From positions 1 through 64,000 of the forward strand of contig CADALT010000025.1 in assembly GCA_902788785.1 (NCBI GenBank): 64,000 nucleotides of DNA. Direction: 5' to 3'. Made by a program: the position numbers and the translations under genes. Shown in pieces: positions 1 through 64,000 of this stretch. The notes under the pieces are model-generated. The model was not told where the DNA came from. It did no database searches and worked only from the letters and a program-made list of their open reading frames with translations. The first letter of the stretch is position 1; each line of letters starts with the position of its first letter. Origin of the DNA: an uncultured Ruminococcus sp. (lineage in GTDB: Bacteria > Bacillota > Clostridia > Oscillospirales > Ruminococcaceae).

Positions 1-10
1 TATTCACTTA

Positions 11-94
11 GCAGGCTCTTTGCTAAATAACGCAAAGACACTTCTGCTGTGATACAACAGAAGTGTCTGAATAATACTTCTTTATAGAGCCTGC
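11..94. repeat. Nested stem-loop at left edge
   Basis: Bases 11-19 pair with 86-94 (9 bp), enclosing a second perfect 10-bp stem, 37-46 with 58-67. The region 1-222 holds no gene I can support. The nested structure could be the terminator of a gene lying to the left, part of a small RNA, or a small mobile repeat. A clean U-tract does not follow on either strand, so a simple terminator is not certain. Confidence 0.45.
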
Positions 95-222
95 GCTTAC
101 CGACCTGCCGCTTACCTTTTCTTTTGTTCTTTTATGGGGGTGTAAAAGTGTGTTAGAGGTTTTTCTATATTATTTATCTATCATGCTGTTTCAAATGACT
201 AAAAAGCTTACTGCCGTGAATA

Positions 223-1821
223 TCAGTCCTTCAGATCTTCCTCGATCTCATCACGTATAGCATCGTTGAAATCAATATTGAAAGTCACTTCATACTGACC
301 CTTTATCTCCTTGTCGCCTACTTTAAGACCGTTTATCTTAATAGTTACAGGTGTGTTCTTATCTGTTGCTGCGATTCTGTCATCTACGGATAAAGTCAGA
401 CCTGTTCTGACAATATTTTCATCGAGATCATCTCCATTGTAGCTGTCACGGGATACCTGAGCCTCGATATTCTCAGCCCCGGTAATGTTTTTCAGCTCTG
501 CAAGATCGGTGTACGAAAGGTCTACTGTGTCCTCGATCTTTGTGCCGTCTTTTCTCTTTACATCAAAGAATATATAGTATTCCTCGCTCTTTCCGTCATA
601 GGTAAGTCCGCCGAGTTCGATATCATAATCATCAAATCCCTCAGTCGTCTTACCCTTATCGTGTACATTGAATTCGATGACATCTGCGCCTTCTACCCTT
701 TCCCTGATATCATCGTCCAGATCACCAAATGCCTGAAATACATTTATCTTTGCAGTATAACCGTTCTGCTCGCTTGGCCATTCCACGCCGCAGACATCGT
801 TGTTGCTCTTCTTTTCGCCGTCAAACGATGATACGTATTCAAGCTCATAATCATAGCCGTGATCCTGCATCCAGTATTCAAGAGCAAAATAGCCATCTTC
901 ATCATTGCACAGACTGTCGAATACAAAGTTAGTCAGTTCTTCACAGTTTTCATCAGGATCTGTCAGGCTGACATATTGAAATTTCTCCTTATCGAAAATG
1001 TATACGGAGTCCTTGCCCGAAAGCTCAAATGCATTATCAAGTTCGAGATTCTGATTTACCTTGCCGTCCTTGTCAGCAAAAACCAGTATCCTGTCACCGG
1101 GCTTAGCCATTTTCACAGCATCGGTGTTGTTTGCGATACTTATTTCGGGACCGCCTGCATACTGCATATAATGATCGGGAATAACATCGTTATTGATATC
1201 ATTGATATATTCCTCCGTCTCGGGGTGCTTGATATATAAAGGGAATCCTCGCAGATCTTCAGCAGGAACATCAATATCATAATCACCATATGAAACGGTA
1301 TAGTCGATATAGCTTGCTATAGCCTTGCCGGAAGCGCTTCTCTCATCGACTTCAAGACCTGCCGAACCGTAGCCGTTCTCACAAACTGTCACCAGTTCAG
1401 CATTTTCAACTGTAAATTCGACAACATATTCCGATCTTTCAAGCATTTCCCTGAAACTTTCTTTAGGCTCTGCATCATTCTTTGCAGCAGTCTCCTGTTC
1501 GTCTGTTACGATCTCATCCACAGGCTGTGCAGCGGGCTGAACAGTGCGTGCATTCAGCTTGCTGAGTCCAACTGCGCTGCCGCCTACTACCAATACTGCA
1601 CAAGCTGCTGCGATGATACTTCCCTTTGTTCTGCCGCCTACTCTGATGTTCTCTCTGTTATTTTCCATTACCATATCCTCCTCTTTCTGCGCAGTTAAAC
1701 TGCCCGATGATGAGAGTATGTTTTTTTTACCATTTTCTCCTTCTGCCTTGGACATTATCTCCTCAAATACCCTCTGTTTTGTCTCGCTATCGTATCTTTT
1801 TGCTCCTTCTGAAAAACGCAT
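223..1821 (-). CDS. Membrane-anchored anti-sigma-like protein
   Basis: About 532 residues. A cytoplasmic N-terminal stretch of about 65 residues is followed by one membrane segment (SIIAAACAVLVVGG) and a long acidic extracellular region of about 430 residues. I do not recognise a named family for the outer region. The start is set at the ATG at 1821 because GGAGG lies 7-8 bases upstream; an in-frame GTG at 1830 overlaps that site. The gene overlaps the end of the ECF sigma gene by 35 bases on the same strand, the usual arrangement for a sigma factor and its membrane-bound regulator. The anti-sigma role is inferred from this context and topology, not from a recognised zinc-finger or RsgI motif. 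Confidence 0.7.
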   Translation of the reverse strand: MRFSEGAKRYDSETKQRVFEEIMSKAEGENGKKNILSSSGSLTAQKEEDMVMENNRENIRVGGRTKGSIIAAACAVLVVGGSAVGLSKLNARTVQPAAQPVDEIVTDEQETAAKNDAEPKESFREMLERSEYVVEFTVENAELVTVCENGYGSAGLEVDERSASGKAIASYIDYTVSYGDYDIDVPAEDLRGFPLYIKHPETEEYINDINNDVIPDHYMQYAGGPEISIANNTDAVKMAKPGDRILVFADKDGKVNQNLELDNAFELSGKDSVYIFDKEKFQYVSLTDPDENCEELTNFVFDSLCNDEDGYFALEYWMQDHGYDYELEYVSSFDGEKKSNNDVCGVEWPSEQNGYTAKINVFQAFGDLDDDIRERVEGADVIEFNVHDKGKTTEGFDDYDIELGGLTYDGKSEEYYIFFDVKRKDGTKIEDTVDLSYTDLAELKNITGAENIEAQVSRDSYNGDDLDENIVRTGLTLSVDDRIAATDKNTPVTIKINGLKVGDKEIKGQYEVTFNIDFNDAIRDEIEEDLKD

Positions 1822-2329
1822 GACTCTCACCCTCCTTTATTTCATTTTGCAGCTTTTTGATCGCCCTGTACATTCTCGATTTTACCGTCGACGGTGACAG
1901 ACCCACGATCTCAGCTGTCTTCTCGATGGTGTAGTCGTGAACATAATGCAGCATGAATATCCTGTATGTCACATCGTCCATATTTTTCAGACTCTCCAGT
2001 ATCTCTTCATATGTAAAGCTGTCATCATTCTCCATTTTATCCAGCGCTTTTTCATCCACGATGTCGATGTGTTCTTCGATACTCTCATCCATTCGCCTGC
2101 TTTTATAATAGTCTGCCACAGCGTGCTTTGCTATCCTCAACAGATAATGCTTTGCATCAAGTATCACAGCATCGCTTTTCAGCTTATCATAAAATTTCAG
2201 ATACACGCTTTGCAGTATATCCTCCGCAGTTTCTCTTGAACTTATCTTACAGAGCAGAAACCTGTTGATGTAATCATAGGTCTTGTTATAGACCTGTTCA
2301 AAGCGCTCACGCACTTCATTATTATTCAC
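1787..2329 (-). CDS. ECF-family RNA polymerase sigma factor
   Basis: About 180 residues from a GTG start at 2329, which has GGAGGAGGTG six bases upstream. A longer reading from 2410 would run through the promoter at 2379-2408, so the GTG start is preferred. Region 2 carries the AEDILQSVYLKFY core-binding helix and the C-terminal region 4 helix-turn-helix reads TIEKTAEIVGLSPSTVKSRM. The length is typical of ECF sigma factors, which direct RNA polymerase to a small set of promoters, often for envelope stress. The downstream overlapping membrane protein is the likely partner. Two ECF-like promoters just upstream suggest that it activates its own transcription. Confidence 0.88.
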   Translation of the reverse strand: MNNNEVRERFEQVYNKTYDYINRFLLCKISSRETAEDILQSVYLKFYDKLKSDAVILDAKHYLLRIAKHAVADYYKSRRMDESIEEHIDIVDEKALDKMENDDSFTYEEILESLKNMDDVTYRIFMLHYVHDYTIEKTAEIVGLSPSTVKSRMYRAIKKLQNEIKEGESHAFFRRSKKIR

Positions 2330-2378
2330 AGCTCTCACCTCCTCCTTTTTTGCAGCGACACTCTGTCGTCTACGCTTT

Positions 2379-2408
2379 AATAGACGGTTCGTTTTCTCAA
2401 AAAGTTTC
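2379..2408 (-). promoter_or_regulatory. ECF-type promoter P1 (sigma gene)
   Basis: Read on the minus strand: GAAACTTTTT (2399-2408), 12-base spacer, CGTCTATT (2379-2386). GAAAC plus CGTCTA is the classical ECF -35/-10 pattern. It sits about 50 bases before the GTG start at 2329, so it would give a short leader. Confidence 0.6.
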
Positions 2409-2467
2409 AACTCAAAGAAAAATCTTTTCTCACCGATATTACCCGGTGTTCATGTCGCTTACGTACT

Positions 2468-2497
2468 AATAGACAGTTTATTTGCAGAAAAAGTTTC
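2468..2497 (-). promoter_or_regulatory. ECF-type promoter P2 (sigma gene)
   Basis: A second copy of the P1 arrangement: GAAACTTTTT (2488-2497), the same 12-base spacing, and TGTCTATT (2468-2475). The identical spacing and near-identical boxes in two copies support a real recognition site rather than chance. Confidence 0.55.
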
Positions 2498-2642
2498 ATC
2501 AGAGAATTATTTATTTCATCAGTTTTTTAACAGAACTCCGGCTGACCTTTGTTCGCAGCCCTTGACGATGAGCCTTGCACAGTTCAGCCCCTTGTCAGCC
2601 ATACCCGAAACGACACATTATCCCCCTTTGAATTTATACTAT

Positions 2643-2671
2643 ATTATAACACACACCAACTGATTTGTAAA
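2643..2671 (-). promoter_or_regulatory. Sigma-A promoter upstream of sigma gene
   Basis: Minus strand TTTACA (2666-2671), 17-base spacer, TATAAT (2643-2648). It would give the ECF gene a basal housekeeping transcript with a leader of about 300 bases. The stretch 2500-2640 otherwise contains only a 27-codon frame without a clear ribosome binding site. Confidence 0.6.
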
Positions 2672-2713
2672 TCAGCACTGCCCTTTAACATAAGATAATA
2701 TGCCTGCGCACCC

Positions 2714-2742
2714 TTGACAAGTCCGGGCAGATGTGATATAAT
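2714..2742 (+). promoter_or_regulatory. Consensus sigma-A promoter of tRNA-Leu
   Basis: TTGACA (2714-2719), 17-base spacer, TATAAT (2737-2742): a perfect consensus, as expected for a strongly expressed stable RNA gene. It ends 16 bases before the tRNA. Confidence 0.85.
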
Positions 2743-2758
2743 ATCATGGTGGTATTAC

Positions 2759-3073
2759 GCCGCTGTGGTGGAATTGGCAGACACAAGGGACTTTGATGTT
2801 TGCTCACACAACAGTGTGACTGCGCAGCTGCGCAGAGAGTGCCCGTGGGGAAACTCACGGTGCAGAAGTCGGCTAAAACGGCGAAGGCGCAAACAGAACG
2901 CCGTGCTAACCTTACAGGTGAGTGTAGAGACTTTACACCGACTGCCTAAGTCCGCAAGGATAGGGCAAAGACCAAGTCCGGACTACAACGCATATATGCG
3001 GCTATGGTGACATAGAGTAGTGAGAAAATCCCTCGATAGCAATATCGTACCGGTTCAAGTCCGGTTAGCGGCA
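2759..3073 (+). tRNA. tRNA-Leu(UAA), interrupted by a group I intron
   Basis: The 5' exon is 2759-2793 and the 3' exon 3025-3073; joined they give an 84-nt class II tRNA. The acceptor stem GCCGCTG pairs with TAGCGGC (one G-T pair). The D arm is GTG/CAC around GAATTGGCAGA. The anticodon stem AGGGA/TCCCT closes the loop CTTAAAA, so the anticodon is UAA. The long variable arm is CGATA-GCAA-TATCG and the T stem ACCGG/CCGGT closes TTCAAGT. A73 is the discriminator and CCA is not encoded. The interruption lies between U34 and A35, the classical position of the cyanobacterial and plastid tRNA-Leu(UAA) intron. A consensus promoter precedes the gene and a strong terminator follows. Confidence 0.93.
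2794..3024 (+). ncRNA. Group I self-splicing intron in tRNA-Leu(UAA)
   Basis: 231 nt with the group I core visible. The splice site follows a U and the intron ends in G (3024). P1 is exon GGGACTT with an internal guide near 2837-2844. P2 is CCGTG/CACGG. P3 is AGTCGG (2867-2872) with CCGACT (2938-2943). P4/P5 is ACGGCG (2878-2883) with CGCCGT (2899-2904). P6 is ACCT/AGGT. P7 is GACT (2929-2932) with AGTC (2975-2978), in R- and S-like contexts AGAGACT and AAGACCAAGTCC. P8 (2944-2966) is capped by a GCAA tetraloop, and P9-type hairpins follow (2989-3000; 3002-3015 with a GTGA loop). No homing endonuclease fits inside. Size and position match subgroup IC3. Two extra hairpins enlarge the P1 loop. 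Confidence 0.9.
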
Positions 3074-3080
3074 TACACAC

Positions 3081-3114
3081 AAAAGCTCCCGAGCATGAAC
3101 TCGGGAGCTTTTCT
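3081..3114 (+). terminator. Rho-independent terminator after tRNA-Leu
   Basis: AAAAGCTCCCGAG pairs with CTCGGGAGCTTTT around a six-base loop, with a T-rich tail. Confidence 0.9.
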
Positions 3115-3121
3115 TATTATA

Positions 3122-3745
3122 TCAGACTTTTGCCACCAGAGCATATACAGTTACTGCCACTAAAGCTGCCATCATGATGATATCCGCTGCCACTACACCT
3201 ACTGCAAATGTGCATATCAGTCCGACAATGCCTGCCACCATCCATACAAAACCTGCCAGACGGTGTACCTTGTTCCATACCTCCTCATCAGAAAGCGTTC
3301 TTGGCGTTCTGATGCCTATGAAGGAATTCTGTCTGGTCTTTGGCAGATAGTTGCCCACCACGATAAGCAGTACAGCCAGCAGACAAGTAAAGATCATGCC
3401 TACATTGTCAAGCTTGTTCAGTGCATACAGCACCATTGTGGTCTGTACCACAAATGCTAAGGCAGGTGTCAGCATCCTCACGAGATTATAGCTTTTGGGC
3501 GAACTTTTCGCTCTTTCGTCCGCACTTGTCAGCAGGCAGGCTGCTATATGCAATGCAGCCAGTATCAGCGGCAAACCAAACACCGCAAATGCCTTTGAGG
3601 ACCAGCCATCGGGCGAACCGTCCGCAGAAAAATGTGTTGCGATCCTGTCGGGCAGCTTGCTGTATACGAAAAGTCCCGGCAGCATCGAGCTTAAAGTCAG
3701 CAGACTTGTGCATATATCAAACTTCGTTATCTTCATCTTTTTCAT
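3122..3745 (-). CDS. SdpI-family immunity/integral membrane protein
   Basis: About 207 residues with six hydrophobic segments. The N-terminal block (LPDRIATHFSADGSPDGW) is the DUF1648 signature and the block VGNYLPKTRQNSFIGIRTP is the SdpI signature. In Bacillus subtilis SdpI confers immunity to the SDP cannibalism toxin and sequesters the ArsR-type repressor SdpR. The start at 3745 is preferred over the ATG at 3751 because GGAGGT (3754-3759) is eight bases from the former and only two from the latter. The gene overlaps the end of the ArsR-type gene, which matches sdpRI gene order. No toxin-production genes are seen nearby, so this may protect against foreign peptides or sense envelope damage. 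Confidence 0.85.
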   Translation of the reverse strand: MKKMKITKFDICTSLLTLSSMLPGLFVYSKLPDRIATHFSADGSPDGWSSKAFAVFGLPLILAALHIAACLLTSADERAKSSPKSYNLVRMLTPALAFVVQTTMVLYALNKLDNVGMIFTCLLAVLLIVVGNYLPKTRQNSFIGIRTPRTLSDEEVWNKVHRLAGFVWMVAGIVGLICTFAVGVVAADIIMMAALVAVTVYALVAKV

Positions 3746-4031
3746 TATCATCTACCTCCTCGGTGCTTTCAGCACCCGTAAACTGTGATACCCACAGCAT
3801 TATTTCTTCAAACACCGATGTATTCAGTGTGTAGTATATAAAATTCTTGTCCTTTGTTTCGTATATAAGCCCTGCTTTTTTCAGCTGTTTAAGGTGGTAT
3901 GACACCGTAGCTGCGGTCATATCGAACTGCGATGCGATATCCCCCGCAGAACGTCTGCCGCCCCTTAACATACTCAGTATCTCTCGCCGCACAGGGTCGG
4001 ACAGCGCCTTGAAAGTTTCAGGAAACCCCAT
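3717..4031 (-). CDS. SdpR-like ArsR-family transcriptional repressor
   Basis: 104 residues with a winged helix-turn-helix: PVRREILSMLRGGRRSAGDI followed by FDMTAATVSYHLKQLKKAGL and the wing KDKNFIYYTLN. There is no CXC metal-binding motif in the recognition helix region, so it is probably not a metal sensor. That fits SdpR, which is controlled by sequestration at the membrane through SdpI. GGAG lies seven bases before the ATG. The inverted repeats flanking the operon promoter (5260-5340) are its most likely operators. It sits third in a four-gene run: CPBP protease, small membrane protein, SdpR, SdpI. Confidence 0.85.
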   Translation of the reverse strand: MGFPETFKALSDPVRREILSMLRGGRRSAGDIASQFDMTAATVSYHLKQLKKAGLIYETKDKNFIYYTLNTSVFEEIMLWVSQFTGAESTEEVDDNEKDEDNEV

Positions 4032-4091
4032 ATATTCTCTCCTTTCTGTTATTATCCGTCTTAAAACATCCCTTGCAGGCTGTATCCATAT

Positions 4092-4262
4092 TCAGCCCAG
4101 ATACAATACAGCCATGCCCATGATGACGTTGGCTATCCCGACAGTCAGCGCCTGCTTTCTGCCTATCCAAATCCCATCGCATAAAAAGTTTGCGATGATG
4201 CCCCATATCAGCGCCGCCGCACAAAGCATCAGCGCAGCAGCTATATTTGCCGAGTTCATCAT
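4092..4262 (-). CDS. 56-residue predicted membrane protein
   Basis: A short frame from ATG at 4262 with AGGAG seven bases upstream, ending at 4092. It encodes about 56 residues with two hydrophobic segments (IAAALMLCAAALIWGIIA and LTVGIANVIMGMAVLYLG) separated by a short loop containing IGRKQ. It lies 20 bases after the CPBP protease gene and about 60 bases before sdpR, all on the same strand, so it is probably cotranscribed. I do not recognise the family. Good ribosome binding site, membrane-like composition and operon position make it a likely real gene; it could be an accessory to the SdpI or CPBP protein. Confidence 0.65.
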   Translation of the reverse strand: MMNSANIAAALMLCAAALIWGIIANFLCDGIWIGRKQALTVGIANVIMGMAVLYLG

Positions 4263-4282
4263 GTTACTTCTCCTTTGATCTA

Positions 4283-5209
4283 TCAGATGTTGTTCACTGC
4301 AACTGCCTTTTCGTGGACCTCTTCCCTGTTCCTTAGAAGCATCACCGCTGCGATCGCAAGCGAGGGTATTATGCTTATGATGCCCACCGGCACAGGACCC
4401 AGTATCATATGGTCTGCCAACTTTGGTTCAAAGAATATCATAGGCAGTATCCCAAATGCATTGACCGAACCGTGGAAGATAGCCGCCGCCCAGATGCAGC
4501 CCGTCTTTTCGTATATATAGTCTGCGATGATACCCCAGGTTATGGTGACAATGCAGAAAACCACAGGACCCGCAAAAGGTGCGCCGATGTATTCCTTGCC
4601 ATATTCATAGCCTGCAATTATGATAACGGGGAAATGCCATACGCCCCAGATAACGCCGCCCAGCAGCAGACCCTTCACCTTGCCGAAACGCTCTTTCAGC
4701 GCAGGGTTGAGGAAACCTCTCCAGCCTGCCTCTTCGCCCACAGCAAGCAGCGCATTTATAAATGCACCCGAGAATGCTGTTATGATATTCAGCGCTACAA
4801 AGCCCTCATAGTTAATGCCTTTTTTTGCCATATCAGCCATTATATCAGTACCCGTTGCCTCACCCTGCATTTTGATATAAGCGCCTGTTGTATCAAAATG
4901 TGTCGGGAATATCACAAAATACAGCACAGCGCCCAAAGCAGTTGCCACCGCAGGCAAAAGCCATGCCATCAGATAAAACTTCACCGTTTTGCCGTTCAGT
5001 TTCGGCACCCAGCCCAGACCTTTCAGCGTGCCCTTAGCCGCCAGTGTCCCCACCATAGGTATGAACATACACAGCGCCAATATGCCCTTGAATATTCCCT
5101 GACCGTTTGCGCCTTCAATCGTGTTTGCCGCAATGCTTGCAATGACCTGCAAGACCCACGACACTGCGAATGTTACTGTCATATACTTTATCATTGTTTT
5201 CTTTTTCAT
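4283..5209 (-). CDS. CPBP-family intramembrane metalloprotease
   Basis: About 308 residues with eight or so membrane segments. The three conserved motifs of the CAAX-protease/bacteriocin-processing (Abi) family are present: VGEEAGWRGFL, GVIWGVWHFP and AAIFHGSVNAFG, giving the paired glutamates, arginine and histidines. The start at 5209 places AGGAG nine bases upstream; the in-frame ATG at 5218 directly abuts that site. It is the first gene of the operon leading to sdpR and sdpI. CPBP proteins are often linked to peptide toxins, either in maturation or in self-protection, so a role in peptide resistance is plausible but inferred from context. Confidence 0.85.
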   Translation of the reverse strand: MKKKTMIKYMTVTFAVSWVLQVIASIAANTIEGANGQGIFKGILALCMFIPMVGTLAAKGTLKGLGWVPKLNGKTVKFYLMAWLLPAVATALGAVLYFVIFPTHFDTTGAYIKMQGEATGTDIMADMAKKGINYEGFVALNIITAFSGAFINALLAVGEEAGWRGFLNPALKERFGKVKGLLLGGVIWGVWHFPVIIIAGYEYGKEYIGAPFAGPVVFCIVTITWGIIADYIYEKTGCIWAAAIFHGSVNAFGILPMIFFEPKLADHMILGPVPVGIISIIPSLAIAAVMLLRNREEVHEKAVAVNNI

Positions 5210-5259
5210 ATCCGGCATCTCCTTTGTCCTATATATTGTTGTCTGCGAATTTTGATTTT

Positions 5260-5284
5260 TTTCTAATTAGAAATTTCTCTAAAT
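5260..5284. promoter_or_regulatory. Inverted-repeat operator candidate, downstream half
   Basis: A perfect 14-bp palindrome TTTCTAATTAGAAA (5260-5273) runs into a further TTTCTCTAAAT. It lies just downstream of the -10 box of the CPBP-sdpRI promoter. The TTAGAAA half-site is shared with 5321-5340. Confidence 0.5.
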
Positions 5285-5286
5285 AG

Positions 5287-5315
5287 ATAATAGCACTTTT
5301 CCTCTCCAAAGTCAA
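5287..5315 (-). promoter_or_regulatory. Promoter of the CPBP-sdpRI operon
   Basis: Minus strand TTGACT (5310-5315), 17-base spacer, TATTAT (5287-5292), flanked on both sides by TTAGAAA-type inverted repeats. Confidence 0.75.
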
Positions 5316-5320
5316 TACCT

Positions 5321-5340
5321 ATTTAGAAAAATTTCTAAAT
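5321..5340. promoter_or_regulatory. Inverted-repeat operator candidate, upstream half
   Basis: Perfect 9-bp arms ATTTAGAAA/TTTCTAAAT around a 2-bp centre, immediately upstream of the -35 box. Length and symmetry fit an ArsR-family dimer site; SdpR is the natural candidate. Confidence 0.55.
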
Positions 5341-5385
5341 TCGTCACTATATACAAAACTGCCCTTATTTTCATGGCAAAAAAAG

Positions 5386-5414
5386 CACAGCCGTGAGATC
5401 ACACGACTGTGCCG
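5386..5414 (-). terminator. Terminator after PEBP-like lipoprotein gene
   Basis: Hairpin with arms GCACAG and CTGTGC extended by CGTG/CACG-type pairs; on the minus strand it runs into a T-rich tract. Confidence 0.7.
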
Positions 5415-5421
5415 AATTAAA

Positions 5422-6027
5422 CTATTTAGCTGTATAAGTGCCAGAGATATGCCCGTAAGATATGATATTTCCACGTTCTCCGCCTGCTGTATCGACCGAA
5501 GCGAACATATCTTCAAGCGAAGCGTTTGAACTGTTGAACTGACCCTCATACTTATCCGCAGGCTGTTTCAATGCGAACACGAACACCTCGTAAGTATGGG
5601 TGCCGTCGGGGGGATAGGGTCCCACATAGTCGTCACTGCCAGCAAATCCGTGGGCAAGTTCGGTCTGCGTGACCTCCCCCGTCTTCCAGTGCAGCCAATT
5701 GCCTGCTGTGGTATCCACCATATATATCGAATACAGCTGCGCACCCTCAACGCTTGCCCATTTAAGCTGCGGCGAGGAATTTGTGCCGTACTGAGTATCT
5801 GTTATATCGTCCGACCACACTCCGTCCACCAGATCAACCGAGGTCAGTTCAAAGGTATTTGCTGTTATGCCGTAGTCAGCCCCGTCATCGGGCGCAACAG
5901 ACTCCTCCGCAGCGGATATATCCGTCCTCTCCTTTATAGTCAAAGCCGCATCACGTTCAGGGTCCCTTAAACCACAGGACGCAAGCATAAGCGATGCCAG
6001 CGCAAATATCATGATCTTCTTGTTCAT
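5422..6027 (-). CDS. PEBP (YbhB/YbcL)-family lipoprotein
   Basis: 201 residues. A signal peptide ends in the lipobox LASC, so the protein should be lipid-anchored on the outer face of the membrane. After an acidic linker, residues 50-200 match the phosphatidylethanolamine-binding protein family: SPQLKWASVEGAQLYSIYM, a GNWLHW segment and YVGPYPPDGTHTYEVFVFAL, which form the ligand pocket in YbhB-like proteins. Bacterial members have no settled function; binding of small anionic ligands or peptidase inhibition is proposed for the family. It is a single-gene unit with its own promoter (6055-6083) and terminator. Confidence 0.85.
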   Translation of the reverse strand: MNKKIMIFALASLMLASCGLRDPERDAALTIKERTDISAAEESVAPDDGADYGITANTFELTSVDLVDGVWSDDITDTQYGTNSSPQLKWASVEGAQLYSIYMVDTTAGNWLHWKTGEVTQTELAHGFAGSDDYVGPYPPDGTHTYEVFVFALKQPADKYEGQFNSSNASLEDMFASVDTAGGERGNIISYGHISGTYTAK

Positions 6028-6054
6028 TTGGTTATCACCCCTTTATTTATTAAC

Positions 6055-6083
6055 ATTATATCACAAATGTAATAATATGTCAA
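6055..6083 (-). promoter_or_regulatory. Promoter of PEBP-like lipoprotein
   Basis: Minus strand TTGACA (6078-6083), 17-base spacer, TATAAT (6055-6060): perfect consensus. Confidence 0.8.
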
Positions 6084-6140
6084 CAACAAATTAACAGGAT
6101 TTAACAAAAAATATTTCTGCCCATGCTTTCCGACTGACGC

Positions 6141-6176
6141 AAAAAAGCCCGTAAACAAACGTCCACGGGCTTTCGA
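6141..6176 (-). terminator. Terminator after the 6186-6611 gene
   Basis: AAAGCCCGT and ACGGGCTTT arms; on the minus strand the hairpin is followed by a run of T. Confidence 0.7.
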
Positions 6177-6185
6177 TCTCACTAT

Positions 6186-6611
6186 TCAGTATTCGGTCTT
6201 TACCTTATCTATCCCGTAGATCTTCTTGAACCTGTCCAGGTCGCCCTGCGAACGTATCAGCATGACCTCGGTGAAATGACCGTCCGCCTTGTTCTTGAAG
6301 CCTGCCAGCTTCTCGCCCGTACAGATGGAACTTCTCACCACCGCATACTGTTTCTCGGGGTCAAAGGGTATCTTGTCTTTCAGCCCTTTTTCGAAATAAG
6401 GCGTACTTCCGTTATCCTGATGCATCTCAATTATGAAGACCGCAATAAACACCGCAAGTATAAGGCTGCCGGCTATTACGGGAAGTTTGTACAGCTTTCC
6501 TGTAAAGCACCACAGCAAAACAGGTATCACCGCACCGATAATGAGCGCCGCACATATCATAGTACCGCCGAAATGTATCGAGTTTATCTTTGGGATACCT
6601 ATCTTTTTCAT
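6186..6611 (-). CDS. Hypothetical two-helix membrane protein
   Basis: 141 residues with two N-terminal membrane helices (GTMICAALIIGAVIPVLLW and PVIAGSLILAVFIAVFII) and a soluble C-terminal domain of about 80 residues ending FKKIYGIDKVKTEY. I do not recognise the family. It begins 10 bases after the EAL gene stops and the ribosome binding site is weak, so it is probably expressed from the EAL transcript. A terminator follows at 6141-6176. A link to cyclic-di-GMP signalling is suggested only by position. Confidence 0.65.
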   Translation of the reverse strand: MKKIGIPKINSIHFGGTMICAALIIGAVIPVLLWCFTGKLYKLPVIAGSLILAVFIAVFIIEMHQDNGSTPYFEKGLKDKIPFDPEKQYAVVRSSICTGEKLAGFKNKADGHFTEVMLIRSQGDLDRFKKIYGIDKVKTEY

Positions 6612-6621
6612 AGGCTCAAAT

Positions 6622-8703
6622 TCACTCCTGCTCGAACTTCAATTCTTCACCGTTCACGGTGACAAGGAATCTGCTGTCTTTTATGGTAAGGTCATCACCC
6701 GATGCCGATGTGAAGCCGTCCATTTCGGTCTTCAGCTTGATCTGCGTATCAGCATTTTCCAGATAAGCCCTGGTGCTGCCCTTTATGCCGCCCAGCGCAT
6801 AAGCCTTATATCCGCTGGCACTGACACTTATGGAAACGTTCACCACATCGATCGCAGTATCGCCGTACAGCGCACCCATCACTGCCAGCTTGTCCGAGCG
6901 GACATTCGTGCCGAAATGGGCATTGCTGATCTTGATGTCAGCCTTATCGCCGCTGACCGTACCTGCGCAGACCATTTCCTGACCGCCCACAAAGCTGTTG
7001 AAACTCAGCTCATGCAGGTAAACGTCGGCATTGCCGTCCATACTGCCCACCAGCACACCTCTGGTCAGGTTCACGTCCATATCCATGCCGCAGTTAGAGA
7101 TATCTATAGCATCATCGCCATACAGCGAACCAATGCCGACACCCTTGTTACCGTTGATATTAAGGGTAAAGATGCCCCTGCGTATGATTATCTCGCCGCC
7201 CAGTCCCGAGCCGATGCACACGCCCAGATTTCCGTGGGCTTCGATAACGAACTCAACATTCGCATCGAAAAGCAGCTTGCCATGGCGCTTGTTGTATTCC
7301 GCACCGATACCGTAGTATGTGGTATCCGTAAGGCTCATGAACAGCGCACCCAGCCCCGTAAGCGTCAGCTCCGAGCTCTCGGGCACCAGTATGCCGCCCC
7401 TGTGGAACACATTGTCACCGAACATGGCAAGCTCCACCTTGCAGCACTCGCCTATTATAATAGTAGGTCTGTTTTTGCCGCCCGAAAGATGTGCGCTCTC
7501 GATGGATATCTTACCCTCGTAGCCGCTGTCCACCTCGATACGGATATGGGTATCCAGCGATGGCAGTCCCACTATGGTCACATCGCTGTTGCCTTCATAT
7601 TTCTTGATATGTATGCACTTATAGCCCACTTTCTTGAGCTTTTCGAGCATCACTCTCTCGCCTGCCGCAGGAGTATAAACATGAGTTGCCTTGCCGTCCT
7701 GACGCTCCTGCTGATACCTTCTGATCTCCTCTTTGATATTAAAAGGTATGCTCTCGATTATCTCGGGCGAAGGTCTTGCAGTATAGTAGCCCTGTATGAG
7801 GTCAACACCCATAAGTATGACGGTCTTCAATTCCTCAGAGGTCTCAACGCCCTCTGCCAGCGCAAATATCTTGTTGTCGTGGCAGAACTCGATTATATCA
7901 CGCACCAGATGGCGCTTCTTGGACTGCGAATCTATCTCGCTCAGCAGTGAACGGTCTATCTTGACAAAGTTAGGCGTATACCTTAAAAGGCTGCCCACAT
8001 TTGAATAGCCCGTGCCGTAATCGTCCACAGCTATACGCACATTCATGCTGCGGTACAGGTCTTTAAGACGTTTCAGCTGTGCATCGTCCGCCTCGGCGTT
8101 CTCGGTCATCTCGACCACGGCTGTATCGGCATTGCGCTCCAGCAGCTCGCACACCTTCTCGGCATCAGCTGTACTCAGCATAACGTTCGGCATACTATTT
8201 ATAAAGACAGACTTCCCTGCCAGCACATCCTTCTTATCCTCGATTATGCTGAGCACATTCAAGAATGTTGCCTTCTCAACATCCGACAGTCTGTCTGTCA
8301 GCTCAGCATACTTCAATATATGGTACGGAGTTATGGCAGGGTCCGTAGCGGAACGCATCAGCGCCTCATAGGAGAATATCTCGCCGTCTACCGCACTGAC
8401 GATGGGCTGGAAATAGTACAGCAGCTTGTTGCCGCTGATGATGTCATCGACCTTTTCAAGCTCGGTCTTCTCGTTTTCCGTAAGGCTTGCGATACGGCGG
8501 CTGCGTACAGCCTCCATAGTCTCGTCATCTCTTTCAAGCATCCTCACACCTGCAAGGTAAAGCTTCTGCCTGAGTGCATCGGTATCCTTGCTGCCCAGAC
8601 CCGATATGTATCTATCTATAAGAGCATTCAGCGCAGCTTCATCAGTGGTATCTGAAAGTTCATCCAGAAAACCGCATATAAGCTTGATATCCTTATTTGT
8701 CAC
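6622..8703 (-). CDS. EAL-domain c-di-GMP phosphodiesterase with beta-helix-like C-terminus
   Basis: About 693 residues from a GTG start at 8703, which has GGAGGG six bases upstream; in-frame ATGs further out lack such a site. Residues about 90-315 are an EAL domain with every catalytic motif intact: YEALMR, FINSMPN, VVEMTE, VDDYGTGYS, VKIDR, AEGVET and QGYY. It should hydrolyse cyclic di-GMP. Residues about 350-693 are glycine-rich repeats of the kind GVGIGSLYGDDAIDISN, each strand turn spaced by about 20-25 residues, as in right-handed parallel beta-helices. No signal peptide or membrane segment is seen, so the whole protein appears cytoplasmic. Such repeats are usually extracellular carbohydrate-binding modules, which makes this fusion unusual. 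Confidence 0.85.
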   Translation of the reverse strand: MTNKDIKLICGFLDELSDTTDEAALNALIDRYISGLGSKDTDALRQKLYLAGVRMLERDDETMEAVRSRRIASLTENEKTELEKVDDIISGNKLLYYFQPIVSAVDGEIFSYEALMRSATDPAITPYHILKYAELTDRLSDVEKATFLNVLSIIEDKKDVLAGKSVFINSMPNVMLSTADAEKVCELLERNADTAVVEMTENAEADDAQLKRLKDLYRSMNVRIAVDDYGTGYSNVGSLLRYTPNFVKIDRSLLSEIDSQSKKRHLVRDIIEFCHDNKIFALAEGVETSEELKTVILMGVDLIQGYYTARPSPEIIESIPFNIKEEIRRYQQERQDGKATHVYTPAAGERVMLEKLKKVGYKCIHIKKYEGNSDVTIVGLPSLDTHIRIEVDSGYEGKISIESAHLSGGKNRPTIIIGECCKVELAMFGDNVFHRGGILVPESSELTLTGLGALFMSLTDTTYYGIGAEYNKRHGKLLFDANVEFVIEAHGNLGVCIGSGLGGEIIIRRGIFTLNINGNKGVGIGSLYGDDAIDISNCGMDMDVNLTRGVLVGSMDGNADVYLHELSFNSFVGGQEMVCAGTVSGDKADIKISNAHFGTNVRSDKLAVMGALYGDTAIDVVNVSISVSASGYKAYALGGIKGSTRAYLENADTQIKLKTEMDGFTSASGDDLTIKDSRFLVTVNGEELKFEQE

Positions 8704-8847
8704 AGCGAACCCTCCCTCCGCCGATATATGATATAAACCCATTTTCATCGTACACCATCCCATGAGTGAGCCGAGAGGGACGATGTCAAATTGCATAATT
8801 CTAACCTGCTTGCATAAACTAAAATCACCACATTTGTACCTATTCTA

Positions 8848-8876
8848 ATTTTAGCAGAATTTCCACGTCAAGTCAA
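8848..8876 (-). promoter_or_regulatory. Promoter of EAL gene
   Basis: Minus strand TTGACT (8871-8876), 17-base spacer, TAAAAT (8848-8853). Confidence 0.7.
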
Positions 8877-9019
8877 TAGCCGAAAGCAAAGTTTTGACCG
8901 ACAATTCTACAAAATTTGAGGTGCGTTTTTTATGCAAAATATGTATTTGCATAATCCACAACGGTTCAGATTAAATTAACCTTATTTATATAAATTGATA
9001 CAAAGTATAAACGAAACTG

Positions 9020-9048
9020 TTGACACAGCAAGGATATTATGATAATAT
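9020..9048 (+). promoter_or_regulatory. Promoter of dockerin gene
   Basis: TTGACA (9020-9025), 17-base spacer, TAATAT (9043-9048). The transcript would have a leader of about 145 bases. Confidence 0.7.
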
Positions 9049-9074
9049 GAACTTAGAAATAAATTGAACGTATC

Positions 9075-9113
9075 CCGAGAAAGGTATATCCTCGTGAGGA
9101 TGCGGACTTTCGG
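9075..9113 (+). ncRNA. Structured 5' leader of dockerin gene
   Basis: CCGAGAAAG (9075-9083) pairs with CTTTCGG (9107-9113) with one bulge, enclosing the hairpin ATCCTC/GAGGAT (9088-9101). I could not match it to a riboswitch consensus I know. It lies between the promoter and the ribosome binding site. Confidence 0.4.
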
Positions 9114-9199
9114 AAAACAGGCAAAAAAGACACCGATCAATATTTCACAAATATATTTTGTTTTTAAAATATAACCAAATCTTAACGGAGGTATGCAGC

Positions 9200-9709
9200 A
9201 TGAACAACATCATGAAGATAAGAAGAACCATATCTGTCATAGCGGCTATAGCTTGCATGAGCAGCGCTGCTGTATACGCTTCGGCAGATGCGATAAACGC
9301 AGGTGCGGCTGAGCAGAGCTGCAGCACGATAAATTCTGACATCACCCCTGCCGGTGAGAACAGAAAAGAGGTCAGTGTTATTTCCGTAGATGCTGTAGCA
9401 GCAGAGGATAACAAGACTTCTGTCAGTGCGATAGATGAACAGATAACTACAGGCGGTAAGGTCTACGAGATATTCGGCGTACTTGAGGGTATGGTAAGTG
9501 CAGATGCCGAGGAGGTAATCCTTGGTGATGCTAACTGCGACGGAAATGTTGATGTTTCCGACATTGCAGCTATCTGCACACATATCAATGGTGCAAAGGC
9601 ACTCAGCGAAGCAGGTACAGCAAACGCTGATATAAACGGCGACGGAAATGTCGATGTCAGCGATATTGCAAAGTTAGCTGCCCATATAAAGGGCATCAAG
9701 GCTATCTGA
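9200..9709 (+). CDS. Secreted stand-alone dockerin protein
   Basis: 169 residues. The ATG at 9200 has GGAGG eight bases upstream. A signal peptide (RRTISVIAAIACMSSAAVYA) is followed by about 85 residues of unrecognised sequence, then a type I-like dockerin of two calcium-binding F-hand repeats: GDANCDGNVDVSDIAAICTH and ADINGDGNVDVSDIAKLAAH. In cellulosome-forming clostridia, dockerins dock enzymes onto cohesin-bearing scaffoldins. Here no catalytic or carbohydrate-binding domain is present. The protein may be an adaptor, a docking competitor, or a small structural part of the complex. It has its own promoter, a structured leader and a terminator. Confidence 0.88.
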   Translation: MNNIMKIRRTISVIAAIACMSSAAVYASADAINAGAAEQSCSTINSDITPAGENRKEVSVISVDAVAAEDNKTSVSAIDEQITTGGKVYEIFGVLEGMVSADAEEVILGDANCDGNVDVSDIAAICTHINGAKALSEAGTANADINGDGNVDVSDIAKLAAHIKGIKAI

Positions 9710-9731
9710 TAAGCCGAAAACGAAGATATGC

Positions 9732-9758
9732 GTCCCTCACCGTGTGAGGGACTTTTTT
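9732..9758 (+). terminator. Terminator after dockerin gene
   Basis: GTCCCTCAC/GTGAGGGAC around CGT, followed by six T. Confidence 0.9.
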
Positions 9759-9853
9759 ATTAAGCACGGATAAATATTGATGTCGTTTGATATAGTATCA
9801 CGGCAGCAAACAAAACAACATTTGTTTAAATTTCCAAAAATGGCTCATAATGC

Positions 9854-9882
9854 TTGACGAGGGCAAAAAATTGTGCTACAAT
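9854..9882 (+). promoter_or_regulatory. Promoter of the 9943-10233 gene
   Basis: TTGACG (9854-9859), 17-base spacer, TACAAT (9877-9882). Confidence 0.6.
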
Positions 9883-9942
9883 TCACAAACGTAAGATAAA
9901 ATGAAGTATTAAGTAAGAATGAGAAGTAAGAGGTGATATCTC

Positions 9943-10233
9943 ATGGTAAAGAATGAAGTAATGATGGAACACAAGGGCATAGACCCCGCTTGCTACCGCA
10001 GGGGCAAATTGAAGATACACGCTGATAAGCCCGAAGAACTCAAAGGGATAACGGATATCTATATGAGAGCGCTGGATCAGAACGGCGCATGGGATGTGGA
10101 CAATAAGCCGCTGCCTAAAAGCAAGGTATCTATAGTCGATTTCAAATACAACGGCACGATCGCTTTCATGCACGAGATCTCAAAGCTGAGATTTCCTGCA
10201 AGATACAGCCTGAGTACCGAGTGGGACATCTAA
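9943..10233 (+). CDS. Hypothetical small soluble protein
   Basis: 96 residues, GAGGTG seven bases before the ATG, no signal peptide or membrane segment. I do not recognise the family. The mixture of charged and aromatic residues suggests a folded cytoplasmic protein. It is a monocistronic gene with its own promoter and a strong terminator, so it is probably real. Neighbours give no functional hint. Confidence 0.65.
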   Translation: MVKNEVMMEHKGIDPACYRRGKLKIHADKPEELKGITDIYMRALDQNGAWDVDNKPLPKSKVSIVDFKYNGTIAFMHEISKLRFPARYSLSTEWDI

Positions 10234-10243
10234 ATTATTTACG

Positions 10244-10275
10244 GCGGACAGGATATGATGATCCTGTCCGCTTTT
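10244..10275 (+). terminator. Terminator after the 9943-10233 gene
   Basis: Perfect 11-bp arms GCGGACAGGAT/ATCCTGTCCGC around a six-base loop, then TTTT. Confidence 0.85.
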
Positions 10276-10310
10276 AAGTTTATAATGCCTTATTTTCGGG
10301 GCTATATTCT

Positions 10311-10346
10311 ATTTAATGATTATTTAAGAATTTCCATGCTATACTT
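10311..10346 (+). promoter_or_regulatory. Regulated promoter, copy 1 of identical 36-bp repeat
   Basis: Contains two ATTTAA direct repeats 11 bp apart (10311-10316 and 10322-10327), no -35 consensus, and a TATACT -10 box (10340-10345). Direct repeats one helical turn apart in place of a -35 box are typical of OmpR-family activator sites. The same 36 bases occur at 13247-13282. Confidence 0.7.
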
Positions 10347-10370
10347 GTTGCAGAAAGAGAGGTAAGGCAT

Positions 10371-12725
10371 ATGTTTTTGAGAATACTGAAAAACGATCTT
10401 AAAAGAAAAAAGACAATGAACTGCATAATACTGCTGTTCGTGATAATGTCCTCAATGTTTGCCGCAAGCAGTGTTAATAATGCGATAAGCGTTATAGGCG
10501 GTCTGGATTATTACTTCGACAAGGCAGGCATGGCTGATTATTTCATCGTAGCCTCGGGCGATATGGAAAGCCTTGATAAGGTACTCGATGAGAGCGAACA
10601 CTGTAAGGGCTACAATAAGGAAGATCAGTTGAAGATAATGACTTCCGACATCTACTATGAGGGCGAAAAGGCTTGGGATACGGACACTATTTCTTTCCTG
10701 ACCCCCATAGACAACAGATACCTGAAGTTCTTCGATAAGGACAATAACGAGATCACCGAGGTCGAAAAAGGCAAGGTGTACTTCCCTGCTGCAAGCGCAC
10801 AAAGCGCAGGTATCGAGATAGGCGACGAGATAGAGATACGCATTGAAAACAAGACCATGAAGCTTGAATACGCAGGTCTGCTGAAAGATGCGCTGTTCGG
10901 CTCGCCGATAATAGCCAACCCCAGATTTCTCATGAATAATGAAGACTATCGGGAACTCGCCGATGCCTGCGACCTGGAATGCAGCGTATACTATGTAAAT
11001 ACCGATGACACAGATGCGCTCTCGGGCGATATGGCTAACTCGGCAAGCCTTATATGGTTCTCGGGCGACAGGGACACCATAAAGCTCTCGTATATGGTAA
11101 GCATGATGGTAGCCGCAATGATGCTGGCTGTGAGCATATGCCTGATACTGGTGGCTTTCACCATGCTGCGCTTCACCATAGGCTTTACCATCAATGAGGA
11201 GTTCCGTGAGATAGGTGTCATGAAGGCACTGGGACTGAAAAACACTTCCATAAGGTCGCTCTATACGGTAAAATACCTGGGCATCTCGCTGACAGGTGCG
11301 GTGATAGGCTATTTTTGCAGCATACCCTTCGGTAAGATGCTGCTGATGAGCGTCAGCGATATGATGGTGCTCGACAATGACAACGATGGTTTCATAGGTA
11401 TCCTCTGTGCGGCAGCTGTGGTGCTGCTCATCATGGGCTTCTGCTGGGGCTGTACGGGAAAGATAAAAAAGCTCTCCCCCATCGACGCTGTGCGCAGCGG
11501 TCAGACGGGCGAGCGTTTCCGCAAAAAGAGCGTGATAAGCCTGAGCAAAAGCAAGATGAGCGCAGGCAGCTTCCTGCCCCTCAACGATGTGCTCAGCGCC
11601 CCAAAGACCTACGGCATGGTCACATTGATACTCTCCCTGTGCATGATACTGGTCATGATGCTGGCGACTACCACCAACACCCTGCGCAGCGGCAGGATAA
11701 TCGACCTTTTCGGCTGCCTGCCCACAGACCTTTATTTCTCGGAATCGGACAGCAAACCCTCCGCCGCACAGGATGATACATTTTCTTTAGATACCGAGAT
11801 CGAGCGCTATGAAAAGCTGCTGGCTGACAACGATATGCCCGGCAAAGTCTCCATCGAAGCCTACTACAACATATCCGTCGAATCTGATGATACCCTTATA
11901 AAGGTAACGATGCTGCAAAACAAAATGTCCTCCTGCGATGAGTATAAGTACACCGAGGGCACACCGCCCCAAAACGCCCATGAAGTCGCTTTCACCGATC
12001 AGATCTGCAAACAGCTGGGTGCAGACATCGGTGATAAGGTAAAACTGACCCTCGGCGGCAAAACGGAAGATTACGTTATAACCGCAAAATTCGTCAGCAT
12101 GAATCAGGTTGGCAAAGTCGGCAGACTGCACCCCGATGCGCCCACATCAGATTCCGATATGGCACATACTATGGCATATCAGGTAAACTTCGATGATGCC
12201 CCCGATAAGGATACCCTGCTTAAATATCAGCAGAAATTAAAGGATCTGCTGGATTCAAACGCCGTATTCACCATAGGTGAATATGTTGATGACTGCGCAA
12301 AGACCGCAGATACACTGGGTATAGTAAAGAACCTCGTACTGGCGATATGCGCCGTGATAATCATACTCATAAGCGTACTGCTGGAGCGTTCGTTCATCTC
12401 CAAGGAAAAGAGCGAGATAGCGCTGATGAAAGCAATGGGCTTCAAGAACAGATCTGTCACCGCACACCACAGCGCAAGGTTCATGATATGCGGCATAGCA
12501 GCGGCTTTGCTTGCCTGCGCACTGTTCATGCCCATGACCAAGCTGATAATGGATCCCATATTCGGCATGATGGGCGCAGTGGGCGGTGTGGACTACACCA
12601 TCGACCCGCCCGAGATATTCGGCATTTATCCGCCGCTGCTCACCCTGCTGACGATCATTGGCGCTTCGATCACGTCTCTTTATACAAAGACCGTCAAGGC
12701 GAGCGACACCGCTGATATAGAATAA
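10371..12725 (+). CDS. FtsX-family ABC transporter permease
   Basis: 784 residues. An N-terminal helix (NCIILLFVIMSSMFAASSV) is followed by an extracellular domain, then three helices around residues 240-365 of an FtsX domain (FRTIG-like block NEEFREIGVMKALGLKN). A second half repeats this plan: helix at about 415, extracellular domain, and a C-terminal three-helix FtsX domain (KSEIALMKAMGFKNRSV). This is the MacB/BceB-like architecture of peptide-export or peptide-resistance ABC systems. The cognate ATPase is most likely 14175-14933, which sits in a second unit under an identical promoter. The ATG has GAGAGG nearby. Confidence 0.87.
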   Translation: MFLRILKNDLKRKKTMNCIILLFVIMSSMFAASSVNNAISVIGGLDYYFDKAGMADYFIVASGDMESLDKVLDESEHCKGYNKEDQLKIMTSDIYYEGEKAWDTDTISFLTPIDNRYLKFFDKDNNEITEVEKGKVYFPAASAQSAGIEIGDEIEIRIENKTMKLEYAGLLKDALFGSPIIANPRFLMNNEDYRELADACDLECSVYYVNTDDTDALSGDMANSASLIWFSGDRDTIKLSYMVSMMVAAMMLAVSICLILVAFTMLRFTIGFTINEEFREIGVMKALGLKNTSIRSLYTVKYLGISLTGAVIGYFCSIPFGKMLLMSVSDMMVLDNDNDGFIGILCAAAVVLLIMGFCWGCTGKIKKLSPIDAVRSGQTGERFRKKSVISLSKSKMSAGSFLPLNDVLSAPKTYGMVTLILSLCMILVMMLATTTNTLRSGRIIDLFGCLPTDLYFSESDSKPSAAQDDTFSLDTEIERYEKLLADNDMPGKVSIEAYYNISVESDDTLIKVTMLQNKMSSCDEYKYTEGTPPQNAHEVAFTDQICKQLGADIGDKVKLTLGGKTEDYVITAKFVSMNQVGKVGRLHPDAPTSDSDMAHTMAYQVNFDDAPDKDTLLKYQQKLKDLLDSNAVFTIGEYVDDCAKTADTLGIVKNLVLAICAVIIILISVLLERSFISKEKSEIALMKAMGFKNRSVTAHHSARFMICGIAAALLACALFMPMTKLIMDPIFGMMGAVGGVDYTIDPPEIFGIYPPLLTLLTIIGASITSLYTKTVKASDTADIE

Positions 12726-12742
12726 TTACGGGAGATGAAGCT

Positions 12743-13240
12743 ATGTTCAGAGCAATACGGCTTTTTAAAGATCAGTACCTGGGGTTCTGGATATTGGGTC
12801 TGCTGCTGTTTGCCGTACAGGAGCTGCCCTACATGATAATGCCCTTTTTAAAATTGCAGGAAAACCCTATCATGAACCTGAAAAACTCATATACTGCCCT
12901 TGATATTGCGGAGAAGATACTGGGGTCAGGCTGTGTGGCTATGATGGTGTTTTTGGTGCAGAAAGACCAGGTGATGTTCTCGGTATCGGGCAGCAGAGAA
13001 AAGCTGTTCTTCCTGTCGGCAGCCGCCGTACTGGGGCTGAATTTTCTGGGTTGGGCGCTGTACTTCACAGGTCACCAAAGCATATTCGTCATGATGTTTT
13101 TCATCGTACTGATGCCGCCGCTCTACTACATTTTCATAGGGCTTTGGCGGCAGAATATCCCCCTTGCGGTGACAGGCAGTGTTTTCCTTATAATACATTT
13201 TGCGCACGTTCTCCTTGAACTTAAAAACGCTGAGGTTTAA
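12743..13240 (+). CDS. Hypothetical multi-pass membrane protein
   Basis: 165 residues with about five hydrophobic helices and almost no soluble part. The ATG follows the permease stop by 17 bases with GGGAG upstream, so both are on one transcript. I do not recognise the family. Position suggests an accessory subunit of the ABC system or part of a resistance module. Confidence 0.65.
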   Translation: MFRAIRLFKDQYLGFWILGLLLFAVQELPYMIMPFLKLQENPIMNLKNSYTALDIAEKILGSGCVAMMVFLVQKDQVMFSVSGSREKLFFLSAAAVLGLNFLGWALYFTGHQSIFVMMFFIVLMPPLYYIFIGLWRQNIPLAVTGSVFLIIHFAHVLLELKNAEV

Positions 13241-13246
13241 AACACC

Positions 13247-13282
13247 ATTTAATGATTATTTAAGAATTTCCATGCTATACTT
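13247..13282 (+). promoter_or_regulatory. Regulated promoter, copy 2 of identical 36-bp repeat
   Basis: Base-for-base identical to 10311-10346, including both ATTTAA repeats and TATACT (13276-13281). It drives the CPBP protease and ABC ATPase genes. Confidence 0.7.
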
Positions 13283-13332
13283 ATCTCAGCAAAGGAAAAC
13301 CACATCAAACAACAGACGAAAAGGAGAACAAT

Positions 13333-14178
13333 ATGAAAAAAAGTTACAAGAGCACCGTGAGAAACAGCCTGATACTCTTTGCGGTATGCCTTATGGTACA
13401 CACCATCGAAGTTATGTTCATACGCACCGATGAGACAGTATTCGCTGAATGTTTCATAAACAAGGTATTCGGTATAACAGCACTGTTTTGGGTGCTTAGC
13501 CGCCTTAAAATGAGTTGGAGAGATATAGGCTTTAAGAAAGAGGCATTTTTATCAAGCACCGCAAAGGGTATCGGCATATGCGCAGGCAGTTATCTGGCGG
13601 CATTCGCAGCAGAATTCATAATACTTGCCGCACAGGGCAGACCTGCACACCTCGAATTTTTCGTGACAGGCTTTTCCCTGACAGGCAGCACGGTCAAGCT
13701 CACAGGTGCAGGCTTCGTGCTGATGTGCATTTTCTTCAACATCATAAATGTATGGATGGAAGAAGGGGTTTTCAGGGGATTTTTTATAAAGTACATCTCC
13801 TGCGGACATAACAGAAAAAAAGCCCTGTACATATCCTCGCTGCTTTTCGGATTGTGGCATCTGGTGACACCTGTAAGGAGCCTTCTGGACGGCGATATGA
13901 GCCACACAGAGTTTGCGGTGATGTCAGTGGGGTATGTGGTGCTCTCGATGCTCATGGGCATAAAGTGGGGACTGCTCTATCAGATGTCGGGCAATATCTG
14001 GATAGGCATGGCTGACCACTTCTTCAACAATTGTGTAGTAACAAATCTGCTCCACGTGGTCACAGCCGACGGAGTTGACGAGATGCAGATAATACGTGTC
14101 ATCACAGGCGAGCTCATCTCATTCATAGCTGTGGCAGCGTACAGCAGGATCAAAGTAAGAAAGGAAGTATACGCATGA
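13333..14178 (+). CDS. CPBP-family intramembrane metalloprotease
   Basis: 281 residues, about eight membrane helices, AAAGGAG before the ATG. Motifs of the CAAX-protease/Abi family: WMEEGVFRGFFIKY, SLLFGLWHLVTP and IGMADHFFNN. It overlaps the ATPase gene by four bases (ATGA), so the two are translationally coupled. CPBP proteases beside MacB-type exporters are common in bacteriocin and peptide-resistance loci. This is the second CPBP gene in the window; the two differ clearly in sequence and operon. Confidence 0.85.
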   Translation: MKKSYKSTVRNSLILFAVCLMVHTIEVMFIRTDETVFAECFINKVFGITALFWVLSRLKMSWRDIGFKKEAFLSSTAKGIGICAGSYLAAFAAEFIILAAQGRPAHLEFFVTGFSLTGSTVKLTGAGFVLMCIFFNIINVWMEEGVFRGFFIKYISCGHNRKKALYISSLLFGLWHLVTPVRSLLDGDMSHTEFAVMSVGYVVLSMLMGIKWGLLYQMSGNIWIGMADHFFNNCVVTNLLHVVTADGVDEMQIIRVITGELISFIAVAAYSRIKVRKEVYA

Positions 14179-14933
14179 ATACCGTACTCGAAGTAAAAGA
14201 CCTCTGCAAGACTTATGTTATAAATAAAAGACAGAACAATGTTTTAAGGAATGTTGACCTCACCGTCAAGGAGGGGGAGATGGTGGCTGTAATGGGGCCA
14301 TCGGGCTCGGGAAAATCCACACTGCTCTACACCGTATCGGGCATGGATAAGATGACCGCAGGCAATGTAAAGTTCTGCGGACGGGATATGTCCGATATGA
14401 ACGATAACGAGCTGGCTGAGATGAGGCTCGATGACATGGGCTTCATCTTCCAGCAGATGTACATGATGAAGAACCTCTCCGTGCTCGATAACGTGATACT
14501 CCCTGCGGTGAAGTCCAAAAAGAATACGGACAGCCGCAGCAAGACCGTCCAGCGTGGACAGGATCTGATGAGAAAGCTCGGTATCATAGAGACTGCGAAC
14601 CACGATATAAACGAGATATCGGGCGGTCAGCTGCAGCGTGCCTGCATATGCCGCAGTATGATAAACTCGCCCAAGATGATATTCGCAGATGAGCCCACAG
14701 GTGCGCTCAACCGCACATCTTCCGACGAAGTCATGGAAGAGCTTACCAAGCTCAACGACGAAGGTACTACCATAATGCTCGTCACCCACGATGCCAAGGT
14801 AGCAGCAAAATGTACGAGAGTGCTGTTCATCGTGGACGGCAACATCAAGGCGGAACACAAGATAGACAAAAAAGCAAGCTACCGTGAACGTGAGCGTGAC
14901 CTGAACAACTGGCTCATGGATCTGGGCTGGTAA
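14175..14933 (+). CDS. ABC transporter ATP-binding protein (MacB/LolD type)
   Basis: 252 residues. Walker A GPSGSGKST, Q-loop near FIFQQ, signature ISGGQLQRA, Walker B MIFADEPTGAL and the H-loop LVTHDAKVA are all intact, so it should hydrolyse ATP. The GPSGSGKST plus ADEPTGAL combination is typical of the MacB/LolD/BceA group that pairs with FtsX-type permeases. The partner permease 10371-12725 is in a separate unit with the same promoter. A hairpin follows the gene at 14949-14975. Confidence 0.9.
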   Translation: MNTVLEVKDLCKTYVINKRQNNVLRNVDLTVKEGEMVAVMGPSGSGKSTLLYTVSGMDKMTAGNVKFCGRDMSDMNDNELAEMRLDDMGFIFQQMYMMKNLSVLDNVILPAVKSKKNTDSRSKTVQRGQDLMRKLGIIETANHDINEISGGQLQRACICRSMINSPKMIFADEPTGALNRTSSDEVMEELTKLNDEGTTIMLVTHDAKVAAKCTRVLFIVDGNIKAEHKIDKKASYRERERDLNNWLMDLGW

Positions 14934-14948
14934 ATATGACCCGACTAC

Positions 14949-14975
14949 AGGACCGTACAGTTTTTGTGCGGTCCT
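14949..14975 (+). terminator. Hairpin after ABC ATPase gene
   Basis: AGGACCGTAC pairs with GTGCGGTCCT (one G-T pair). The T-tract after it is weak, so termination may be partial. Confidence 0.45.
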
Positions 14976-15068
14976 GCACCTGTTAAGAGGGCGTGTTTTT
15001 CTCATGAGATTTTCGCTTATTTTAATAAATTAAACTGCCTTAACAATAAAATTATTTTTTCACACCAC

Positions 15069-15097
15069 TTGATTATATCAATAAAATATGTTATAAT
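15069..15097 (+). promoter_or_regulatory. Promoter of the REC/HD-GYP genes
   Basis: TTGATT (15069-15074), 17-base spacer, TATAAT (15092-15097); leader of about 100 bases. Confidence 0.65.
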
Positions 15098-15202
15098 ATA
15101 GGGTACAGTATACAGCATCATGTATAAAGCTGATAGACGCTCAAAGGCTCGGTGCTGACCTGATACAGAAAGAAAAAAACGGCATATTTCAAGGAGAAAA
15201 AC

Positions 15203-15556
15203 ATGAGAATACTTGTTATAGATGACGACCCTATGATAAGAAGGATGGCTGGTTTCATCCTGAAAAAAAAGGGATATGGATATACAGAAGCAGGCTCGGG
15301 CAAGGAAGGCTTAGCCATCATGAAAGCTGAGCTGCCCATGCTTACCCTTATAGATGTGGAGATGCCCGATATAAACGGATTTGAGACCCTGGAGATGATA
15401 CGCAGTGATGAAGCGCTGAGGGAAGCTCGGGTCTGTATGATGACAGGCACTATCACAGATGAGGTCAGCAAGAGGGCTGAAGAGCTCGGTGCAGTGGGCT
15501 GCATCGAAAAGCCGCTGGACGCAAATGCGCTGTACGCCGTCATCGACAGCATCTGA
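15203..15556 (+). CDS. Single-domain response regulator (CheY-like)
   Basis: 117 residues, AAGGAG before the ATG. The receiver fold is complete: acidic pocket VIDDDPM, phosphoacceptor aspartate in LIDVEMPD, conserved threonine in MMTG and lysine in EKP. There is no output domain. It precedes a REC-HD-GYP-Hpt protein by 14 bases, so the two probably work in one phosphorelay in which the Hpt histidine passes phosphate between receivers. Confidence 0.9.
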   Translation: MRILVIDDDPMIRRMAGFILKKKGYGYTEAGSGKEGLAIMKAELPMLTLIDVEMPDINGFETLEMIRSDEALREARVCMMTGTITDEVSKRAEELGAVGCIEKPLDANALYAVIDSI

Positions 15557-15570
15557 TCGGGGGGAGATAA

Positions 15571-17037
15571 ATGGAAAACTGGATAGCGGTCATAGATGAT
15601 GACAGCCAGAACCTTAAAATAGCTGACAGGATACTGAGCTTTTACGGCTACCGTGTGACCTGCCTGCATTCGGGCGAGGAACTGCTGGAGTTCATAAATT
15701 TCCATAAGCCCGACCTGATACTGCTTGATCTGCATATGACGGGCATAAATGGTTTTGAGACCCTGCAAAAGCTGAGATCGACCCACAACGGCAGAGATGT
15801 GCCCGTTATCTTCCTGACAGCGGATAACGATGCGGACACCGAGACAAAGGCGCTGACAGCAGGTGCATCGGACTTCGTGGGCAAGCCCTTTGTGGCTTCG
15901 GTACTGCTGCTGCGAGTTAAGAACACCATCGAGCTGCACAGGCTGCAAAGCGACCTTAAAGCCGAGGCTAAGCGCCTTAGTGCGGAATACATCGAGGAAC
16001 ATCAGAAGAACGAGCGTCTTTCTATGCAGGTGGTCAAGACCCTTGCAGGGGCGGTGGATGCAAAGGATAAATACACCAACGGTCACTCCACCAGAGTTGC
16101 GGAGTATTCCCGTGAGATCGCCAGAAGTGCAGGATATTCCGAGAAACAGCTGGACGAGATCTACATGATGGGACTTCTGCACGATGTGGGCAAGATAGGT
16201 GTCCCGGACAGCGTGATAAATAAGCCCACCAAGCTCACCGAAGATGAGTATGACCAGATCAAGCAACACCCTGTGATGGGCTATGAGATACTAAAAAACA
16301 TAACCGAGATGCCCGAGCTTGCCATCGCTGCCAAATATCACCATGAGAGATATGACGGCAAGGGCTATCCCGAGGGGCTCAGGGGTGAAGAGATACCCGA
16401 GGCTGTGCGCATAATCTCCTGTGCGGACGCTTATGATGCCATGTCCTCACGCAGAAGCTACCACGATGTCTATGCGCAGGAATATATCCGTGAGGAATTC
16501 CGCAAAGGCATGGGCACACAGTTCGACCCGAAGTTCGCAAGGATAATGCTGGAAATGATCGACGAGGACAAGGACTACAGCATGAGGGAAGACCCCGAAA
16601 CCTATCTTCTGGACAGTCAGGGCAATGCCATCGAGCAGAAGCGTGAAGATGACAGCGATTTCATCTTCGGTTTTCTGGAGATGCTGGAGGCAGGCGGAAT
16701 GGATACGGCTGTGGGCATGAAATACTGCATGAACGATATGGAGTTCTACCGTGAGATGCTTACAGAATATACCAACAGCGCCAACGACCGTATCGCAAGG
16801 CTGGAGGTATTTTGCAGCACAGGCGACCTGGAGCGTTACAAGACCTACATACATTCGCTGAAAAGCGCCTCAAAGACCGTGGGTGCCATGAGCGTATATA
16901 AAAAGGCAGAACTGCTCGAACAGGCAGCCGATGAGAGGAATATGCACTACGTATCGGACAATACCCCCGATGTGGTGGCAGAATTGCGTGAGATAAGCGC
17001 AAGCATACTCATGGCGATGTCGATATATGCTGTCTGA
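15571..17037 (+). CDS. REC-HD-GYP-Hpt protein, c-di-GMP phosphodiesterase
   Basis: 488 residues in three parts. Residues 1-120 are a receiver (AVIDDDS, LLDLHM, LTAD, KPF). Residues about 150-335 are an HD-GYP domain with LLHDVGKIG, the HH pair and HHERYDGKGYP, so it should degrade cyclic di-GMP. Residues about 390-485 form an Hpt domain with the phosphohistidine in IHSLKSASKTVGA. A GGGGAG site precedes the ATG. Placing a phosphodiesterase and a phosphotransfer domain in one chain lets the protein act both as a phosphate target and as a relay to the CheY-like partner upstream. Confidence 0.88.
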   Translation: MENWIAVIDDDSQNLKIADRILSFYGYRVTCLHSGEELLEFINFHKPDLILLDLHMTGINGFETLQKLRSTHNGRDVPVIFLTADNDADTETKALTAGASDFVGKPFVASVLLLRVKNTIELHRLQSDLKAEAKRLSAEYIEEHQKNERLSMQVVKTLAGAVDAKDKYTNGHSTRVAEYSREIARSAGYSEKQLDEIYMMGLLHDVGKIGVPDSVINKPTKLTEDEYDQIKQHPVMGYEILKNITEMPELAIAAKYHHERYDGKGYPEGLRGEEIPEAVRIISCADAYDAMSSRRSYHDVYAQEYIREEFRKGMGTQFDPKFARIMLEMIDEDKDYSMREDPETYLLDSQGNAIEQKREDDSDFIFGFLEMLEAGGMDTAVGMKYCMNDMEFYREMLTEYTNSANDRIARLEVFCSTGDLERYKTYIHSLKSASKTVGAMSVYKKAELLEQAADERNMHYVSDNTPDVVAELREISASILMAMSIYAV

Positions 17038-17046
17038 CTATAAGAC

Positions 17047-17087
17047 CTATCGGCGGATGGGGCGCTGCTCCGTCCGTCTTTTATATG
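17047..17087 (+). terminator. Terminator after HD-GYP gene
   Basis: G/C-rich hairpin with arms GGATGGGGC/GCTCCGTCC (with G-T pairs), then CTTTTAT. Confidence 0.6.
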
Positions 17088-17257
17088 GGCAATGGGTCAA
17101 TCACGCAGTATACACAATAGTGTGGTATGATTATAAACTAGGTCAACACCGCACAATCACCGACTAAAGCCTTTGCACACCATACACTTGCAGATTTTCC
17201 GTCATCTTTCCCAAATTTTCCTTGAAAGGCGTCAGCCTTCCTGCGTCAAATTTAGAG

Positions 17258-17815
17258 ATGTGGATGAGCAGTAAAAAAACGAATACTACTGCATTTAATG
17301 TGGCGCTGGGCGGCATATGCGCCGCAGTATGCCTGCTTATGATGTTCTGCAGCACCTTCCTGCCTGCGCTGAGTTATACAGTGCCCATGTTCGCAGGCCT
17401 GCTGATGGTGGTGATGATAGTAGAGGTCAGCAGCAGCTGGGCTTTTGCCACCTACTGCGCCGTCAGCCTTCTGTGCCTGTTTATAACGCCTAATTTCGAG
17501 GCTTCACTTTTATTCATACTGTTCATGGGCTATTACCCGATACTGCATTTCGGTCTGAAAAAAGCCGATAGGGTCATAGCGTGGATAATAAAGCTTGCGG
17601 TGTTCAATGCCGCTATAGTCATATATTATAATATATTCAAATACCTGTTCACATCGGTGGATATGCTGGAAGGCATGGAGTTTTTCGGGAAATATGCGGT
17701 GCTGACCCTGTGGGCAACGGCACAGATATGTTTTCTGGTATACGACCGCTGTCTTGCGGTAATGATAGATGTATACACAGGCTGGTTCAGGAAAAAGATA
17801 CTCAGAAGAAAATAG
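17258..17815 (+). CDS. Hypothetical multi-pass membrane protein
   Basis: About 185 residues with five or six hydrophobic helices and a basic C-terminal end (RKKILRRK). The start is uncertain: ATGs at 17258 and 17264 are both possible and neither has a strong ribosome binding site; a TTG at 17222 is open but unsupported. The overall size and helix pattern recall substrate-binding S components of ECF transporters, but no motif confirms this. It is followed 13 bases later by the TVP38-type gene. Confidence 0.6.
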   Translation: MWMSSKKTNTTAFNVALGGICAAVCLLMMFCSTFLPALSYTVPMFAGLLMVVMIVEVSSSWAFATYCAVSLLCLFITPNFEASLLFILFMGYYPILHFGLKKADRVIAWIIKLAVFNAAIVIYYNIFKYLFTSVDMLEGMEFFGKYAVLTLWATAQICFLVYDRCLAVMIDVYTGWFRKKILRRK

Positions 17816-17828
17816 AAAGGTGAGTAAA

Positions 17829-18605
17829 ATGAAAGAAGGATATGAGGAGAAACACAGTAAGCTCTCCCATATAAGAGACGACCTGAAAGCTGAAAAGGAG
17901 AGGGTCAGGGAAAAGATAAAGCACCGCAACAAGAGAAGGGTGCAGATAATAACGATAATCGTGATAGCGCTTTTTCTGACAGGGGCAACACTGGCTTTCA
18001 TGCCGCTGATACAGTCGCTGCGCACCGAGGAGGGTATGCAGGCTTTCAAGGAAAACCTCGAGACCAACTATACGGGGATAGAGGCTATGCTGATATTCTT
18101 CCTTATGCAGACCGTGCAGGTCATCATCGCCGTGATACCGCCCGTGCAGATAGTGGGCGGCGTGCTTTTCGGCTGGTTCGTGGGGTGCCTTTTGTCCTTT
18201 GGCGGAACGATGCTGGGCACACTGGTGATCTTCGTGATGGTGAGCCGTTTCGGCAGACCGCTGGTGGAAGCTTTCGTAAATGAAAAGCATCTGGAAAAAT
18301 TCGGCTTTCTGCAAAACGAACAGAAGCTGATACGCATACTGGTGATACTCTACCTTATACCGGGTATACCCAAGGACGTTATCTCGTATATCGTACCGCT
18401 GACACCTGTGAAAAAACGTGATTTCTTTTTGTACGTAATGCCGTGCAGACTGCCTGCGATAATAATGTCCACGGTGCTGGGCGATAATATCTATGACGGC
18501 AATATAAAGGTCGTATGCGCCGTCATAAGCGCCGCCCTTGCAGTGGGTGCCATAGGCTTTTTCACTAAGGACAAGATAGTTGCAAAGCTGAAGAAAAAGC
18601 ACTGA
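17829..18605 (+). CDS. TVP38/TMEM64 (DedA-like, SNARE-associated) membrane protein
   Basis: 258 residues from the ATG at 17829 with AAAGGTG upstream. A highly charged N-terminal tail of about 40 residues with coiled-coil character precedes membrane helices. The VTT-domain features include PPVQIVGGVLFGWFVGCLLSF, a glycine-rich re-entrant loop, and IPGIPKDVISYIVPLTPVK. Family members act as lipid or anion flippases in the membrane. It is cotranscribed with the preceding membrane protein gene. Confidence 0.82.
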   Translation: MKEGYEEKHSKLSHIRDDLKAEKERVREKIKHRNKRRVQIITIIVIALFLTGATLAFMPLIQSLRTEEGMQAFKENLETNYTGIEAMLIFFLMQTVQVIIAVIPPVQIVGGVLFGWFVGCLLSFGGTMLGTLVIFVMVSRFGRPLVEAFVNEKHLEKFGFLQNEQKLIRILVILYLIPGIPKDVISYIVPLTPVKKRDFFLYVMPCRLPAIIMSTVLGDNIYDGNIKVVCAVISAALAVGAIGFFTKDKIVAKLKKKH

Positions 18606-18965
18606 ACAGAATCCCCCGAAAGCGCTGATGATCTGCAACTGTATCTGCGGCAGATACCCGGGTATAGGCTGACCATGTGCGCTTTCACCTTATCGGATGA
18701 TGAGTACAATGATCTCAAAGAAAAAAACATCAGGCAGAATGAGTGGACGGGGCTTGCTGTGAGCGAATGCGGCAGCGATGACTACAAACTCGATGATCTC
18801 CCCGTTGACCTGCCCTTTGAGAAAATCACAGATAAGGATATAAGCTCAATGACCATCATAAACTATCTCCCCCGGGGCACAGGTCCACGCACAAGCGGCA
18901 TGAAAGCCTATGAAGAGTCGGGGCTGATAGTTTGCTATTATTTTATTTCCCACCAGGAGGACACC
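18606..18965 (+). pseudogene. Open coding-like stretch in frame with hisA, no own start
   Basis: Directly after the TGA of the TVP38-type gene, the frame shared with hisA stays open for 120 codons. It reads like protein (for example DEYNDLKEKNIRQNEWTGL and YEESGLIVCYYF). The only ATGs are internal and lack a ribosome binding site, and there is no stop before the hisA ATG. It could be the 3' remnant of a gene whose start was deleted, or a short protein with an unusual start fused to HisA. I do not recognise the sequence. Confidence 0.4.
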
Positions 18966-19736
18966 ATGAGATTCAGACCATGTATAGATATCCACAACGG
19001 AAGCGTAAAACAAATAGTCGGCGGAAGTCTGGCTGACAAGGGCAACAAGGCGCAGGAGAACTTTGTTTCTTCCCAGGACGGCGCTTATTACGGCGAGCTT
19101 TACCGCACCCACGGGCTGAACGGCGGACATATCATTATCTTAAACCCCGAGGGCAGCGAATACTATCAGGCTGATGCGGCGCAGGCATATTCGGCGCTTT
19201 CGGCTTTTGAGGGCGGATTACAGATAGGCGGCGGCATAAACGACAAAAATGCGACAGCCTTCCTCGACAAAGGCGCAAGCCACGTCATCGTGACCAGCTT
19301 TGTCTTCCGTGGCGGCGAGATAGATATGCACAATCTCACAAAGATGAAAAATGCCGTGGGCAAAAACAGGCTGGTGCTCGACCTGTCATGCAGGCGCAGG
19401 GGCGACAGCTACTACATCGTCACCGACCGCTGGCAGAAGTTCACCGATGTTAAGCTCACTGCCGAAACGCTGGAGGATCTGAGCCGTCACTGCGATGAGT
19501 TTCTGATACACGCAGTTGATGTGGAGGGCAAGGCAAAGGGCATAGAGGAAAACGTGGCAGCCATGCTGGCAGATACGGAGATACCCTCGACCTATGCAGG
19601 CGGCATCTCGTCCTTTGATGATCTGGAAAAGCTCAAAGCACTTGGCAGGGGCAGGATAGATTTCACAGTGGGCAGTGCGCTGGACATCTTTGGCGGAAGC
19701 ATGGCTTTTGAGGACGTGGCAAGGTTCGGAAACTGA
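18966..19736 (+). CDS. hisA: Phosphoribosylformimino-AICAR-phosphate isomerase, eukaryotic type
   Basis: 256 residues from the ATG at 18966, with GGAGG five bases upstream. The sequence MRFRPCIDIHNGSVKQIVGG, the GLQIGGGIN loop and STYAGGISSFDDLEK match the HIS6-like branch of HisA, a TIM barrel that isomerises ProFAR to PRFAR in histidine synthesis. This branch is best known from fungi and plants and occurs sporadically in bacteria. No other his gene lies in the window, so this one is detached from a his operon. Family assignment is firm; activity is assumed from the conserved barrel motifs. Confidence 0.85.
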   Translation: MRFRPCIDIHNGSVKQIVGGSLADKGNKAQENFVSSQDGAYYGELYRTHGLNGGHIIILNPEGSEYYQADAAQAYSALSAFEGGLQIGGGINDKNATAFLDKGASHVIVTSFVFRGGEIDMHNLTKMKNAVGKNRLVLDLSCRRRGDSYYIVTDRWQKFTDVKLTAETLEDLSRHCDEFLIHAVDVEGKAKGIEENVAAMLADTEIPSTYAGGISSFDDLEKLKALGRGRIDFTVGSALDIFGGSMAFEDVARFGN

Positions 19737-19761
19737 CCACCGCAGAACAAATGCGAAAATG

Positions 19762-19788
19762 ATTTTACTGCATTATTTGCAGTAAAAT
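19762..19788. repeat. Perfect inverted repeat between hisA and two-component genes
   Basis: ATTTTACTGC/GCAGTAAAAT, 10-bp perfect arms with a 7-base loop. It may be the hisA terminator or an operator for the downstream regulator genes. Confidence 0.45.
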
Positions 19789-19850
19789 GTTTAGTGTACT
19801 AAAGCGAGGCGCATCTATCAAAACAAACATACAGATAAGGCGGTGAACTT

Positions 19851-20516
19851 ATGACGGATATACTTATCGTTGAAGATAACAAGGAGCTTTCCACGCTGCT
19901 ATGCGACTTTTTAAGGGCAGAGGGCTATGTGGTGAGCTCTGCGGACAGCGGCGAGAAAGCGCTGGCACTCTTTGAGAAGTACGGCGCAAGGCTGGTGCTG
20001 CTGGACATAAATCTTCCGGGCATGGACGGCTTTGCGGTCTGCCGCAGGATAAGGGAGCAGGACAATACCCCCATACTTATCCTTACCGCCCGTGTTGACC
20101 GTGAGGACAAGCTAAACGGGCTGATACTGGGCGCAGATGACTACATCGAGAAGCCCTACGACATCGACATACTGCTTGCCAAGATAAAGGGCATATTCGC
20201 AAGGCGGCTGGCGCTGGATAACCTGACAGACGGCGACATCACCCTTAATCTGGCGGACAAGAGCGTGACGCTGGGCGGCAGTCCCGTGCAGATGACCGCC
20301 AAGGAGTTCGAGCTGCTGCATCTGCTGATGACCAACAAGGGACAGCTTATGACCAAGGAACTGCTTTTCAACAAGATATGGGGAGCAGACAGCGAGTCCG
20401 AGCCACAGACCCTGACCGTACATATCAAGTGGCTCAGGCAGAAGCTGGAAAAGGACCCAAAGAACCCCGTCCGCATACAGACCGTATGGGGCAAGGGCTA
20501 CCGCTGGGAGGGCTAG
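19851..20516 (+). CDS. OmpR/PhoB-family response regulator
   Basis: 221 residues. The receiver has VEDNKEL, phosphoaspartate in LLDINLPG, LTAR and KPYD. The C-terminal winged helix contains MTAKEFELLHLLMTNKGQ and LTVHIKWLRQKLEKDP, with GKGYRWEG at the end. The kinase gene starts two bases after its stop, so the pair forms one system. OmpR-type regulators bind direct repeats spaced by about 11 bp, like those at 10311 and 13247, which makes those ABC/CPBP promoters plausible targets. Confidence 0.9.
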   Translation: MTDILIVEDNKELSTLLCDFLRAEGYVVSSADSGEKALALFEKYGARLVLLDINLPGMDGFAVCRRIREQDNTPILILTARVDREDKLNGLILGADDYIEKPYDIDILLAKIKGIFARRLALDNLTDGDITLNLADKSVTLGGSPVQMTAKEFELLHLLMTNKGQLMTKELLFNKIWGADSESEPQTLTVHIKWLRQKLEKDPKNPVRIQTVWGKGYRWEG

Positions 20517-20517
20517 G

Positions 20518-21747
20518 ATGAAGAATTTCGTCAGGCTGTGTACCTTGCTGGCTGTACTCTGGCTGGGGCTGTGGTGCACGGGGAACTATATGTTATCAAG
20601 AACCCAGAACAGTTCCGCCAAGCAGTACCTTGTGGATGCGGAGCGTATAGTCATCGCCATGGAAAACGGCAGCGAGATCGACCCCGACGACTACCCCGAG
20701 GTCACAGCAGTTACCGCCTACGACGGCGACAGCGAACTTTTCTCCCGCAAAGGCGAATACATCGTGCGTGAGATAAACGGCAGGCTCTACCGCATCGACT
20801 ACACCGACAACAGCGGACACAGCCTCGCCTATGCCAAAAAGCTGCTCAACATAATAATGGGCGTGGGCACGCTAATGCTCGCAGGCACGATGATATACCT
20901 GCGGCGCACCATAATCAAGCCCTTTACACGCATAAGCGATCTGCCCGAGGAACTGGCAAAGGGCGGTCTGCACGACCCGCTCAAAGAGAACAAGAGCAGG
21001 TATTTCGGCAAATTCATCTGGGGGCTGAATATGCTGCGTGAGGAGCTTGAACAGGCGCAGGTCGAACGGCTCGAACAGACCAGGAACGAAAAGACCATGC
21101 TGCTCTCGCTCTCCCACGATATCAAGACTCCTCTTTCCGCCATAAAGCTGTATTCCAGCGCACTGGCAAAGGGTCTGTATCCCGACAAGGACAAGCAGAA
21201 GGAAGCCGCACTGAACATAAATGCCAAGGCGGACGAGATAGAGGGCTATGTATCCCAGATAATCCGCAGCAGCACCGATGACCTTATGCACTTCGAGGTC
21301 AACGATACCGAGTTCTATCTTTCCCGCACCATGAACAGGATAAACGCCTATTACAAGGAAAAGCTGGGCTCGCTTTCCATCGGATTCACATCGGAGAAAT
21401 TCTCTGACTGTATGCTGCGAGGCGACCCCGACCGACTGGCGGAGGTCTTGCAGAACATCATCGAAAATGCCATAAAATACGGCGACGGACACCAAATAAG
21501 CATAAGCTTTTCCGAGGAAGAAGACTGTCGGCTCATCGCTGTCGAGAACACGGGCGTACCGCCCACAGACAGCGAGATGGATCATATCTTCGACAGTTTC
21601 AAGCGTGGCGCCAATGCCGACGGCAAGCCCGGCAGCGGACTGGGTCTGTACATATGCAGGCGGCTGATGCACTCCATGAACGGCGATATATTCGCCGACG
21701 CCCTTGACGGCGGCATGAGGGTCACTGTGGTCTGCAAAAAAGCATAG
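20518..21747 (+). CDS. Membrane sensor histidine kinase
   Basis: 409 residues. Two membrane helices (about residues 7-23 and 103-125) enclose an extracellular sensor loop of about 80 residues. A linker is followed by the H-box LSHDIKTPLSAIKLY, N-box NIIENAIKYGDG and G-box PGSGLGLYICRRLM. All catalytic boxes are intact. It is the partner of the OmpR-type regulator immediately upstream. The small sensor loop does not identify the signal; nearby peptide-resistance genes suggest envelope stress. Confidence 0.9.
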   Translation: MKNFVRLCTLLAVLWLGLWCTGNYMLSRTQNSSAKQYLVDAERIVIAMENGSEIDPDDYPEVTAVTAYDGDSELFSRKGEYIVREINGRLYRIDYTDNSGHSLAYAKKLLNIIMGVGTLMLAGTMIYLRRTIIKPFTRISDLPEELAKGGLHDPLKENKSRYFGKFIWGLNMLREELEQAQVERLEQTRNEKTMLLSLSHDIKTPLSAIKLYSSALAKGLYPDKDKQKEAALNINAKADEIEGYVSQIIRSSTDDLMHFEVNDTEFYLSRTMNRINAYYKEKLGSLSIGFTSEKFSDCMLRGDPDRLAEVLQNIIENAIKYGDGHQISISFSEEEDCRLIAVENTGVPPTDSEMDHIFDSFKRGANADGKPGSGLGLYICRRLMHSMNGDIFADALDGGMRVTVVCKKA

Positions 21748-21750
21748 CAG

Positions 21751-21853
21751 AAAAAGTGAATAAAAAAGAATAGTGAATAGTCAAGGTGTCCGCAGATCAG
21801 ACATATATCAACACCTTAACTATTCACTATTATTTATTCATTATTCACTTTTT
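21751..21853. repeat. Long inverted repeat between convergent genes
   Basis: AAAAAGTGAATAA (21751-21763) pairs perfectly with 21841-21853, and 21769-21789 pairs with 21811-21831 apart from one mismatch. Together they form a hairpin of about 100 bases between the convergent kinase and LytTR genes. It could be a bidirectional terminator or a miniature mobile element. Confidence 0.65.
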
Positions 21854-21908
21854 ATTTAGCAGCTGTGGTTTTCAAATACTTCTTTATTGCTGCTGAGTTT
21901 CTGATATT

Positions 21909-22610
21909 TCAGAACGCTTCCCTTTTAACGTAGGAAAACAGCGTCTTTTTAAGCTCGGCTTCCTTGTTTCGGCTGACGGGCAGCGAGGTATCATCTTCCA
22001 TAACGACCTCCCTGCTGCCTATGCGCATGACCTTTTGCAGCGATATGAGATAGCTGCGGTGTATGCGAAAAAATCCGTCCTGTGCCAGCTTTTTCTCGTA
22101 ATCGCTGATATTGCCCCTTACAGAAAAGCTCTCATCCGCCGTGTTGATGACAACGTTCTGGTTCTGGGACTCGATGAAGAGTATGTCCGTGAGCTTTATC
22201 TTCTGCTCGCCGTCTGTGGTCTTGACCCACAGCAGCTTGCCCTTGTTCTGTAAAGCGAACAGGTGTTCGATGACCTCCCTGACCTTCTCCTCATCCGCAG
22301 GCTTGGTCAGATACCTCAGCGCATTGACCTCGTAGCCCTTTACCGCATACTCGATATGTCCCGTAAGGAACACTATGCTGACCTCGTCACTGACCTCACG
22401 CAGTCTGCGTGCCACCGTGATACCATCAAGCCCCTGCATCTCGATATCAAGGAAGATAACATCGTAAGCCTTGTGCCTGAAGCTTTTGAGCAGATCCTCA
22501 CCGCATAAAAACCCGTCGATCACTATATCCAGCGAGTTATAAAGCTTCTGTATCTTGCCTTTGAGGTCTTCGATATAACGGGCTTCATCATCGCATATGG
22601 CAATACGCAT
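21909..22610 (-). CDS. LytTR-family response regulator
   Basis: 233 residues. The receiver has ICDDEARY, FLDIEMQGLDG, FLTGH and TKPAD. The C-terminal LytTR DNA-binding domain has the block DILFIESQNQNVVINT and FFRIHRSYLISLQKV. These AgrA/LytR-type regulators bind pairs of short direct repeats and often control peptide signalling or envelope genes. No histidine kinase lies beside it, so it is an orphan or pairs with a kinase elsewhere. It starts 20 bases after paaK stops and may be cotranscribed with it. Confidence 0.88.
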   Translation of the reverse strand: MRIAICDDEARYIEDLKGKIQKLYNSLDIVIDGFLCGEDLLKSFRHKAYDVIFLDIEMQGLDGITVARRLREVSDEVSIVFLTGHIEYAVKGYEVNALRYLTKPADEEKVREVIEHLFALQNKGKLLWVKTTDGEQKIKLTDILFIESQNQNVVINTADESFSVRGNISDYEKKLAQDGFFRIHRSYLISLQKVMRIGSREVVMEDDTSLPVSRNKEAELKKTLFSYVKREAF

Positions 22611-22630
22611 CTACTACACCATCCTAAAAC

Positions 22631-23866
22631 TCAGTCAAATCTCTCGTCGATGACTCTGGCAGTCTTCTTCATGCTTCTGGGAAGAACGCCTATCTCGACC
22701 ACCTTAACTATGGGCGTGAAACCTATCCTGCTCTTGACCTTTTCTGCTATGCGCTTTGCAAGGTCGGCAAAATCCACATGACCATTGGTCTCCACATAGA
22801 TACGCATGGTATCCTTGCCGTCAAGGTGAGATATGCGTATCTGGTATTCGCTGGAGATCTCATCGAATTCAGCCAGCACTTCTTCTATCTGGCTTGGGAA
22901 CACATTAACGCCCTTTATCTTCATCATATCGTCTGTTCTGCCCCTGATGGTATCTATCCTCGGGAACTCTCTGCCGCAGGCACATTTGCCCGGGATTATG
23001 CGTGAGAGGTCGTGGGTGCGGTACCTGATGAGAGGTGCGCCCTCTTTCACAAGGGTGGTTATAACGATCTCGCCCCACTCACCGTCAGGCAGAGTCTCGC
23101 CTGTCTTGGGGTCGATGATCTCCAGATACAGATAGTCGTCCCAGTAATGCATACCTGTGTTGTGCTCGCAGTTTATACCTATACCGGGTCCGTATATCTC
23201 GGTAAGACCGTAAATATCATAAAGCTCGATGCCAAGCTCGGTGGATATGCGCTCACGCATCTTATCCGACCATCTTTCGGAACCTATAACGCCCTTTTTC
23301 AGATGTATCTTATCCTTGATGCCACGCTTCTGTATCTCCTCAGCCAGCAGCAGTGCGTAGGAAGATGTCGAGCACAGCACCGTTGTCTCCAGCGCCTGCA
23401 TCATCTCCAGCTGTTTCTCGGTATTGCCGGGACCCATAGGCACTGCCATTGCACCCAGCTTCTCACAGCCGTTCTGGAAACCTATGCCTGCGGTCCACAG
23501 ACCGTAGCCGGGGGTTATCTGTATCCTGTCCTTATTGGTTATGCCTGCCACCTCGTAGCAGCGCTTGAACATCTCGCCCCAGTCATCAACATCCTTGGCT
23601 GTATAGGGTATTATGACAGGCTTGCCCGTCGTGCCCGATGAAGAATGTATACGCACTATCTCCTCCTCGGGGGCTGTCATAAGTCCCAGAGGGTAAGCAT
23701 CTCTCAGGTCCTTTTTCTCTGAGAAAGGCAGCTTCTCAAAATCCTCTGCCGAACAGACCTCGGATATGCCCGCATCCTCCAGCTTTTTTCCGTAAAAGCT
23801 GTTTGAAGCTATCAGCGCCTTTATACGGTCATTTACCTGCGCTAACTGTTTGTCATTGATCTTCAT
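22631..23866 (-). CDS. paaK: Phenylacetate-CoA ligase family protein
   Basis: 411 residues, GGAGG nine bases before the ATG. It is an adenylate-forming enzyme with the P-loop RIHSSSGTTGKPVIIPYT, the AMP-binding block IYGLTEIYGPG, RYRTHD and RIDTIRGRTDDMMKIKGVNV, and the C-terminal PaaK block RIGFTPIVKVVEIGVLPRS. It should activate phenylacetate or a related aryl or indole acid to a CoA thioester. In anaerobes such enzymes usually serve amino-acid fermentation or aromatic acid uptake rather than aerobic catabolism. It has its own promoter and a leader of about 220 bases. Confidence 0.87.
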   Translation of the reverse strand: MKINDKQLAQVNDRIKALIASNSFYGKKLEDAGISEVCSAEDFEKLPFSEKKDLRDAYPLGLMTAPEEEIVRIHSSSGTTGKPVIIPYTAKDVDDWGEMFKRCYEVAGITNKDRIQITPGYGLWTAGIGFQNGCEKLGAMAVPMGPGNTEKQLEMMQALETTVLCSTSSYALLLAEEIQKRGIKDKIHLKKGVIGSERWSDKMRERISTELGIELYDIYGLTEIYGPGIGINCEHNTGMHYWDDYLYLEIIDPKTGETLPDGEWGEIVITTLVKEGAPLIRYRTHDLSRIIPGKCACGREFPRIDTIRGRTDDMMKIKGVNVFPSQIEEVLAEFDEISSEYQIRISHLDGKDTMRIYVETNGHVDFADLAKRIAEKVKSRIGFTPIVKVVEIGVLPRSMKKTARVIDERFD

Positions 23867-24092
23867 TATTTTTTCCTCCTTTTGGAAGTTATGTATTAAA
23901 CCACATCAAGCTCTCTGCTTTCAGCGCTTACTACGACCCAAGCTGTATAATTTTGGCAAGCGACGAATGTCACGGAGATCTGTGACGTTTAATATATTTT
24001 GTGTTCATATCTTTGCACAATATGCCCACTCATCCCGTTACGGAATATCTCACAATAATTTTCAAAATCGTGAACGGGACGGAACTTTATTC
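23867..24092 (-). other. Long untranslated leader of paaK
   Basis: About 220 bases between promoter and start codon. On the minus strand it contains several stem candidates, including CCCGTT/AACGGG and GTCACAG/CCGTGAC. I could not match it to a known riboswitch or T-box. The further stretch 24122-24523 holds no gene; it is AT-rich with scattered repeats TTAACTAA/TTAGTTAA and CTACAAAT/ATTTGTAG. Confidence 0.4.
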
Positions 24093-24121
24093 ATTATAGC
24101 ACATCTTGGAAAAAATGTAAA
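24093..24121 (-). promoter_or_regulatory. Promoter of paaK
   Basis: Minus strand TTTACA (24116-24121), 17-base spacer, TATAAT (24093-24098). Confidence 0.7.
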
Positions 24122-24523
24122 GTTCTTATCCTCATACAAAGCTGACTTCGCTCACACCTGCCGACTCAGCCTGCGCTTTTGGAGAGGCTTTATTTTGGGC
24201 GATATTTACAAATTTACACACGCTGTGCCGCATTTGTGCATAAAAAGCTCCGCAGCTGCGCCCTCGCAATGTGATCAGTCACCGAAAACTTGTGCATATT
24301 GACGAAACGTTTTTCGCAATATTTGGTAATCTTTTGTCAGAATGGTCAAATTGTACGTTTGAGCTACCTGTGAACAGGAATTAACTAAATTATTAAAGCA
24401 TAATCTACAAATTTCGGTATTGTTAGCATTTGGAAATGTTGTCATATTGACATGGAAGGGTTAGTTAAAATTGTGCAAACATACGAAGTTTTTTCCAAAA
24501 TTGCTATTTGTAGGTTCACGGTA

Positions 24524-24552
24524 TTGACTTTTTGTTGGTCAAGGTATACAAT
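24524..24552 (+). promoter_or_regulatory. Promoter of the deaminase-like gene
   Basis: TTGACT (24524-24529), 17-base spacer, TACAAT (24547-24552). The leader contains the hairpin ATACCCTG/CAGGGTAT (24570-24596) ahead of the ribosome binding site. Confidence 0.65.
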
Positions 24553-24617
24553 AAAAAGCATGAAGAGGTATACCCTGTCCGGAAGTAGCAGGGTATCGAA
24601 CGAAAGGTGGTTTTACG

Positions 24618-25370
24618 ATGATGACATTTGATGCCATTTACAATATGGCGGTCGAGGTCGCAAATATGCGTGTGCAAAGCGGTGAATTCATTTCTCCCGA
24701 TGAAACGATCTGCGTCATCTGTTCTCGTACCGGGAGGGTCTACAACGGTTTCAGCAAGGTCGAAATGATGAACGGCGCACCAATGAGCGTACACGCTGAG
24801 ATCGATGCAATGCGCAATATGCAGACCTACGGAAATGAAGTTGCTGTGGACAGTCTTGTGCTCATAAGCACCCAGACCCGCAGCCCTATGCTGCCGTGCA
24901 ACGGCTGCATAAACTACATCATGTCGATGAGTCCCGAGAACGCATCTGCTGCGGTGATAATGCCTGACAGAGCTATAATGCTCTCTGAGATGGGTATGTA
25001 TTCACAGCCCCAGCAGTTTGGCGGTATGCAGCCCATGCAGGGTGGTATGCCGATGCAGGGCGGTATGCCTATGCAGGGTGTTTCCCCGCTGAACGCAGCG
25101 CCTGTTCCGCCTTCACCGATGCAGTCCATGCAGTACGGCGCACCCGTACAGTCGGTGCAGTTTGGCGCAGCACCTGTTCAGTCGGTCCCCGTTCAGAGCG
25201 GACCCGCACCCGATGCACCCATAGCAGGTGCGAAGAACGATCTTCTCAAGGACAAGCTCAACAGTCTTATGGGCGATGCTGAAGACGACCAGAGCGATGA
25301 TGAGGCTTTCCTCGAAGAGATGGATCTTGGCGGCAAGAAGAAGAAAGGTCTGTTCGGACTGTTCGGATAA
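24618..25370 (+). CDS. Cytidine-deaminase-fold protein with low-complexity tail
   Basis: 250 residues, AAAGGTGG seven bases before the ATG. Residues 1-115 look like a cytidine deaminase: zinc and proton-transfer motif HAE (59-61) and PCNGC (Cys 94 and 97). Residues about 128-200 are low complexity, first GGMPMQ repeats and then proline/glutamine/valine-rich. The protein ends in an acidic helix and a short basic tail, GKKKKGLFGLFG. Normal free cytidine deaminases stop at about 135 residues, so the tail is unusual and suggests a multimerising or tethered protein. The downstream signalling gene lies 87 bases away on the same strand. Confidence 0.75.
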   Translation: MMTFDAIYNMAVEVANMRVQSGEFISPDETICVICSRTGRVYNGFSKVEMMNGAPMSVHAEIDAMRNMQTYGNEVAVDSLVLISTQTRSPMLPCNGCINYIMSMSPENASAAVIMPDRAIMLSEMGMYSQPQQFGGMQPMQGGMPMQGGMPMQGVSPLNAAPVPPSPMQSMQYGAPVQSVQFGAAPVQSVPVQSGPAPDAPIAGAKNDLLKDKLNSLMGDAEDDQSDDEAFLEEMDLGGKKKKGLFGLFG

Positions 25371-25457
25371 GAGCTTTTTTCACTGAATGCGTGCCGATCG
25401 GGCAATGTACAAAATAACTCGGGGCCATCCCGATGTAAGAAAGGGTAGAGACGTAAT

Positions 25458-27008
25458 ATGAGTAAAAATTCTAAGGCTAAGAAGAAAAAGGGTATTTCCC
25501 TTAACTTGATCCTTATCCTCCAGCTCATCATCATGCTGGGTCTCTCGCTGTTCATCACAAAGGTCGTTTCGGACAGAACGAGAGAGAACTCGCTGGCTCA
25601 GCTGGACATGATCACTGAGGAGCGTGCGCAGGTCATCGCAAACTACATCGACGTATCCGAAAGACAGCTGAAGGACTTCTCCAAGGCTGCACAGGTAATC
25701 GATCTTCTGGAAAATCTGGATGATAAAGATAAGCTCGATGCAGCTCAGAGACTTACAAAGACATTCGCAATGGATATCCCTTACCTTGAGGGTATCTACA
25801 TCTCAAAGTGGGATACAACAGTTCTTACCCACTCCTCTATGACAGGCGCTATAGGCAAGCCCACCAGAACCGATCCCGATGCTCTGAAGGCTCTGCAGGA
25901 CGCTCTGATAGAGAGAGGTAAGGAAGTTTATAACACAGGTATCATCATATCCCCTGCTTCCGGTAAGCAGATAGTTTCGATCTATAAGGCTGTTTTCGGC
26001 AACAACGGTATGCCTGTTGGACTGGTTGGTATGGGTATCTATACAGACGGTCTGATCAATACCCTCGACCACGTTGCAGCTTCAAACGATAAGTCGAACA
26101 TCAAGTCCGCTTTCTATCGAATGGTAAAGGCTGATACAGCGACCTATATCTTCCACGATGATAAGGATCAGGTCGGTAAAGATGTTGAGTTTGCAAAGCT
26201 CAATGAACTGTGTGAAAAGTACAACGGCGAAAACACCGATGCTTTCGGCAACTATGAGTATGACGACAAGGGCGTTACCGAGGTAACGAGCTACGTTTAT
26301 ATGTCTAAGTACAACTGGATATTCACCATCAACGATCCCAAGACCGAGATCTATGCGCTGACTAACTACATGAGACTCTTCCTGCTGGCATTCGGCGCTA
26401 TCCTCGTTGCACTGACAACTGTATTCTTCTTCATCAACAAGAGACAGGAAAAGATCAACGAGAGACTGGTATCTACCATCGCAAAGAACGCACAGACAAG
26501 ACAGTCGCTGAATACTGCGATGTTCAAGGACGTGCTGACAAACGCAAACAACCGTGTATCCTTCTCTATGGATATGGAAAAGGCTGATGTAAGTGCTGAT
26601 AAGCCTTGCTACTTCCTGATGTTCAACATCCTGGGCTTCAGTGACATCAATACACGTTTCGGTAACGACGCAGGCGACCGTCTGCTGGTCAGAACTGTTG
26701 AAACTCTCAACGAGAACTTCCCCGAGAGAACAGTTTACCGTACAGGTTCGGATGAGTTCGTTGTTATGATACCCACAGATATGGGTCAGCCTTCTCCCGA
26801 CCAGGTACTGAATGATGTAAATACAGCATTCAGACAGCTGATGGTTCCCGAAAAGGTAGAGAACCTCGGTGCTATCTATCCTAAGTATAAGATCGCTGTC
26901 ATCAAGAGAAGCGGTGCGGCAGACAGCTCTGTTGTATCGGCTCTGAAGGATATGACCAACAGAAAGGGCGAAGCTACTTACGGTATGATCGATTATCGTG
27001 AGATGTAA
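25458..27008 (+). CDS. dCache sensor with degenerate GGDEF domain
   Basis: 516 residues. A basic N-terminus and helix (about 15-35) lead to an extracellular double-Cache region (about 40-295), a second helix (about 300-322) and a cytoplasmic GGDEF fold. The domain keeps DVLTNANNRVSF and NDAGDRLL, but the signature reads RTGSDEF instead of GGDEF and the first metal-binding aspartate is replaced (FNILGF rather than the usual D). It is therefore probably a sensor or effector-binding protein, not an active diguanylate cyclase. Codon usage resembles highly expressed genes. A terminator follows at 27039-27070. Confidence 0.83.
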   Translation: MSKNSKAKKKKGISLNLILILQLIIMLGLSLFITKVVSDRTRENSLAQLDMITEERAQVIANYIDVSERQLKDFSKAAQVIDLLENLDDKDKLDAAQRLTKTFAMDIPYLEGIYISKWDTTVLTHSSMTGAIGKPTRTDPDALKALQDALIERGKEVYNTGIIISPASGKQIVSIYKAVFGNNGMPVGLVGMGIYTDGLINTLDHVAASNDKSNIKSAFYRMVKADTATYIFHDDKDQVGKDVEFAKLNELCEKYNGENTDAFGNYEYDDKGVTEVTSYVYMSKYNWIFTINDPKTEIYALTNYMRLFLLAFGAILVALTTVFFFINKRQEKINERLVSTIAKNAQTRQSLNTAMFKDVLTNANNRVSFSMDMEKADVSADKPCYFLMFNILGFSDINTRFGNDAGDRLLVRTVETLNENFPERTVYRTGSDEFVVMIPTDMGQPSPDQVLNDVNTAFRQLMVPEKVENLGAIYPKYKIAVIKRSGAADSSVVSALKDMTNRKGEATYGMIDYREM

Positions 27009-27038
27009 TAGTAAGCTCACATGAGTTTATAACGATCC

Positions 27039-27070
27039 AAGGCGGAAAGCAAATTGCTTTCCGCCTTTTT
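27039..27070 (+). terminator. Terminator after dCache-GGDEF gene
   Basis: AAGGCGGAAAGC/GCTTTCCGCCTT around a short loop, then TTT. Confidence 0.88.
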
Positions 27071-27087
27071 GTGCTTTGATGTGATGT

Positions 27088-27261
27088 TCAGCGCATTGCC
27101 GCCATAAGCTCGTCCATCAGGTCCCTGACTGTGCGCAGCGCCTTCCCTGCCTTGATACGCAGCTTCTTTTTGCTGCGCTGTGCCTTCCTCGACAGCCCGA
27201 ATGCCAGCGTGCCTGCTGTAACACCTGCCGAAATGCCCGTCATTATCGACTTTGTCAGCAT
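27088..27261 (-). CDS. 57-residue basic, membrane-associated protein
   Basis: ATG at 27261 with GGAGGTG six bases upstream; stop at 27088. It has one hydrophobic N-terminal stretch (IMTGISAGVTAGTLAFGL) followed by a strongly basic amphipathic helix (RKAQRSKKKLRIKAGKAL). The glycine-rich helix plus basic tail resembles small YtxH-like proteins, but this is a loose likeness. The excellent ribosome binding site and isolated position between a terminator and the leuC promoter region support a real gene. Stretch 27262-27529 holds nothing else I can support. Confidence 0.65.
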   Translation of the reverse strand: MLTKSIMTGISAGVTAGTLAFGLSRKAQRSKKKLRIKAGKALRTVRDLMDELMAAMR

Positions 27262-27529
27262 TATCTCACCTCCGTTTTGCTGATATATCTATATTAAACG
27301 ACACCGCTCTCATTACACCCGACATCTGCCGAATGCAGAAACATAATGTTGTTTACTATAGCTTTTCCCGTGAGATTATTTTTATCCGCAGAAATGAATT
27401 TTGGTCGAAAAATTTCTTTTATTTATCATATTTGATAAAAGGCACAGTTATTTCAACGTAATCGGTGTACATTTTGTTAAACATAATAAATACTTTATAA
27501 AAAATTATCTAATTTAAGCATTCCAACTC

Positions 27530-27558
27530 TTTACATTTTCGATAAAATAAGTTATAAT
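27530..27558 (+). promoter_or_regulatory. Promoter of leuC
   Basis: TTTACA (27530-27535), 17-base spacer, TATAAT (27553-27558). Confidence 0.7.
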
Positions 27559-27601
27559 ATATATGTAAAAAAATTTTTTCCGATAAGGAGCAGGATAGGA
27601 T

Positions 27602-28864
27602 ATGGGAATGACAATGACGCAGAAGATACTTGCTGCTCATGCAGGACTCAGCGAGGTAAAGGCAGGTCAGCTCATCATGGCGGATCTTGACCTCGTCCTC
27701 GGCAACGATGTCACCACACCTGTGGCGATCAATGAGTTCAATAAAGCTGGCTTCAATGATGTCTTCAGCAAGGATAAGATCACAATGGTCATGGATCACT
27801 TTACCCCCAACAAGGATATCAAGGCAGCTCAGCAGTGCAAGCAGTGCAGAGAGTTCGCCTGTCAGTACGGTATCACCCACTATTACGATGTGGGCGATGT
27901 GGGCATAGAGCACGCTCTGCTGCCCGAAAAAGGTCTGGTAGTACCGGGTGACGCTGTCATCGGTGCTGACTCGCATACCTGTACATACGGCGCACTCGGC
28001 GCATTCTCCACAGGCGTGGGCTCTACAGATATGTGCGCAGGTATGGCAGCAGGCAAGACCTGGTTCAAGGTGCCATCGGCTATAAAGTTCAATATTGTCG
28101 GCAAGCTGCCCGAGTACAGCGCAGCTAAGGACGTTATACTCCACATCATCGGTATGATCGGTGTTGACGGTGCGCTTTACCGTTCGATGGAGTTCTCGGG
28201 CGAGGGGCTCAAAAACCTCACTATGGAAGACAGACTGTGCATGGCTAATATGGCTATCGAGGCAGGTGCCAAGAACGGCATATTCGCTGTGGACGAAGTT
28301 ACCAAGGAATACCTCAAGGGCAGAACAGACAGGGAGTATAAGGTGTTTGAAGCTGATAAGGACGCTGAGTACGATGAGGAATATACCATCGACCTCTCCA
28401 CCATCAAGCCTACAGTAGCTTTCCCCCATCTGCCTGAAAATGCAAGAACATTCGATGATATCCCCGAGATCAAGATAGATCAGGTAGTCATCGGCTCATG
28501 TACAAACGGCAGGATCGAGGATCTGAGGGCGGCTGCAAAGATACTTGACGGCAAGAAGGTAGCAGATCATGTAAGGTGCATCGTGATACCTGCTACACAG
28601 CATATCTATCTTACAGCCATGAAGGAAGGTCTGCTGGAGATCTTCATGAATGCAGGCTGCGCAGTTTCCACACCGACCTGCGGACCTTGTCTCGGCGGCC
28701 ATATGGGTATACTGGCTGCGGGTGAGAAGGCTGTGGCAACGACCAACAGAAACTTCGTCGGCAGAATGGGTCATGTGGAATCAGAGGTCTATCTGGCTTC
28801 GCCTTATGTGGCAGCGGCTTCTGCGGTGGCAGGCAGGATCGCTCAGCCAAGCGAGGTAATGTAA
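27602..28864 (+). CDS. leuC: 3-isopropylmalate dehydratase large subunit
   Basis: 420 residues, the short form of the family found in archaea and many clostridia. It shows the aconitase fold motifs [27 protein letters not shown] and the [4Fe-4S] cysteines in GSCTNGR and [10 protein letters not shown]. With LeuD it isomerises 2-isopropylmalate to 3-isopropylmalate in leucine synthesis. The short form can also serve related hydroxyacids such as homocitrate, so substrate is inferred. leuD follows after one intervening gene of unknown function. No leuA or leuB is in the window. Confidence 0.92.
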
Positions 28865-28943
28865 TTATATTTTAGGGTGTATGAGCCTTTGGAAAGGCTC
28901 GGAAAATAAGGTTTCAAAATTAGAAAGTAAGAAGGTGGACGAG

Positions 28944-29363
28944 TTGGCAAAAAAGGAAAAAAAGGAACAGTACATTTCCAACTATGTACGTGATATTTAT
29001 GCGGATAATGTAGCGAGCATGGTATACCGTAAATTCGGGTCAAGCCTCAGCGATAAGGATCGTGAGGAAAAGGTCAACGAACAGATCGAAAAGATACGAC
29101 TCAGCAATGTACGTGTATTTGAACAGACTCAGGAAATTTTCGACGAGATCAAATTCAATGCGTATATGCCTGTAACAGTCAACGGTAAGTCCTGCTACAA
29201 ACTTATGAAGATCGGACACTTCCGTAAGGTACACGTCTGCTACTTCATATCAAAAGCGAAAAACGATCTTTCGGCTGAATTTCTCGAGCAGATACTGAGC
29301 GAGGTACAAAGACAGCACGATGGTGAAAATGTGTTCGGCTCGCCCGATTATAAGGAAGCCTGA
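28944..29363 (+). CDS. Unknown protein between leuC and leuD
   Basis: About 139 residues from a TTG start at 28944, preceded by AAGGTGG. An upstream ATG at 28881 is in frame but falls on a perfect hairpin (GAGCCTTT/AAAGGCTC) and lacks a ribosome binding site, so TTG is preferred. The protein is soluble, lysine- and glutamate-rich at the N-terminus and ends in a more ordered domain (GKSCYKLMKIGHFRKVHVCYF). I do not recognise it. Its position between the two subunit genes suggests cotranscription but not necessarily a role in leucine synthesis. Confidence 0.6.
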   Translation: MAKKEKKEQYISNYVRDIYADNVASMVYRKFGSSLSDKDREEKVNEQIEKIRLSNVRVFEQTQEIFDEIKFNAYMPVTVNGKSCYKLMKIGHFRKVHVCYFISKAKNDLSAEFLEQILSEVQRQHDGENVFGSPDYKEA

Positions 29364-29534
29364 TACCGTTTCACTTACAAGCGGACGGGATACGTCTTTA
29401 TGATGTATCCCATGACGCTTTATCGTTCATGGACCGCATAAAAAGGGGTAATACAATTTTTGGCAGAAAACACAGGCGGCAGGTATGTGCCTGTCACCGT
29501 CATACGTTTAATAACATGAAAGGAGTTTTCAGTA

Positions 29535-30020
29535 ATGAAGGCTTGCGGTAAGGTACATAAGTACGGGGATAACGTTGATACCGACGTAATAATCCCTGCA
29601 AGATATCTGAATACAGCTGATATGCAGGAACTTGCTAAGCACTGTATGGAGGATATCGACATAGATTTTGCAAAGAACGTCAAGAAGGGCGATATCATGG
29701 TGGCTAAGGCTAATTTCGGCTGCGGTTCATCAAGAGAGCACGCTCCTGCTTCCATCAAGGCAAGCGGCATAGACTGTGTTATCGCAAAGAGCTTTGCAAG
29801 GATCTTCTACAGAAATGCTATCAATATCGGTCTGCCCATCATCGAGTGTGAGGAAGCTTCCGAGAAGATAGAGAACGGCGATGAGGTCGAGATAGATTTC
29901 GACACAGGCGTTATTACCAACAAGACCAAGGGCGAAACTTATCAGGGTCAGTCGTTCCCCGATTTCCTGATAAATATAATCAATTCAAACGGTCTGCTAA
30001 ATTCTTTAAAGAATGGCTGA
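29535..30020 (+). CDS. leuD: 3-isopropylmalate dehydratase small subunit
   Basis: 161 residues, AAGGAG before the ATG. The swivel-domain motifs are clear: [15 protein letters not shown], the substrate loop [13 protein letters not shown], and [16 protein letters not shown]. The length fits the short archaeal-type small subunit that pairs with the 420-residue LeuC. The loop residues YLNT, rather than a longer bacterial form, belong to the group where leucine and homoaconitase activities are hard to separate by sequence. A strong terminator follows. Confidence 0.92.
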
Positions 30021-30034
30021 TGATAGTCTGTACC

Positions 30035-30069
30035 AAGACGGAAAGTTTTAAAGCTTTCCGTCTTTTTTT
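30035..30069 (+). terminator. Terminator after leuD
   Basis: AAGACGGAAAG/CTTTCCGTCTT around TTTTAAAG-type loop, then a T run. Confidence 0.88.
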
Positions 30070-30112
30070 GTAAATTGCGCAATAAATAATTAGTTTATTA
30101 GCGTATGTGGTA

Positions 30113-30141
30113 TTGACAATTTGCTAAAAATATGAGATAAT
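30113..30141 (+). promoter_or_regulatory. Promoter of nucleotidyltransferase gene
   Basis: TTGACA (30113-30118), 17-base spacer, GATAAT (30136-30141). Confidence 0.7.
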
Positions 30142-30215
30142 GACATAAATGAATGTAATCGTTTTATCGGCAAATAACTAATACTTTTGAAAGAAAGAAC
30201 GGAGGAAAAAATATC

Positions 30216-31127
30216 ATGGGTGCAACACTTGTAATAATGGCAGCAGGTCTCGGTACAAGGTTCAAGGGGGGCATTAAACAGCTTGAGCCCTTTGGTCCCA
30301 ACGGCGAGATAATCATGGACTATTCAATTTATGATGCCGTCAGAGCAGGATTCGATAAAGTAGTTTTCATCATAAGGAAAGATATACGCAAAGCTTTTGA
30401 TGAAATGATAGGCGACAGGATATCCGCTCATATCAAGGTAGACTACGTTTATCAGGAGCTTGACTGCCTGCCCGACGGATTTACTGTTCCCGAGGGTCGT
30501 GTAAAGCCCTGGGGACACGGTCATGCAGTGTGCTGCTGCAAGGGCATAGTAAATGAGCCTTTTGCTGTTATAAACGCAGATGACTTCTATGGCAGAGAGG
30601 CTTTCGATAAGCTGTGCAAATTCCTCAACAGCGCAGGCAAAGAGAACGGCAAGCTTAATATGTCCATGGCAGGCTTCATACTGAAAAACACCCTCAGCGA
30701 TAACGGCGCTGTTAACAGAGGTGTCTGCAAGATAGATAAGAAAAATATGCTGGTCGATGTGGAAGAGACCTATAATATCAGACGTGAGGCTGACGGCAAG
30801 GTGTATTCGGGCAAGGAAGAGACCAAGGAACTCAGTGAGAACAGCTACGTTTCGATGAATATGTGGGGCTGCCCCGCTGGCTTCATAGACAAGCTCGAAG
30901 AGCGTTTCGTGGAATTCCTGAAAGAAAACGGCGAGAGCCTGACCGCTGAATTCCTGCTGCCCGAGGGCATCGACTATATGATAAAGCACGATATGGCAGA
31001 CTGCGAGCTGCTCGAAAGCCATGATAAGTGGTTCGGCGTGACCTATGCCGAGGATAAGCCCTCCGTAAAGGACGCCATCTCTCAGCTGATAGCCGAGGGC
31101 GTTTATCCCAGAAAGCTTTGGAACTGA
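30216..31127 (+). CDS. Sugar-nucleotide nucleotidyltransferase family protein
   Basis: 303 residues, GGAGG before the ATG. The N-terminus VIMAAGLGTRFKGGIKQLEPFG is the nucleotide-binding loop of the NTP-transferase family, with the metal-site aspartates in AVINADDFYG. It should join a sugar-1-phosphate (or related phosphate) to an NTP. The GGIKQLEP variant and the overall length do not match GalU or RmlA exactly, so the substrate is unknown. It is monocistronic with promoter and terminator. Confidence 0.8.
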   Translation: MGATLVIMAAGLGTRFKGGIKQLEPFGPNGEIIMDYSIYDAVRAGFDKVVFIIRKDIRKAFDEMIGDRISAHIKVDYVYQELDCLPDGFTVPEGRVKPWGHGHAVCCCKGIVNEPFAVINADDFYGREAFDKLCKFLNSAGKENGKLNMSMAGFILKNTLSDNGAVNRGVCKIDKKNMLVDVEETYNIRREADGKVYSGKEETKELSENSYVSMNMWGCPAGFIDKLEERFVEFLKENGESLTAEFLLPEGIDYMIKHDMADCELLESHDKWFGVTYAEDKPSVKDAISQLIAEGVYPRKLWN

Positions 31128-31142
31128 ATAAATTCTGCAACA

Positions 31143-31174
31143 CACAGAGTCTCCCCGTGAGGCTCTGTTTTTGT
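31143..31174 (+). terminator. Terminator after nucleotidyltransferase gene
   Basis: ACAGAGTCTC/GAGGCTCTGT hairpin followed by TTTTT. Confidence 0.75.
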
Positions 31175-31176
31175 AT

Positions 31177-31205
31177 TTGACATCATAGGGAAGATGTGGT
31201 ATAAT
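31177..31205 (+). promoter_or_regulatory. Promoter of pta
   Basis: TTGACA (31177-31182), 17-base spacer, TATAAT (31200-31205): perfect consensus. Confidence 0.85.
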
Positions 31206-31242
31206 AACTGTATACGATTTTATAATATTGGAGGTTTTTATT

Positions 31243-32259
31243 ATGGGTATGTTCGATAAGCTGATAGCTAACCTGAAAAACGAAAAGAAGACCATCGTCT
31301 TCACAGAGGGTAATGACGCACGTATCCTCACAGCTGCCGATAAGCTGCTGAAAGAGGGTCTGATGGGCGTTATACTCTGCGGTAATGTGGACGAGGTAAA
31401 GGCTGCGGCTGCACAGGGCGGCTTCGATATAAGCGGCGCTGAGATACTCGACCCCGAGACTTATCCCGAGATGGATGCGCTCGTAGCTCAGATGGTAGAG
31501 CTCAGAAAGGGCAAGATGACCGAGGAAGAAGTAAGGAACGCACTGAAGAAATCCAATTACTTCGGCACAATGCTCGTTAAGGCAGGCAAGGCTGACGCTC
31601 TGCTGGGCGGCGCAACTTACTCCACCGCTGATACAGTAAGACCTGCTCTCCAGATAATCAAGACCAAGAAGGGCTCAAATCTGGTAAGCTCCTCTTTCAT
31701 ACTGTTCAGAGAGAAGGACGGCAAGGAAGAGAAGATAGCTATGGGCGACTGCGCTATCAACCTGGGCTATACAGACAGACTCGACAAGGACGGCAATGTG
31801 GTACTGAGTGCTGCAAGACAGCTGGCTGAGGTCGCTGTTGAGACTGCAAGAACAGCTGATTTCTTCGGTATCGACCCCAAGGTAGCTGTACTGAGCTTCT
31901 CCACCTACGGTTCAGGCAAGGGCGGCACTGTTCAGCTGAGCCACGATGCAGTTATCGAAGCTAAGAAGATAGACCCCGAGCTGGTCATCGACGGTGAGTT
32001 CCAATTCGATGCGGCAGTTTCCGCAGAGGTAGCTAAGACCAAGTGCCCCGACTCCAAGGTAGCAGGACAGGCTAACACCTTCATCTTCCCTCTGATCGAA
32101 GCAGGCAACATCGGCTACAAGATCGCACAGCGTCTGGGCGGATATGAGGCTTACGGTCCTATCCTCCAGGGTCTGAACGCACCCATCAACGACCTCTCCA
32201 GAGGCTGCAACGCTGATGAGGTCTACAAGATGGCTATCATCACAGCAGGTATGGCATAA
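31243..32259 (+). CDS. pta: Phosphate acetyltransferase
   Basis: 338 residues from the ATG at 31243, with GGAGG upstream. It is the single-domain PTA_PTB form, with NDARILTAADKLL, SFSTYGSGKG, DGEFQFDAAV, FIFPLIEAGNIGYK and the C-terminal GPILQGLNAPINDLSRG. It converts acetyl-CoA and phosphate to acetyl phosphate, the step before acetate kinase in fermentative ATP production. No ackA lies in the window. The perfect promoter and codon usage fit high expression in an acetate-forming anaerobe. Confidence 0.93.
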   Translation: MGMFDKLIANLKNEKKTIVFTEGNDARILTAADKLLKEGLMGVILCGNVDEVKAAAAQGGFDISGAEILDPETYPEMDALVAQMVELRKGKMTEEEVRNALKKSNYFGTMLVKAGKADALLGGATYSTADTVRPALQIIKTKKGSNLVSSSFILFREKDGKEEKIAMGDCAINLGYTDRLDKDGNVVLSAARQLAEVAVETARTADFFGIDPKVAVLSFSTYGSGKGGTVQLSHDAVIEAKKIDPELVIDGEFQFDAAVSAEVAKTKCPDSKVAGQANTFIFPLIEAGNIGYKIAQRLGGYEAYGPILQGLNAPINDLSRGCNADEVYKMAIITAGMA

Positions 32260-32282
32260 TATATATAACTACAGATCTTTTG

Positions 32283-32315
32283 AGCGGAGAGCGATGTGCT
32301 CTCCGCTTTTTTATT
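32283..32315 (+). terminator. Terminator after pta
   Basis: AGCGGAGAG/CTCTCCGCT hairpin, then TTTTTTA. Confidence 0.9.
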
Positions 32316-32323
32316 TTGAATAT

Positions 32324-32353
32324 TTGACAAATATATGGTCTTTGTGCTATACT
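32324..32353 (+). promoter_or_regulatory. Promoter of HIT-family gene
   Basis: TTGACA (32324-32329), 18-base spacer, TATACT (32348-32353). Confidence 0.65.
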
Positions 32354-32388
32354 TTAAGTTAAGACTTTACGTTCGGGAGGATGACAAT

Positions 32389-32856
32389 ATGTGTCTTATA
32401 TGCGACAGGATAAAAATGATACAGGAGGGTACGAACCCATATTTCGTAAAGGAACTTGATACTGGCTATGTGGTCATAGGTGATAACCAGCACTTTTACG
32501 GTTATACGCTTTTCCTGTATAAACACCATGAAGATAAGACCGAGCTTTTCCACCTTGATGCTGAGGAGAGAAATAAGTTCATGGCGGAGATGTCGCTGGT
32601 GGCTGAGGCTGCCGCAAAGACCTTCGGTGCCGAGAAGATGAACTATGAACTGCTGGGCATGGGCGATGCGCACCTGCACTGGCACCTTTATCCCAGAAAA
32701 AAAGGCGATATCGAAGACTACGGCAACCACGGCAAGGGTCCCGTGTGGTGGTATCCCATGGAGAAAATGTACAGCGATGATAACCGTCCATCGGACGAAG
32801 AACTAAAGGATATGGTCGCAAAACTGCGCAAAACTCTGGATGAGATGACCGTATAA
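32389..32856 (+). CDS. HIT-family nucleotide hydrolase/transferase-like protein
   Basis: 155 residues from the ATG at 32389, with GGGAGG upstream. The active-site motif HLHWHLYPR matches the HIT histidine triad (HxHxH). The N-terminus MCLICDRI carries a CxxC of the type that binds zinc in some HIT proteins. Such enzymes cleave nucleotide phosphates such as Ap4A or adenosine phosphoramidates. Genes for teichoic-acid-type transferases follow but no functional link is evident. Confidence 0.8.
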   Translation: MCLICDRIKMIQEGTNPYFVKELDTGYVVIGDNQHFYGYTLFLYKHHEDKTELFHLDAEERNKFMAEMSLVAEAAAKTFGAEKMNYELLGMGDAHLHWHLYPRKKGDIEDYGNHGKGPVWWYPMEKMYSDDNRPSDEELKDMVAKLRKTLDEMTV

Positions 32857-32888
32857 GACCTGACAGGCTAACGAGAGGAAGTCATACT

Positions 32889-33989
32889 ATGAGCCTTAAA
32901 CTGAAAATACGACAGCTGGCGAAAATGTTTTTGCAGAATATCCTGCTGCCTGTGATATACTATTTCTGCTCCCGTGGAAAGGTAGAACGTGGACTTGTGA
33001 TATTTGCCGATGCCCACCATAACAGCTGCCCTTTCAGCATGAGGGTCATGCGGCATAAGGTGGCAGAGCTGGAAAATGTGCATATAAAGGAATTCTATCT
33101 GGATTTCGGCAAGTGCTCAAAGCTCAGGCTTGCAAGATTTATACTTGATTTCATGACAGCTTTCGGCAGGGCGGAATATGTGTTCATCTGCGATAATTTT
33201 CTGCCTGTGGCAAGCTGCAAAAAGCGCAGGGAGACCTTCGTCACACAGCTGTGGCACTCGGGCGGACTGCTGAAAAAAGCAGGCTACGACAGCGAGGACT
33301 GCGTACCATCTTTCTATAAAGGCGACGTTTTCTCGGGCTGTGACCTTTGGACGGTCAGTGCGCCCATGGTAGCCCCCGTGATAGCAAGTTCATTCCGCCA
33401 GAAGATAGAAAACGTCAAAGCAACGGGGCTTAGCAGGACGGATATATATTTCTCAAAGAAGTATAACGACCTTTGCCGTGAACGCTTTTTTGAGGCTCAC
33501 CCCGAAGCCGAGGGCAGGAGGATAGTGCTGTGGGCACCGACTTTCAGGGGCAATGCAGCCGAGCCTTATGTGGTGGGCGAGGACGCCATAGACAAGGTCT
33601 GCAAAGAGCGTGGCTGGTATCTTATCAAAAAACTGCACCCTCTCATGCAGCCCGATGACGGCTTCCCTGCGGAGCGGCTGTTTGCTGTGGCAGATATACT
33701 GGTAACGGATTATTCCAGCGTGCTGTTTGACTATATGCTTTACTGCAAGCCCTTTGTGCTGTTTGCACCCGATCTTGATAAGTTCGATACCGAGCGTGGA
33801 TTCTATGTGGATTATTTCAGCTTCCCGACCACGGTGGCAAAAACAGCCGAGGAGCTTGATCTCGCCATAGATACAGAGCTTTTGCTCAGAAGTGATGATG
33901 AGCTCAAAAAATGTGCCGGGGAGCATATGGGCTGCTGCGACGGCAGAGCCACAGAGCGTATCATAAAAGAGGTCTTTTCAAAGGAGTGA
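32889..33989 (+). CDS. CDP-glycerol glycerophosphotransferase family protein
   Basis: 366 residues. The C-terminal half shows the family motifs: VLWAPTFRG, LIKKLHP, and the CDP-binding block LVTDYSSVLFDYMLYCKPF. The N-terminal part has the QLWHSGGLLKK segment typical of TagB/TagF. These membrane-associated enzymes add glycerol phosphate (or ribitol phosphate) during wall or lipoteichoic acid synthesis. The next gene starts four bases later and is a larger relative, so the two likely act on the same polymer. Confidence 0.86.
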   Translation: MSLKLKIRQLAKMFLQNILLPVIYYFCSRGKVERGLVIFADAHHNSCPFSMRVMRHKVAELENVHIKEFYLDFGKCSKLRLARFILDFMTAFGRAEYVFICDNFLPVASCKKRRETFVTQLWHSGGLLKKAGYDSEDCVPSFYKGDVFSGCDLWTVSAPMVAPVIASSFRQKIENVKATGLSRTDIYFSKKYNDLCRERFFEAHPEAEGRRIVLWAPTFRGNAAEPYVVGEDAIDKVCKERGWYLIKKLHPLMQPDDGFPAERLFAVADILVTDYSSVLFDYMLYCKPFVLFAPDLDKFDTERGFYVDYFSFPTTVAKTAEELDLAIDTELLLRSDDELKKCAGEHMGCCDGRATERIIKEVFSKE

Positions 33990-33993
33990 ATAC

Positions 33994-36642
33994 ATGAAGC
34001 TTTCAGTTTTGCTGATAACAAGCGCCTCCGACCGTGAGGGGCTTGACACTGTACAGAATATCATAAGCCAGAACAGCGGACTTGCAAGCGAGATATTCCT
34101 GATAATCTCGGGAGATTTTGGTGACGAGGACAGAAAGAAGCTGTACCTCGAACACACAGCCCGATTCGGAATGACCGCTTTCATCAATCAGGGCGGCAAG
34201 AGCGATGCGGAGCTTTTCAACACATTTATAAAGTTTGCCAATGCGGACTACTGCACCGTTATCAGGGCAGGCGGTAAAACAGACCCCGAGTTCTTCGCAA
34301 GGCTGATAGATAAGCTCGAAAAGAACGAGGAGCTGAATATAGCCTTCGGTCAGCGCATAGCAGGCGGAATAGAGAATTTCACCCCATCGGGCAGGGGCAG
34401 CAGTGAGATAGACCTCACCAAGGAATACGGCTGTTTTCCCTGCGGTTTCGAGGGGACAGTGGTGCGCACTTCTTTCGCAGCCGAGCACCCATTTTCTCAG
34501 GAGGCAGGCAGCTATGCGGAAGAACACGGCATATTCAGGATGCTTGCAGCCTGTACTAAGGTATGGTATGACGGCAATATAAAGGTATGGCTGCCACGAA
34601 ACAGGCAGTACATACTCAAAGAGCTTGAAGATCGTTCAAAGCTTCCCGAGGATACGGGAAGAGATCATTTCTGTGAGGTGTACGAGAAGTGCCTGCTGCC
34701 CGTGAGCGAAAGCTGCAAGGGCAAAGACGGCAGACTTCCGCTGACCATACAGTATCTCATATCTGCGGCAGTGAAAAAAACAGTTAACGAGGGTATGTAT
34801 GCCCACAAAACTGCCGAGTTCGACAGGATATACATAATGCAGACCCTTAGCAAGGCGCTCGCATCGGTGGAGGATAAGGTCATATGCAACGTCTACGGCA
34901 TAGGCTCCCCTGCTTCGATCGACGAAAAGCGCATCATGCTGGGACTCAAGCACGGTCATGAGAATTACTATACCGAGATGTGCTACGGCGACGGCAGACT
35001 CTATGCGGCACAGAAAGATATAATCATCTGCGATAACACGCAGGTGAGCATAACTATCAGACTTCTGGACGGCGGCAGCGGTGCTTTCCTGCTGGACGGA
35101 GAATTTACGGACGTTTTCAACGAGCGAAAGACCAAAGTTGTAGCGGAATACGGCGGCACGGAACATAAGCTGACCTATGACCGCAAGGGCAGAGTGACAA
35201 AGCTTTTCGGCAAGGAAAGCATCAGAAAGCGCAGCTTCCGCCTGACACTGGAAGCAGACGGCACAAGACGGCAGGAGCTGAAATTCTTCATACTGTTCAA
35301 GGGCTGCAAGTACGAGCTCAAAAGCACTTTCGGCGAGATACAGAGCAAGCTCAGGGACGGTGACGAGAGCAGGATATTGCCTCTCGGCAAGGGGATATAC
35401 GCCTTTGCAGAGGGCGGCAGGATGATAACAGCCCCGCTGGACACCAAGGAAGTACGCAGGCGTGAACGTATGCAGATAAGCGCTGCGGCAGGCAGAGTGC
35501 CCTTTTCACTGCTGGCTTCCTATGCGCTCACACGCTTCTGGTTCAGGAAGAAGAATATCTGGATATTCTCGGATGACCCCGTTCAGGGCGGCGGCGCAGC
35601 GGAGGATATGTTCCGCTATGCCATGACAAGGCACGATGAACTGTACTGCTACTACCTGACCGAAAAGGGCAGCCCTGCGGCGCAGCAGCTTATCACTGAC
35701 GGCTACAAACCGCTTTACAAGGGTACTTTGCTGCACAAGCTGCTGTTTTTGAACTCACAGGTATACATGACCACTAAGCCCGATGTTGTCATGAGCAATA
35801 TCCCGGGGCAGGCTTATGCGAGGACCGACCTGCTGACACGCACCGGCGACAGAACAGTGATAATGCTGCAAAATTCCACCGAGGACAAGCCTACAGTACG
35901 CAAGCAGGGTCGCTTCAATGACGGCACAAGACTGTTCTTCTGCGGCACCAAAGACTACGCAGACGCACTTTCCGCCCCCGAATACGGCTACAGCAGCACC
36001 GACGCAGTAAGGCTTACGGGGCTTACATCATTCGATAAGATAAAGGATACCTCGGGCGAGGACAGGCTGATCTTCATGACGGCTAAGTACACCCAGCAGG
36101 GCACCGACTTTTCCAAGAGCGAGTTCTTTGAGCGCTACAACAGCGTCATAAGCAGTGAGAAACTGCAAAAAGCTCTGAAAGACAGCGGATGCAGGCTGGC
36201 ATTCGCCATGGAGGGCGTTACCAATGAGGAATGCAAGGGCTTCGGTGAACACGAGGGCATAACTCTGCTGACCGATGATTTCAGCATATCCGAACACAAA
36301 AGCAAGGCTAAGCTGATCGTCACCGATGACGTGAACGAATACGAAACTGCGGTCATGAAAAAGCCGCTGATATTCTACGGCTGCGAGGACGCCAAGGAAT
36401 ACGGCTTGTTTGCAAAAGACGCCGATCAGCTGACAGAACTGCTGTGCACCCTTATCAGCGAGGGACTGACAGTCAGCGAGGAGCAAAGAGCGAAAGAGGA
36501 CGCATGGTTCGGCAATGAGGAACAGGGCGTGCGCAGGAGGATATACAACGATATAATAACCTATCTGTACGAAAGCGGTCGTATAGATGGTCATGAGGAC
36601 TTTGGAGTGGCAGATAACTATGACGAGGAAGATTATAATTAG
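33994..36642 (+). CDS. Large glycosyltransferase/glycerophosphotransferase-like protein
   Basis: 882 residues. Residues 1-200 look like a GT-A (GT2-type) glycosyltransferase that is weakly conserved: MKLSVLLITSASD, FANADYCTVIRAGGKTDPEF. Residues about 500-870 match the CDP-glycerol glycerophosphotransferase fold (KKNIWIFSDDPVQGGGAAED, YKPLYKGTLLHKLLFLNSQV). However, the usual CDP-binding serines of TDYSS are replaced by a less clear LIVTDDVNEYETAVM block. One module may therefore be inactive. It is translationally close to the preceding teichoic-acid-type gene and overlaps the next lipoprotein gene. Confidence 0.75.
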   Translation: MKLSVLLITSASDREGLDTVQNIISQNSGLASEIFLIISGDFGDEDRKKLYLEHTARFGMTAFINQGGKSDAELFNTFIKFANADYCTVIRAGGKTDPEFFARLIDKLEKNEELNIAFGQRIAGGIENFTPSGRGSSEIDLTKEYGCFPCGFEGTVVRTSFAAEHPFSQEAGSYAEEHGIFRMLAACTKVWYDGNIKVWLPRNRQYILKELEDRSKLPEDTGRDHFCEVYEKCLLPVSESCKGKDGRLPLTIQYLISAAVKKTVNEGMYAHKTAEFDRIYIMQTLSKALASVEDKVICNVYGIGSPASIDEKRIMLGLKHGHENYYTEMCYGDGRLYAAQKDIIICDNTQVSITIRLLDGGSGAFLLDGEFTDVFNERKTKVVAEYGGTEHKLTYDRKGRVTKLFGKESIRKRSFRLTLEADGTRRQELKFFILFKGCKYELKSTFGEIQSKLRDGDESRILPLGKGIYAFAEGGRMITAPLDTKEVRRRERMQISAAAGRVPFSLLASYALTRFWFRKKNIWIFSDDPVQGGGAAEDMFRYAMTRHDELYCYYLTEKGSPAAQQLITDGYKPLYKGTLLHKLLFLNSQVYMTTKPDVVMSNIPGQAYARTDLLTRTGDRTVIMLQNSTEDKPTVRKQGRFNDGTRLFFCGTKDYADALSAPEYGYSSTDAVRLTGLTSFDKIKDTSGEDRLIFMTAKYTQQGTDFSKSEFFERYNSVISSEKLQKALKDSGCRLAFAMEGVTNEECKGFGEHEGITLLTDDFSISEHKSKAKLIVTDDVNEYETAVMKKPLIFYGCEDAKEYGLFAKDADQLTELLCTLISEGLTVSEEQRAKEDAWFGNEEQGVRRRIYNDIITYLYESGRIDGHEDFGVADNYDEEDYN

Positions 36643-37111
36643 CCTGTTTGCGGCAGGTCTTGTGATGCTGGCCGGCTGCGGCAGCAATACAGATGATACG
36701 CAGCCATCTCAGGAAACAAAGGCAGCTGTCAGCGTAAGCGAGGTGCTTGGCGCAGTGGATGAAGAAAATCTTGACGGCACCATTTTAAAAGGCGACAGCC
36801 TGTTCGATGACAACGCAAAAAAATTCTACGGAGTAGATGCCGATAAGATAACCGAGGGCGGTATGCTTTACAATACCGAGGGTTCGCAGGCAGACGAGGT
36901 GGACATCATACGTTTTGCCGATGATGTGGACGGAAAAGCTGTGCTGGAAAAGCGCCTTTCGGAACGCAGGGCGACCTTCGACAGCTACAAGCCCGAAGAT
37001 ATGCCGAAATTCGATAAGGCACAGGTCTTTGAAGAGGGCGGATATAATGTGCTGATAATCTCGGATAATGCAGAAAGCATATCAAAACTGATAAAAGATA
37101 AGATAGGATAA
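36620..37111 (+). CDS. DUF4358-like lipoprotein
   Basis: 163 residues. The ATG at 36620 lies inside the end of the preceding gene (23-base overlap) with GGAG 12 bases upstream. A signal peptide ends in the lipobox LAGC, so it is anchored outside the cell. The soluble part (SVSEVLGAVDEENLDG, DEVDIIRFADDVDGKAVLEK, SISKLIKDKIG) resembles the DUF4358 family of unknown function, common in clostridia. Confidence in the gene is good; the family match is by eye. Confidence 0.72.
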   Translation: MTRKIIISLFAAGLVMLAGCGSNTDDTQPSQETKAAVSVSEVLGAVDEENLDGTILKGDSLFDDNAKKFYGVDADKITEGGMLYNTEGSQADEVDIIRFADDVDGKAVLEKRLSERRATFDSYKPEDMPKFDKAQVFEEGGYNVLIISDNAESISKLIKDKIG

Positions 37112-37125
37112 TCACCCTTATAACT

Positions 37126-37155
37126 TGCCCCTGAACGTTAAAAGCGCTCAGGGGC
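37126..37155 (+). terminator. Terminator after lipoprotein gene
   Basis: GCCCCTGA (37126-37133) pairs with TCAGGGGC (37147-37154), with further GCG/CGT pairing inside. Confidence 0.7.
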
Positions 37156-37206
37156 ATTGTGTTAAATATGACTCATGCAGATCAAAGCTTGTCTGATAAT
37201 GACGCA

Positions 37207-37227
37207 CTATGTCGATATAACATAGTC
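37207..37227. promoter_or_regulatory. Palindrome upstream of galE promoter
   Basis: ACTATGT/ACATAGT, 7-bp perfect arms with a 7-base centre, about 30 bases before the -35 box. A possible regulator site. Confidence 0.35.
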
Positions 37228-37255
37228 GGAACGCTAAATTTAGCTGTTTTGCCTA

Positions 37256-37284
37256 TTGAATTATGGGGCGTATGCTGTTATAAT
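37256..37284 (+). promoter_or_regulatory. Promoter of galE
   Basis: TTGAAT (37256-37261), 17-base spacer, TATAAT (37279-37284). Confidence 0.7.
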
Positions 37285-37347
37285 TGATTATGCTGAATAA
37301 AAAAATATCTGACTTTTTAATAAGTCAGTAATACGGAGGTATACATT

Positions 37348-38358
37348 ATGTCTATGATACTCGTTACAGGCGGCGCAGGCTTCATCGGCAGCCACACAGT
37401 TGTGGAACTGCTGAATGTGGGCTATGACGTGGTAATAATGGATAATTTCTCAAATTCCAAGCCCGAGGCGCTCAACCGCATCAGACAGATCACAGGTAAG
37501 GAATTCGGATTCTACGAGGCTGATATGCTCGACAGCAAGGCTATGGACAGGATATTCGAGGAAAACAAGATTGATGCTGTCATACACTTTGCAGGTCTTA
37601 AAGCCGTAGGCGAATCGGTGCAGAAGCCCGTGGAATACTATCATAATAACATCACAGGCACTCTGCTGCTTATAGATGCGATGCGCAAGGCAGGCTGCAA
37701 AAAGCTGGTGTTCTCGTCCTCTGCTACCGTATACGGTCCCACAAACAAGGCTCCCTATACAGAGGATATGCCCACATCGGCTACTAATCCTTACGGCTAT
37801 ACAAAGGTAATGATCGAACAGATACTGAGAGATGTATGCGTGGCTGACCCCGAGTGGTCGGTATCTCTGCTGAGATATTTCAACCCCATCGGCGCACACG
37901 AAAGCGGTCTCATCGGCGAAGACCCCAACGGTATCCCCAATAACCTCCTGCCTTATATCAGTCAGGTGGCTGTGGGCAAGCTGGAGAGGCTCGGCATTTT
38001 CGGTGATGATTACGATACTCCCGACGGTACGGGCGTGCGTGACTATATCCACGTAGTAGACCTGGCTAAGGGTCACCTCTGCGCTGTAAGATATATCATG
38101 GAGAACAAGGGCTGCGACGCAGTAAACCTCGGCACAGGCAAGGGCTCTTCCGTATACGATGTGCTGCACAGCTTCGAGAAAGCCTGCGGCAGAAAGCTGC
38201 CATATAAGGTGATGCCCAGACGTCCCGGCGACCTGGCTACCTGCTATGCAGACCCCACAAAGGCTAAGGAAGTATTCGGTTGGGAAGCTAAGCTGACACT
38301 TGATGAAATGACAGCCAGCAGCTGGAACTTCATAAGCAAAAATCCCAACGGGCTTTGA
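37348..38358 (+). CDS. galE: UDP-glucose 4-epimerase
   Basis: 336 residues, GGAGG before the ATG. The Rossmann NAD motif is GGAGFIGSHT, the catalytic serine/threonine lies in VFSSSATVYG and the tyrosine/lysine pair in NPYGYTK. Substrate-side motifs LRYFNPIGAH, PNNLLPY and RDYIHVVDLAKGH are all present. It interconverts UDP-glucose and UDP-galactose for galactose use and surface polysaccharides. The gene stands alone with its own promoter; no Leloir pathway partner is adjacent. Confidence 0.94.
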   Translation: MSMILVTGGAGFIGSHTVVELLNVGYDVVIMDNFSNSKPEALNRIRQITGKEFGFYEADMLDSKAMDRIFEENKIDAVIHFAGLKAVGESVQKPVEYYHNNITGTLLLIDAMRKAGCKKLVFSSSATVYGPTNKAPYTEDMPTSATNPYGYTKVMIEQILRDVCVADPEWSVSLLRYFNPIGAHESGLIGEDPNGIPNNLLPYISQVAVGKLERLGIFGDDYDTPDGTGVRDYIHVVDLAKGHLCAVRYIMENKGCDAVNLGTGKGSSVYDVLHSFEKACGRKLPYKVMPRRPGDLATCYADPTKAKEVFGWEAKLTLDEMTASSWNFISKNPNGL

Positions 38359-38480
38359 TACTATTAAAATAGATACCTCTCCGGAAAGTACACCATTTGA
38401 ATATACTAAAAAATATCAGGATTTTTGCACAAATCGCCAAAAAAGCACAAAAAATGGTTTAAATTTCCGTCAAATAACTG

Positions 38481-38509
38481 TTGACAAATCCGTTCGGATA
38501 TGGTAAAAT
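38481..38509 (+). promoter_or_regulatory. Strong promoter of upstream structured RNA
   Basis: TTGACA (38481-38486), 17-base spacer, TAAAAT (38504-38509). It lies 380 bases before the next gene, with a second promoter in between. Confidence 0.7.
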
Positions 38510-38515
38510 GTTAAA

Positions 38516-38750
38516 AGACATAAGCATAGGTATCTGTCTTTACCGTGTACAAGCCATGGCAGACGGATCGATATCTAAAGGGAGAACAACGGGGAAACGT
38601 CATAAAAAACGTATCATATCGGGTTTGACCTTAGAAGATCATCATCATGCCGATGGTATCAAGTATAAAACACTTAAACGATTTTGTATCCAATGTGCAA
38701 TATTTACAAGCTGCGTAAAAATATTTGTGCTAGATAAACAAAGTTGGTGA
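38516..38750 (+). ncRNA. Candidate structured non-coding RNA
   Basis: Transcribed from the promoter at 38481. Near its start, ATCTGTCT pairs with AGACGGAT over eight pairs (one G-T), enclosing CCGTG/CATGG, in about 60 bases. Purine-rich segments and further hairpins follow. The longest frame across it starts at the -35 box and has no ribosome binding site, so it is unlikely to be coding. There is no clear terminator, so it could be a long leader or a small RNA. I could not match it to a known RNA family. Confidence 0.4.
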
Positions 38751-38757
38751 TAAACAC

Positions 38758-38786
38758 TTGAAATTCCGAGAAAGATGTGATATTAT
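38758..38786 (+). promoter_or_regulatory. Proximal promoter of the sortase cassette
   Basis: TTGAAA (38758-38763), 17-base spacer, TATTAT (38781-38786), 80 bases before the start codon. Confidence 0.65.
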
Positions 38787-38864
38787 ATATTATGTCAAAA
38801 GTGATAGTTTGGTGAACATCCAATGATCACAAAATAAGAAAAAATGAGTTTGGAGGAAATAAGT

Positions 38865-39488
38865 ATGATTAAGAAGATTTCTGCAATCGCAGCAGCTGCA
38901 GCTATCGCAGCTACAATGTCTGTTTCCGCATTCGCAGCAACTAAGGATGAGGCTGTTAAGGCAGCTCAGGACGCAGGCGTTCCCGGTTACTATGTTACTC
39001 AGCTGGATAACTACCTGACAAAGAATGAGAAGAATTTCTCTTCTGCACAGTATGATGACATGGTTAAGTCTGTTAAGAGCACAGCTGACAAGTATGTTGC
39101 TCCTATCGCTAACAGAAAGTTCAACGGCAAGACTCCTGCACAGCTGTCTGAGCTTGAGAGAAAGGAAATTGCTAAGGATCCTGAGTTCGATGCAAAGGCT
39201 TGCGCTGATGCACTGATCGATCTGGGTAACAGAGTTGGTGTTAAGGTAACAGCTGAGAAGAACGCTGATGGTAGATGGACTATCGAAGCTACAGATCCTT
39301 CTGCTTCTAACAACGTTGAGAACACCAAGAACACAACAACAGGCACAGGTACTTCTACCAAGACTGATGCAGCAGTAGCTGGCACAGGTGCTGAGACAGA
39401 GAGCAACAACGCAGCAGCAGCTGCAGCAGCTATCGCTCTGGCTCTGTCCGCAGTTGGTATCTCTGTAGTAGCTAAGAAGAACGCTTAA
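38865..39488 (+). CDS. Secreted protein with C-terminal sorting-like signal
   Basis: 207 residues from the ATG at 38865, with GGAGG upstream. An N-terminal signal peptide (ISAIAAAAAIAATMSVSAFA) precedes a small helical domain and a threonine/serine-rich linker. The C-terminus has a short motif VAGTGAETESN, a hydrophobic helix of alanines (AAAAAAAIALALSAVGI) and a basic tail VVAKKNA, which is the layout of a sortase sorting signal although LPXTG itself is absent. The next gene encodes a sortase. Codon choice is that of a strongly expressed gene. I do not recognise the mature domain. Confidence 0.72.
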   Translation: MIKKISAIAAAAAIAATMSVSAFAATKDEAVKAAQDAGVPGYYVTQLDNYLTKNEKNFSSAQYDDMVKSVKSTADKYVAPIANRKFNGKTPAQLSELERKEIAKDPEFDAKACADALIDLGNRVGVKVTAEKNADGRWTIEATDPSASNNVENTKNTTTGTGTSTKTDAAVAGTGAETESNNAAAAAAAIALALSAVGISVVAKKNA

Positions 39489-39534
39489 TTTTAAGCCTCT
39501 TAGTTATAAGTAAATACTTTCGGAGTGAATTATT

Positions 39535-40284
39535 ATGAGTGACTCTTCTTCCATTAGGAAGTCGGGCAGTCATCATAAGCATAAAACTTCGTCATCTCGG
39601 GTGTTGAGGACATTCACTTATGTTCTCACACCCTTTTTGATATTATTGGTTTTATGCAGCGGTACTGTCCTGGCATTATATAAACCATACCGTGAGATCG
39701 AGCCAAAGCTCAATATGGCTTTCGGCGCACCTCCTGCTGAAGTAAGAAATGTCCGTACACTCAATAAGTATAAGGACGACGACGCTCCCGATGTTGTAAG
39801 AGAGATCGAAACTTCCATCAACGGCAAGACCGAGACCCATACCATGAAGTTCCCATATTACGGTGACTGGTATGCTAAGCTCAACTGCGAAGCTGCCGGT
39901 ATGAAAGACATCGACGTGTACAGCGGTACCGACCTGGACGTGCTGGAATACGGCGCAGGCTGGTATAACGGTTCAGTGTATATCGGCAGACCCGGCAACG
40001 TCGTTATCGCAGGTCATAACCACACAGATTTCTTCAATCTGCCAAAGTGCGAAAAAGGCGATATCGTCACACTGGAGACCGATTACTGCAAGTGTACCTA
40101 TATAGTCAGCGACAGAGTCGTTTTCCACGAGGATGACTATACCTATGTCTACCCCACCGATGACGACAGGCTCACTATGTATACCTGCTGGAACAACGGC
40201 AAGCTCGGTATGTCCGAGTACCGTCTGGGCATCATCTGCAAGCTTCAGGATATTGAATGGAAAGAGGTAAAGACTGACGAATGA
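39535..40284 (+). CDS. Sortase family transpeptidase
   Basis: 249 residues. An N-terminal basic region and membrane anchor (residues about 28-48) place the catalytic domain outside the cell. The triad is visible: His 161 or 163 in VVIAGHNHTDFF, Cys 218 in RLTMYTCWNNG and Arg 230 in SEYRLGI. Sortases cleave a C-terminal signal on surface proteins and link them to the wall or to pilins. The immediate upstream secreted protein, with a sorting-like end, is the obvious substrate. It overlaps the following membrane protein gene by four bases. Confidence 0.9.
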   Translation: MSDSSSIRKSGSHHKHKTSSSRVLRTFTYVLTPFLILLVLCSGTVLALYKPYREIEPKLNMAFGAPPAEVRNVRTLNKYKDDDAPDVVREIETSINGKTETHTMKFPYYGDWYAKLNCEAAGMKDIDVYSGTDLDVLEYGAGWYNGSVYIGRPGNVVIAGHNHTDFFNLPKCEKGDIVTLETDYCKCTYIVSDRVVFHEDDYTYVYPTDDDRLTMYTCWNNGKLGMSEYRLGIICKLQDIEWKEVKTDE

Positions 40285-41189
40285 AAAAACTATATCACTA
40301 TACCCCTATGCTTATCCTGACAATACTTGCTTCCATCGCTTTGATAGCCACCGAGATGATCGCCTTTGGAAAAAATATCGTGTTCAATCCCGATTACTAT
40401 GTCTGGATGATAACTAAAAGCGGTGCAGATACTGCTCTGTATAACGATATTACAGAGTATTTTACACAGCTTTCTGCTCCTACGGGTATCCCCGAGGAGG
40501 TCTACAACAACAGCATAGACGAACATAATGTTTCGGTCACTGCTAAACAGCTGACCAAAACTTCGCTGGAGTATACCTTCGGCAAAAGCAACACTAAGCC
40601 TGAGATAAACTATGATTATACTCAGCTTGAAAAAGATATAACCGAGTACATCGAAAAGTATTCCGATGCTAATGGCATCGAGAAGGACAGCGAGTATTAT
40701 TCGCTGATAGACCAGACCATACATACCGCTGAGGTAAAGCTCGAAGGCAGCTTCGATATCATGATGGCGCAGAAACTTGCTAACAGCAGCGCTCCTCAGT
40801 CACTGCGAAGGATAGTGCCCGCACTTGATATCGCCATGATAGTCTGCGGCGTTATCACCATTGCGCTGATCGCTCTGATGTTCTATATCAACAGACATCA
40901 TCTGTTCGATATGGTCTACTGGATAGGAACGATACTGTTCTGCGGCGGAGGTATGCTGCTGATACCTACGGTGTTCTTTAAAGTCACCAAGTATTTCGAT
41001 GGCTTCTTCCTGACAGACGAGAGCCTTTATCGTGTGGCTACAGGTTCGCTGTATGGGCTTTCCGACAGGATAATGATGGTCAACCTTGTGCTTTGCGGTT
41101 TCGGTGTCGTGCTTATCATATTCGCACAGATAATCCATGTCGCAAGAGTAAGGGCAGCACGCCGTCTCAGCAATGAGAACGATGAATGA
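40281..41189 (+). CDS. Integral membrane protein of sortase cassette
   Basis: 302 residues. One N-terminal helix, an extracellular domain of about 150 residues, then about three to four helices in the C-terminal half and a basic end (RVRAARRLSNEN). The plan is like the TIGR01906/DUF1461 membrane proteins, which is a tentative match. The start codon overlaps the sortase stop (ATGA), so synthesis is coupled. A role in assembly or presentation of the sortase substrate is likely from context only. A strong terminator follows. Confidence 0.65.
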   Translation: MKKLYHYTPMLILTILASIALIATEMIAFGKNIVFNPDYYVWMITKSGADTALYNDITEYFTQLSAPTGIPEEVYNNSIDEHNVSVTAKQLTKTSLEYTFGKSNTKPEINYDYTQLEKDITEYIEKYSDANGIEKDSEYYSLIDQTIHTAEVKLEGSFDIMMAQKLANSSAPQSLRRIVPALDIAMIVCGVITIALIALMFYINRHHLFDMVYWIGTILFCGGGMLLIPTVFFKVTKYFDGFFLTDESLYRVATGSLYGLSDRIMMVNLVLCGFGVVLIIFAQIIHVARVRAARRLSNENDE

Positions 41190-41209
41190 CCCAAATAAAG
41201 TTTACATGA

Positions 41210-41245
41210 CCACTTCCGTTTCTTTATCGGAAGTGGTTTTTTTCT
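41210..41245 (+). terminator. Terminator after sortase cassette
   Basis: ACCACTTCCG/CGGAAGTGGT hairpin followed by seven T. Confidence 0.9.
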
Positions 41246-41280
41246 GCATTTTGGTGCTGACCACCGTTAAAGCGGAATAG

Positions 41281-41314
41281 AAAAAGCCGAAGCAAGTTCA
41301 TGCCTGCTTCGGCT
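41281..41314 (-). terminator. Terminator after beta-lactamase-like gene
   Basis: AGCCGAAGCA/TGCTTCGGCT hairpin; on the minus strand it runs into TTTTT. Confidence 0.85.
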
Positions 41315-41321
41315 CAAATAT

Positions 41322-42404
41322 TTATTCCTCGGGTGCTGCAATAAGCGAATTTATATCATCAAATACCAGCGCCAGATCCTTGAACACCCGGCAGCTTTCC
41401 TCTGTTTCGGGAGTCTGGTTCGTGAATATACACAGCACAAAGGGCGAATCCGCATAGACTATCGCACAATCGTTGAATACGTGCTCGCTGAATTCCGAGC
41501 CGTATTTCTGCGCAACCTTATACTTCTCCCCCAGTGCCTCGCCTATCTGTATATTGGTCTTGCACTTGGTCATCTTATCTATCAGCCACTCGCCACGCTT
41601 AGCGTCCTCGCCGTACTCGTAGATATCCACATAATCCTTGAGCATATCATCGGTGGTGCAGTAGGTGAATATCCAGTCCCAGCCCAGCGTATAGCGTGAA
41701 TCCAGCTCGTACTGCATATTATTGAAAGCATTCACACCGCAGTGACGGCACAGCATATAATACGCTGTGTTATCGCTTTCGATTATGGAATACTCCATAA
41801 GCTCCTTGACCGTATACTCAGTGCCGTATGCCGAGCTTGCCACAGTACCGCCGTCACCCTCCCAGGTGTACGTCCTGGACACAGTCTCATTAACGTCGAT
41901 ATCATCTTCCAGCAGAGACTTTATAACCGGCGCTTTGATACAGCTGCACGTCATATAGCTCTGCTCACGTCTATAGCCCACATACGCACCCGTATCAACA
42001 TTCATATAAGAGAAGGACAGCGGAAAATCCGCATCATCGCAGATCTCCTGCAATTTGTCAAAGCACTCCTCCAGCTCTTCATTTGAATATACCTTTTCAA
42101 AATCATCAAGTACAAAGCTGTAATCATCCTCGATATCATAGTCCACAGCTTCTCTGCGCACCTTGGGAACTTCCTCTTTTTCCTCGGTGACGGACTCATC
42201 TTTGCTTGAAGACGACTCCTCCTCAGCTGATGACGAGGACGAAACAGCAGGTGAGCTTTCCTCCTGCTCTGCATCAGTCGTTTCAGCATCGGTCGTACCA
42301 AGCTCCTCAGCCCTTGTCTTGATGGCTGTCACGTCCTGACGCATTGAACACCCCGACAAAAGCAAAACAGCCGCCGCTGCCGCAGCGATCATCCTTCTAT
42401 CCAT
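41322..42404 (-). CDS. Class A beta-lactamase-like serine hydrolase, lipoprotein
   Basis: 360 residues. A signal peptide ends in the lipobox LLSGC; a serine/glutamate-rich linker follows to residue about 95. The hydrolase domain has the SxxK motif SCIK, and an SDN motif in IIESDNTAYYML. The third box is not the classical KTG but a KYG in VAQKYGSEF. The omega-loop glutamate is not obvious. It may be a penicillin-recognising wall enzyme or an inactive relative rather than a true resistance enzyme. It is monocistronic with its own promoter (42481-42509) and terminator. Confidence 0.8.
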   Translation of the reverse strand: MDRRMIAAAAAAVLLLSGCSMRQDVTAIKTRAEELGTTDAETTDAEQEESSPAVSSSSSAEEESSSSKDESVTEEKEEVPKVRREAVDYDIEDDYSFVLDDFEKVYSNEELEECFDKLQEICDDADFPLSFSYMNVDTGAYVGYRREQSYMTCSCIKAPVIKSLLEDDIDVNETVSRTYTWEGDGGTVASSAYGTEYTVKELMEYSIIESDNTAYYMLCRHCGVNAFNNMQYELDSRYTLGWDWIFTYCTTDDMLKDYVDIYEYGEDAKRGEWLIDKMTKCKTNIQIGEALGEKYKVAQKYGSEFSEHVFNDCAIVYADSPFVLCIFTNQTPETEESCRVFKDLALVFDDINSLIAAPEE

Positions 42405-42480
42405 TTTCTTTTACCCTTCTACAGTAGATAAATCAATGACAGCTATTATAAAAGCCGCCAATGCCCCTATATACCTTTAT

Positions 42481-42509
42481 ATTGTAACATATTTTCCCAT
42501 TAAAGTCAA
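42481..42509 (-). promoter_or_regulatory. Promoter of beta-lactamase-like gene
   Basis: Minus strand TTGACT (42504-42509), 17-base spacer, TACAAT (42481-42486). Confidence 0.7.
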
Positions 42510-42561
42510 TAAATTTTCCCGACATTCCACAAAAGATCAAGTGTCACAGAGTTTTGACCAC

Positions 42562-42590
42562 TTGACAAATGGATGGAACTATTATATACT
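42562..42590 (+). promoter_or_regulatory. Promoter of metallochaperone gene
   Basis: TTGACA (42562-42567), 17-base spacer, TATACT (42585-42590). Confidence 0.75.
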
Positions 42591-42641
42591 GGATATAATA
42601 AAACAACATAAAATCTATATTCAACGAACGGAGGAATACAA

Positions 42642-42866
42642 ATGGTAAAGATAACACTTGGTGTCGAGGGCATGATGTGCCACCACTGCGAAGCCCATGT
42701 GAATGAGGACGTAAGCAAGGCTTACAAGGTCGAGAGCGTTGTCAGCGATCACGAGGCTAACACCACTGTCATCACCGCAGCGGAGGCTATCCCCGAGGAC
42801 GGTCTGCGAAAGGTCATCGAAGAGGCAGGCTACAAGCTTACCTCCTACAGCTGCGAGGCTGTGTGA
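42642..42866 (+). CDS. CopZ-like heavy-metal-associated domain protein
   Basis: 74 residues, GGAGG before the ATG. The ferredoxin-like HMA domain carries the metal-binding loop GMMCHHCEAHV (a MxCxxC motif with a histidine between the cysteines). Such proteins carry copper(I) or related metals to a P-type ATPase or repressor. No copper ATPase gene is adjacent. An extra cysteine near the C-terminus (YSCEAV) could add a ligand. Promoter and terminator frame it as a single gene. Confidence 0.85.
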   Translation: MVKITLGVEGMMCHHCEAHVNEDVSKAYKVESVVSDHEANTTVITAAEAIPEDGLRKVIEEAGYKLTSYSCEAV

Positions 42867-42879
42867 TATGCTAAACAGA

Positions 42880-42906
42880 AAGGACGGCGCTGTGCCGTCC
42901 TTTTTT
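42880..42906. terminator. Bidirectional terminator between metallochaperone and amidase genes
   Basis: AAGGACGGC/GCCGTCCTT hairpin with T-rich tail on the plus strand and A/T flank on the other. Confidence 0.8.
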
Positions 42907-43681
42907 ATTCAGCTGTTTCTTCATCGGTCACCACGGGTTCGGTATACTGCGCCCTGTCGCCGCCTGTATATACAAGCGCCCCCGTCATGATGGTGAAAGC
43001 CACCTGCCTGCGGTATTCGTCACTTTCAAGCAGGGCGGCTTCCTCGGGATTTGAAAGAAATCCGCATTCCGCCATGACCGCAGGAGTATCTGTCTTATCT
43101 AAAAGATAAAGCTCATCGTCCACAGGCTTTGTTTCACGTTCATTATCGGGCTGCAACAAGGTCACGAACTGCTTTTGCAGCGCAGCCGCAAGACGTTCGC
43201 CCTCGGAGTTTCGCCTTGAATAGAACATCTGCGCACCGCTGAACCTGCTGTCAGTGAACTGATTCTGATGTATCGAGATGGCGAAGTCCTGTGCAGAATC
43301 AAATACTGCCAGACGGTTCTTCATATCGCTCTGCTTCTGTTTGGCTAGCCCTGTGATGCCCTCATCGAATATCGCCTTGTCCTCCTCACGGGTCAGGCTG
43401 ACATCATAACCCATCACGGTCAGCAGTTCCCTTTCGGTCAGGGCAATATCAAGGTTAATGCCCTTTTCGGGAGTACCGTCCACAGAGACACAGCCTCCGT
43501 CCATACCGCCGTGACCTGCATCAAGTGCGACCTGTATATGCCGTGGTACGGCTGAAACCTCCGCCGATGCGAACCTAGCCTGTGCCGCCGCATCAAGCTT
43601 ATCCCCTGCCCATACAAGTCCCGTAAGCACCGCAAAAGCACCGCAGCAGCATATTATTTTACTAAAAACATTTTTTCTCAT
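42905..43681 (-). CDS. N-acetylmuramoyl-L-alanine amidase (CwlD-like)
   Basis: 258 residues from the ATG at 43681, with AAGGGGGA upstream; longer in-frame readings lack a site. A signal-anchor (SKIICCCGAFAVLTGLVWAG) is followed by an Amidase_3 domain: ALDAGHGGMDGG, the catalytic glutamate around SAQDFAISIHQNQF and the C-terminal AECGFLSNPEEAALLE. It cleaves the bond between muramic acid and the peptide stem. CwlD in sporeformers makes cortex muramic lactam; whether this one has that role depends on sporulation, which this window does not show. Confidence 0.85.
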   Translation of the reverse strand: MRKNVFSKIICCCGAFAVLTGLVWAGDKLDAAAQARFASAEVSAVPRHIQVALDAGHGGMDGGCVSVDGTPEKGINLDIALTERELLTVMGYDVSLTREEDKAIFDEGITGLAKQKQSDMKNRLAVFDSAQDFAISIHQNQFTDSRFSGAQMFYSRRNSEGERLAAALQKQFVTLLQPDNERETKPVDDELYLLDKTDTPAVMAECGFLSNPEEAALLESDEYRRQVAFTIMTGALVYTGGDRAQYTEPVVTDEETAE

Positions 43682-43764
43682 GCCGATCCCCCTTTTGATA
43701 CATACTATGCTGTATCTTCGGGGAATATGACAAGCCCGTGATGCGGTACACCACGGGCTGTATA

Positions 43765-44265
43765 CTATGCTTTTCTCAGGACCATATTGCATCTGCCCCA
43801 CTTTTCATAATTGTAGGCAAAGGCATCTTTATCAAGCCTTCTTGCGGTAAAGCCTGCCTTCTCATAACATTTCACCGCAGGGATATTCACATTGAAAACA
43901 TTCAGCTGTACTGCTTCTGCACCCAAAAGTTCAAAGCAATACTTAGCCGCAAGCCCAAGCATTGCGACCGCTGTGCCATTACCACGTTCCTTTGGGTCAA
44001 CCATCACAAAGGCAAGCATAGACTCTTTCGACTCGGCGCAAAACGAGCAGCATATGAAACCCACTGCCCTGTCATCGTCCGTTACTGCCACAAAAGGACA
44101 GTCGCCGTGTTTTTCATACATCTTATCCAGCGTCTCTGCGAAGTCTTCCTTTTCTATCGGGAACTTCATATGATTTGCGCACCACATGGCATGGGTGCGT
44201 TCATCCTGTATCCAGTTTTTGATCTTATCAAAGTCGTGACTGTGGATATATGGTCTTAATCTCAT
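43765..44265 (-). CDS. GNAT-family N-acetyltransferase
   Basis: 166 residues from the ATG at 44265, with AAGGAG upstream. The GNAT fold is clear: FVAVTDDDRAVGFICCSF, the acetyl-CoA loop DPKERGNGTAVAMLGL and the C-terminal NVNIPAVKCYEKAGF. The acyl acceptor cannot be deduced. The gene lies between the amidase and a GH43 gene on the same strand, with a hairpin separating it from GH43. Confidence 0.83.
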   Translation of the reverse strand: MRLRPYIHSHDFDKIKNWIQDERTHAMWCANHMKFPIEKEDFAETLDKMYEKHGDCPFVAVTDDDRAVGFICCSFCAESKESMLAFVMVDPKERGNGTAVAMLGLAAKYCFELLGAEAVQLNVFNVNIPAVKCYEKAGFTARRLDKDAFAYNYEKWGRCNMVLRKA

Positions 44266-44285
44266 TATGTTTCTCCTTTTAGCAC

Positions 44286-44316
44286 AAAGCGCCCCGAAAG
44301 CTATCGGGACGCTTTT
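44286..44316 (-). terminator. Terminator after GH43 gene
   Basis: GCGTCCCGATAG/CTTTCGGGGCGC hairpin on the minus strand with TTT tail. Confidence 0.7.
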
Positions 44317-44326
44317 ATCCGTTATA

Positions 44327-45727
44327 TCATTCCAGGGTGAATGATTTGAACATGGGCGAACCTGTGCCCTTGTATGTGAAGTATATGGACTGTATGCCAT
44401 CGGGTATAGCCACATCACGACTTACAGTCGTCCAGACGTTGTTGCCCTCTACCTCGAACTCAGCCAGCACTTCACCGTCCCACTTGGTCTTCAGCTGGAA
44501 CTTGCCGTTGCAGTATGCTCGTGTTGCTATGCTGACTTTCTTTATGCCCTTGCAGTCGAAATACTTGAAGCCGAAAGTAGTGCCATCGCTGATATCTGCG
44601 ATATAAGCCACTTCCTCATCACCGTCACGGCCGTCCTGAACAAATCTGGGAAGACCGGGCTTGCCCAGATATACCTCGTGATCTTCCGTGAACAGGTTGC
44701 AGGCGATATATGCAGGATACTCGCCCTTGCCCTCCAGAGGACCGCCGTTGAGTCCGCAGGAAGTGATCTCCACCTGATCGAAGCTGCCGTCAGCATTGAG
44801 TGTAAGCTTTTCAGCGCAGCCCTGTCTGCTGAACCAGGTGTTGTTTGTATGTCTGTGGTAGAAGATATACCAGTCATCGTTTATCTGTATTATGCTGCCG
44901 TGGTTGTTCGCACCGCTGACCATAGCCATATCCGCAGGCTTATAGGTATCGATATGCAGGTCTGTATTGCTGACCAGCACGCCGCCGTACTTAAAGCCCT
45001 CCAGAGGACTGTCGCTGACAGCATAGCAAAGCTCGTGCATTACCTCGGAAGAATAGATGAAATAATACTTATCGCCTACCTTGCGTATGGACGAAGCCTC
45101 GAAGAATGCGTGTCCCTCAAACTGTGTGCCTGCGCTGTAGCAGCTGCCCGGCATGATAAGCGTAGGCTCGTGGATAACAGTAAGCATATCCTTATCAAGG
45201 GTTATGACCTTAGAGCCTGTGCGTGACTTATCTCCGATACCGCAGAAACCGCTGTACAGATAAGTTACATCGCCCTCTGTAAGCACACCGGGATCAAACT
45301 GGGGTTCATCGCCTTCACGTTCACCAAGACGAGTACCGTCCGCATAATGCACATAGCCGTAGAATTCATATCTGCCTGCGGGCTTATCGCATACAGCCAC
45401 GGAGATAACGCCTACCTTATCCAGTACATAGTAAAGGTAGTATCTGCCGTCGGGTCCCACTGTTACATCAGGGGCATAAAGGCACATACGTCCGTCCTTG
45501 TTCAGTGGATCCTCGTTCCTGGGGTAGATAACGCCCTCATAGCGCCAGTTGCCCAGATCGTCCACAGGTGCAGACCAGCACACATAGTCGCCCTGACAGA
45601 ACACATAGCCGTTCCACAGATCGTGTGAACCGTATACATAAACTCTCCCATCGAACACATAAGGCTCGCCGTCGGGGATATACTCCCAGCTGGGGAGATA
45701 GGGGTTGAATGCAGGTTTTTTACTCAT
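44327..45727 (-). CDS. GH43-family glycoside hydrolase with C-terminal CBM6-like domain
   Basis: 466 residues, GGAGG nine bases before the ATG. The five-bladed propeller of family 43 is indicated by DGEPYVFDGRVYVYGSHD, CLYAPDVTVGPDGRYYLYY and the general acid in GHAFFEASSIRKVGDKYYF. Residues about 340-466 look like a CBM6-type beta-sandwich (FGFKYFDCKGIKKVSIATRA). There is no signal peptide, so it acts in the cytoplasm on short imported xylo- or arabino-oligosaccharides. It starts 29 bases after the carboxylesterase gene, which suggests joint breakdown of acylated hemicellulose fragments. Confidence 0.87.
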   Translation of the reverse strand: MSKKPAFNPYLPSWEYIPDGEPYVFDGRVYVYGSHDLWNGYVFCQGDYVCWSAPVDDLGNWRYEGVIYPRNEDPLNKDGRMCLYAPDVTVGPDGRYYLYYVLDKVGVISVAVCDKPAGRYEFYGYVHYADGTRLGEREGDEPQFDPGVLTEGDVTYLYSGFCGIGDKSRTGSKVITLDKDMLTVIHEPTLIMPGSCYSAGTQFEGHAFFEASSIRKVGDKYYFIYSSEVMHELCYAVSDSPLEGFKYGGVLVSNTDLHIDTYKPADMAMVSGANNHGSIIQINDDWYIFYHRHTNNTWFSRQGCAEKLTLNADGSFDQVEITSCGLNGGPLEGKGEYPAYIACNLFTEDHEVYLGKPGLPRFVQDGRDGDEEVAYIADISDGTTFGFKYFDCKGIKKVSIATRAYCNGKFQLKTKWDGEVLAEFEVEGNNVWTTVSRDVAIPDGIQSIYFTYKGTGSPMFKSFTLE

Positions 45728-45756
45728 TTATAATTTCCTCCTCATTATACACGCTG

Positions 45757-47256
45757 TTATTTCAGCAGGAATTTAACGAACTCGTCGCTCTCGGCAGTGG
45801 GTACAGCGCCCTTTGATGTAAACTCCATCTCTGCCCTGTCATCATTGGTATAGGGTCTCCACTCGGGGAGCTTATTGCCGTTTATATCAAAGCCGTTTGG
45901 GTCGCCCGTCTTAATGAAATTACACCAGTAATCGCACATCTGCCTTGCGAGGTCATAATGTCTGCCCTCATAAGGACGGCTGCACTTATATATCGTATCG
46001 AAGAAGAACCACAGATCTACCGAGTGGAAAGTACCGGGGTCATCCTCACCCGGGATATCGGGGATAAAGCGGTAATAATAGCAATCCTTGGGATCATTGA
46101 GCCTGTTCTCATCAAGGAAAGCGCTCTTGACACCCAGTTCGGGCGCACTTACGGGTGCATAGCCGAAAGGTGTCTTTACATGGGCTTCCCTGAAAGCCAG
46201 GAACTCCTCTGCCCTGTCGCCGAAGTATTTCTCGGCAGCCTCTTTGAGCTGTTCCTCGTTATCAGCATGGATGAACTCCTTGAACTCATCGCCCGTATTG
46301 CCGCCCATAACAGGCACACGCACACGGCTGCCGTCCATGAAAGCGTCCATGGGGTCGCCTGTGTTGAACTTGCCGTCATTTACAATGGTAAAGAACATCT
46401 CGCCCCTGTTGCGCAGCTCGGAATACTTCTCACGGATAAAGTTCGCATCGAGCTTTCTGGCTTCCTCCAGAGTTTTCACACCCAGATACTCGAACAGGCG
46501 CTCGCCCAGCTTGCCTGCCTCGTCCAGACTCTTTGGTATGAAGAACATATTTATCTCGTAGGGGCTGGAGAACATACCGCTCATGACCACCGCACGCTGG
46601 AAATATCCTTCGTTATCGGGGCATGACATCTGCGCCAGAACGCTGCCGCCGCCTGCGGACTGACCTGCGATGGTGATATTATCGGGATCGCCGCCGAAGT
46701 TTGCGATATTGCGCTTTACCCACCTGAGACCTGCCTGCTGGTCAAGGCTGCCGAAATTGCAGGGGGCATCGGGCTGTTCCTTGGTAAGCTGAGGATGTGC
46801 CAGAAAACCCAGCGCACCCAGTCGGTAATTCACCGTAACGACCACTATGCCACGCCTTGCCAGACGTTCACCGTCAAACTCCATCTCAGAGGTATAGCCC
46901 CACTGAAATCCGCCGCCGAAGAACCATACTACTACAGGCTTTTTTTCGTCCTTACTCTTGGCATTTGTCCACACATTAAGGTACAGACAGTCTTCACTCA
47001 TAGGTATCTCGGGGTCAACGTGCCATTCTCTGCAATAAACATCGTCGCCTATACCGGGGGTATCCTGCACCGATATGGGTGCAAAATCAAAACAATCCCT
47101 GACACCGTCCCAGTTCCCGCAGGGCTGAGGCGCACGCCAGCGGTTCTCGCCCACAGGGGGCGCTGCAAAGGGTATGCCCTTAAATGCGGTTATTCTCGGG
47201 TCAGCCGCAGGTATTCCACGGACTGTACCGTTCTCGGTCTCGGTTATTCTCAACAT
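45757..47256 (-). CDS. Type-B carboxylesterase/lipase family protein
   Basis: 499 residues from the ATG at 47256, with GGAG nine bases upstream. The alpha/beta-hydrolase carries the oxyanion loop VVWFFGGGFQWG, the nucleophile elbow TIAGQSAGGGSV, and the histidine block TFHSVDLWFFF. The N-terminal FKGIPFAAPPVGENRWRAP is the carboxylesterase type-B signature. No signal peptide is present, so it is cytoplasmic. With the downstream GH43 enzyme it could remove acetyl or feruloyl groups from imported oligosaccharides. Confidence 0.86.
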   Translation of the reverse strand: MLRITETENGTVRGIPAADPRITAFKGIPFAAPPVGENRWRAPQPCGNWDGVRDCFDFAPISVQDTPGIGDDVYCREWHVDPEIPMSEDCLYLNVWTNAKSKDEKKPVVVWFFGGGFQWGYTSEMEFDGERLARRGIVVVTVNYRLGALGFLAHPQLTKEQPDAPCNFGSLDQQAGLRWVKRNIANFGGDPDNITIAGQSAGGGSVLAQMSCPDNEGYFQRAVVMSGMFSSPYEINMFFIPKSLDEAGKLGERLFEYLGVKTLEEARKLDANFIREKYSELRNRGEMFFTIVNDGKFNTGDPMDAFMDGSRVRVPVMGGNTGDEFKEFIHADNEEQLKEAAEKYFGDRAEEFLAFREAHVKTPFGYAPVSAPELGVKSAFLDENRLNDPKDCYYYRFIPDIPGEDDPGTFHSVDLWFFFDTIYKCSRPYEGRHYDLARQMCDYWCNFIKTGDPNGFDINGNKLPEWRPYTNDDRAEMEFTSKGAVPTAESDEFVKFLLK

Positions 47257-47369
47257 CGTAGTCAGCTCCTTTATCATTTTTATCTCGGAATGTCGCAATC
47301 AATAGCTGTGCTTACATCTTCCGCTTTTTTCAGCTGATGTAATGACATCCGACAACAGTATTTTGTACA

Positions 47370-47398
47370 ATTATATCACATTTTCATAGGTGTAACAA
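47370..47398 (-). promoter_or_regulatory. Promoter of esterase-GH43 operon
   Basis: Minus strand TTGTTA (47393-47398), 17-base spacer, TATAAT (47370-47375). Confidence 0.6.
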
Positions 47399-47443
47399 TG
47401 CATTTTTAGCATTTATGTGACCGATTATTGCGGAGATATAAAC

Positions 47444-47470
47444 AAAAAAGGCAGAACACAGTCCGCCTTT
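47444..47470 (-). terminator. Terminator after HAD hydrolase gene
   Basis: Hairpin AAAGGC/GCCTTT with further pairing, T-tract on the minus strand. Confidence 0.65.
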
Positions 47471-47494
47471 GGTAGATATTTACAATTTGTATTG

Positions 47495-48091
47495 TCATTT
47501 ATCATTTATGCCGATTTCCGAGAAAAGTTGTACTGTGTCCTGACCCGTGTACAGTATCGCCCTTATGCCATAATCTCTTGCGCCCTGCACATTTTTCATG
47601 CTGTCATCTATGAACACGCAGTTATCCTTCGATATGCCGTAGCGTTTACACAGCAGGTCATATATTGCCGCATCGGGCTTGACCAGCTTCTCAAAGCACG
47701 AGAATATACCGCCGTCCATCAGCTTAGTGAACTCCAGCACCCACGGTGCGGAATGCATCAGGAACTCAAAATAGTTCGACAAAAAGAACACCCTGTGCCC
47801 ACGGGCTTTCAGCTCCCTTATCATAGGAACGGTGCTTTCCTTAACCTTCGGGCACTCACCGAGATGTGCGAAGACCAGCCTTATCTCACGCTCATACTTT
47901 GGCGCTTTAGCTATAAACTTTTGCAGCACATCTTCTATCATCAGCACACCCCTGTCCAGTTCTATCCAGTCGGGGTTTGCAAGGGTCGCTGCCACCACTT
48001 CATCAGCACATTCCCTGCCGACGATGCGCTCGACATATTCCTCATAATCAAAATCTATCAGCACCTTGCCGATATCAAATATAATATCCAT
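47495..48091 (-). CDS. HAD-superfamily hydrolase
   Basis: 198 residues, GGAGG before the ATG. Motif I is MDIIFDIGKVLIDFD, which keeps only one aspartate in the usual DxD position (FDIGK), a form seen in the HAD-IA/epoxide-hydrolase-like group. Motif II is FFLSNYFE, motif III a lysine near EKLVKPDAAIYDLL and motif IV VFIDDSMKNVQGA. It is probably a phosphatase of small molecules. It follows the P-loop gene 59 bases downstream on the same strand. Confidence 0.85.
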   Translation of the reverse strand: MDIIFDIGKVLIDFDYEEYVERIVGRECADEVVAATLANPDWIELDRGVLMIEDVLQKFIAKAPKYEREIRLVFAHLGECPKVKESTVPMIRELKARGHRVFFLSNYFEFLMHSAPWVLEFTKLMDGGIFSCFEKLVKPDAAIYDLLCKRYGISKDNCVFIDDSMKNVQGARDYGIRAILYTGQDTVQLFSEIGINDK

Positions 48092-48150
48092 ATCGTCCTC
48101 CGAATACCATATAAAGTATTTCCATTCGCAATAAATACTGCAAATGGTAT
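48092..48150. repeat. ATACCAT-type inverted repeats near the P-loop gene
   Basis: This spacer and the leader of the P-loop gene (48653-48690) share ATACCAT/ATGGTAT inverted elements, including the palindrome TACCATATGTGGTA at 48669-48682. They could be operator or RNA-structure elements; the function is unknown. Confidence 0.35.
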
Positions 48151-48624
48151 TTATACATATACATCTATCTCGTCAGCCGAGGGCACTTCAAATATATCCC
48201 TGAACTTCTGTGCAAGACCCTCATCAACGAAATATGCGCTGCACTCGCCTGCCTTGACAGCTTCATTGCGTTTAGCTATCCTGCGCTCCCATTCCTCTTC
48301 GCTTATATCAAGATAGTGCAGCGAGCATTTTATACCTCTGCTGCCGTAGTACTCCCTTGCAAACTTGCGCTCCTGCGCCGTCCAGAAGCCCCAGTCCAGC
48401 ACCACATCAATACCCGTTTCGATCATCTCCAGCGATTTCTCATAAAGATATACCCTTGTGCGCTCCACATACTCATCCAGCATACCCCCTGCCTCATTGC
48501 GAAAGAGCGCCAGCGTTATCTCGTCTATCGAAAGCACTACTGCCCTCTTCTCGTTCCTCATGCGCACAGCATATGTGCTCTTTCCGCTGCACAGTCTGCC
48601 GCAGGTCATTATTACCTCTGCCAT
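48151..48624 (-). CDS. P-loop kinase-like protein
   Basis: 157 residues, GAGGAG before the ATG. Walker A is GRLCSGKST; a Walker-B-like DVVLDWGFW and an arginine-rich lid RIAKRNEAVK follow, as in small nucleoside or antibiotic kinases and the AAA_33/zeta-like group. The substrate is unknown. It sits upstream of a HAD phosphatase gene with shared inverted repeats around it, and is divergent from the MATE exporter gene. Confidence 0.78.
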   Translation of the reverse strand: MAEVIMTCGRLCSGKSTYAVRMRNEKRAVVLSIDEITLALFRNEAGGMLDEYVERTRVYLYEKSLEMIETGIDVVLDWGFWTAQERKFAREYYGSRGIKCSLHYLDISEEEWERRIAKRNEAVKAGECSAYFVDEGLAQKFRDIFEVPSADEIDVYV

Positions 48625-48734
48625 ACTGTCTCCTCTACATCTACATATGGTATTAGTATTACAGCAAATACCATATGTGGTATTTTGGTTTTCATATATA
48701 TCGGTATCCGCAGATACTCATATATACAATTTAT

Positions 48735-48763
48735 ATTATAACACAGCCTATGATATTTGTAAA
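48735..48763 (-). promoter_or_regulatory. Promoter of P-loop gene
   Basis: Minus strand TTTACA (48758-48763), 17-base spacer, TATAAT (48735-48740); divergent from the MATE promoter with -35 boxes nine bases apart. Confidence 0.7.
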
Positions 48764-48771
48764 TACCTGCC

Positions 48772-48800
48772 TTGACAAATATAGGATATTGTAATATAAT
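48772..48800 (+). promoter_or_regulatory. Promoter of MATE gene
   Basis: TTGACA (48772-48777), 17-base spacer, TATAAT (48795-48800): perfect consensus. Confidence 0.8.
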
Positions 48801-48831
48801 AATAAGGTTGTTATTTAAAGGAGAGATATTC

Positions 48832-50058
48832 ATGGAAAAAATACAGCTTTCCGATCATTTCGGATATTCAAGGCTGCTCAGATTCACTCTGCCATCCATA
48901 ATAATGATGATATTCACATCTATATATGGCGTGGTCGATGGATTTTTTGTATCTAATTTCGCAGGCAAGACCCCGTTCACGGCAATAAACCTTATCATGC
49001 CGTTTCTTATGATACTGGGCACTGTGGGATTTATGTTCGGCACGGGCGGAAGTGCGCTGGTATCGGCAAAACTTGGCGAGGGCAAGTCTAAAGAGGCTAA
49101 AGAGATATTCTCTATGCTCATATATATTTCTCTGGGACTCGGTGTTGTAATAGCACTAATAGGCATGGCGGTGCTTCGTCCTGTGGCTATTCTGCTGGGT
49201 GCAGAGAAAGGTGCTATGCTAAACGACTGCGTGCTGTACGGCAGGATAGTGCTTGCAGCCCTGCCTGCGCTGCTGCTTCAATTTGAGTTCCACAGCTTCT
49301 GCGTCACTGCCGAGAAACCAAAGCTCGGGCTGACAGTCACAGTCGCATCGGGTGTTACCAATATGGTGCTTGATTTGCTGCTGGTGGGCGTATTGAAACT
49401 CGGGCTGACAGGGGCAGCGCTTGCTACAGCGATCAGCCAGCTGATAGGCGGTTTTGTGCCGCTTATATATTTTTCCCGCAAAAACACCTCCCTATTGAAA
49501 CTCGGCAGGACACATTTCATGGGCAGGGCACTGTTCAAGACCTGTATGAACGGTGTGTCCGAGCTTATGTCCAACATATCAATGTCGATCGTAAGTATGC
49601 TTTACAACAAACAGCTTATAAAATATGCAGGCGAGAACGGCGTAGCGGCATACGGCGTGCTTATGTATGTAAACTTCATTTTTGCCTCCGCATTTATCGG
49701 CTATACCGTGGGTTCAGCCCCTATAGTGGGTTACAACTACGGTGCAGGCAACCACAGCGAGCTTAAAAATATGCTGAAAAAAAGTTCTGTGATGATAGGC
49801 ATTTCCGCACTCTTCATGCTGGCTGCGGCTGAACTTCTGGCATACCCGCTTTCCCATGTATTCGTGGGCTATGATGAGGAACTCACCAAACTTACCATCA
49901 GAGGTTTCCGCATAATGTCATTCAGCTACCTGTTCCAGGGATTTGCAATTTACGGCTCATCATTCTTCACAGCCCTCAACGATGGTGTGACCTCTGCGAT
50001 AATGTCGTTTTTGAGAACTGTGATATTCCAGGTGGCGGCGTTACTGCTAGCCAGCTGA
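48832..50058 (+). pseudogene. MATE-family efflux protein, C-terminally truncated
   Basis: 408 residues from the ATG at 48832, with AAAGGAG upstream. It shows MATE hallmarks: TLPSIIMMIFTSIYGVVDGFFV, LIMPFLMILGTVGFMFGTGG, and in the second half AFIGYTVGSAPIVGYNYGAG. The chain ends SFLRTVIFQVAALLLAS, where full members of this group continue for some 40 more residues with the final helix and basic tail. The stop lies four bases from the end of an AT-rich hydrolase gene of opposite strand, so foreign DNA appears to have replaced the 3' end. It might still be partly functional. Normally it would export drugs or metabolites using an ion gradient. Confidence 0.72.
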
Positions 50059-50062
50059 CATT

Positions 50063-51037
50063 TTACTGAATTTGGTCCATGAAATTCATTAGGATGTCTG
50101 AGCATTCTTTAGGTTTATCTAGGTATATTTCATGCCAACCCGGAAGTTCTACCATTTGACAATTTCCTAGCTTTTCCACGAATGGTGTATATATATCGAA
50201 TGAATCGTACTCTATGTCATACGTAGTTGCCGCAACATATACCTTGGGTATATCATTCTTTTCTAAGGTATCCCAAGTCTTTCTTATGTTGTCTCCAAAT
50301 AGTTTTTCTTCCGAATCACATGCATTTGAACCCATAGACTTTGCTATCATGCCCCATGCTATTTCTCTATGTCCCTCATCAACGAGAGCAAAGGTGCCAC
50401 CATCTTCATCATCATCTTCGTTACAAACAGTTTTAATAAAAGCTCTAATCAGGCCAAATTTTCCTGCTGTATGCATCCAATCTGGGAAGAAATCCCAATC
50501 ACTATACTGATCCTTTTCAATTGGATAAATAGGTACGCCATCCCAAATTACCACTCCTTCAATCTCATCTGGATAGTGACTTTCCCAATAAGCTGAATAA
50601 ATGCCACCTAAAGAATGCCCCATAAGGATGTAAGGTGCCTGCACACCTGCATTCTTAAGAGCCTTGCGATAATCTTCAACAACATATTCTACAGTCATAT
50701 CGTTTTTTGTATCCTCGCTTAAACCATATCCAGCTCGATCAATAAAATACAATTCATTGTTCTTTTCAACTTCTTTTGTCATTCCTCTCCAACTAAGGAA
50801 AGCTTCGCCATCAAGAAAACCTGATAAGCAAACAATTCTATGGTCGCCATTATCTTTTCCACACTTATAAACATTAAGAGAATAGTCACCCACTGAAACT
50901 AGATTCCCATATCCCTCTGACCTAAGCTGCTTGGCCTCACCATGCATTTTTAAATGTTGATAAGAAGCAAATATAGTAACAAACAAGACAATCCCTGCCA
51001 AAATAATACCTACAGCACGTCCTATAATCTTTTTCAT
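50063..51037 (-). CDS. Membrane-anchored alpha/beta hydrolase
   Basis: 324 residues, GGAG before the ATG. An N-terminal anchor (AVGIILAGIVLFVTIFASYQ) precedes a hydrolase with the nucleophile elbow LMGHSLGGIYSAYW, an RAGYGLS lid region and a histidine in ELPGWHEIYLDKP. Base composition is visibly AT-richer than the neighbours, with codons rare in the rest of the window, which points to recent acquisition. It lies between a truncated MATE gene and an IS element. Its promoter seems to combine an IS-end -35 with a flanking -10. Substrate unknown; proline-iminopeptidase-like or thioesterase roles are possible. Confidence 0.82.
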   Translation of the reverse strand: MKKIIGRAVGIILAGIVLFVTIFASYQHLKMHGEAKQLRSEGYGNLVSVGDYSLNVYKCGKDNGDHRIVCLSGFLDGEAFLSWRGMTKEVEKNNELYFIDRAGYGLSEDTKNDMTVEYVVEDYRKALKNAGVQAPYILMGHSLGGIYSAYWESHYPDEIEGVVIWDGVPIYPIEKDQYSDWDFFPDWMHTAGKFGLIRAFIKTVCNEDDDEDGGTFALVDEGHREIAWGMIAKSMGSNACDSEEKLFGDNIRKTWDTLEKNDIPKVYVAATTYDIEYDSFDIYTPFVEKLGNCQMVELPGWHEIYLDKPKECSDILMNFMDQIQ

Positions 51038-51091
51038 CTTTCTCTCCTACCAATAACACATATTCCAATTATTTTACTACGACTGTCATAG

Positions 51092-51104
51092 TATGTCTGA
51101 CATA
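51092..51104. promoter_or_regulatory. Palindromic operator candidate for the hydrolase
   Basis: TATGTCTGACATA, a perfect 13-bp palindrome with flanking ACTA/TAGT symmetry, just downstream of the -10 box. It looks like a TetR- or MarR-type site; no such regulator is in the window. Confidence 0.45.
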
Positions 51105-51107
51105 GTA

Positions 51108-51136
51108 TATATATCATAGGAGTGTCGGTTTGTCAA
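51108..51136 (-). promoter_or_regulatory. Hybrid IS-end promoter of the hydrolase
   Basis: Minus strand TTGACA (51131-51136) lies inside the left IS terminal repeat; after a 17-base spacer, the -10 TATATA (51108-51113) lies in the flank. The IS insertion therefore appears to have created or altered this promoter. Confidence 0.6.
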
Positions 51137-51154
51137 TGATGTGATACAAAAATT

Positions 51155-52132
51155 TCAAAAAAGTTCACCATTTGAAAGGAAGGCGCTGATATAATCAGCG
51201 GGAGACTTCCAGTTCAATGGCCGCATGGGGAATTTGTTATATTTTCTGCTGTGTACAGCAAGCTGCTTTTTGAAGTCTTCAAACGAATAAAACCTGTGCG
51301 TTGCATAGAAATATTCGTTGTCTTTGCGGTGGGAACGCTCGACTTTTCCGTTGTGTCTCGGTGTGTACGGCTTTATCAGCTTGTGCCTTATCCCATACTG
51401 TTTGAGGCGAGCCTCAAACAGCGTAGGCGTGGGCTTTTCGGAACTTCCGAGCCGCTTTGTAAACTCCTGACCGTTATCAGTCTGGACACACTCGACCTTG
51501 AATTTGAAGGCTTTGAGCATATGTTCAAGGAACACCGCCGAGCTGTATGAGCTGTGTTCTTCAAAGGCTTCCAGATACCGAAAACGTGAGTATTCGTCGA
51601 TCGCTGTGTATTGATAAAACTTTCTGCCCTCGGCTTTCGCATCGCCCACGATACAGGCTTCGGGAACGAACTTAACGTCGATCTGAACCCGTTGACCGAG
51701 ATAGAGCATCTTCTCATAAGGCTTCGGTATGTACTTCGGATTCGGCGGCTTTACAGGCTGTAATTCGAGCTTGCGAAGCATTCTCCAAAGCGCCGTGACC
51801 GAGCGTGTATAGCCCTTTTGCCGCAGCTTGACCCAGAACACGACTAAGCCTGTGTGCTTGTTCTTTTTACGCATACGCTTGATGAGCTCGATCTCTTCCT
51901 CAGTATGCTGATTCGGGTGGCTGTGAGGACGGTGGGAACGGTCTTTGAGAGAATCAAGCGTGCCGTCATATCGTTTTCGCCACCGATAGATTGTCGCACG
52001 ACTGACATTGTAACGTATCGCAGCGGCTGTTACACCTTTTTTGAAAGAATATTTAATTATGGCTTGACGGCGGGTGGTAATTTGTGTTATAATGGCTTGA
52101 CGGCGGGTGGTAATTTGTGTTATAGTATTCAT
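51155..52132 (-). CDS. IS481-family transposase
   Basis: 325 residues. An N-terminal helix-turn-helix (GVTAAAIRYNVSRATIYRWR) is followed by an rve-type DDE core: first aspartate in RVQIDVKFV, second in VQTDNGQEF and glutamate in GKVERSHRKDNEYF. The C-terminal NWKSPADYI is typical of IS481 transposases. The start is the ATG at 52132; GGAGG lies 14 bases upstream, further than usual. Residues ITQITTRRQAI are repeated twice in tandem at the N-terminus owing to a 33-bp duplication. The reading frame is intact, so the element may be active. Confidence 0.88.
   Translation of the reverse strand: MNTITQITTRRQAIITQITTRRQAIIKYSFKKGVTAAAIRYNVSRATIYRWRKRYDGTLDSLKDRSHRPHSHPNQHTEEEIELIKRMRKKNKHTGLVVFWVKLRQKGYTRSVTALWRMLRKLELQPVKPPNPKYIPKPYEKMLYLGQRVQIDVKFVPEACIVGDAKAEGRKFYQYTAIDEYSRFRYLEAFEEHSSYSSAVFLEHMLKAFKFKVECVQTDNGQEFTKRLGSSEKPTPTLFEARLKQYGIRHKLIKPYTPRHNGKVERSHRKDNEYFYATHRFYSFEDFKKQLAVHSRKYNKFPMRPLNWKSPADYISAFLSNGELF
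52059..52124. repeat. 33-bp tandem duplication in transposase N-terminus
   Basis: Two exact copies of 33 bases (52059-52091 and 52092-52124), each 11 codons, adding one ITQITTRRQAI unit to the protein without a frameshift. Confidence 0.85.
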
Positions 52133-52279
52133 AGCGAATCACATGACCTCCTGTTGCTTTTTTGTGTAGCAACTTAACTGTAACACAGGTTCATGCTGGT
52201 TCGCTATCTTTTTTTCTTAATTTTGTCTCACATCTATTGTAAACCTACAGGCATTTTTTCAAAAAATTGACTGAAACTG

Positions 52280-52308
52280 TTGAAAAAGACAAGATGATGT
52301 GGTATAAT
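52280..52308 (+). promoter_or_regulatory. Promoter of nadB-nadC
   Basis: TTGAAA (52280-52285), 17-base spacer, TATAAT (52303-52308), only about 30 bases from the IS end. Confidence 0.7.
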
Positions 52309-52364
52309 AAAATAAGTATATCATTTTGATGTGCTTAATCGTGCATAGCAAAGAGGTCTTATAT

Positions 52365-53873
52365 ATGAATAAAGATTTTGATGTAATTATCGCAGGCTGC
52401 GGTGCAGCAGGACTTTACGGCGCACTCAATCTTCCGAGTGAACTCAGTGTGCTGGTGCTTTCAAAGCGAGAGCTTACTCTGTGCAATTCCGCACTGGCGC
52501 AGGGCGGTATCGCAGGCGTATACAAAAGCCCAGATGATTCTCCCGAGGATCACAAGGAGGATACCCTGATAGCAGGCGGCTTCGAGAACGATCTTGATGC
52601 CACCGAAGTGCTGGTAAACGAGGCTAAGATAGATATCGACAGGATAATCAAGCTGGGCGTGGATTTCGATAAAACCCCCGACGGCGATTACCACCGCACC
52701 CTTGAAGGCGGACACGGCAAACACCGTATCTTCCACCACAAGGACTCCACAGGTTATGAGATAGAGACTAAGCTGCTGGCTTATGTGCAGACCCTGCCCA
52801 ATGTCACCATCTGGGAGAATGCCCTGATGTGCGACTGCCACAAGACCGAGGGCGGCTTCTCGTTCCTGATACTTAAAGATGATGAGTATCATATCTGCAA
52901 CTGCCGCAAGAGCATTTTTGCTACAGGCGGCATAGGCAGAGTTTACGAGTTCACCACCAATTCTGCCATCGCCACAGGTGACGGCATCGCCAAGGCTTAC
53001 GAGATGGGCGCTGAGATCAAGCACCTGAGCTATATACAGTTCCACCCCACAGCTTTCAACAACCGCACCACCAGAGAATGTTTCCTTATCTCCGAGGCGG
53101 TACGAGGCGAGGGCGCATATCTTCTCAACTGCAACAAGGAACGCTTTATGCAGAAATATGACCGCCGCAAGGAACTGGCTCCCAGAGATGTGGTATCACA
53201 TTCGATAATCTTCGAGTCGAGGAAAACAGGGTCGGATGAGTTCTATATCGATATCTCCCACAAAGACCCCGAGTTCGTTAAGAACCGTTTCCCGATGATA
53301 TATAAAAATCTGCTTGCCGCAGGTTATGATATGACCAAAGAACCTGTGCCTATCTTCCCCTGCCATCACTACCTGATGGGCGGCATAAATGTAGACACCT
53401 TTGCAAGAACGAATATCGACGGACTTTATGCCTGCGGTGAGTGTTCACACACAGGAGTACACGGCAACAACAGACTTGCCAGCAACTCTCTGCTTGAAGC
53501 GCTGGTCTTCTCAAGACGTGCCGCACACGACATCGCAGAAAAGCTCAAAGCCGAACCCGATGTAAAGCCCGAAAGCTATAACTATGAGATAAACAAGGAT
53601 GCGCCCCATATCCCATCGGGCATACGCCGTGAGATACGCTCCATCATGCAGAAGAGCTTTTTCGTACTGCCCGATATAGGCAGTCTTCAGGACGGTCTTA
53701 CCAGAGTATCCAAGATAAAGGATATGCTGGTCAAGGGTGATTTTAAGCTAGACAGGGATTATATCGAGGCGAGAAGCCTTGCAACGGTGGCATACATCAT
53801 ACTGACCGAGGCGGTGGAGATAGCTTTCGAGAACGTACCGCTTGATTATGTTGACTACGAACACGGTTTCTGA
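52365..53873 (+). CDS. nadB: L-aspartate oxidase
   Basis: 502 residues from the ATG at 52365, with AGAGG upstream. The FAD motif VIIAGCGAAGLYGAL, LAQGGIAG, EGGHGKHRIFHHKD, HLSYIQFHPTAF, FLISEAVRGEGAYL and NRLASNSLLEALVF are typical of NadB. It oxidises aspartate to iminoaspartate, the first step of NAD synthesis; in anaerobes fumarate can serve as electron acceptor. nadC follows 17 bases later in one operon. nadA, usually in the same operon, is not present here. Confidence 0.92.
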   Translation: MNKDFDVIIAGCGAAGLYGALNLPSELSVLVLSKRELTLCNSALAQGGIAGVYKSPDDSPEDHKEDTLIAGGFENDLDATEVLVNEAKIDIDRIIKLGVDFDKTPDGDYHRTLEGGHGKHRIFHHKDSTGYEIETKLLAYVQTLPNVTIWENALMCDCHKTEGGFSFLILKDDEYHICNCRKSIFATGGIGRVYEFTTNSAIATGDGIAKAYEMGAEIKHLSYIQFHPTAFNNRTTRECFLISEAVRGEGAYLLNCNKERFMQKYDRRKELAPRDVVSHSIIFESRKTGSDEFYIDISHKDPEFVKNRFPMIYKNLLAAGYDMTKEPVPIFPCHHYLMGGINVDTFARTNIDGLYACGECSHTGVHGNNRLASNSLLEALVFSRRAAHDIAEKLKAEPDVKPESYNYEINKDAPHIPSGIRREIRSIMQKSFFVLPDIGSLQDGLTRVSKIKDMLVKGDFKLDRDYIEARSLATVAYIILTEAVEIAFENVPLDYVDYEHGF

Positions 53874-53890
53874 TTTACGGAGGACAGAAT

Positions 53891-54730
53891 ATGAGATTGA
53901 TGCAGTTTCAGATAGATGATATAATAAAAACAGCTTTGCTGGAGGATATAAACTATATAGATGTTACCACCGACCTGCTGGTCGATGAGGACGCTGTGAG
54001 CACAGCCAAGTATGTTTCCAAGGACGAAGGCGTGCTTTGCGGTATAGATGTGGCAGTAAGAGTATTCAAGCTGCTGGATGACCGTGTAAGCGCACGCATA
54101 TTCATCCACGACGGTGAGATGGTGCAGAAAGGCGATATAATCGCAGAGATAACGGGTCCCACAAGGGCATTGCTCAAAGGCGAAAGAACAGCCCTCAATC
54201 TGGTACAGCATATGTCGGGCATAGCTACTGCTACAAATAAGTGCGTACAGCTGATAGCCGGTACAAAGGCATCTGTTGCGGATACGAGGAAAACGCTCCC
54301 CGGACTGCGTGTTATACAGAAATACGCTGTTACCGTGGGCGGCGGCAAAAACCACAGATACAACCTCTCCGACTGTGCCATGCTCAAAGATACTCATCTT
54401 GATGCTTACGGCAGCATGACAGGTGCAGTTAATGCCCTGCGTGAAAAAATGGGACATACTGTCAAGATAGAGGTCGAAGCCGAGAACCTTGATATGCTCA
54501 AAGAAGCTCTCGACCTGGGTGTTGAGATAATCATGCTGGATAATATGAGCTGTGAGGAAATGGCTGAGGCTGTAAAGCTCACCAATGGCAGAGCACTGCT
54601 GGAAGCCTCAGGCAATGTCACCGAGCAGACCATACGTGCAATAGCCGAAACAGGCGTGGATATAATCTCGCTGGGCGCACTGACCCATTCCGTAAAGGCT
54701 TTTGACATATCAATGAAGATGGTAAAATAA
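53891..54730 (+). CDS. nadC: Quinolinate phosphoribosyltransferase (nicotinate-nucleotide pyrophosphorylase)
   Basis: 279 residues, GGAGG before the ATG. Family motifs: LEDINYIDVTTDLLV, ERTALNLVQHMSGIAT, ADTRKTLPGLRVIQKYAV, GGGKNHRYNLSD, EVEAENLDMLKEAL, IIMLDNMS and EASGNVTEQTIRAIAETGVD. It makes nicotinate mononucleotide from quinolinate and PRPP. It is the second gene of the nadBC operon. All active-site segments are intact and the length is normal. Confidence 0.93.
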   Translation: MRLMQFQIDDIIKTALLEDINYIDVTTDLLVDEDAVSTAKYVSKDEGVLCGIDVAVRVFKLLDDRVSARIFIHDGEMVQKGDIIAEITGPTRALLKGERTALNLVQHMSGIATATNKCVQLIAGTKASVADTRKTLPGLRVIQKYAVTVGGGKNHRYNLSDCAMLKDTHLDAYGSMTGAVNALREKMGHTVKIEVEAENLDMLKEALDLGVEIIMLDNMSCEEMAEAVKLTNGRALLEASGNVTEQTIRAIAETGVDIISLGALTHSVKAFDISMKMVK

Positions 54731-54893
54731 TATTAGTAAAACGCCACGGCAAAACATGACAAAAAAGTATATGTCTGCCCTATTTCACGATAGTTCGGGA
54801 CTGATGCTTTGTGTTTTGCACTGGCGTTTAGTATAAGAGGATATAGCAGAAACAAGATAAAGATATTCTTTACGACAGGTTCGTGGATAAACT

Positions 54894-55334
54894 ATGGATA
54901 CAAGAACAAGAAACAAAAAACTCATGTGCCTGATAGTTGGCGTGCTTTTTACGGTGGCATCAATTATAGGGCTTATAAAGGTAAATACCGACAAGCACCG
55001 CCTGGCACGCTGTACCGAACAGACTCGGGGACAGGTGATAAAAGTCACCGTGAGAGAACATCACCCACGCAAAAGCAAAAACTATAATACCTATATGACC
55101 GAATACAGCTTTGAAGCAAACGGCACCGTGTATACGGGGGTGGTCAGCCTTTCCGAAAAGAATCGCCTTGATACAGGCGACAGCCTTGACCTGCGCTACG
55201 ACCCCGATGACCCCGAAAACAACAATGCAGACTTAGCCTACAGACCTGGCACGCCCGCAATAGTGTATGTTTCATTTTGTCTGGCAGTGGGGATAGTTCT
55301 TATAATTCTGCCCCTGATACGAAAGCCACGGTAA
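54894..55334 (+). CDS. DUF3592-like membrane protein (1 of 3)
   Basis: 146 residues. Two membrane helices flank a small beta-rich extracellular domain with Y-TEYSFEANGTVYTG and DLRYDPDDPENN, the DUF3592 signature (the RYDPxxP motif). The ribosome binding site is weak. Function is unknown. It is the first of three tandem genes with the same plan, all on the plus strand. Confidence 0.72.
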   Translation: MDTRTRNKKLMCLIVGVLFTVASIIGLIKVNTDKHRLARCTEQTRGQVIKVTVREHHPRKSKNYNTYMTEYSFEANGTVYTGVVSLSEKNRLDTGDSLDLRYDPDDPENNNADLAYRPGTPAIVYVSFCLAVGIVLIILPLIRKPR

Positions 55335-55447
55335 AAAGCAACGGCAGGTTGCGCAATTGAATGGTTTTGTTGGTAGATTTTTGGCATAAGAGGTGTTATT
55401 ATATTAACACAACAAAAAATGTCAAAGATCTCAAGGAGGAAACAAAA

Positions 55448-56194
55448 ATGGCAAGAACAAGAACAAAAGGCTCACCTGCGGTTTTGGTGTTGGTCGGCTT
55501 AGTCATACTTCTGCTGGGCATATTCACTATCCTCAGCTCGATCAGCAACAAAAAAACATTAGACAAGTGTACCGCCACAGTAACAGGCGAGGTCACCAAC
55601 GTGAAGTCGGTGCGCCATACCACTAAAAAAGGCAAACATGGCAGACGCACCTATCACACCTACACTGCCGAGTATACCTACGAGGTGGACGGTGTGACCT
55701 ATAACGACTCGGTAAGCATGGGTAAGTCAAAGTCCCGTGACAGAGGCAGTGCTATTCCCGTAAACTACGATCCTGCCAACCCCAAGAACAACTGCACTTC
55801 CTACGAAAGAAGCCAGAATTCCAACGGCTATTTCACAGGCGGAGCAATGGTGCTGTTCAGCATCATCATGGTGGCCGCAGGTATAAAGGGCACAAAGAAC
55901 AATACCATCAACAACACAGCCCGTGCGGCAGCGATACCTTTCGCTGCACAGAACATGGACAATGGTTTTGGCAGCAGCAGCTTAAATAACAACTATAATA
56001 ACTACAATAACAACTTCAATAGTGATCTCAACAATAATCCCGGCAGCAATTACGGCGGCTATGATAACAATTACAACAACAATTATAACAACTACAATAA
56101 TAACAACAACTATAATAACAGCTACAACAATAACTACGGCGGATATCAGGATAACAGCGGCTTTAGCGACAACGACTTCAACCAGCTGAACTGA
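55448..56194 (+). CDS. DUF3592-like membrane protein with Asn/Tyr-rich tail (2 of 3)
   Basis: 248 residues from the ATG at 55448, with GGAGG upstream. The DUF3592 plan is kept: helix LVLVGLVILLLGIFTILS, the domain YTAEYTYEVDGVTYNDSV with VNYDPANPKNN, and a second helix near residue 140. The C-terminal 75 residues are almost only asparagine, tyrosine, glycine and serine (repeats such as NNYNNYNNN), which is prion-like low complexity. The tail would face the cytoplasm if the two helices form a hairpin. Function unknown. Confidence 0.76.
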   Translation: MARTRTKGSPAVLVLVGLVILLLGIFTILSSISNKKTLDKCTATVTGEVTNVKSVRHTTKKGKHGRRTYHTYTAEYTYEVDGVTYNDSVSMGKSKSRDRGSAIPVNYDPANPKNNCTSYERSQNSNGYFTGGAMVLFSIIMVAAGIKGTKNNTINNTARAAAIPFAAQNMDNGFGSSSLNNNYNNYNNNFNSDLNNNPGSNYGGYDNNYNNNYNNYNNNNNYNNSYNNNYGGYQDNSGFSDNDFNQLN

Positions 56195-56216
56195 TATACT
56201 ATTGAGGTGGAGAACT

Positions 56217-56714
56217 TTGTTTAAAAGAAATCATATCGGCAGCACTTCGATGATGGTCATCGGTATCATCATGATGATAATTGCGGCTGCGGTCATGTAC
56301 TTCGCAAAAGCCCGACTGGACAGCGAAAAACGCTGTATCAGCACCACAGATGCCGTCATCACAAGTGTTGATAAGATACGCAAGACTAAAAAAGAAAACG
56401 GCAAAGAGCGCACGACCTATAAGTACAGTACGGACTACAAATATGAAGTGGGTGCGGATACCTACTCGGGACATATTATCTTTAACGAAGGTTTCAGTAA
56501 AAAGGTCGGTGATACGATCAAGGTAAACTATAACCCCGATGACCCGAAAGAGCACTACTGCCAATCAAGTCACCGTGGTATGTCGCTGGTGATAATGGCT
56601 GTACTAATAGCCGTGGTCGCACTGGTGATAATAATAGATAATGCCACATCAAATATCAGGGTGCACAGAAGAATAGCAAAGATCAGAAAAGAGCAAAGAC
56701 TCAGAAACCAATAA
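56217..56714 (+). CDS. DUF3592-like membrane protein (3 of 3)
   Basis: About 165 residues from a TTG start at 56217 with GAGGTGG six bases upstream; no ATG fits better. Helix SMMVIGIIMMIIAAAVMYF, domain YSTDYKYEVGADTYSG with VNYNPDDPKEHYC, and second helix LVIMAVLIAVVALVIII. It is closely related in plan to the two preceding genes and lies 22 bases after the second. A purine/pyrimidine phosphorylase gene follows 21 bases downstream. Confidence 0.7.
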   Translation: MFKRNHIGSTSMMVIGIIMMIIAAAVMYFAKARLDSEKRCISTTDAVITSVDKIRKTKKENGKERTTYKYSTDYKYEVGADTYSGHIIFNEGFSKKVGDTIKVNYNPDDPKEHYCQSSHRGMSLVIMAVLIAVVALVIIIDNATSNIRVHRRIAKIRKEQRLRNQ

Positions 56715-56735
56715 ACAACTCAGGAGGGATATACC

Positions 56736-57524
56736 ATGGCAAGCATACTTGACGGCGAAAGACAATTCCACATACACACCCTGCCCGATGAGGTGGGCAG
56801 ATATGTTATCCTGCCGGGAGACCCGGGCAGAGTACCTAAAATAGCGGCATTTCTTGAAGATGCTGTTCAGGTGGCGCAGAACCGTGAGTATAATGTGTAT
56901 ACAGGCACACTCTGCGGTGAAAAAGTATCTGTGTGCTCCACAGGCATAGGCGGTCCTTCTGCGGCGATAGCTGTGGAGGAGCTTATAAAATGCGGTGCTG
57001 ACACTTTCATCCGCATAGGCACCTGCGGCGGCATACAGCTGAAAATATGGGGCGGCGACCTGATAGTTGCATCAAGCGCCATCAGGGGCGAGGGTACCAG
57101 CTATGAGTATCTCCCCACGGGCTATCCTGCGGCAGCTGACTTCGAGGTGGTCAAAGCGCTGGTCGATGCGGCAGATGCGCTTTCTTCGGACGATAACGGC
57201 AACCGCTATCATGTGGGCGTGGTACATTCAAAGGACAGCTTCTACGGGCAGGTCGAGCCTGATGGTTCAGGCGTTGCGGAAGATGTCAAAAAGCGCTGGA
57301 ACAGCTATGTAAAATGCGGCTGTCTTGCGTCAGAGATGGAGTGTTCTGCGATATACTCCGTGGGACTGGTCAGAGGAGTGCGCTGCGGCGGAGTGCTGAC
57401 AGCACTCTGGAATGCCGAGCGTTCAAAACTCGGTATGCCCGACACCCTCACGGATGACTCCACCAGAGGTATAAAATGTGCAATAAATGCAATAAAACTG
57501 CTGATAGAACGTGACAAGAAATAA
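56736..57524 (+). CDS. Uridine phosphorylase-like nucleoside phosphorylase
   Basis: 262 residues, AGGAGGG before the ATG. The family-1 phosphorylase motifs are ILPGDPGRVPKIAAFL (phosphate binding), CSTGIGGPSAAIAVEEL, IRIGTCGGIQ and the ribose-binding EMECSAIYSVGLVRGVR. The GIGGPS and TCGGI pattern is closest to uridine phosphorylases. It would split uridine to uracil and ribose-1-phosphate in nucleoside salvage. A strong terminator follows. Confidence 0.86.
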   Translation: MASILDGERQFHIHTLPDEVGRYVILPGDPGRVPKIAAFLEDAVQVAQNREYNVYTGTLCGEKVSVCSTGIGGPSAAIAVEELIKCGADTFIRIGTCGGIQLKIWGGDLIVASSAIRGEGTSYEYLPTGYPAAADFEVVKALVDAADALSSDDNGNRYHVGVVHSKDSFYGQVEPDGSGVAEDVKKRWNSYVKCGCLASEMECSAIYSVGLVRGVRCGGVLTALWNAERSKLGMPDTLTDDSTRGIKCAINAIKLLIERDKK

Positions 57525-57541
57525 CATCACCACATAAACAC

Positions 57542-57575
57542 AAAAGGACGGATAGTTTCGCTATCCGTCCTTTTG
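57542..57575 (+). terminator. Terminator after nucleoside phosphorylase gene
   Basis: AAAAGGACGGATAG/CTATCCGTCCTTTT around TTTCG: a very strong hairpin. Confidence 0.92.
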
Positions 57576-57627
57576 CTGTAAAAATGTAAAAAGTGTATCA
57601 ATACAAGTAAACTCGTGTTATAAGCTT

Positions 57628-57702
57628 GTGGGTCAGATCAGTCGCCTGATCCGGGGGTCAGATGAGACGTCTGATCCAGGGGTCAGATGAGTCGTCTGAT
57701 CC
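57628..57702. repeat. Three tandem 25-bp palindromic repeats
   Basis: Units at 57628-57652, 57653-57677 and 57678-57702, each reading near GGGTCAGATGAGTCGTCTGA with small variations and each internally palindromic. The last unit contains the stop codon of the P60 hydrolase gene (57683-57685), so the array starts in its final codons and extends downstream. Confidence 0.85.
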
Positions 57703-59182
57703 CGTATAACGGCTGACCGTACTGCAAGTAGTTATCAAGATTTGAGATGATTATGCCCTCATTCGTATTTGCGGCATGAACAAAATTGCCGTCGCCCACA
57801 TATATGCCCACATGAGCAATGTTGTAATCAAAGAATACCACATCACCCGGCTGTATCTCGGAAAGGCTCACGGCTGTGCCGTAGCTTGCCTGCGACGATG
57901 CCAGATGAGGCAGGTCGATACCTATCTGACGGTATGCCAGCAGTACAAGACCCGAACAGTCCGTTGCACGGAAGTTCTCGCCTGCGAACACATAGCTGCC
58001 GCCGATATTGCTCCTTGCATACGAGCATACAGTATCTATCTTCTCCTGCCTTGATGCATCATCCGATGAAGATGACGGCTCAGGCTCGGGTTCTGGCTCA
58101 GGTTCGGGCTCGGGAGCTTGTGTCCTCTCGGGCTCTGTCTCCTCAGGCTCATCCTTCTCGGGCGGAGCTGTTGTGGTCGTGGTAGTCTCGGGCTTCTTTT
58201 CTGCTTCAGGCTCCGACTTCTCCGTTTTCTTCGGTTCCTGCTTGGTCTTCTCCTCAGACTTGCCCTCGTCCTTCTCCTGCTTTTTAGCAGTAGTAGTCAC
58301 TGCCGCCTTGCCCTCCTCATGCTTCTCCTCGCTAAGCTCAGGCTCTTCCTTTTCAGGTGCAGCAGTTGTTGTGGTCGTGGTAGTGGTATGCGCCTTGGAA
58401 TTTACCTCGTCATACTCATTATCCAGCTGCTTCGACCTCAGCTCCATCGCCGCCTTATCCAGCGCCATGGTATCGAGCTTGCCGTCCGCAGCCTCAATGA
58501 CCTCGCTCAGTTCCTTTTTCTCATCCATAAGCTCCAGACTCATATCCGCATAATCCGCAGATTTCTTCTTGAGCTCTGCGCTCTTCTCCTCTATCTCCTT
58601 CTCTACCGTCTCTATCTCACGCTTTTTCTCCATCATTATATCCAGCGTATCATCATCATGTTCAGCCACACGCTTGACCAGTTCGATACGCATGAGCACA
58701 TCGTAAAAATCCGAAGAATTTATCAGCACGTTCTCATAGGAATTAACGCCGCCTGCCACGTACATGGTCTTGATACGTGTCATGAAATCCGAGCGCAGCG
58801 AATTTATCTCCTTGACCTTCTGCTCGTGTTCATAGCGAGCCTCACGCAGTCTTGTATCGAGATCGACCATCATAGTCTCATTCTCTCTCATCTGCTCTTC
58901 AACATTGCCTATCTTCGCCTTTACAGCTGTATACTTAGTTTCCAGCGCCTTTATATCATCCTTTTGCTTTTCGATCTCCGCCTGCGCATCAGCTATCTGC
59001 TGATCGAGCATATCCTGCTTGGCACGCAGGTCACTGAGCTGCTGATCGTAATCAGCCGTTTCTTCCTCAGCGCTGATCTTTATGTAGCAGTCACTGCCGA
59101 ATGAGCCAACGACACCTGCCGCCATGGTCAGAGCCATGCACAGCACCGCAAGCTTTTTAGCAGTAAACTTCTGTTTGGTCAT
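57683..59182 (-). CDS. Secreted NlpC/P60 peptidoglycan hydrolase with coiled coil
   Basis: 499 residues. A signal peptide (KKLAVLCMALTMAAGVVGS) is followed by a long coiled coil (about 35-265) rich in E, K and D with DMLDQQIADAQAEIEKQ, as in CwlO and PcsB. A low-complexity linker has threonine runs, lysine/glutamate and EPEPEP repeats (to about 385). The C-terminal P60 domain has the catalytic cysteine in ATDCSGLVLLAY and histidine in IAHVGIYVGDGNFVHA. It cuts D,L-endopeptide bonds in the wall. The coiled coil suggests control by FtsEX-type partners. A WalR-box-like site lies between its promoter and start. Confidence 0.9.
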   Translation of the reverse strand: MTKQKFTAKKLAVLCMALTMAAGVVGSFGSDCYIKISAEEETADYDQQLSDLRAKQDMLDQQIADAQAEIEKQKDDIKALETKYTAVKAKIGNVEEQMRENETMMVDLDTRLREARYEHEQKVKEINSLRSDFMTRIKTMYVAGGVNSYENVLINSSDFYDVLMRIELVKRVAEHDDDTLDIMMEKKREIETVEKEIEEKSAELKKKSADYADMSLELMDEKKELSEVIEAADGKLDTMALDKAAMELRSKQLDNEYDEVNSKAHTTTTTTTTAAPEKEEPELSEEKHEEGKAAVTTTAKKQEKDEGKSEEKTKQEPKKTEKSEPEAEKKPETTTTTTAPPEKDEPEETEPERTQAPEPEPEPEPEPEPSSSSDDASRQEKIDTVCSYARSNIGGSYVFAGENFRATDCSGLVLLAYRQIGIDLPHLASSQASYGTAVSLSEIQPGDVVFFDYNIAHVGIYVGDGNFVHAANTNEGIIISNLDNYLQYGQPLYGIRRLI

Positions 59183-59239
59183 ATTGGATCATCCTTTCCC
59201 TGACCTATAGAAACCTGTCTGCACATCAACAGGTAGTAT

Positions 59240-59256
59240 TGTAACCTTGTTGTAAT
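59240..59256 (+). promoter_or_regulatory. WalR-box-like direct repeat
   Basis: TGTAAC-CTTGT-TGTAAT fits the WalR (YycF) consensus of two TGTWAH hexamers five bases apart. It lies just downstream of the -10 box of the P60 gene. Confidence 0.55.
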
Positions 59257-59265
59257 ACAATATAT

Positions 59266-59294
59266 ATTATACCCAAAAAAGCATCTTTTGTCAA
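59266..59294 (-). promoter_or_regulatory. Promoter of P60 hydrolase gene
   Basis: Minus strand TTGACA (59289-59294), 17-base spacer, TATAAT (59266-59271). A weaker second WalR-like site (TGTAAG-N5-CGTAAA) reads on the minus strand at 59356-59372. Confidence 0.78.
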
Positions 59295-59419
59295 GGCAAA
59301 AAAGCACATTTTCACAATACGCCCACAAAAAACGGTTACAAAAACCTCCTTTTAGTTTACGTTTCGCTTACAAAATGAATAAAAGGTAAATATTTCGACG
59401 ATATACCATGAAAGCCGCA

Positions 59420-59453
59420 AAAAAAGCGAAGAACACCGAGTTCTCCGCTTTTT
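59420..59453 (-). terminator. Terminator after DUF1667 gene
   Basis: AAAAGCG-AGAAC/GTTCT-CGCTTTT hairpin with one mismatch per arm; T-rich on the minus strand. Confidence 0.78.
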
Positions 59454-59469
59454 ACATTTAATTACATAT

Positions 59470-59820
59470 TCAGCCCACTGATTTAGTGGCAGTCACCTGT
59501 GAACCTGTACCTAAAAGGTCATCTGCCAGCACCTGACCCACCTTTACGGGCAGGCTTACTTTCAGCGCTTTTATCGCAGCGGTACACTCGAATATCTTAT
59601 CCTTCGGTATAGGCTGGGCTGTCTTGACGGGGACAGGTCTGCCCTGTTCGGATATGACCGTGGTGGTGATGGTACGTGTGGGTGCGGTTATCTCGCTTTC
59701 GGCATAGAGCTCGCCTCGCTTGCAGGTGTTGCCGCTGACGCTCAATACCTTGCCGTTTTCCACCTCAACAGTGAGTTCGCAGCCCATGGGACAGTTTATG
59801 CAGGTAAGTATCTTCGTCAT
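59470..59820 (-). CDS. DUF1667 iron-sulfur-type small subunit
   Basis: 116 residues, GGAGGTG before the ATG. The N-terminal CINCPMGCELTV and NTCKRGELYA give a CxxCxxxC...C cysteine pattern of the kind that holds an iron-sulfur or zinc site. This is the DUF1667 family, found next to FAD-dependent oxidoreductases in anaerobic glycerol-3-phosphate dehydrogenase-like clusters. It is the third gene of the operon. It probably passes electrons between the oxidoreductases and another carrier. Confidence 0.85.
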   Translation of the reverse strand: MTKILTCINCPMGCELTVEVENGKVLSVSGNTCKRGELYAESEITAPTRTITTTVISEQGRPVPVKTAQPIPKDKIFECTAAIKALKVSLPVKVGQVLADDLLGTGSQVTATKSVG

Positions 59821-59823
59821 CGC

Positions 59824-61083
59824 TCACACCTCCTCTATCGCCACGGTGATATCCTCCGTGACCGCCGCCAGTTTTTCCTCTTTTATGATGATATCCAGCA
59901 TCTCGCTGGGCACGAGTATCCTGTTCTTGCGGCGCACAAGCTCTGTATCTCCCGCTTTTATGACTATAGCACAGTCCTTGAACACGCCCGTAACCCTGAA
60001 CCTGATATGCACATCTCCAAGCAGGTCGGCTGTGTGTATCTGTGAGGGCACTGTATAGCGCACACCGTTTTGCGGTATCACTTTGATAGCTGCTGTGCTG
60101 TCGGGTGTACAGCCTCGGCGGATATAGTCCACCGCACTCTCGCCTGCCCTTGCAGATTCCTCAGAAACGAAGTCAACCAGGTCATGTACGTGCAGAACAT
60201 TTCCGCAGGCGAATACACCGTCGATACTGGTCTCCAGCCCCTCATCCACCAGCGGACCGTTGGTGCGTGGGTCGATATCCACTCCGCAGCTGCGTGAAAG
60301 CTCGTTCTCGGGGATAAGTCCGCAGGAGAGCAGCAGCGTATCGCACGGGAAGTATTCCTCGCTGCCCTCGATGGGTGTATTGGTGCTGTCCACCGCAGCA
60401 ACGGTAACGCCCTCCAGCTTTTCCTTGCCCTTTATATCCACAACAGTATGGCTGAGCATCAGCGGTATGCCATAATCATCAAGACACTGGACTATATTAC
60501 GCTTCAGTCCGCTGGAATAGGGCATAAGCTCCACCACAGCCCTGACCTTTGCGCCCTCAAGGGTCATTCGCCTTGCCATTATGAGCCCTATGTCGCCCGA
60601 GCCCAGTATGACAACTTCCTTGCCCGGCACATAACCCTCGCAGTTCACAAGCTTCTGCGCTGTGCCTGCGGTATACACGCCCTGGGGTCTGTAGCCGGGT
60701 ATATTGAGCGCACCCCTGGGTCTTTCACGACAGCCCATGGCAAGTATCACAGCCTTTGCCTGTATCTGCTCTACTCCCCTTTTTCGGCTGAGGATAGTCA
60801 CGGTCTTGTCCTTTGAGATATCCAGCACCATCGTATCCGTTTCCACGGGTATCTCCATAGCTTCCACCTGTTCGGCATATCTCTCGGCATACTCGGGACC
60901 TGTCAGTTCCTCCTTAAAGGTATGCAGTCCAAAGCCGTTGTGTATGCACTGGTTGAGGATACCGCCAAGTTCGCTGTCACGTTCGAGTATCAGTATATTT
61001 TCAAGCCCCTTAGTGCGTGCAGCCACGGCAGCCGCCATGCCTGCGGGACCTCCGCCCACTATGACCAGATCAAATTCACGCAT
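59824..61083 (-). CDS. FAD-dependent pyridine-nucleotide-type oxidoreductase
   Basis: 419 residues from the ATG at 61083, nine bases after GGAGG; the ATG at 61089 is too close to that site. FAD motif DLVIVGGGPAGMAAAVAA, second dinucleotide motif VVILGSGDIGLIMARRM, ACGNVLHVHDLVDFV at the end. The gene overlaps the stop of the preceding gene by eight bases and is followed two bases on by DUF1667, indicating a coupled complex. Such proteins act as the NAD-linked or menaquinone-independent arm of G3P dehydrogenase-like systems. Confidence 0.86.
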   Translation of the reverse strand: MREFDLVIVGGGPAGMAAAVAARTKGLENILILERDSELGGILNQCIHNGFGLHTFKEELTGPEYAERYAEQVEAMEIPVETDTMVLDISKDKTVTILSRKRGVEQIQAKAVILAMGCRERPRGALNIPGYRPQGVYTAGTAQKLVNCEGYVPGKEVVILGSGDIGLIMARRMTLEGAKVRAVVELMPYSSGLKRNIVQCLDDYGIPLMLSHTVVDIKGKEKLEGVTVAAVDSTNTPIEGSEEYFPCDTLLLSCGLIPENELSRSCGVDIDPRTNGPLVDEGLETSIDGVFACGNVLHVHDLVDFVSEESARAGESAVDYIRRGCTPDSTAAIKVIPQNGVRYTVPSQIHTADLLGDVHIRFRVTGVFKDCAIVIKAGDTELVRRKNRILVPSEMLDIIIKEEKLAAVTEDITVAIEEV

Positions 61084-62485
61084 CCTCATGCACCTCCCCT
61101 CTGCCGTTCTTGCGGATATCGCCGATACCCACACCCAGCTTTTCCGCCAGCAGCAGTATGGTCTTGGGCGAGCAGAATCCTGCCTGACACCTGCCCATGC
61201 CTGCACGGGTGCGGCGCTTTACACCGTCAAGGGTAGTAGCCCCCAGAGGACGCTGTATCGCATCGAGTATCTCGCCCTCGGTGACTGTCTCACAGCGGCA
61301 CACGATATTGCCGTATTCGGGTATCTCTTTGATAAGGGCATTCTGCGCATCACGGTCAAGCGCTGCAAAGTGCGTAACGCCCTTGCGTGTATCCTTATGG
61401 TCGGGCTTTGGTGTGAGCACCATGCGTTTTTCCAGAAGTTCACGCAGCATCTCGGCAATGGCAGGGGCGCTGCTAAGCCCCGGGGACTCTATTCCTGCGG
61501 CATTGAAGAAGCCCTCTGTGCTTTCTTCTATGATGAAATCGTGGGTATCGCCCACCGCACGCAGTCCCGTAAAGGAGGTTATGACCTTGCCGAATGGCAG
61601 ATCCTTCACCGACAGCGAGCCCTTTGCCCTGACCTCAGCCAGTCCGTCACGGGTGGTCGAGGTATTTTCCTTATCGTCTATATCCTGCGCAGTGGGTCCC
61701 ACCAGCAGATTGCCGTGTACCGTGGGCGTTACCAGTATGCCCTTACCCATCTTTGTAGGCAGCTGGAAAATGGTATGGCTGACCACAGTACCTGCATCCT
61801 TATCCATCAGCAGGTACTCGCCCTTTCTGGGTATAATATTAAAATGTCTGCCGCCTGCCATATCGTTGAGCTTATCAGCATAAACGCCTGCACAGTTGAA
61901 CACAGCCTTAGTTTCAAGGCTGCCCCTGTCGGTCTGCACAGTGAAGCCCTCTGCGGTCTTTTCGATACCCGTGACCTCGGTGGAAAGCCTGAACTCCACA
62001 CCGTTCTCATAGGCATTTTCAGCAAAAGCCAGCGTCATCTCAAAAGGACAGACTATGCCCGAGGTCGGCGCATACAGCGCATATACCACCTCATCGGAGA
62101 GCCTCGGCTCTTTCTCTCTTGCCTGTGCGCCCGTAAGTATCTCCACGGGAACACCGTTTTGCCTGCCACGGTCTGCCAGCTTTTCAAGCTCGCCCAGCTG
62201 TGCCTCATCAAAACACAGCACCATAGCGCCGTTGTTCCTATAAGAGAAATCCAGTTTTTTGGACAGTTCTGCCATCATACTGCTGCCCCTGACATTCAGC
62301 TTTGCCTTTAAAGTTCCGGGCTCGGCATCAAAACCCGCATGGATAATTGCGCTGTTAGCCTTGCTGGTGCCCTCACAGACATCGCTCTCTTTCTCGACCA
62401 GACAGACTTTCAGCTGATATTTCGCCAGCTCTGCCGCCGCCGCACAGCCCACAGCTCCGCCGCCCACGATCACAACATCATACAT
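61076..62485 (-). CDS. GlpA-like FAD-dependent glycerol-3-phosphate dehydrogenase family protein
   Basis: 469 residues from the ATG at 62485 with AGGTGA upstream. FAD motif YDVVIVGGGAVGCAAAAEL, the block TSKANSAIIHAGFDAEPGTL, and GITPTPHGNLLVGPTAQD-like VTPTVHGNLLVGPTAQD in the DAO-type domain. The C-terminal 90 residues hold a BFD-type [2Fe-2S] domain (VCRCETVTEGEI and RAGMGRCQAGFC). That matches the anaerobic GlpA layout. It would oxidise glycerol-3-phosphate (or a related hydroxyacid) and pass electrons to the two downstream partners. Promoter at 62564-62592. Confidence 0.86.
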   Translation of the reverse strand: MYDVVIVGGGAVGCAAAAELAKYQLKVCLVEKESDVCEGTSKANSAIIHAGFDAEPGTLKAKLNVRGSSMMAELSKKLDFSYRNNGAMVLCFDEAQLGELEKLADRGRQNGVPVEILTGAQAREKEPRLSDEVVYALYAPTSGIVCPFEMTLAFAENAYENGVEFRLSTEVTGIEKTAEGFTVQTDRGSLETKAVFNCAGVYADKLNDMAGGRHFNIIPRKGEYLLMDKDAGTVVSHTIFQLPTKMGKGILVTPTVHGNLLVGPTAQDIDDKENTSTTRDGLAEVRAKGSLSVKDLPFGKVITSFTGLRAVGDTHDFIIEESTEGFFNAAGIESPGLSSAPAIAEMLRELLEKRMVLTPKPDHKDTRKGVTHFAALDRDAQNALIKEIPEYGNIVCRCETVTEGEILDAIQRPLGATTLDGVKRRTRAGMGRCQAGFCSPKTILLLAEKLGVGIGDIRKNGRGEVHEDA

Positions 62486-62563
62486 TTTATCACCTGCTTC
62501 TTTATTATTCACCTTTGGCTCTTTGTTAAAAATTAAACAAATTTACGCCTTAATGTTAATTAT

Positions 62564-62592
62564 ATTTTAGCATATCTGCTCTTTTATGTCAA
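62564..62592 (-). promoter_or_regulatory. Promoter of FAD oxidoreductase operon
   Basis: Minus strand TTGACA (62587-62592), 17-base spacer, TAAAAT (62564-62569). Confidence 0.75.
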
Positions 62593-62686
62593 GTGCAGCA
62601 ATTATCCGACCTTGCAGCACTGTGCTGAAAAATGTCAGGCAAACTCTGAAAAAGTATGTTATGATAAGGTTGAAAGGAAGATGGCT

Positions 62687-63667
62687 ATGAATGAACTGAG
62701 AAACATTATCATGAAAGACTACTCAAACACCCTGGGACTGGTCGTGTATCACGGAGGAGAAAAGACCGACGAGGAATATTTCGAGGACTTCCGTGCCGAC
62801 CATTCGGCGCACATATTCTCTGCCACGAAGAGCGTAGTATCGCTGCTTTTCGGCATTGCGCAGGACAGAGGTCTGCTGTCTCTCGAGGATAAGATACCCG
62901 AATACTTCCCCGAGTATACCCCGAAACGCTGTCAGCCGCAGTTTTCCGAGGTGACGATCGAGCACCTGATGACCATGAGTGCACCGTTTCGCTTTAAATA
63001 CGACCCCTGGAAAAAAGTCTGCACAAGCAGTGACTGGGGGCTGACGGCGCTGGAACAGATAGGCGGAAAGTCATCGGCAGGCGAGAGATTTCATTACACG
63101 ACCATCGGCATACAGATATTATCGGATATTTTCCAGAGGGCGACAAGTGAAAGTCTGAACGCCTTTGCCGAAAGAGAACTGTTCTCACCCCTCGGCATAG
63201 CCCCTGTGCCCGATGCGCCCATCACCGATAAAGAATCTCAGATGCGTTTTTCCAAAACCACCGAAATGCGTGGCTGGGCTTGTGACCCCTCGGGGCACTA
63301 CACCACAGGCTGGGGACTTTCCCTGACAGCGGAGGATATGGCTAAGATAGGTCTGCTTGTGCTGAACAAAGGCAGTTTCGGCGGCAGACAGCTGGTATCC
63401 CAAAGCTACATAGACCGCATGACCTCCTGCCGCCAAAAGAACTACGGCTGCCTCTGGTGGGTCTACCCCAAAAACGAGCCCCTCACCATAATGCGCAAGA
63501 CCTACAGCGGCAGCAAGGCGGATATTTTCTGCGCACAGGGTGTCGGCGGCACGCTCACCGCTGTCATACCCGAGGCAGACACTGTCATCAGCATGATATG
63601 CTCGATGAAATACTTTCCCCGCCCACGTTTCGAGCTGATAGACCGCATCATCAGCCGCTATATATAG
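62687..63667 (+). CDS. Beta-lactamase-family (class C-like) serine hydrolase
   Basis: 326 residues. The start at 62687 has AAGGA eight bases upstream; an ATG at 62681 is only two bases away from it. Motifs: SxxK in IFSATKSVVSLLFG, the YxN-type tyrosine in FHYTTIGIQIL (threonine replacing the usual asparagine-like residue), and a GVGG near the C-terminus for the KTG-like box. No signal peptide is present, so it is cytoplasmic. Family members are esterases, D-aminopeptidases or peptidases; the substrate is unknown. Confidence 0.82.
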   Translation: MNELRNIIMKDYSNTLGLVVYHGGEKTDEEYFEDFRADHSAHIFSATKSVVSLLFGIAQDRGLLSLEDKIPEYFPEYTPKRCQPQFSEVTIEHLMTMSAPFRFKYDPWKKVCTSSDWGLTALEQIGGKSSAGERFHYTTIGIQILSDIFQRATSESLNAFAERELFSPLGIAPVPDAPITDKESQMRFSKTTEMRGWACDPSGHYTTGWGLSLTAEDMAKIGLLVLNKGSFGGRQLVSQSYIDRMTSCRQKNYGCLWWVYPKNEPLTIMRKTYSGSKADIFCAQGVGGTLTAVIPEADTVISMICSMKYFPRPRFELIDRIISRYI

Positions 63668-63668
63668 C

Positions 63669-63702
63669 AAAAAGTCCGAGAGCAGCAGCCCTCGGACTTT
63701 TT
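63669..63702. terminator. Bidirectional terminator
   Basis: AAAAAGTCCGAG/CTCGGACTTTTT hairpin between the convergent serine hydrolase and flavin-reductase-like genes. Confidence 0.88.
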
Positions 63703-63733
63703 ATCAACTTATAGCTTTAGTTCATAGGATACC

Positions 63734-64000
63734 TTACAGAAAATCCCCGATATCGCCCAGCATACTGCCTAGGCTGTGGTACTTGCCCGAATATATCACA
63801 GGGTCAAGCACAGTCAGGTCAACATCGAAAGTATCCCTGCATGAAAGGCGCTCATCGATCTGTATATTACGTATGCGGCAGAAAAATGTGGTAGAATCTC
63901 CTGTTTCCAGAGACCTTGATACCTCACATTCATACACCCATCTGCTATCATCCAGCACAGGAACATCCAGCACTGCGCCACGGCTGACAGCATAGTCTAT
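63734..64000 (-). CDS. Flavin reductase-like protein, cut by right window edge
   Basis: About 89 C-terminal residues are present; the frame stays open to base 64000 and continues beyond. The visible part reads VYECEVSRSLETGDSTTFFC and LDPVIYSGKYHSLG, which fits the C-terminal half of the FMN-binding split-barrel flavin reductase/flavoredoxin family (the conserved ECEV and DPVxY-YxxxG pattern). Such proteins reduce free flavin or bind FMN for electron transfer. The start and cofactor-binding N-terminus lie outside the window. Confidence 0.75.
   Translation of the reverse strand: MDYAVSRGAVLDVPVLDDSRWVYECEVSRSLETGDSTTFFCRIRNIQIDERLSCRDTFDVDLTVLDPVIYSGKYHSLGSMLGDIGDFL

Follow-up and report, generated by a model that had tools for sequence, protein, structure and literature searches.

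The window, that is, the whole stretch of 64,000 nucleotides analysed here, from a gut-type bacterium, carries a tRNA-Leu(UAA) gene at positions 2759 to 3073, and this gene is split by a 231-nt insert between U34 and A35. When introns were allowed, ARAGORN called a single gene across the window, at this position and with a 231-nt intron ('gactt-Intron-aaaat'); with the default setting, no tRNA was called in the window. The joined exons give an 84-nt tRNA in which all stems are formed and which ARAGORN reads as Leu(taa). These results agree with the first-pass annotation, which had deduced the exon ends and the tRNA fold by removing the insert, had placed the intron at the cyanobacterial position of tRNA-Leu(UAA), and had proposed an intron-permitting tRNA finder as a check. 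As read by eye, a promoter-like sequence precedes the gene, with neither an element arm nor a split 5′ half of a tRNA between them, and a strong terminator-like hairpin with a T run follows it. No endonuclease frame was found in the 231-nt intron; the sole overlapping frame of at least 80 codons traverses the tRNA and does not look like an endonuclease by eye. The CCA tail is not encoded in the tRNA-Leu gene of the window (3068–3079) or of its congener G158, and is encoded in most of the carriers' genes printed. The coordinates of the features are collected in Table 1.

It was found that the insert is a group I intron, with a fold and covariation far beyond chance. On an alignment of 32 introns, RNAalifold returned P1, P2, P3, P4, a P5, P6a, P8, and P9 unprompted. 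P7 is a pseudoknot, which is beyond what RNAalifold can show, and was added by hand to give a 56-pair model. In this model, 95.7% of 1,792 cells are paired (versus 33.8–38.2% when slid), 37 pairs have changes on both sides, and none of 500 shuffles was as good. All five pairs of P3, three of the five of P4, and all three of P6a change on both sides, P7 and P8 are 99.0% and 99.2% paired, and the last pair of P7 is exchanged between A-U and U-A (18 and 14 sequences). The conserved P3-P4-P6-P7-P8 core with its P3/P7 pseudoknot is thus present. The U-G pair at the 5′ splice site is found in 32 of 32 introns (U2793 and G2837 in the window). The terminal G at the 3′ end (G3024) is nearly invariant in the alignment, to be read with the fact that the splice-site rule applied to carriers itself demands a G before AAAA. 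In line with the group I literature, the guanosine site is expected at G2929-C2978 of the window P7.

Most of the core noted in the first-pass annotation is correct, namely P1 with its U-G geometry, P3, P4, P6, P7, P8, P9, and the terminal G, but the P5 hairpin is not there; L5 pairs with the 5′ end of the intron. The two extra hairpins noted in the P1 loop are real and conserved, being kept across the subfamily of the window intron, and only the limits of the first are better set at 2804–2819 than at 2803–2818. A further insert of about 160 nt lies within the first extra hairpin in L050/L094, making an intron of 403 nt in which no frame of 60 codons was found.

Table 1. Features of the interrupted tRNA-Leu(UAA) gene (positions in the window)
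Feature	Position	Strand	Basis
Promoter-like TTGACA, 17 nt, TATAAT	2714..2742	+	Read by eye; immediately 5′ of the tRNA gene
5′ exon of tRNA-Leu(UAA), last nucleotide U34	2759..2793	+	ARAGORN; spliced exons give tRNA-Leu(taa)
P1 exon strand CUU, pairs with GAG 2837–2839, U-G at the splice site	2791..2793	+	Invariant in 32/32
Group I intron, 231 nt, phage-type, P5-less variant	2794..3024	+	197.3 bits with model R1, of which the window is itself a building row
Long-range helix, strand 1, UGUUUGC (intron nt 4–10)	2797..2803	+	Helix count and 18-row alignment
Extra hairpin 1, P1 loop	2804..2819	+	Both-side changes in 6/6 pairs, 100% paired (11 rows having both hairpins, within the 18-row alignment)
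Extra hairpin 2, P1 loop	2820..2835	+	100% paired, both-side change in one pair (same 11 rows)
P2 hairpin	2840..2864	+	56-pair model, helix 3
P3 5′ strand, partner 2938–2942	2868..2872	+	Helix 4; 5/5 pairs change on both sides
P4 5′ strand, partner 2899–2904	2878..2883	+	56-pair model, helix 5
Long-range helix, strand 2, GCAAACA, in L5	2889..2895	+	Helix count and 18-row alignment
P6/P6a region	2905..2922	+	Helix 7; limits approximate
P7 5′ strand, bulged A2928, partner 2974–2979	2927..2933	+	Helix 8; 99.0% paired
P8 with GCAA loop	2943..2967	+	Helices 9–10
P9, two hairpins, the second with GUGA loop	2983..3020	+	Helices 11–13
Terminal G of the intron	3024..3024	+	ARAGORN; nearly invariant in the alignment
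3′ exon of tRNA-Leu(UAA), no CCA encoded	3025..3073	+	ARAGORN

In the window intron, no internal helix of three or more Watson-Crick pairs lies between the P4 strands, and a long-range helix joins L5 to the intron 5′ end. A helix of at least six pairs, with at most one G-U, between the P4-P4 segment and a stretch starting at intron nucleotides 3–6 was found in 39 of 39 introns without a P5 hairpin and in 4 of 55 introns with one, where P5-less means a P4-P4 segment lacking an internal helix of three or more Watson-Crick pairs and where L131, L141, L142, and L160 are left out for having no readable P4 segment. Of the four exceptions, L169 and L197 appear to be genuine members that the hairpin criterion put in the wrong class, and L124 and L140 are A/T-rich. 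Thirteen different sequence pairs were seen, such as UGUUUGC/GCAAACA in the window, UGUUUAC/GUAAACA in L082, CUUGGC/GCCAAG in L167, and UCGUGG/CCACGA in L101. When the 26 distinct helix partners were re-dealt, the mean was 10.6 and the maximum 17 in 500 tries. In the 18-row alignment, 96.8% of the cells of its seven pairs are paired, and six of the seven pairs have both-side changes. Since the polarity of the L5 strand is that of the 3′ strand in an ordinary P5, and since the adenosines of J4/5 and J5/4 are retained, the long-range helix can be read as a P5 that borrows its 5′ strand from the 5′ end of the intron. It is expected to stack on P4 in the stead of P5 and to keep the 5′ splice site near the core. 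The L5 helix may have arisen twice, because the core trees keep the window-type clade apart from another clade of P5-less phage introns.

The missing hairpin also explains the outcome of the covariance-model check proposed earlier. The first-pass annotation had named the lack of a match to a group I model as a refutation, and with Rfam this was indeed the outcome. The Rfam model RF00028 (Intron_gpI) gave no match in the window, either at its own cut-off or when 421 bases were searched at E 10, and over the whole window genome it has a single match, elsewhere, of 16 bits. The model reports seven of seven tested relatives with a P5 hairpin (L051, L052, L053, L067, L127, L171, and L193) and none of 14 tested P5-less introns (that of the window; L043, L044, L045, and L050; L082, L101, L126, L132, L167, L170, L172, L180, and L197). 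Thus, RF00028 misses the window intron because its fold differs, and the intron is still group I. A verdict from Rfam alone, equating no match with no group I intron, was rejected since the miss was traced to the missing hairpin, and an insertion of another kind was rejected by the core fold, the covariation, and the helix results.

Is this intron common in the relatives of the window genome and beyond? A DNA search of 297 genomes of the family revealed related introns in 12 genomes besides the window's own. One copy belongs to Ruminococcus callidus ATCC 27760 (L099), which has the same intron at the same position as the family genome G208; the annotation of the window as DNA of a Ruminococcus-like genome was correct in that it belongs to the same family as R. 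callidus. A pattern for the shared 3′ core matched 51 stretches of prokaryote and 81 of viral contigs, and the spliced host tRNA is tRNA-Leu(UAA) in 49 of the former (two not parsed) and 55 of the latter (25 not parsed, one other). By record title, 44 of the 51 prokaryote stretches are Clostridia-type, and several others are phage-like, with tRNA arrays in L082, L101, L102, and L109. Among the viral contigs are long ones that bear tRNA arrays (L127 and L146), and in a separate search a 205-nt copy was found in the 735,411-bp record of an uncultured phage. Long phage introns contain HNH-type frames; among four tested in Pfam, two pass the HNH cut-off, one lies below it, and one has no match. 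The phage contig L132 has the architecture of the window intron, with the L5 helix (by the count) and both extra hairpins (by eye), plus an HNH-type frame. A three-part pattern for the window type gave no match in the viral contigs.

Several other features were noticed in these contigs. Members of the family also seem to lie, one base farther along, in phage tRNAs of the amber-suppressor type (anticodon CUA as read by eye) on the viral contigs L153, L165, L183, and L185. Two other viral contigs, L201 and L161, have family introns at the equivalent position of phage tRNAs, which ARAGORN reads as Leu(CAA). A weaker group I-like match of another kind was found within what looks like coding sequence and, by eye, might be a phage tail gene (G604:C4:27115-27368; L205). 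A ROOL RNA adjoins the tRNA array of the large phage L127 (3148–3722), and a tmRNA lies within the tRNA array of the phage-like contig L082 (3571–3934).

A covariance model, R1, was built from the 32 introns. It found 12 of 12 known carriers, some of which are its building rows, and none in 16 other genomes of the family, including four congeners of the window genome. Across the order, where six candidates per genome were scored and the search is not a census, 4 of 345 genomes have a match at E 0.01, and only that of the window's own genome is strong and of the window kind. In the cyanobacterial phylum, 48 of 146 genomes gave R1 matches, and two of these (L101's genome and L233) look phage-borne. 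The 23 cyanobacterial loci score 92.0–115.1 bits versus 184.6–213.9 bits for the Clostridia loci, some of which were used to build R1. In a tree of 101 introns, from which seven second-half matches had been dropped beforehand, the window type, phage-like L082 included, forms one clade (support 100), and the cyanobacterial introns form a separate, distant clade (support 97, or 100 without L215 and L230). The cyanobacteria-sampled L233 was placed among phages, and the branches between groups are only partly supported. In a second tree, made without L132 and L148 (split in two by the model), element-borne and resident copies are interleaved with mostly weak support, a pattern compatible with more than one direction of transfer, and the window copy lies on a fairly long branch.

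It was revealed that many copies are carried by integrative elements that target tRNA-Leu. The 23 window-type copies of Ruminococcaceae comprise 10 element-borne ones, marked by a scar, an arm or an adjacent integrase (L046 and L111 come from one genome), two relics, and 11 without a sign of an element, including the window copy; among these 11, L084 and L120 offered only 268 and 193 nt downstream. In eight loci (L048, L049, L079, L083, L100, L107, L111, and L112), the split 5′ half of an intronless host tRNA-Leu, ending ...GACTT/AAAATC, lies about 210–270 nt 5′ of a whole intron-bearing tRNA-Leu(UAA). By eye, a promoter-like sequence precedes the split half in most of the eight, and the halves differ among several hosts. 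In L044, L046, L048, L049, L079, L083, L097, L100, and L107, a convergent gene for a tyrosine integrase (PF00589) ends 64–132 nt past the tRNA, and the proteins are 47–100% identical to that of L079. The integrase gene on the contig of L112 ends 54 nt past the tRNA, and the sequence downstream of L111 is too short to judge. L044 and L046 lie at contig ends, where the arm and the integrase are seen and the split half is not. The relic L097 has an intact integrase, yet the promoter lies directly at the tRNA, and the relic L091 has an integrase remnant of 76 residues. At L043, there is neither scar nor arm in 700 nt, nor an integrase in 2,500 nt. Outside the window type, a split half with an integrase remnant was found at L118, whose intron is of a different subtype with a P5 hairpin, and the other 25 non-window-type prokaryote loci checked do not show this arrangement.

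The left and right ends of the elements share a common core, ACTCAAAATC, and its UAA version, ACTTAAAATC, is the exact sequence interrupted by the intron. The element of Ruminococcus albus 8 (L079 3892–7387) carries two C5 cytosine methylases and a BpuJI-like restriction enzyme as cargo. At E 1e-80, the integrase was found in 66 of 347 genomes of the family sample, and 30 integrase loci were read. Four have an intron-bearing replacement tRNA (L271, L273, L279, and L285). Three have an intronless replacement with a split half, with a changed core in L277 and an intact core in L278 and L280. Another four (L272, L275, L276, and L294) combine the integrase, which is 97% identical in L272, with an adjacent, intact, intronless tRNA-Leu(UAA). 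The remainder lie near tRNA-Ser(CGA) or tRNA-Gly or where no tRNA was found; the integrase relatives L288, L289, L291–L293, and L297–L300 adjoin tRNA-Ser(CGA), not tRNA-Leu. Since intronless replacement tRNAs exist, the elements do not need the intron. A displaced tRNA-Leu 3′ half with an arm was also observed on the minus strand of L262 (G772:C8, position 19649), at a distance of 8 kb and in opposite orientation to the split 5′ half, which could be due to an inversion, a second element, or a misassembly.

At the window locus itself, no integrase or attachment arm adjoins the tRNA and no trace of an element was found; the best integrase match in the window genome (G000) is 29% identical and located elsewhere. 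The congener G158 has an intact intronless tRNA-Leu(UAA), and behind it lie homologues of the EAL-type gene (57% identity) and the 96-aa gene (70%) of the window locus, ordered and oriented as they are in the window. The G158 locus is the empty site for the window intron. The two genes also lie near tRNA-Leu, there on the other strand, in R. albus 8 (L250), on the contig of L112 (L262), and in L120. Thus, the window copy can be read as a resident of the chromosome, because the neighbourhood in G158 is intronless, because the promoter of the gene is directly upstream, and because no arm or integrase adjoins it.

An element of this kind has struck the window genome elsewhere. Contig C22 begins just inside an arm, after the 5′ half of a tRNA-Leu(CAA) gene (C22:84-104, L270), and contig C29 has the matching 3′ half (C29:40241-40289, L002) behind another arm. 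The joined halves give a perfect tRNA-Leu(CAA), whose gene is whole in G158, and no intact tRNA-Leu(CAA) gene was seen in the G000 assembly. The arm on C22 matches that of L277 at 89 of 89 bases; the genome of L277 belongs to a different genus, and its element has an intronless replacement tRNA-Leu(CAA). Thus, an integrative element has split the tRNA-Leu(CAA) gene of the window's genome. As for the gene copy number, G000 has 43 tRNA-model matches, and those with a long arm are Leu UAG, CAG, and GAG, Ser, and Tyr. The only match to a pattern describing an unbroken Leu(UAA/CAA) anticodon region is the split CAA gene. A second intact tRNA-Leu(UAA) gene, the presence of which would have spoken against the first-pass annotation, was not found in the G000 assembly. 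Since this assembly of 67 contigs is 90.57% complete, such a gene might be absent from it. A cluster of five tRNAs (Trp, Gln, Phe, Cys, and Gln; G000:C4:67782-68221), whose anticodons are duplicated elsewhere, is possibly phage-borne.

The best joint reading is that a functional group I intron with a helix replacing P5 interrupts the only detectable tRNA-Leu(UAA) gene and gives an ordinary tRNA by guanosine-initiated self-splicing, that it belongs to a mobile family, and that the window copy is a resident left behind by an element or phage; I regard this as likely. The exons, the fold, and the covariation are observed, and on these grounds the window intron probably self-splices, so that the excision would leave an ordinary tRNA-Leu(UAA). 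The family appears to be mobile, as tRNA-Leu(UAA) genes of phages harbour many relatives, and some of these introns enclose an HNH frame. The tyrosine integrase of the element would split the host tRNA-Leu in the anticodon loop, and the element would bring a complete tRNA-Leu(UAA), intron included, as a replacement. Through recombination of the split 5′ half with the 5′ exon, to which it is identical, the element-borne state may then become the relic state, and the loss of the integrase may turn the relic into the resident state. The window copy was most likely left as a resident by such an element or phage.

Does the intron serve as a genetic shield? It lies in the middle of the core (ACTT^AAAATC), so that an intron-bearing tRNA-Leu might no longer be splittable by this element family. 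If so, it would be immune, and the replacement gene of the element and chromosomal genes such as that of the window would be protected alike. It is consistent with this idea that the intronless tRNA-Leu(CAA) of the window's genome is split and its intron-bearing UAA gene is whole, and that the intronless replacement in L277 has a changed core base. On the other hand, the intronless replacements in L278 and L280 keep the core, and the element of L272, with its 97% identical integrase, adjoins an intronless tRNA. I consider the shield doubtful, and as a universal rule it was rejected, because some replacement tRNAs lack the intron and yet retain an intact core.

The first-pass annotation had asked whether the intron came from cyanobacteria or by independent insertion. 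The answer seems to be a third one, as the near kin are in phages and in elements targeting tRNA-Leu, and the cyanobacterial introns are a distant clade. It may still be asked whether an ancient tRNA-Leu(UAA) intron of the cyanobacterial type was kept here by vertical inheritance and lost in most relatives. The tRNA and the U34/A35 position are the same, and the R1 matches in the cyanobacterial phylum, two phage-borne-looking ones among them, would fit. In six Clostridia loci, three of them titled Borkfalkia, Val, Gly, and Cys tRNA genes share the stretch with the intron-bearing gene, which fits vertical descent there. However, the intron is present in at least 13 of 297 genomes of the family, the window's own included, and absent from four of four tested congeners, similar copies are found on elements beside differing host tRNA halves, and the cyanobacterial introns form a clade of their own on a long branch. 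Vertical inheritance is therefore unlikely. A direct transfer from a cyanobacterium or a plastid is disfavoured still more and seems highly improbable: the available excerpt of a tRNA review (PMC4033280) makes these the textbook home of the intron site, but the cyanobacterial loci score far lower with R1, a model partly built from the Clostridia loci compared, and their clade is distant with the high support given above.

The gene might also be silent or decaying, with splicing lost and the tRNA supplied by a copy that was not assembled. The incompleteness of the assembly and the long branch of the window copy would allow for this. However, the core helices and the helix replacing P5 are all formed in the window copy, its exons give a perfect tRNA, and the promoter-like sequence and the terminator-like hairpin read by eye are present. 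I regard silence as quite improbable, and the functional, mobile intron left behind as a resident is preferred over these alternatives.

The usual example of an ancient intron of cyanobacteria is the group I intron of tRNA-Leu(UAA), which is also found in plastids. A gammaproteobacterial case was reportedly described by Vepritskiy in 2002. The window intron resembles the group IC3 introns of cyanobacteria and plastids (e.g., Anabaena) in the tRNA, in the U34/A35 insertion site, in the order of the P1–P9 core, and in having no P5abc, and R1 places it in the same superfamily. In contrast, it belongs to a separate clade of the tree, and its type is distinguished by the missing P5 hairpin, the two added hairpins of the P1 loop, and the helix between the P1 loop and L5. 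Elements with a tyrosine integrase (PF00589) that target tRNA genes usually restore the gene with a half copy. The elements found here share with them the integrase beside the attachment site and the displaced tRNA half, but the anticodon loop serves as their crossover core (ACTYAAAATC), and they supply a whole, separate replacement tRNA, often with an intron at the core.

Phage group I introns with HNH homing endonucleases have the phage hosts and the HNH-type frame in common with the present family, whose phage members sit in tRNAs, mostly tRNA-Leu(UAA), whereas the available excerpts of a review and of a paper on crAss-like phages speak of protein-coding genes. In Beggiatoa and Thiomargarita, group I introns are present in the same tRNA outside cyanobacteria, though in a phylum other than that of the window, and in the available part of the report their structure or type was not determined by its authors (PMC4853749). 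The excerpt of the tRNA review names cyanobacteria and alpha- and beta-proteobacteria as the bacteria with group I introns in tRNA (PMC4033280). Among the matches listed in a search of open-licence papers, there was no tRNA-Leu intron of Firmicutes, no phage tRNA-Leu intron of the window kind, and no P5-less variant.

The site of the textbook cyanobacterial intron thus carries an intron family that extends across Clostridia, large phages, and integrative elements. The helix replacing P5 is a clear and covarying change of plan in the core of a ribozyme. It also accounts for the failure of both the curated Rfam model and a tRNA finder at default settings on these genes, as a result of which tRNA-Leu(UAA) could be reported as absent from such genomes. 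Elements that break a tRNA gene and then replace it are of interest by themselves. Since the vehicles, phage introns with HNH frames and replacement tRNAs, are visible, the route into an essential chromosomal gene is directly testable, and the kin borne by elements and phages suggest a concrete route by which introns may enter essential genes of bacteria.
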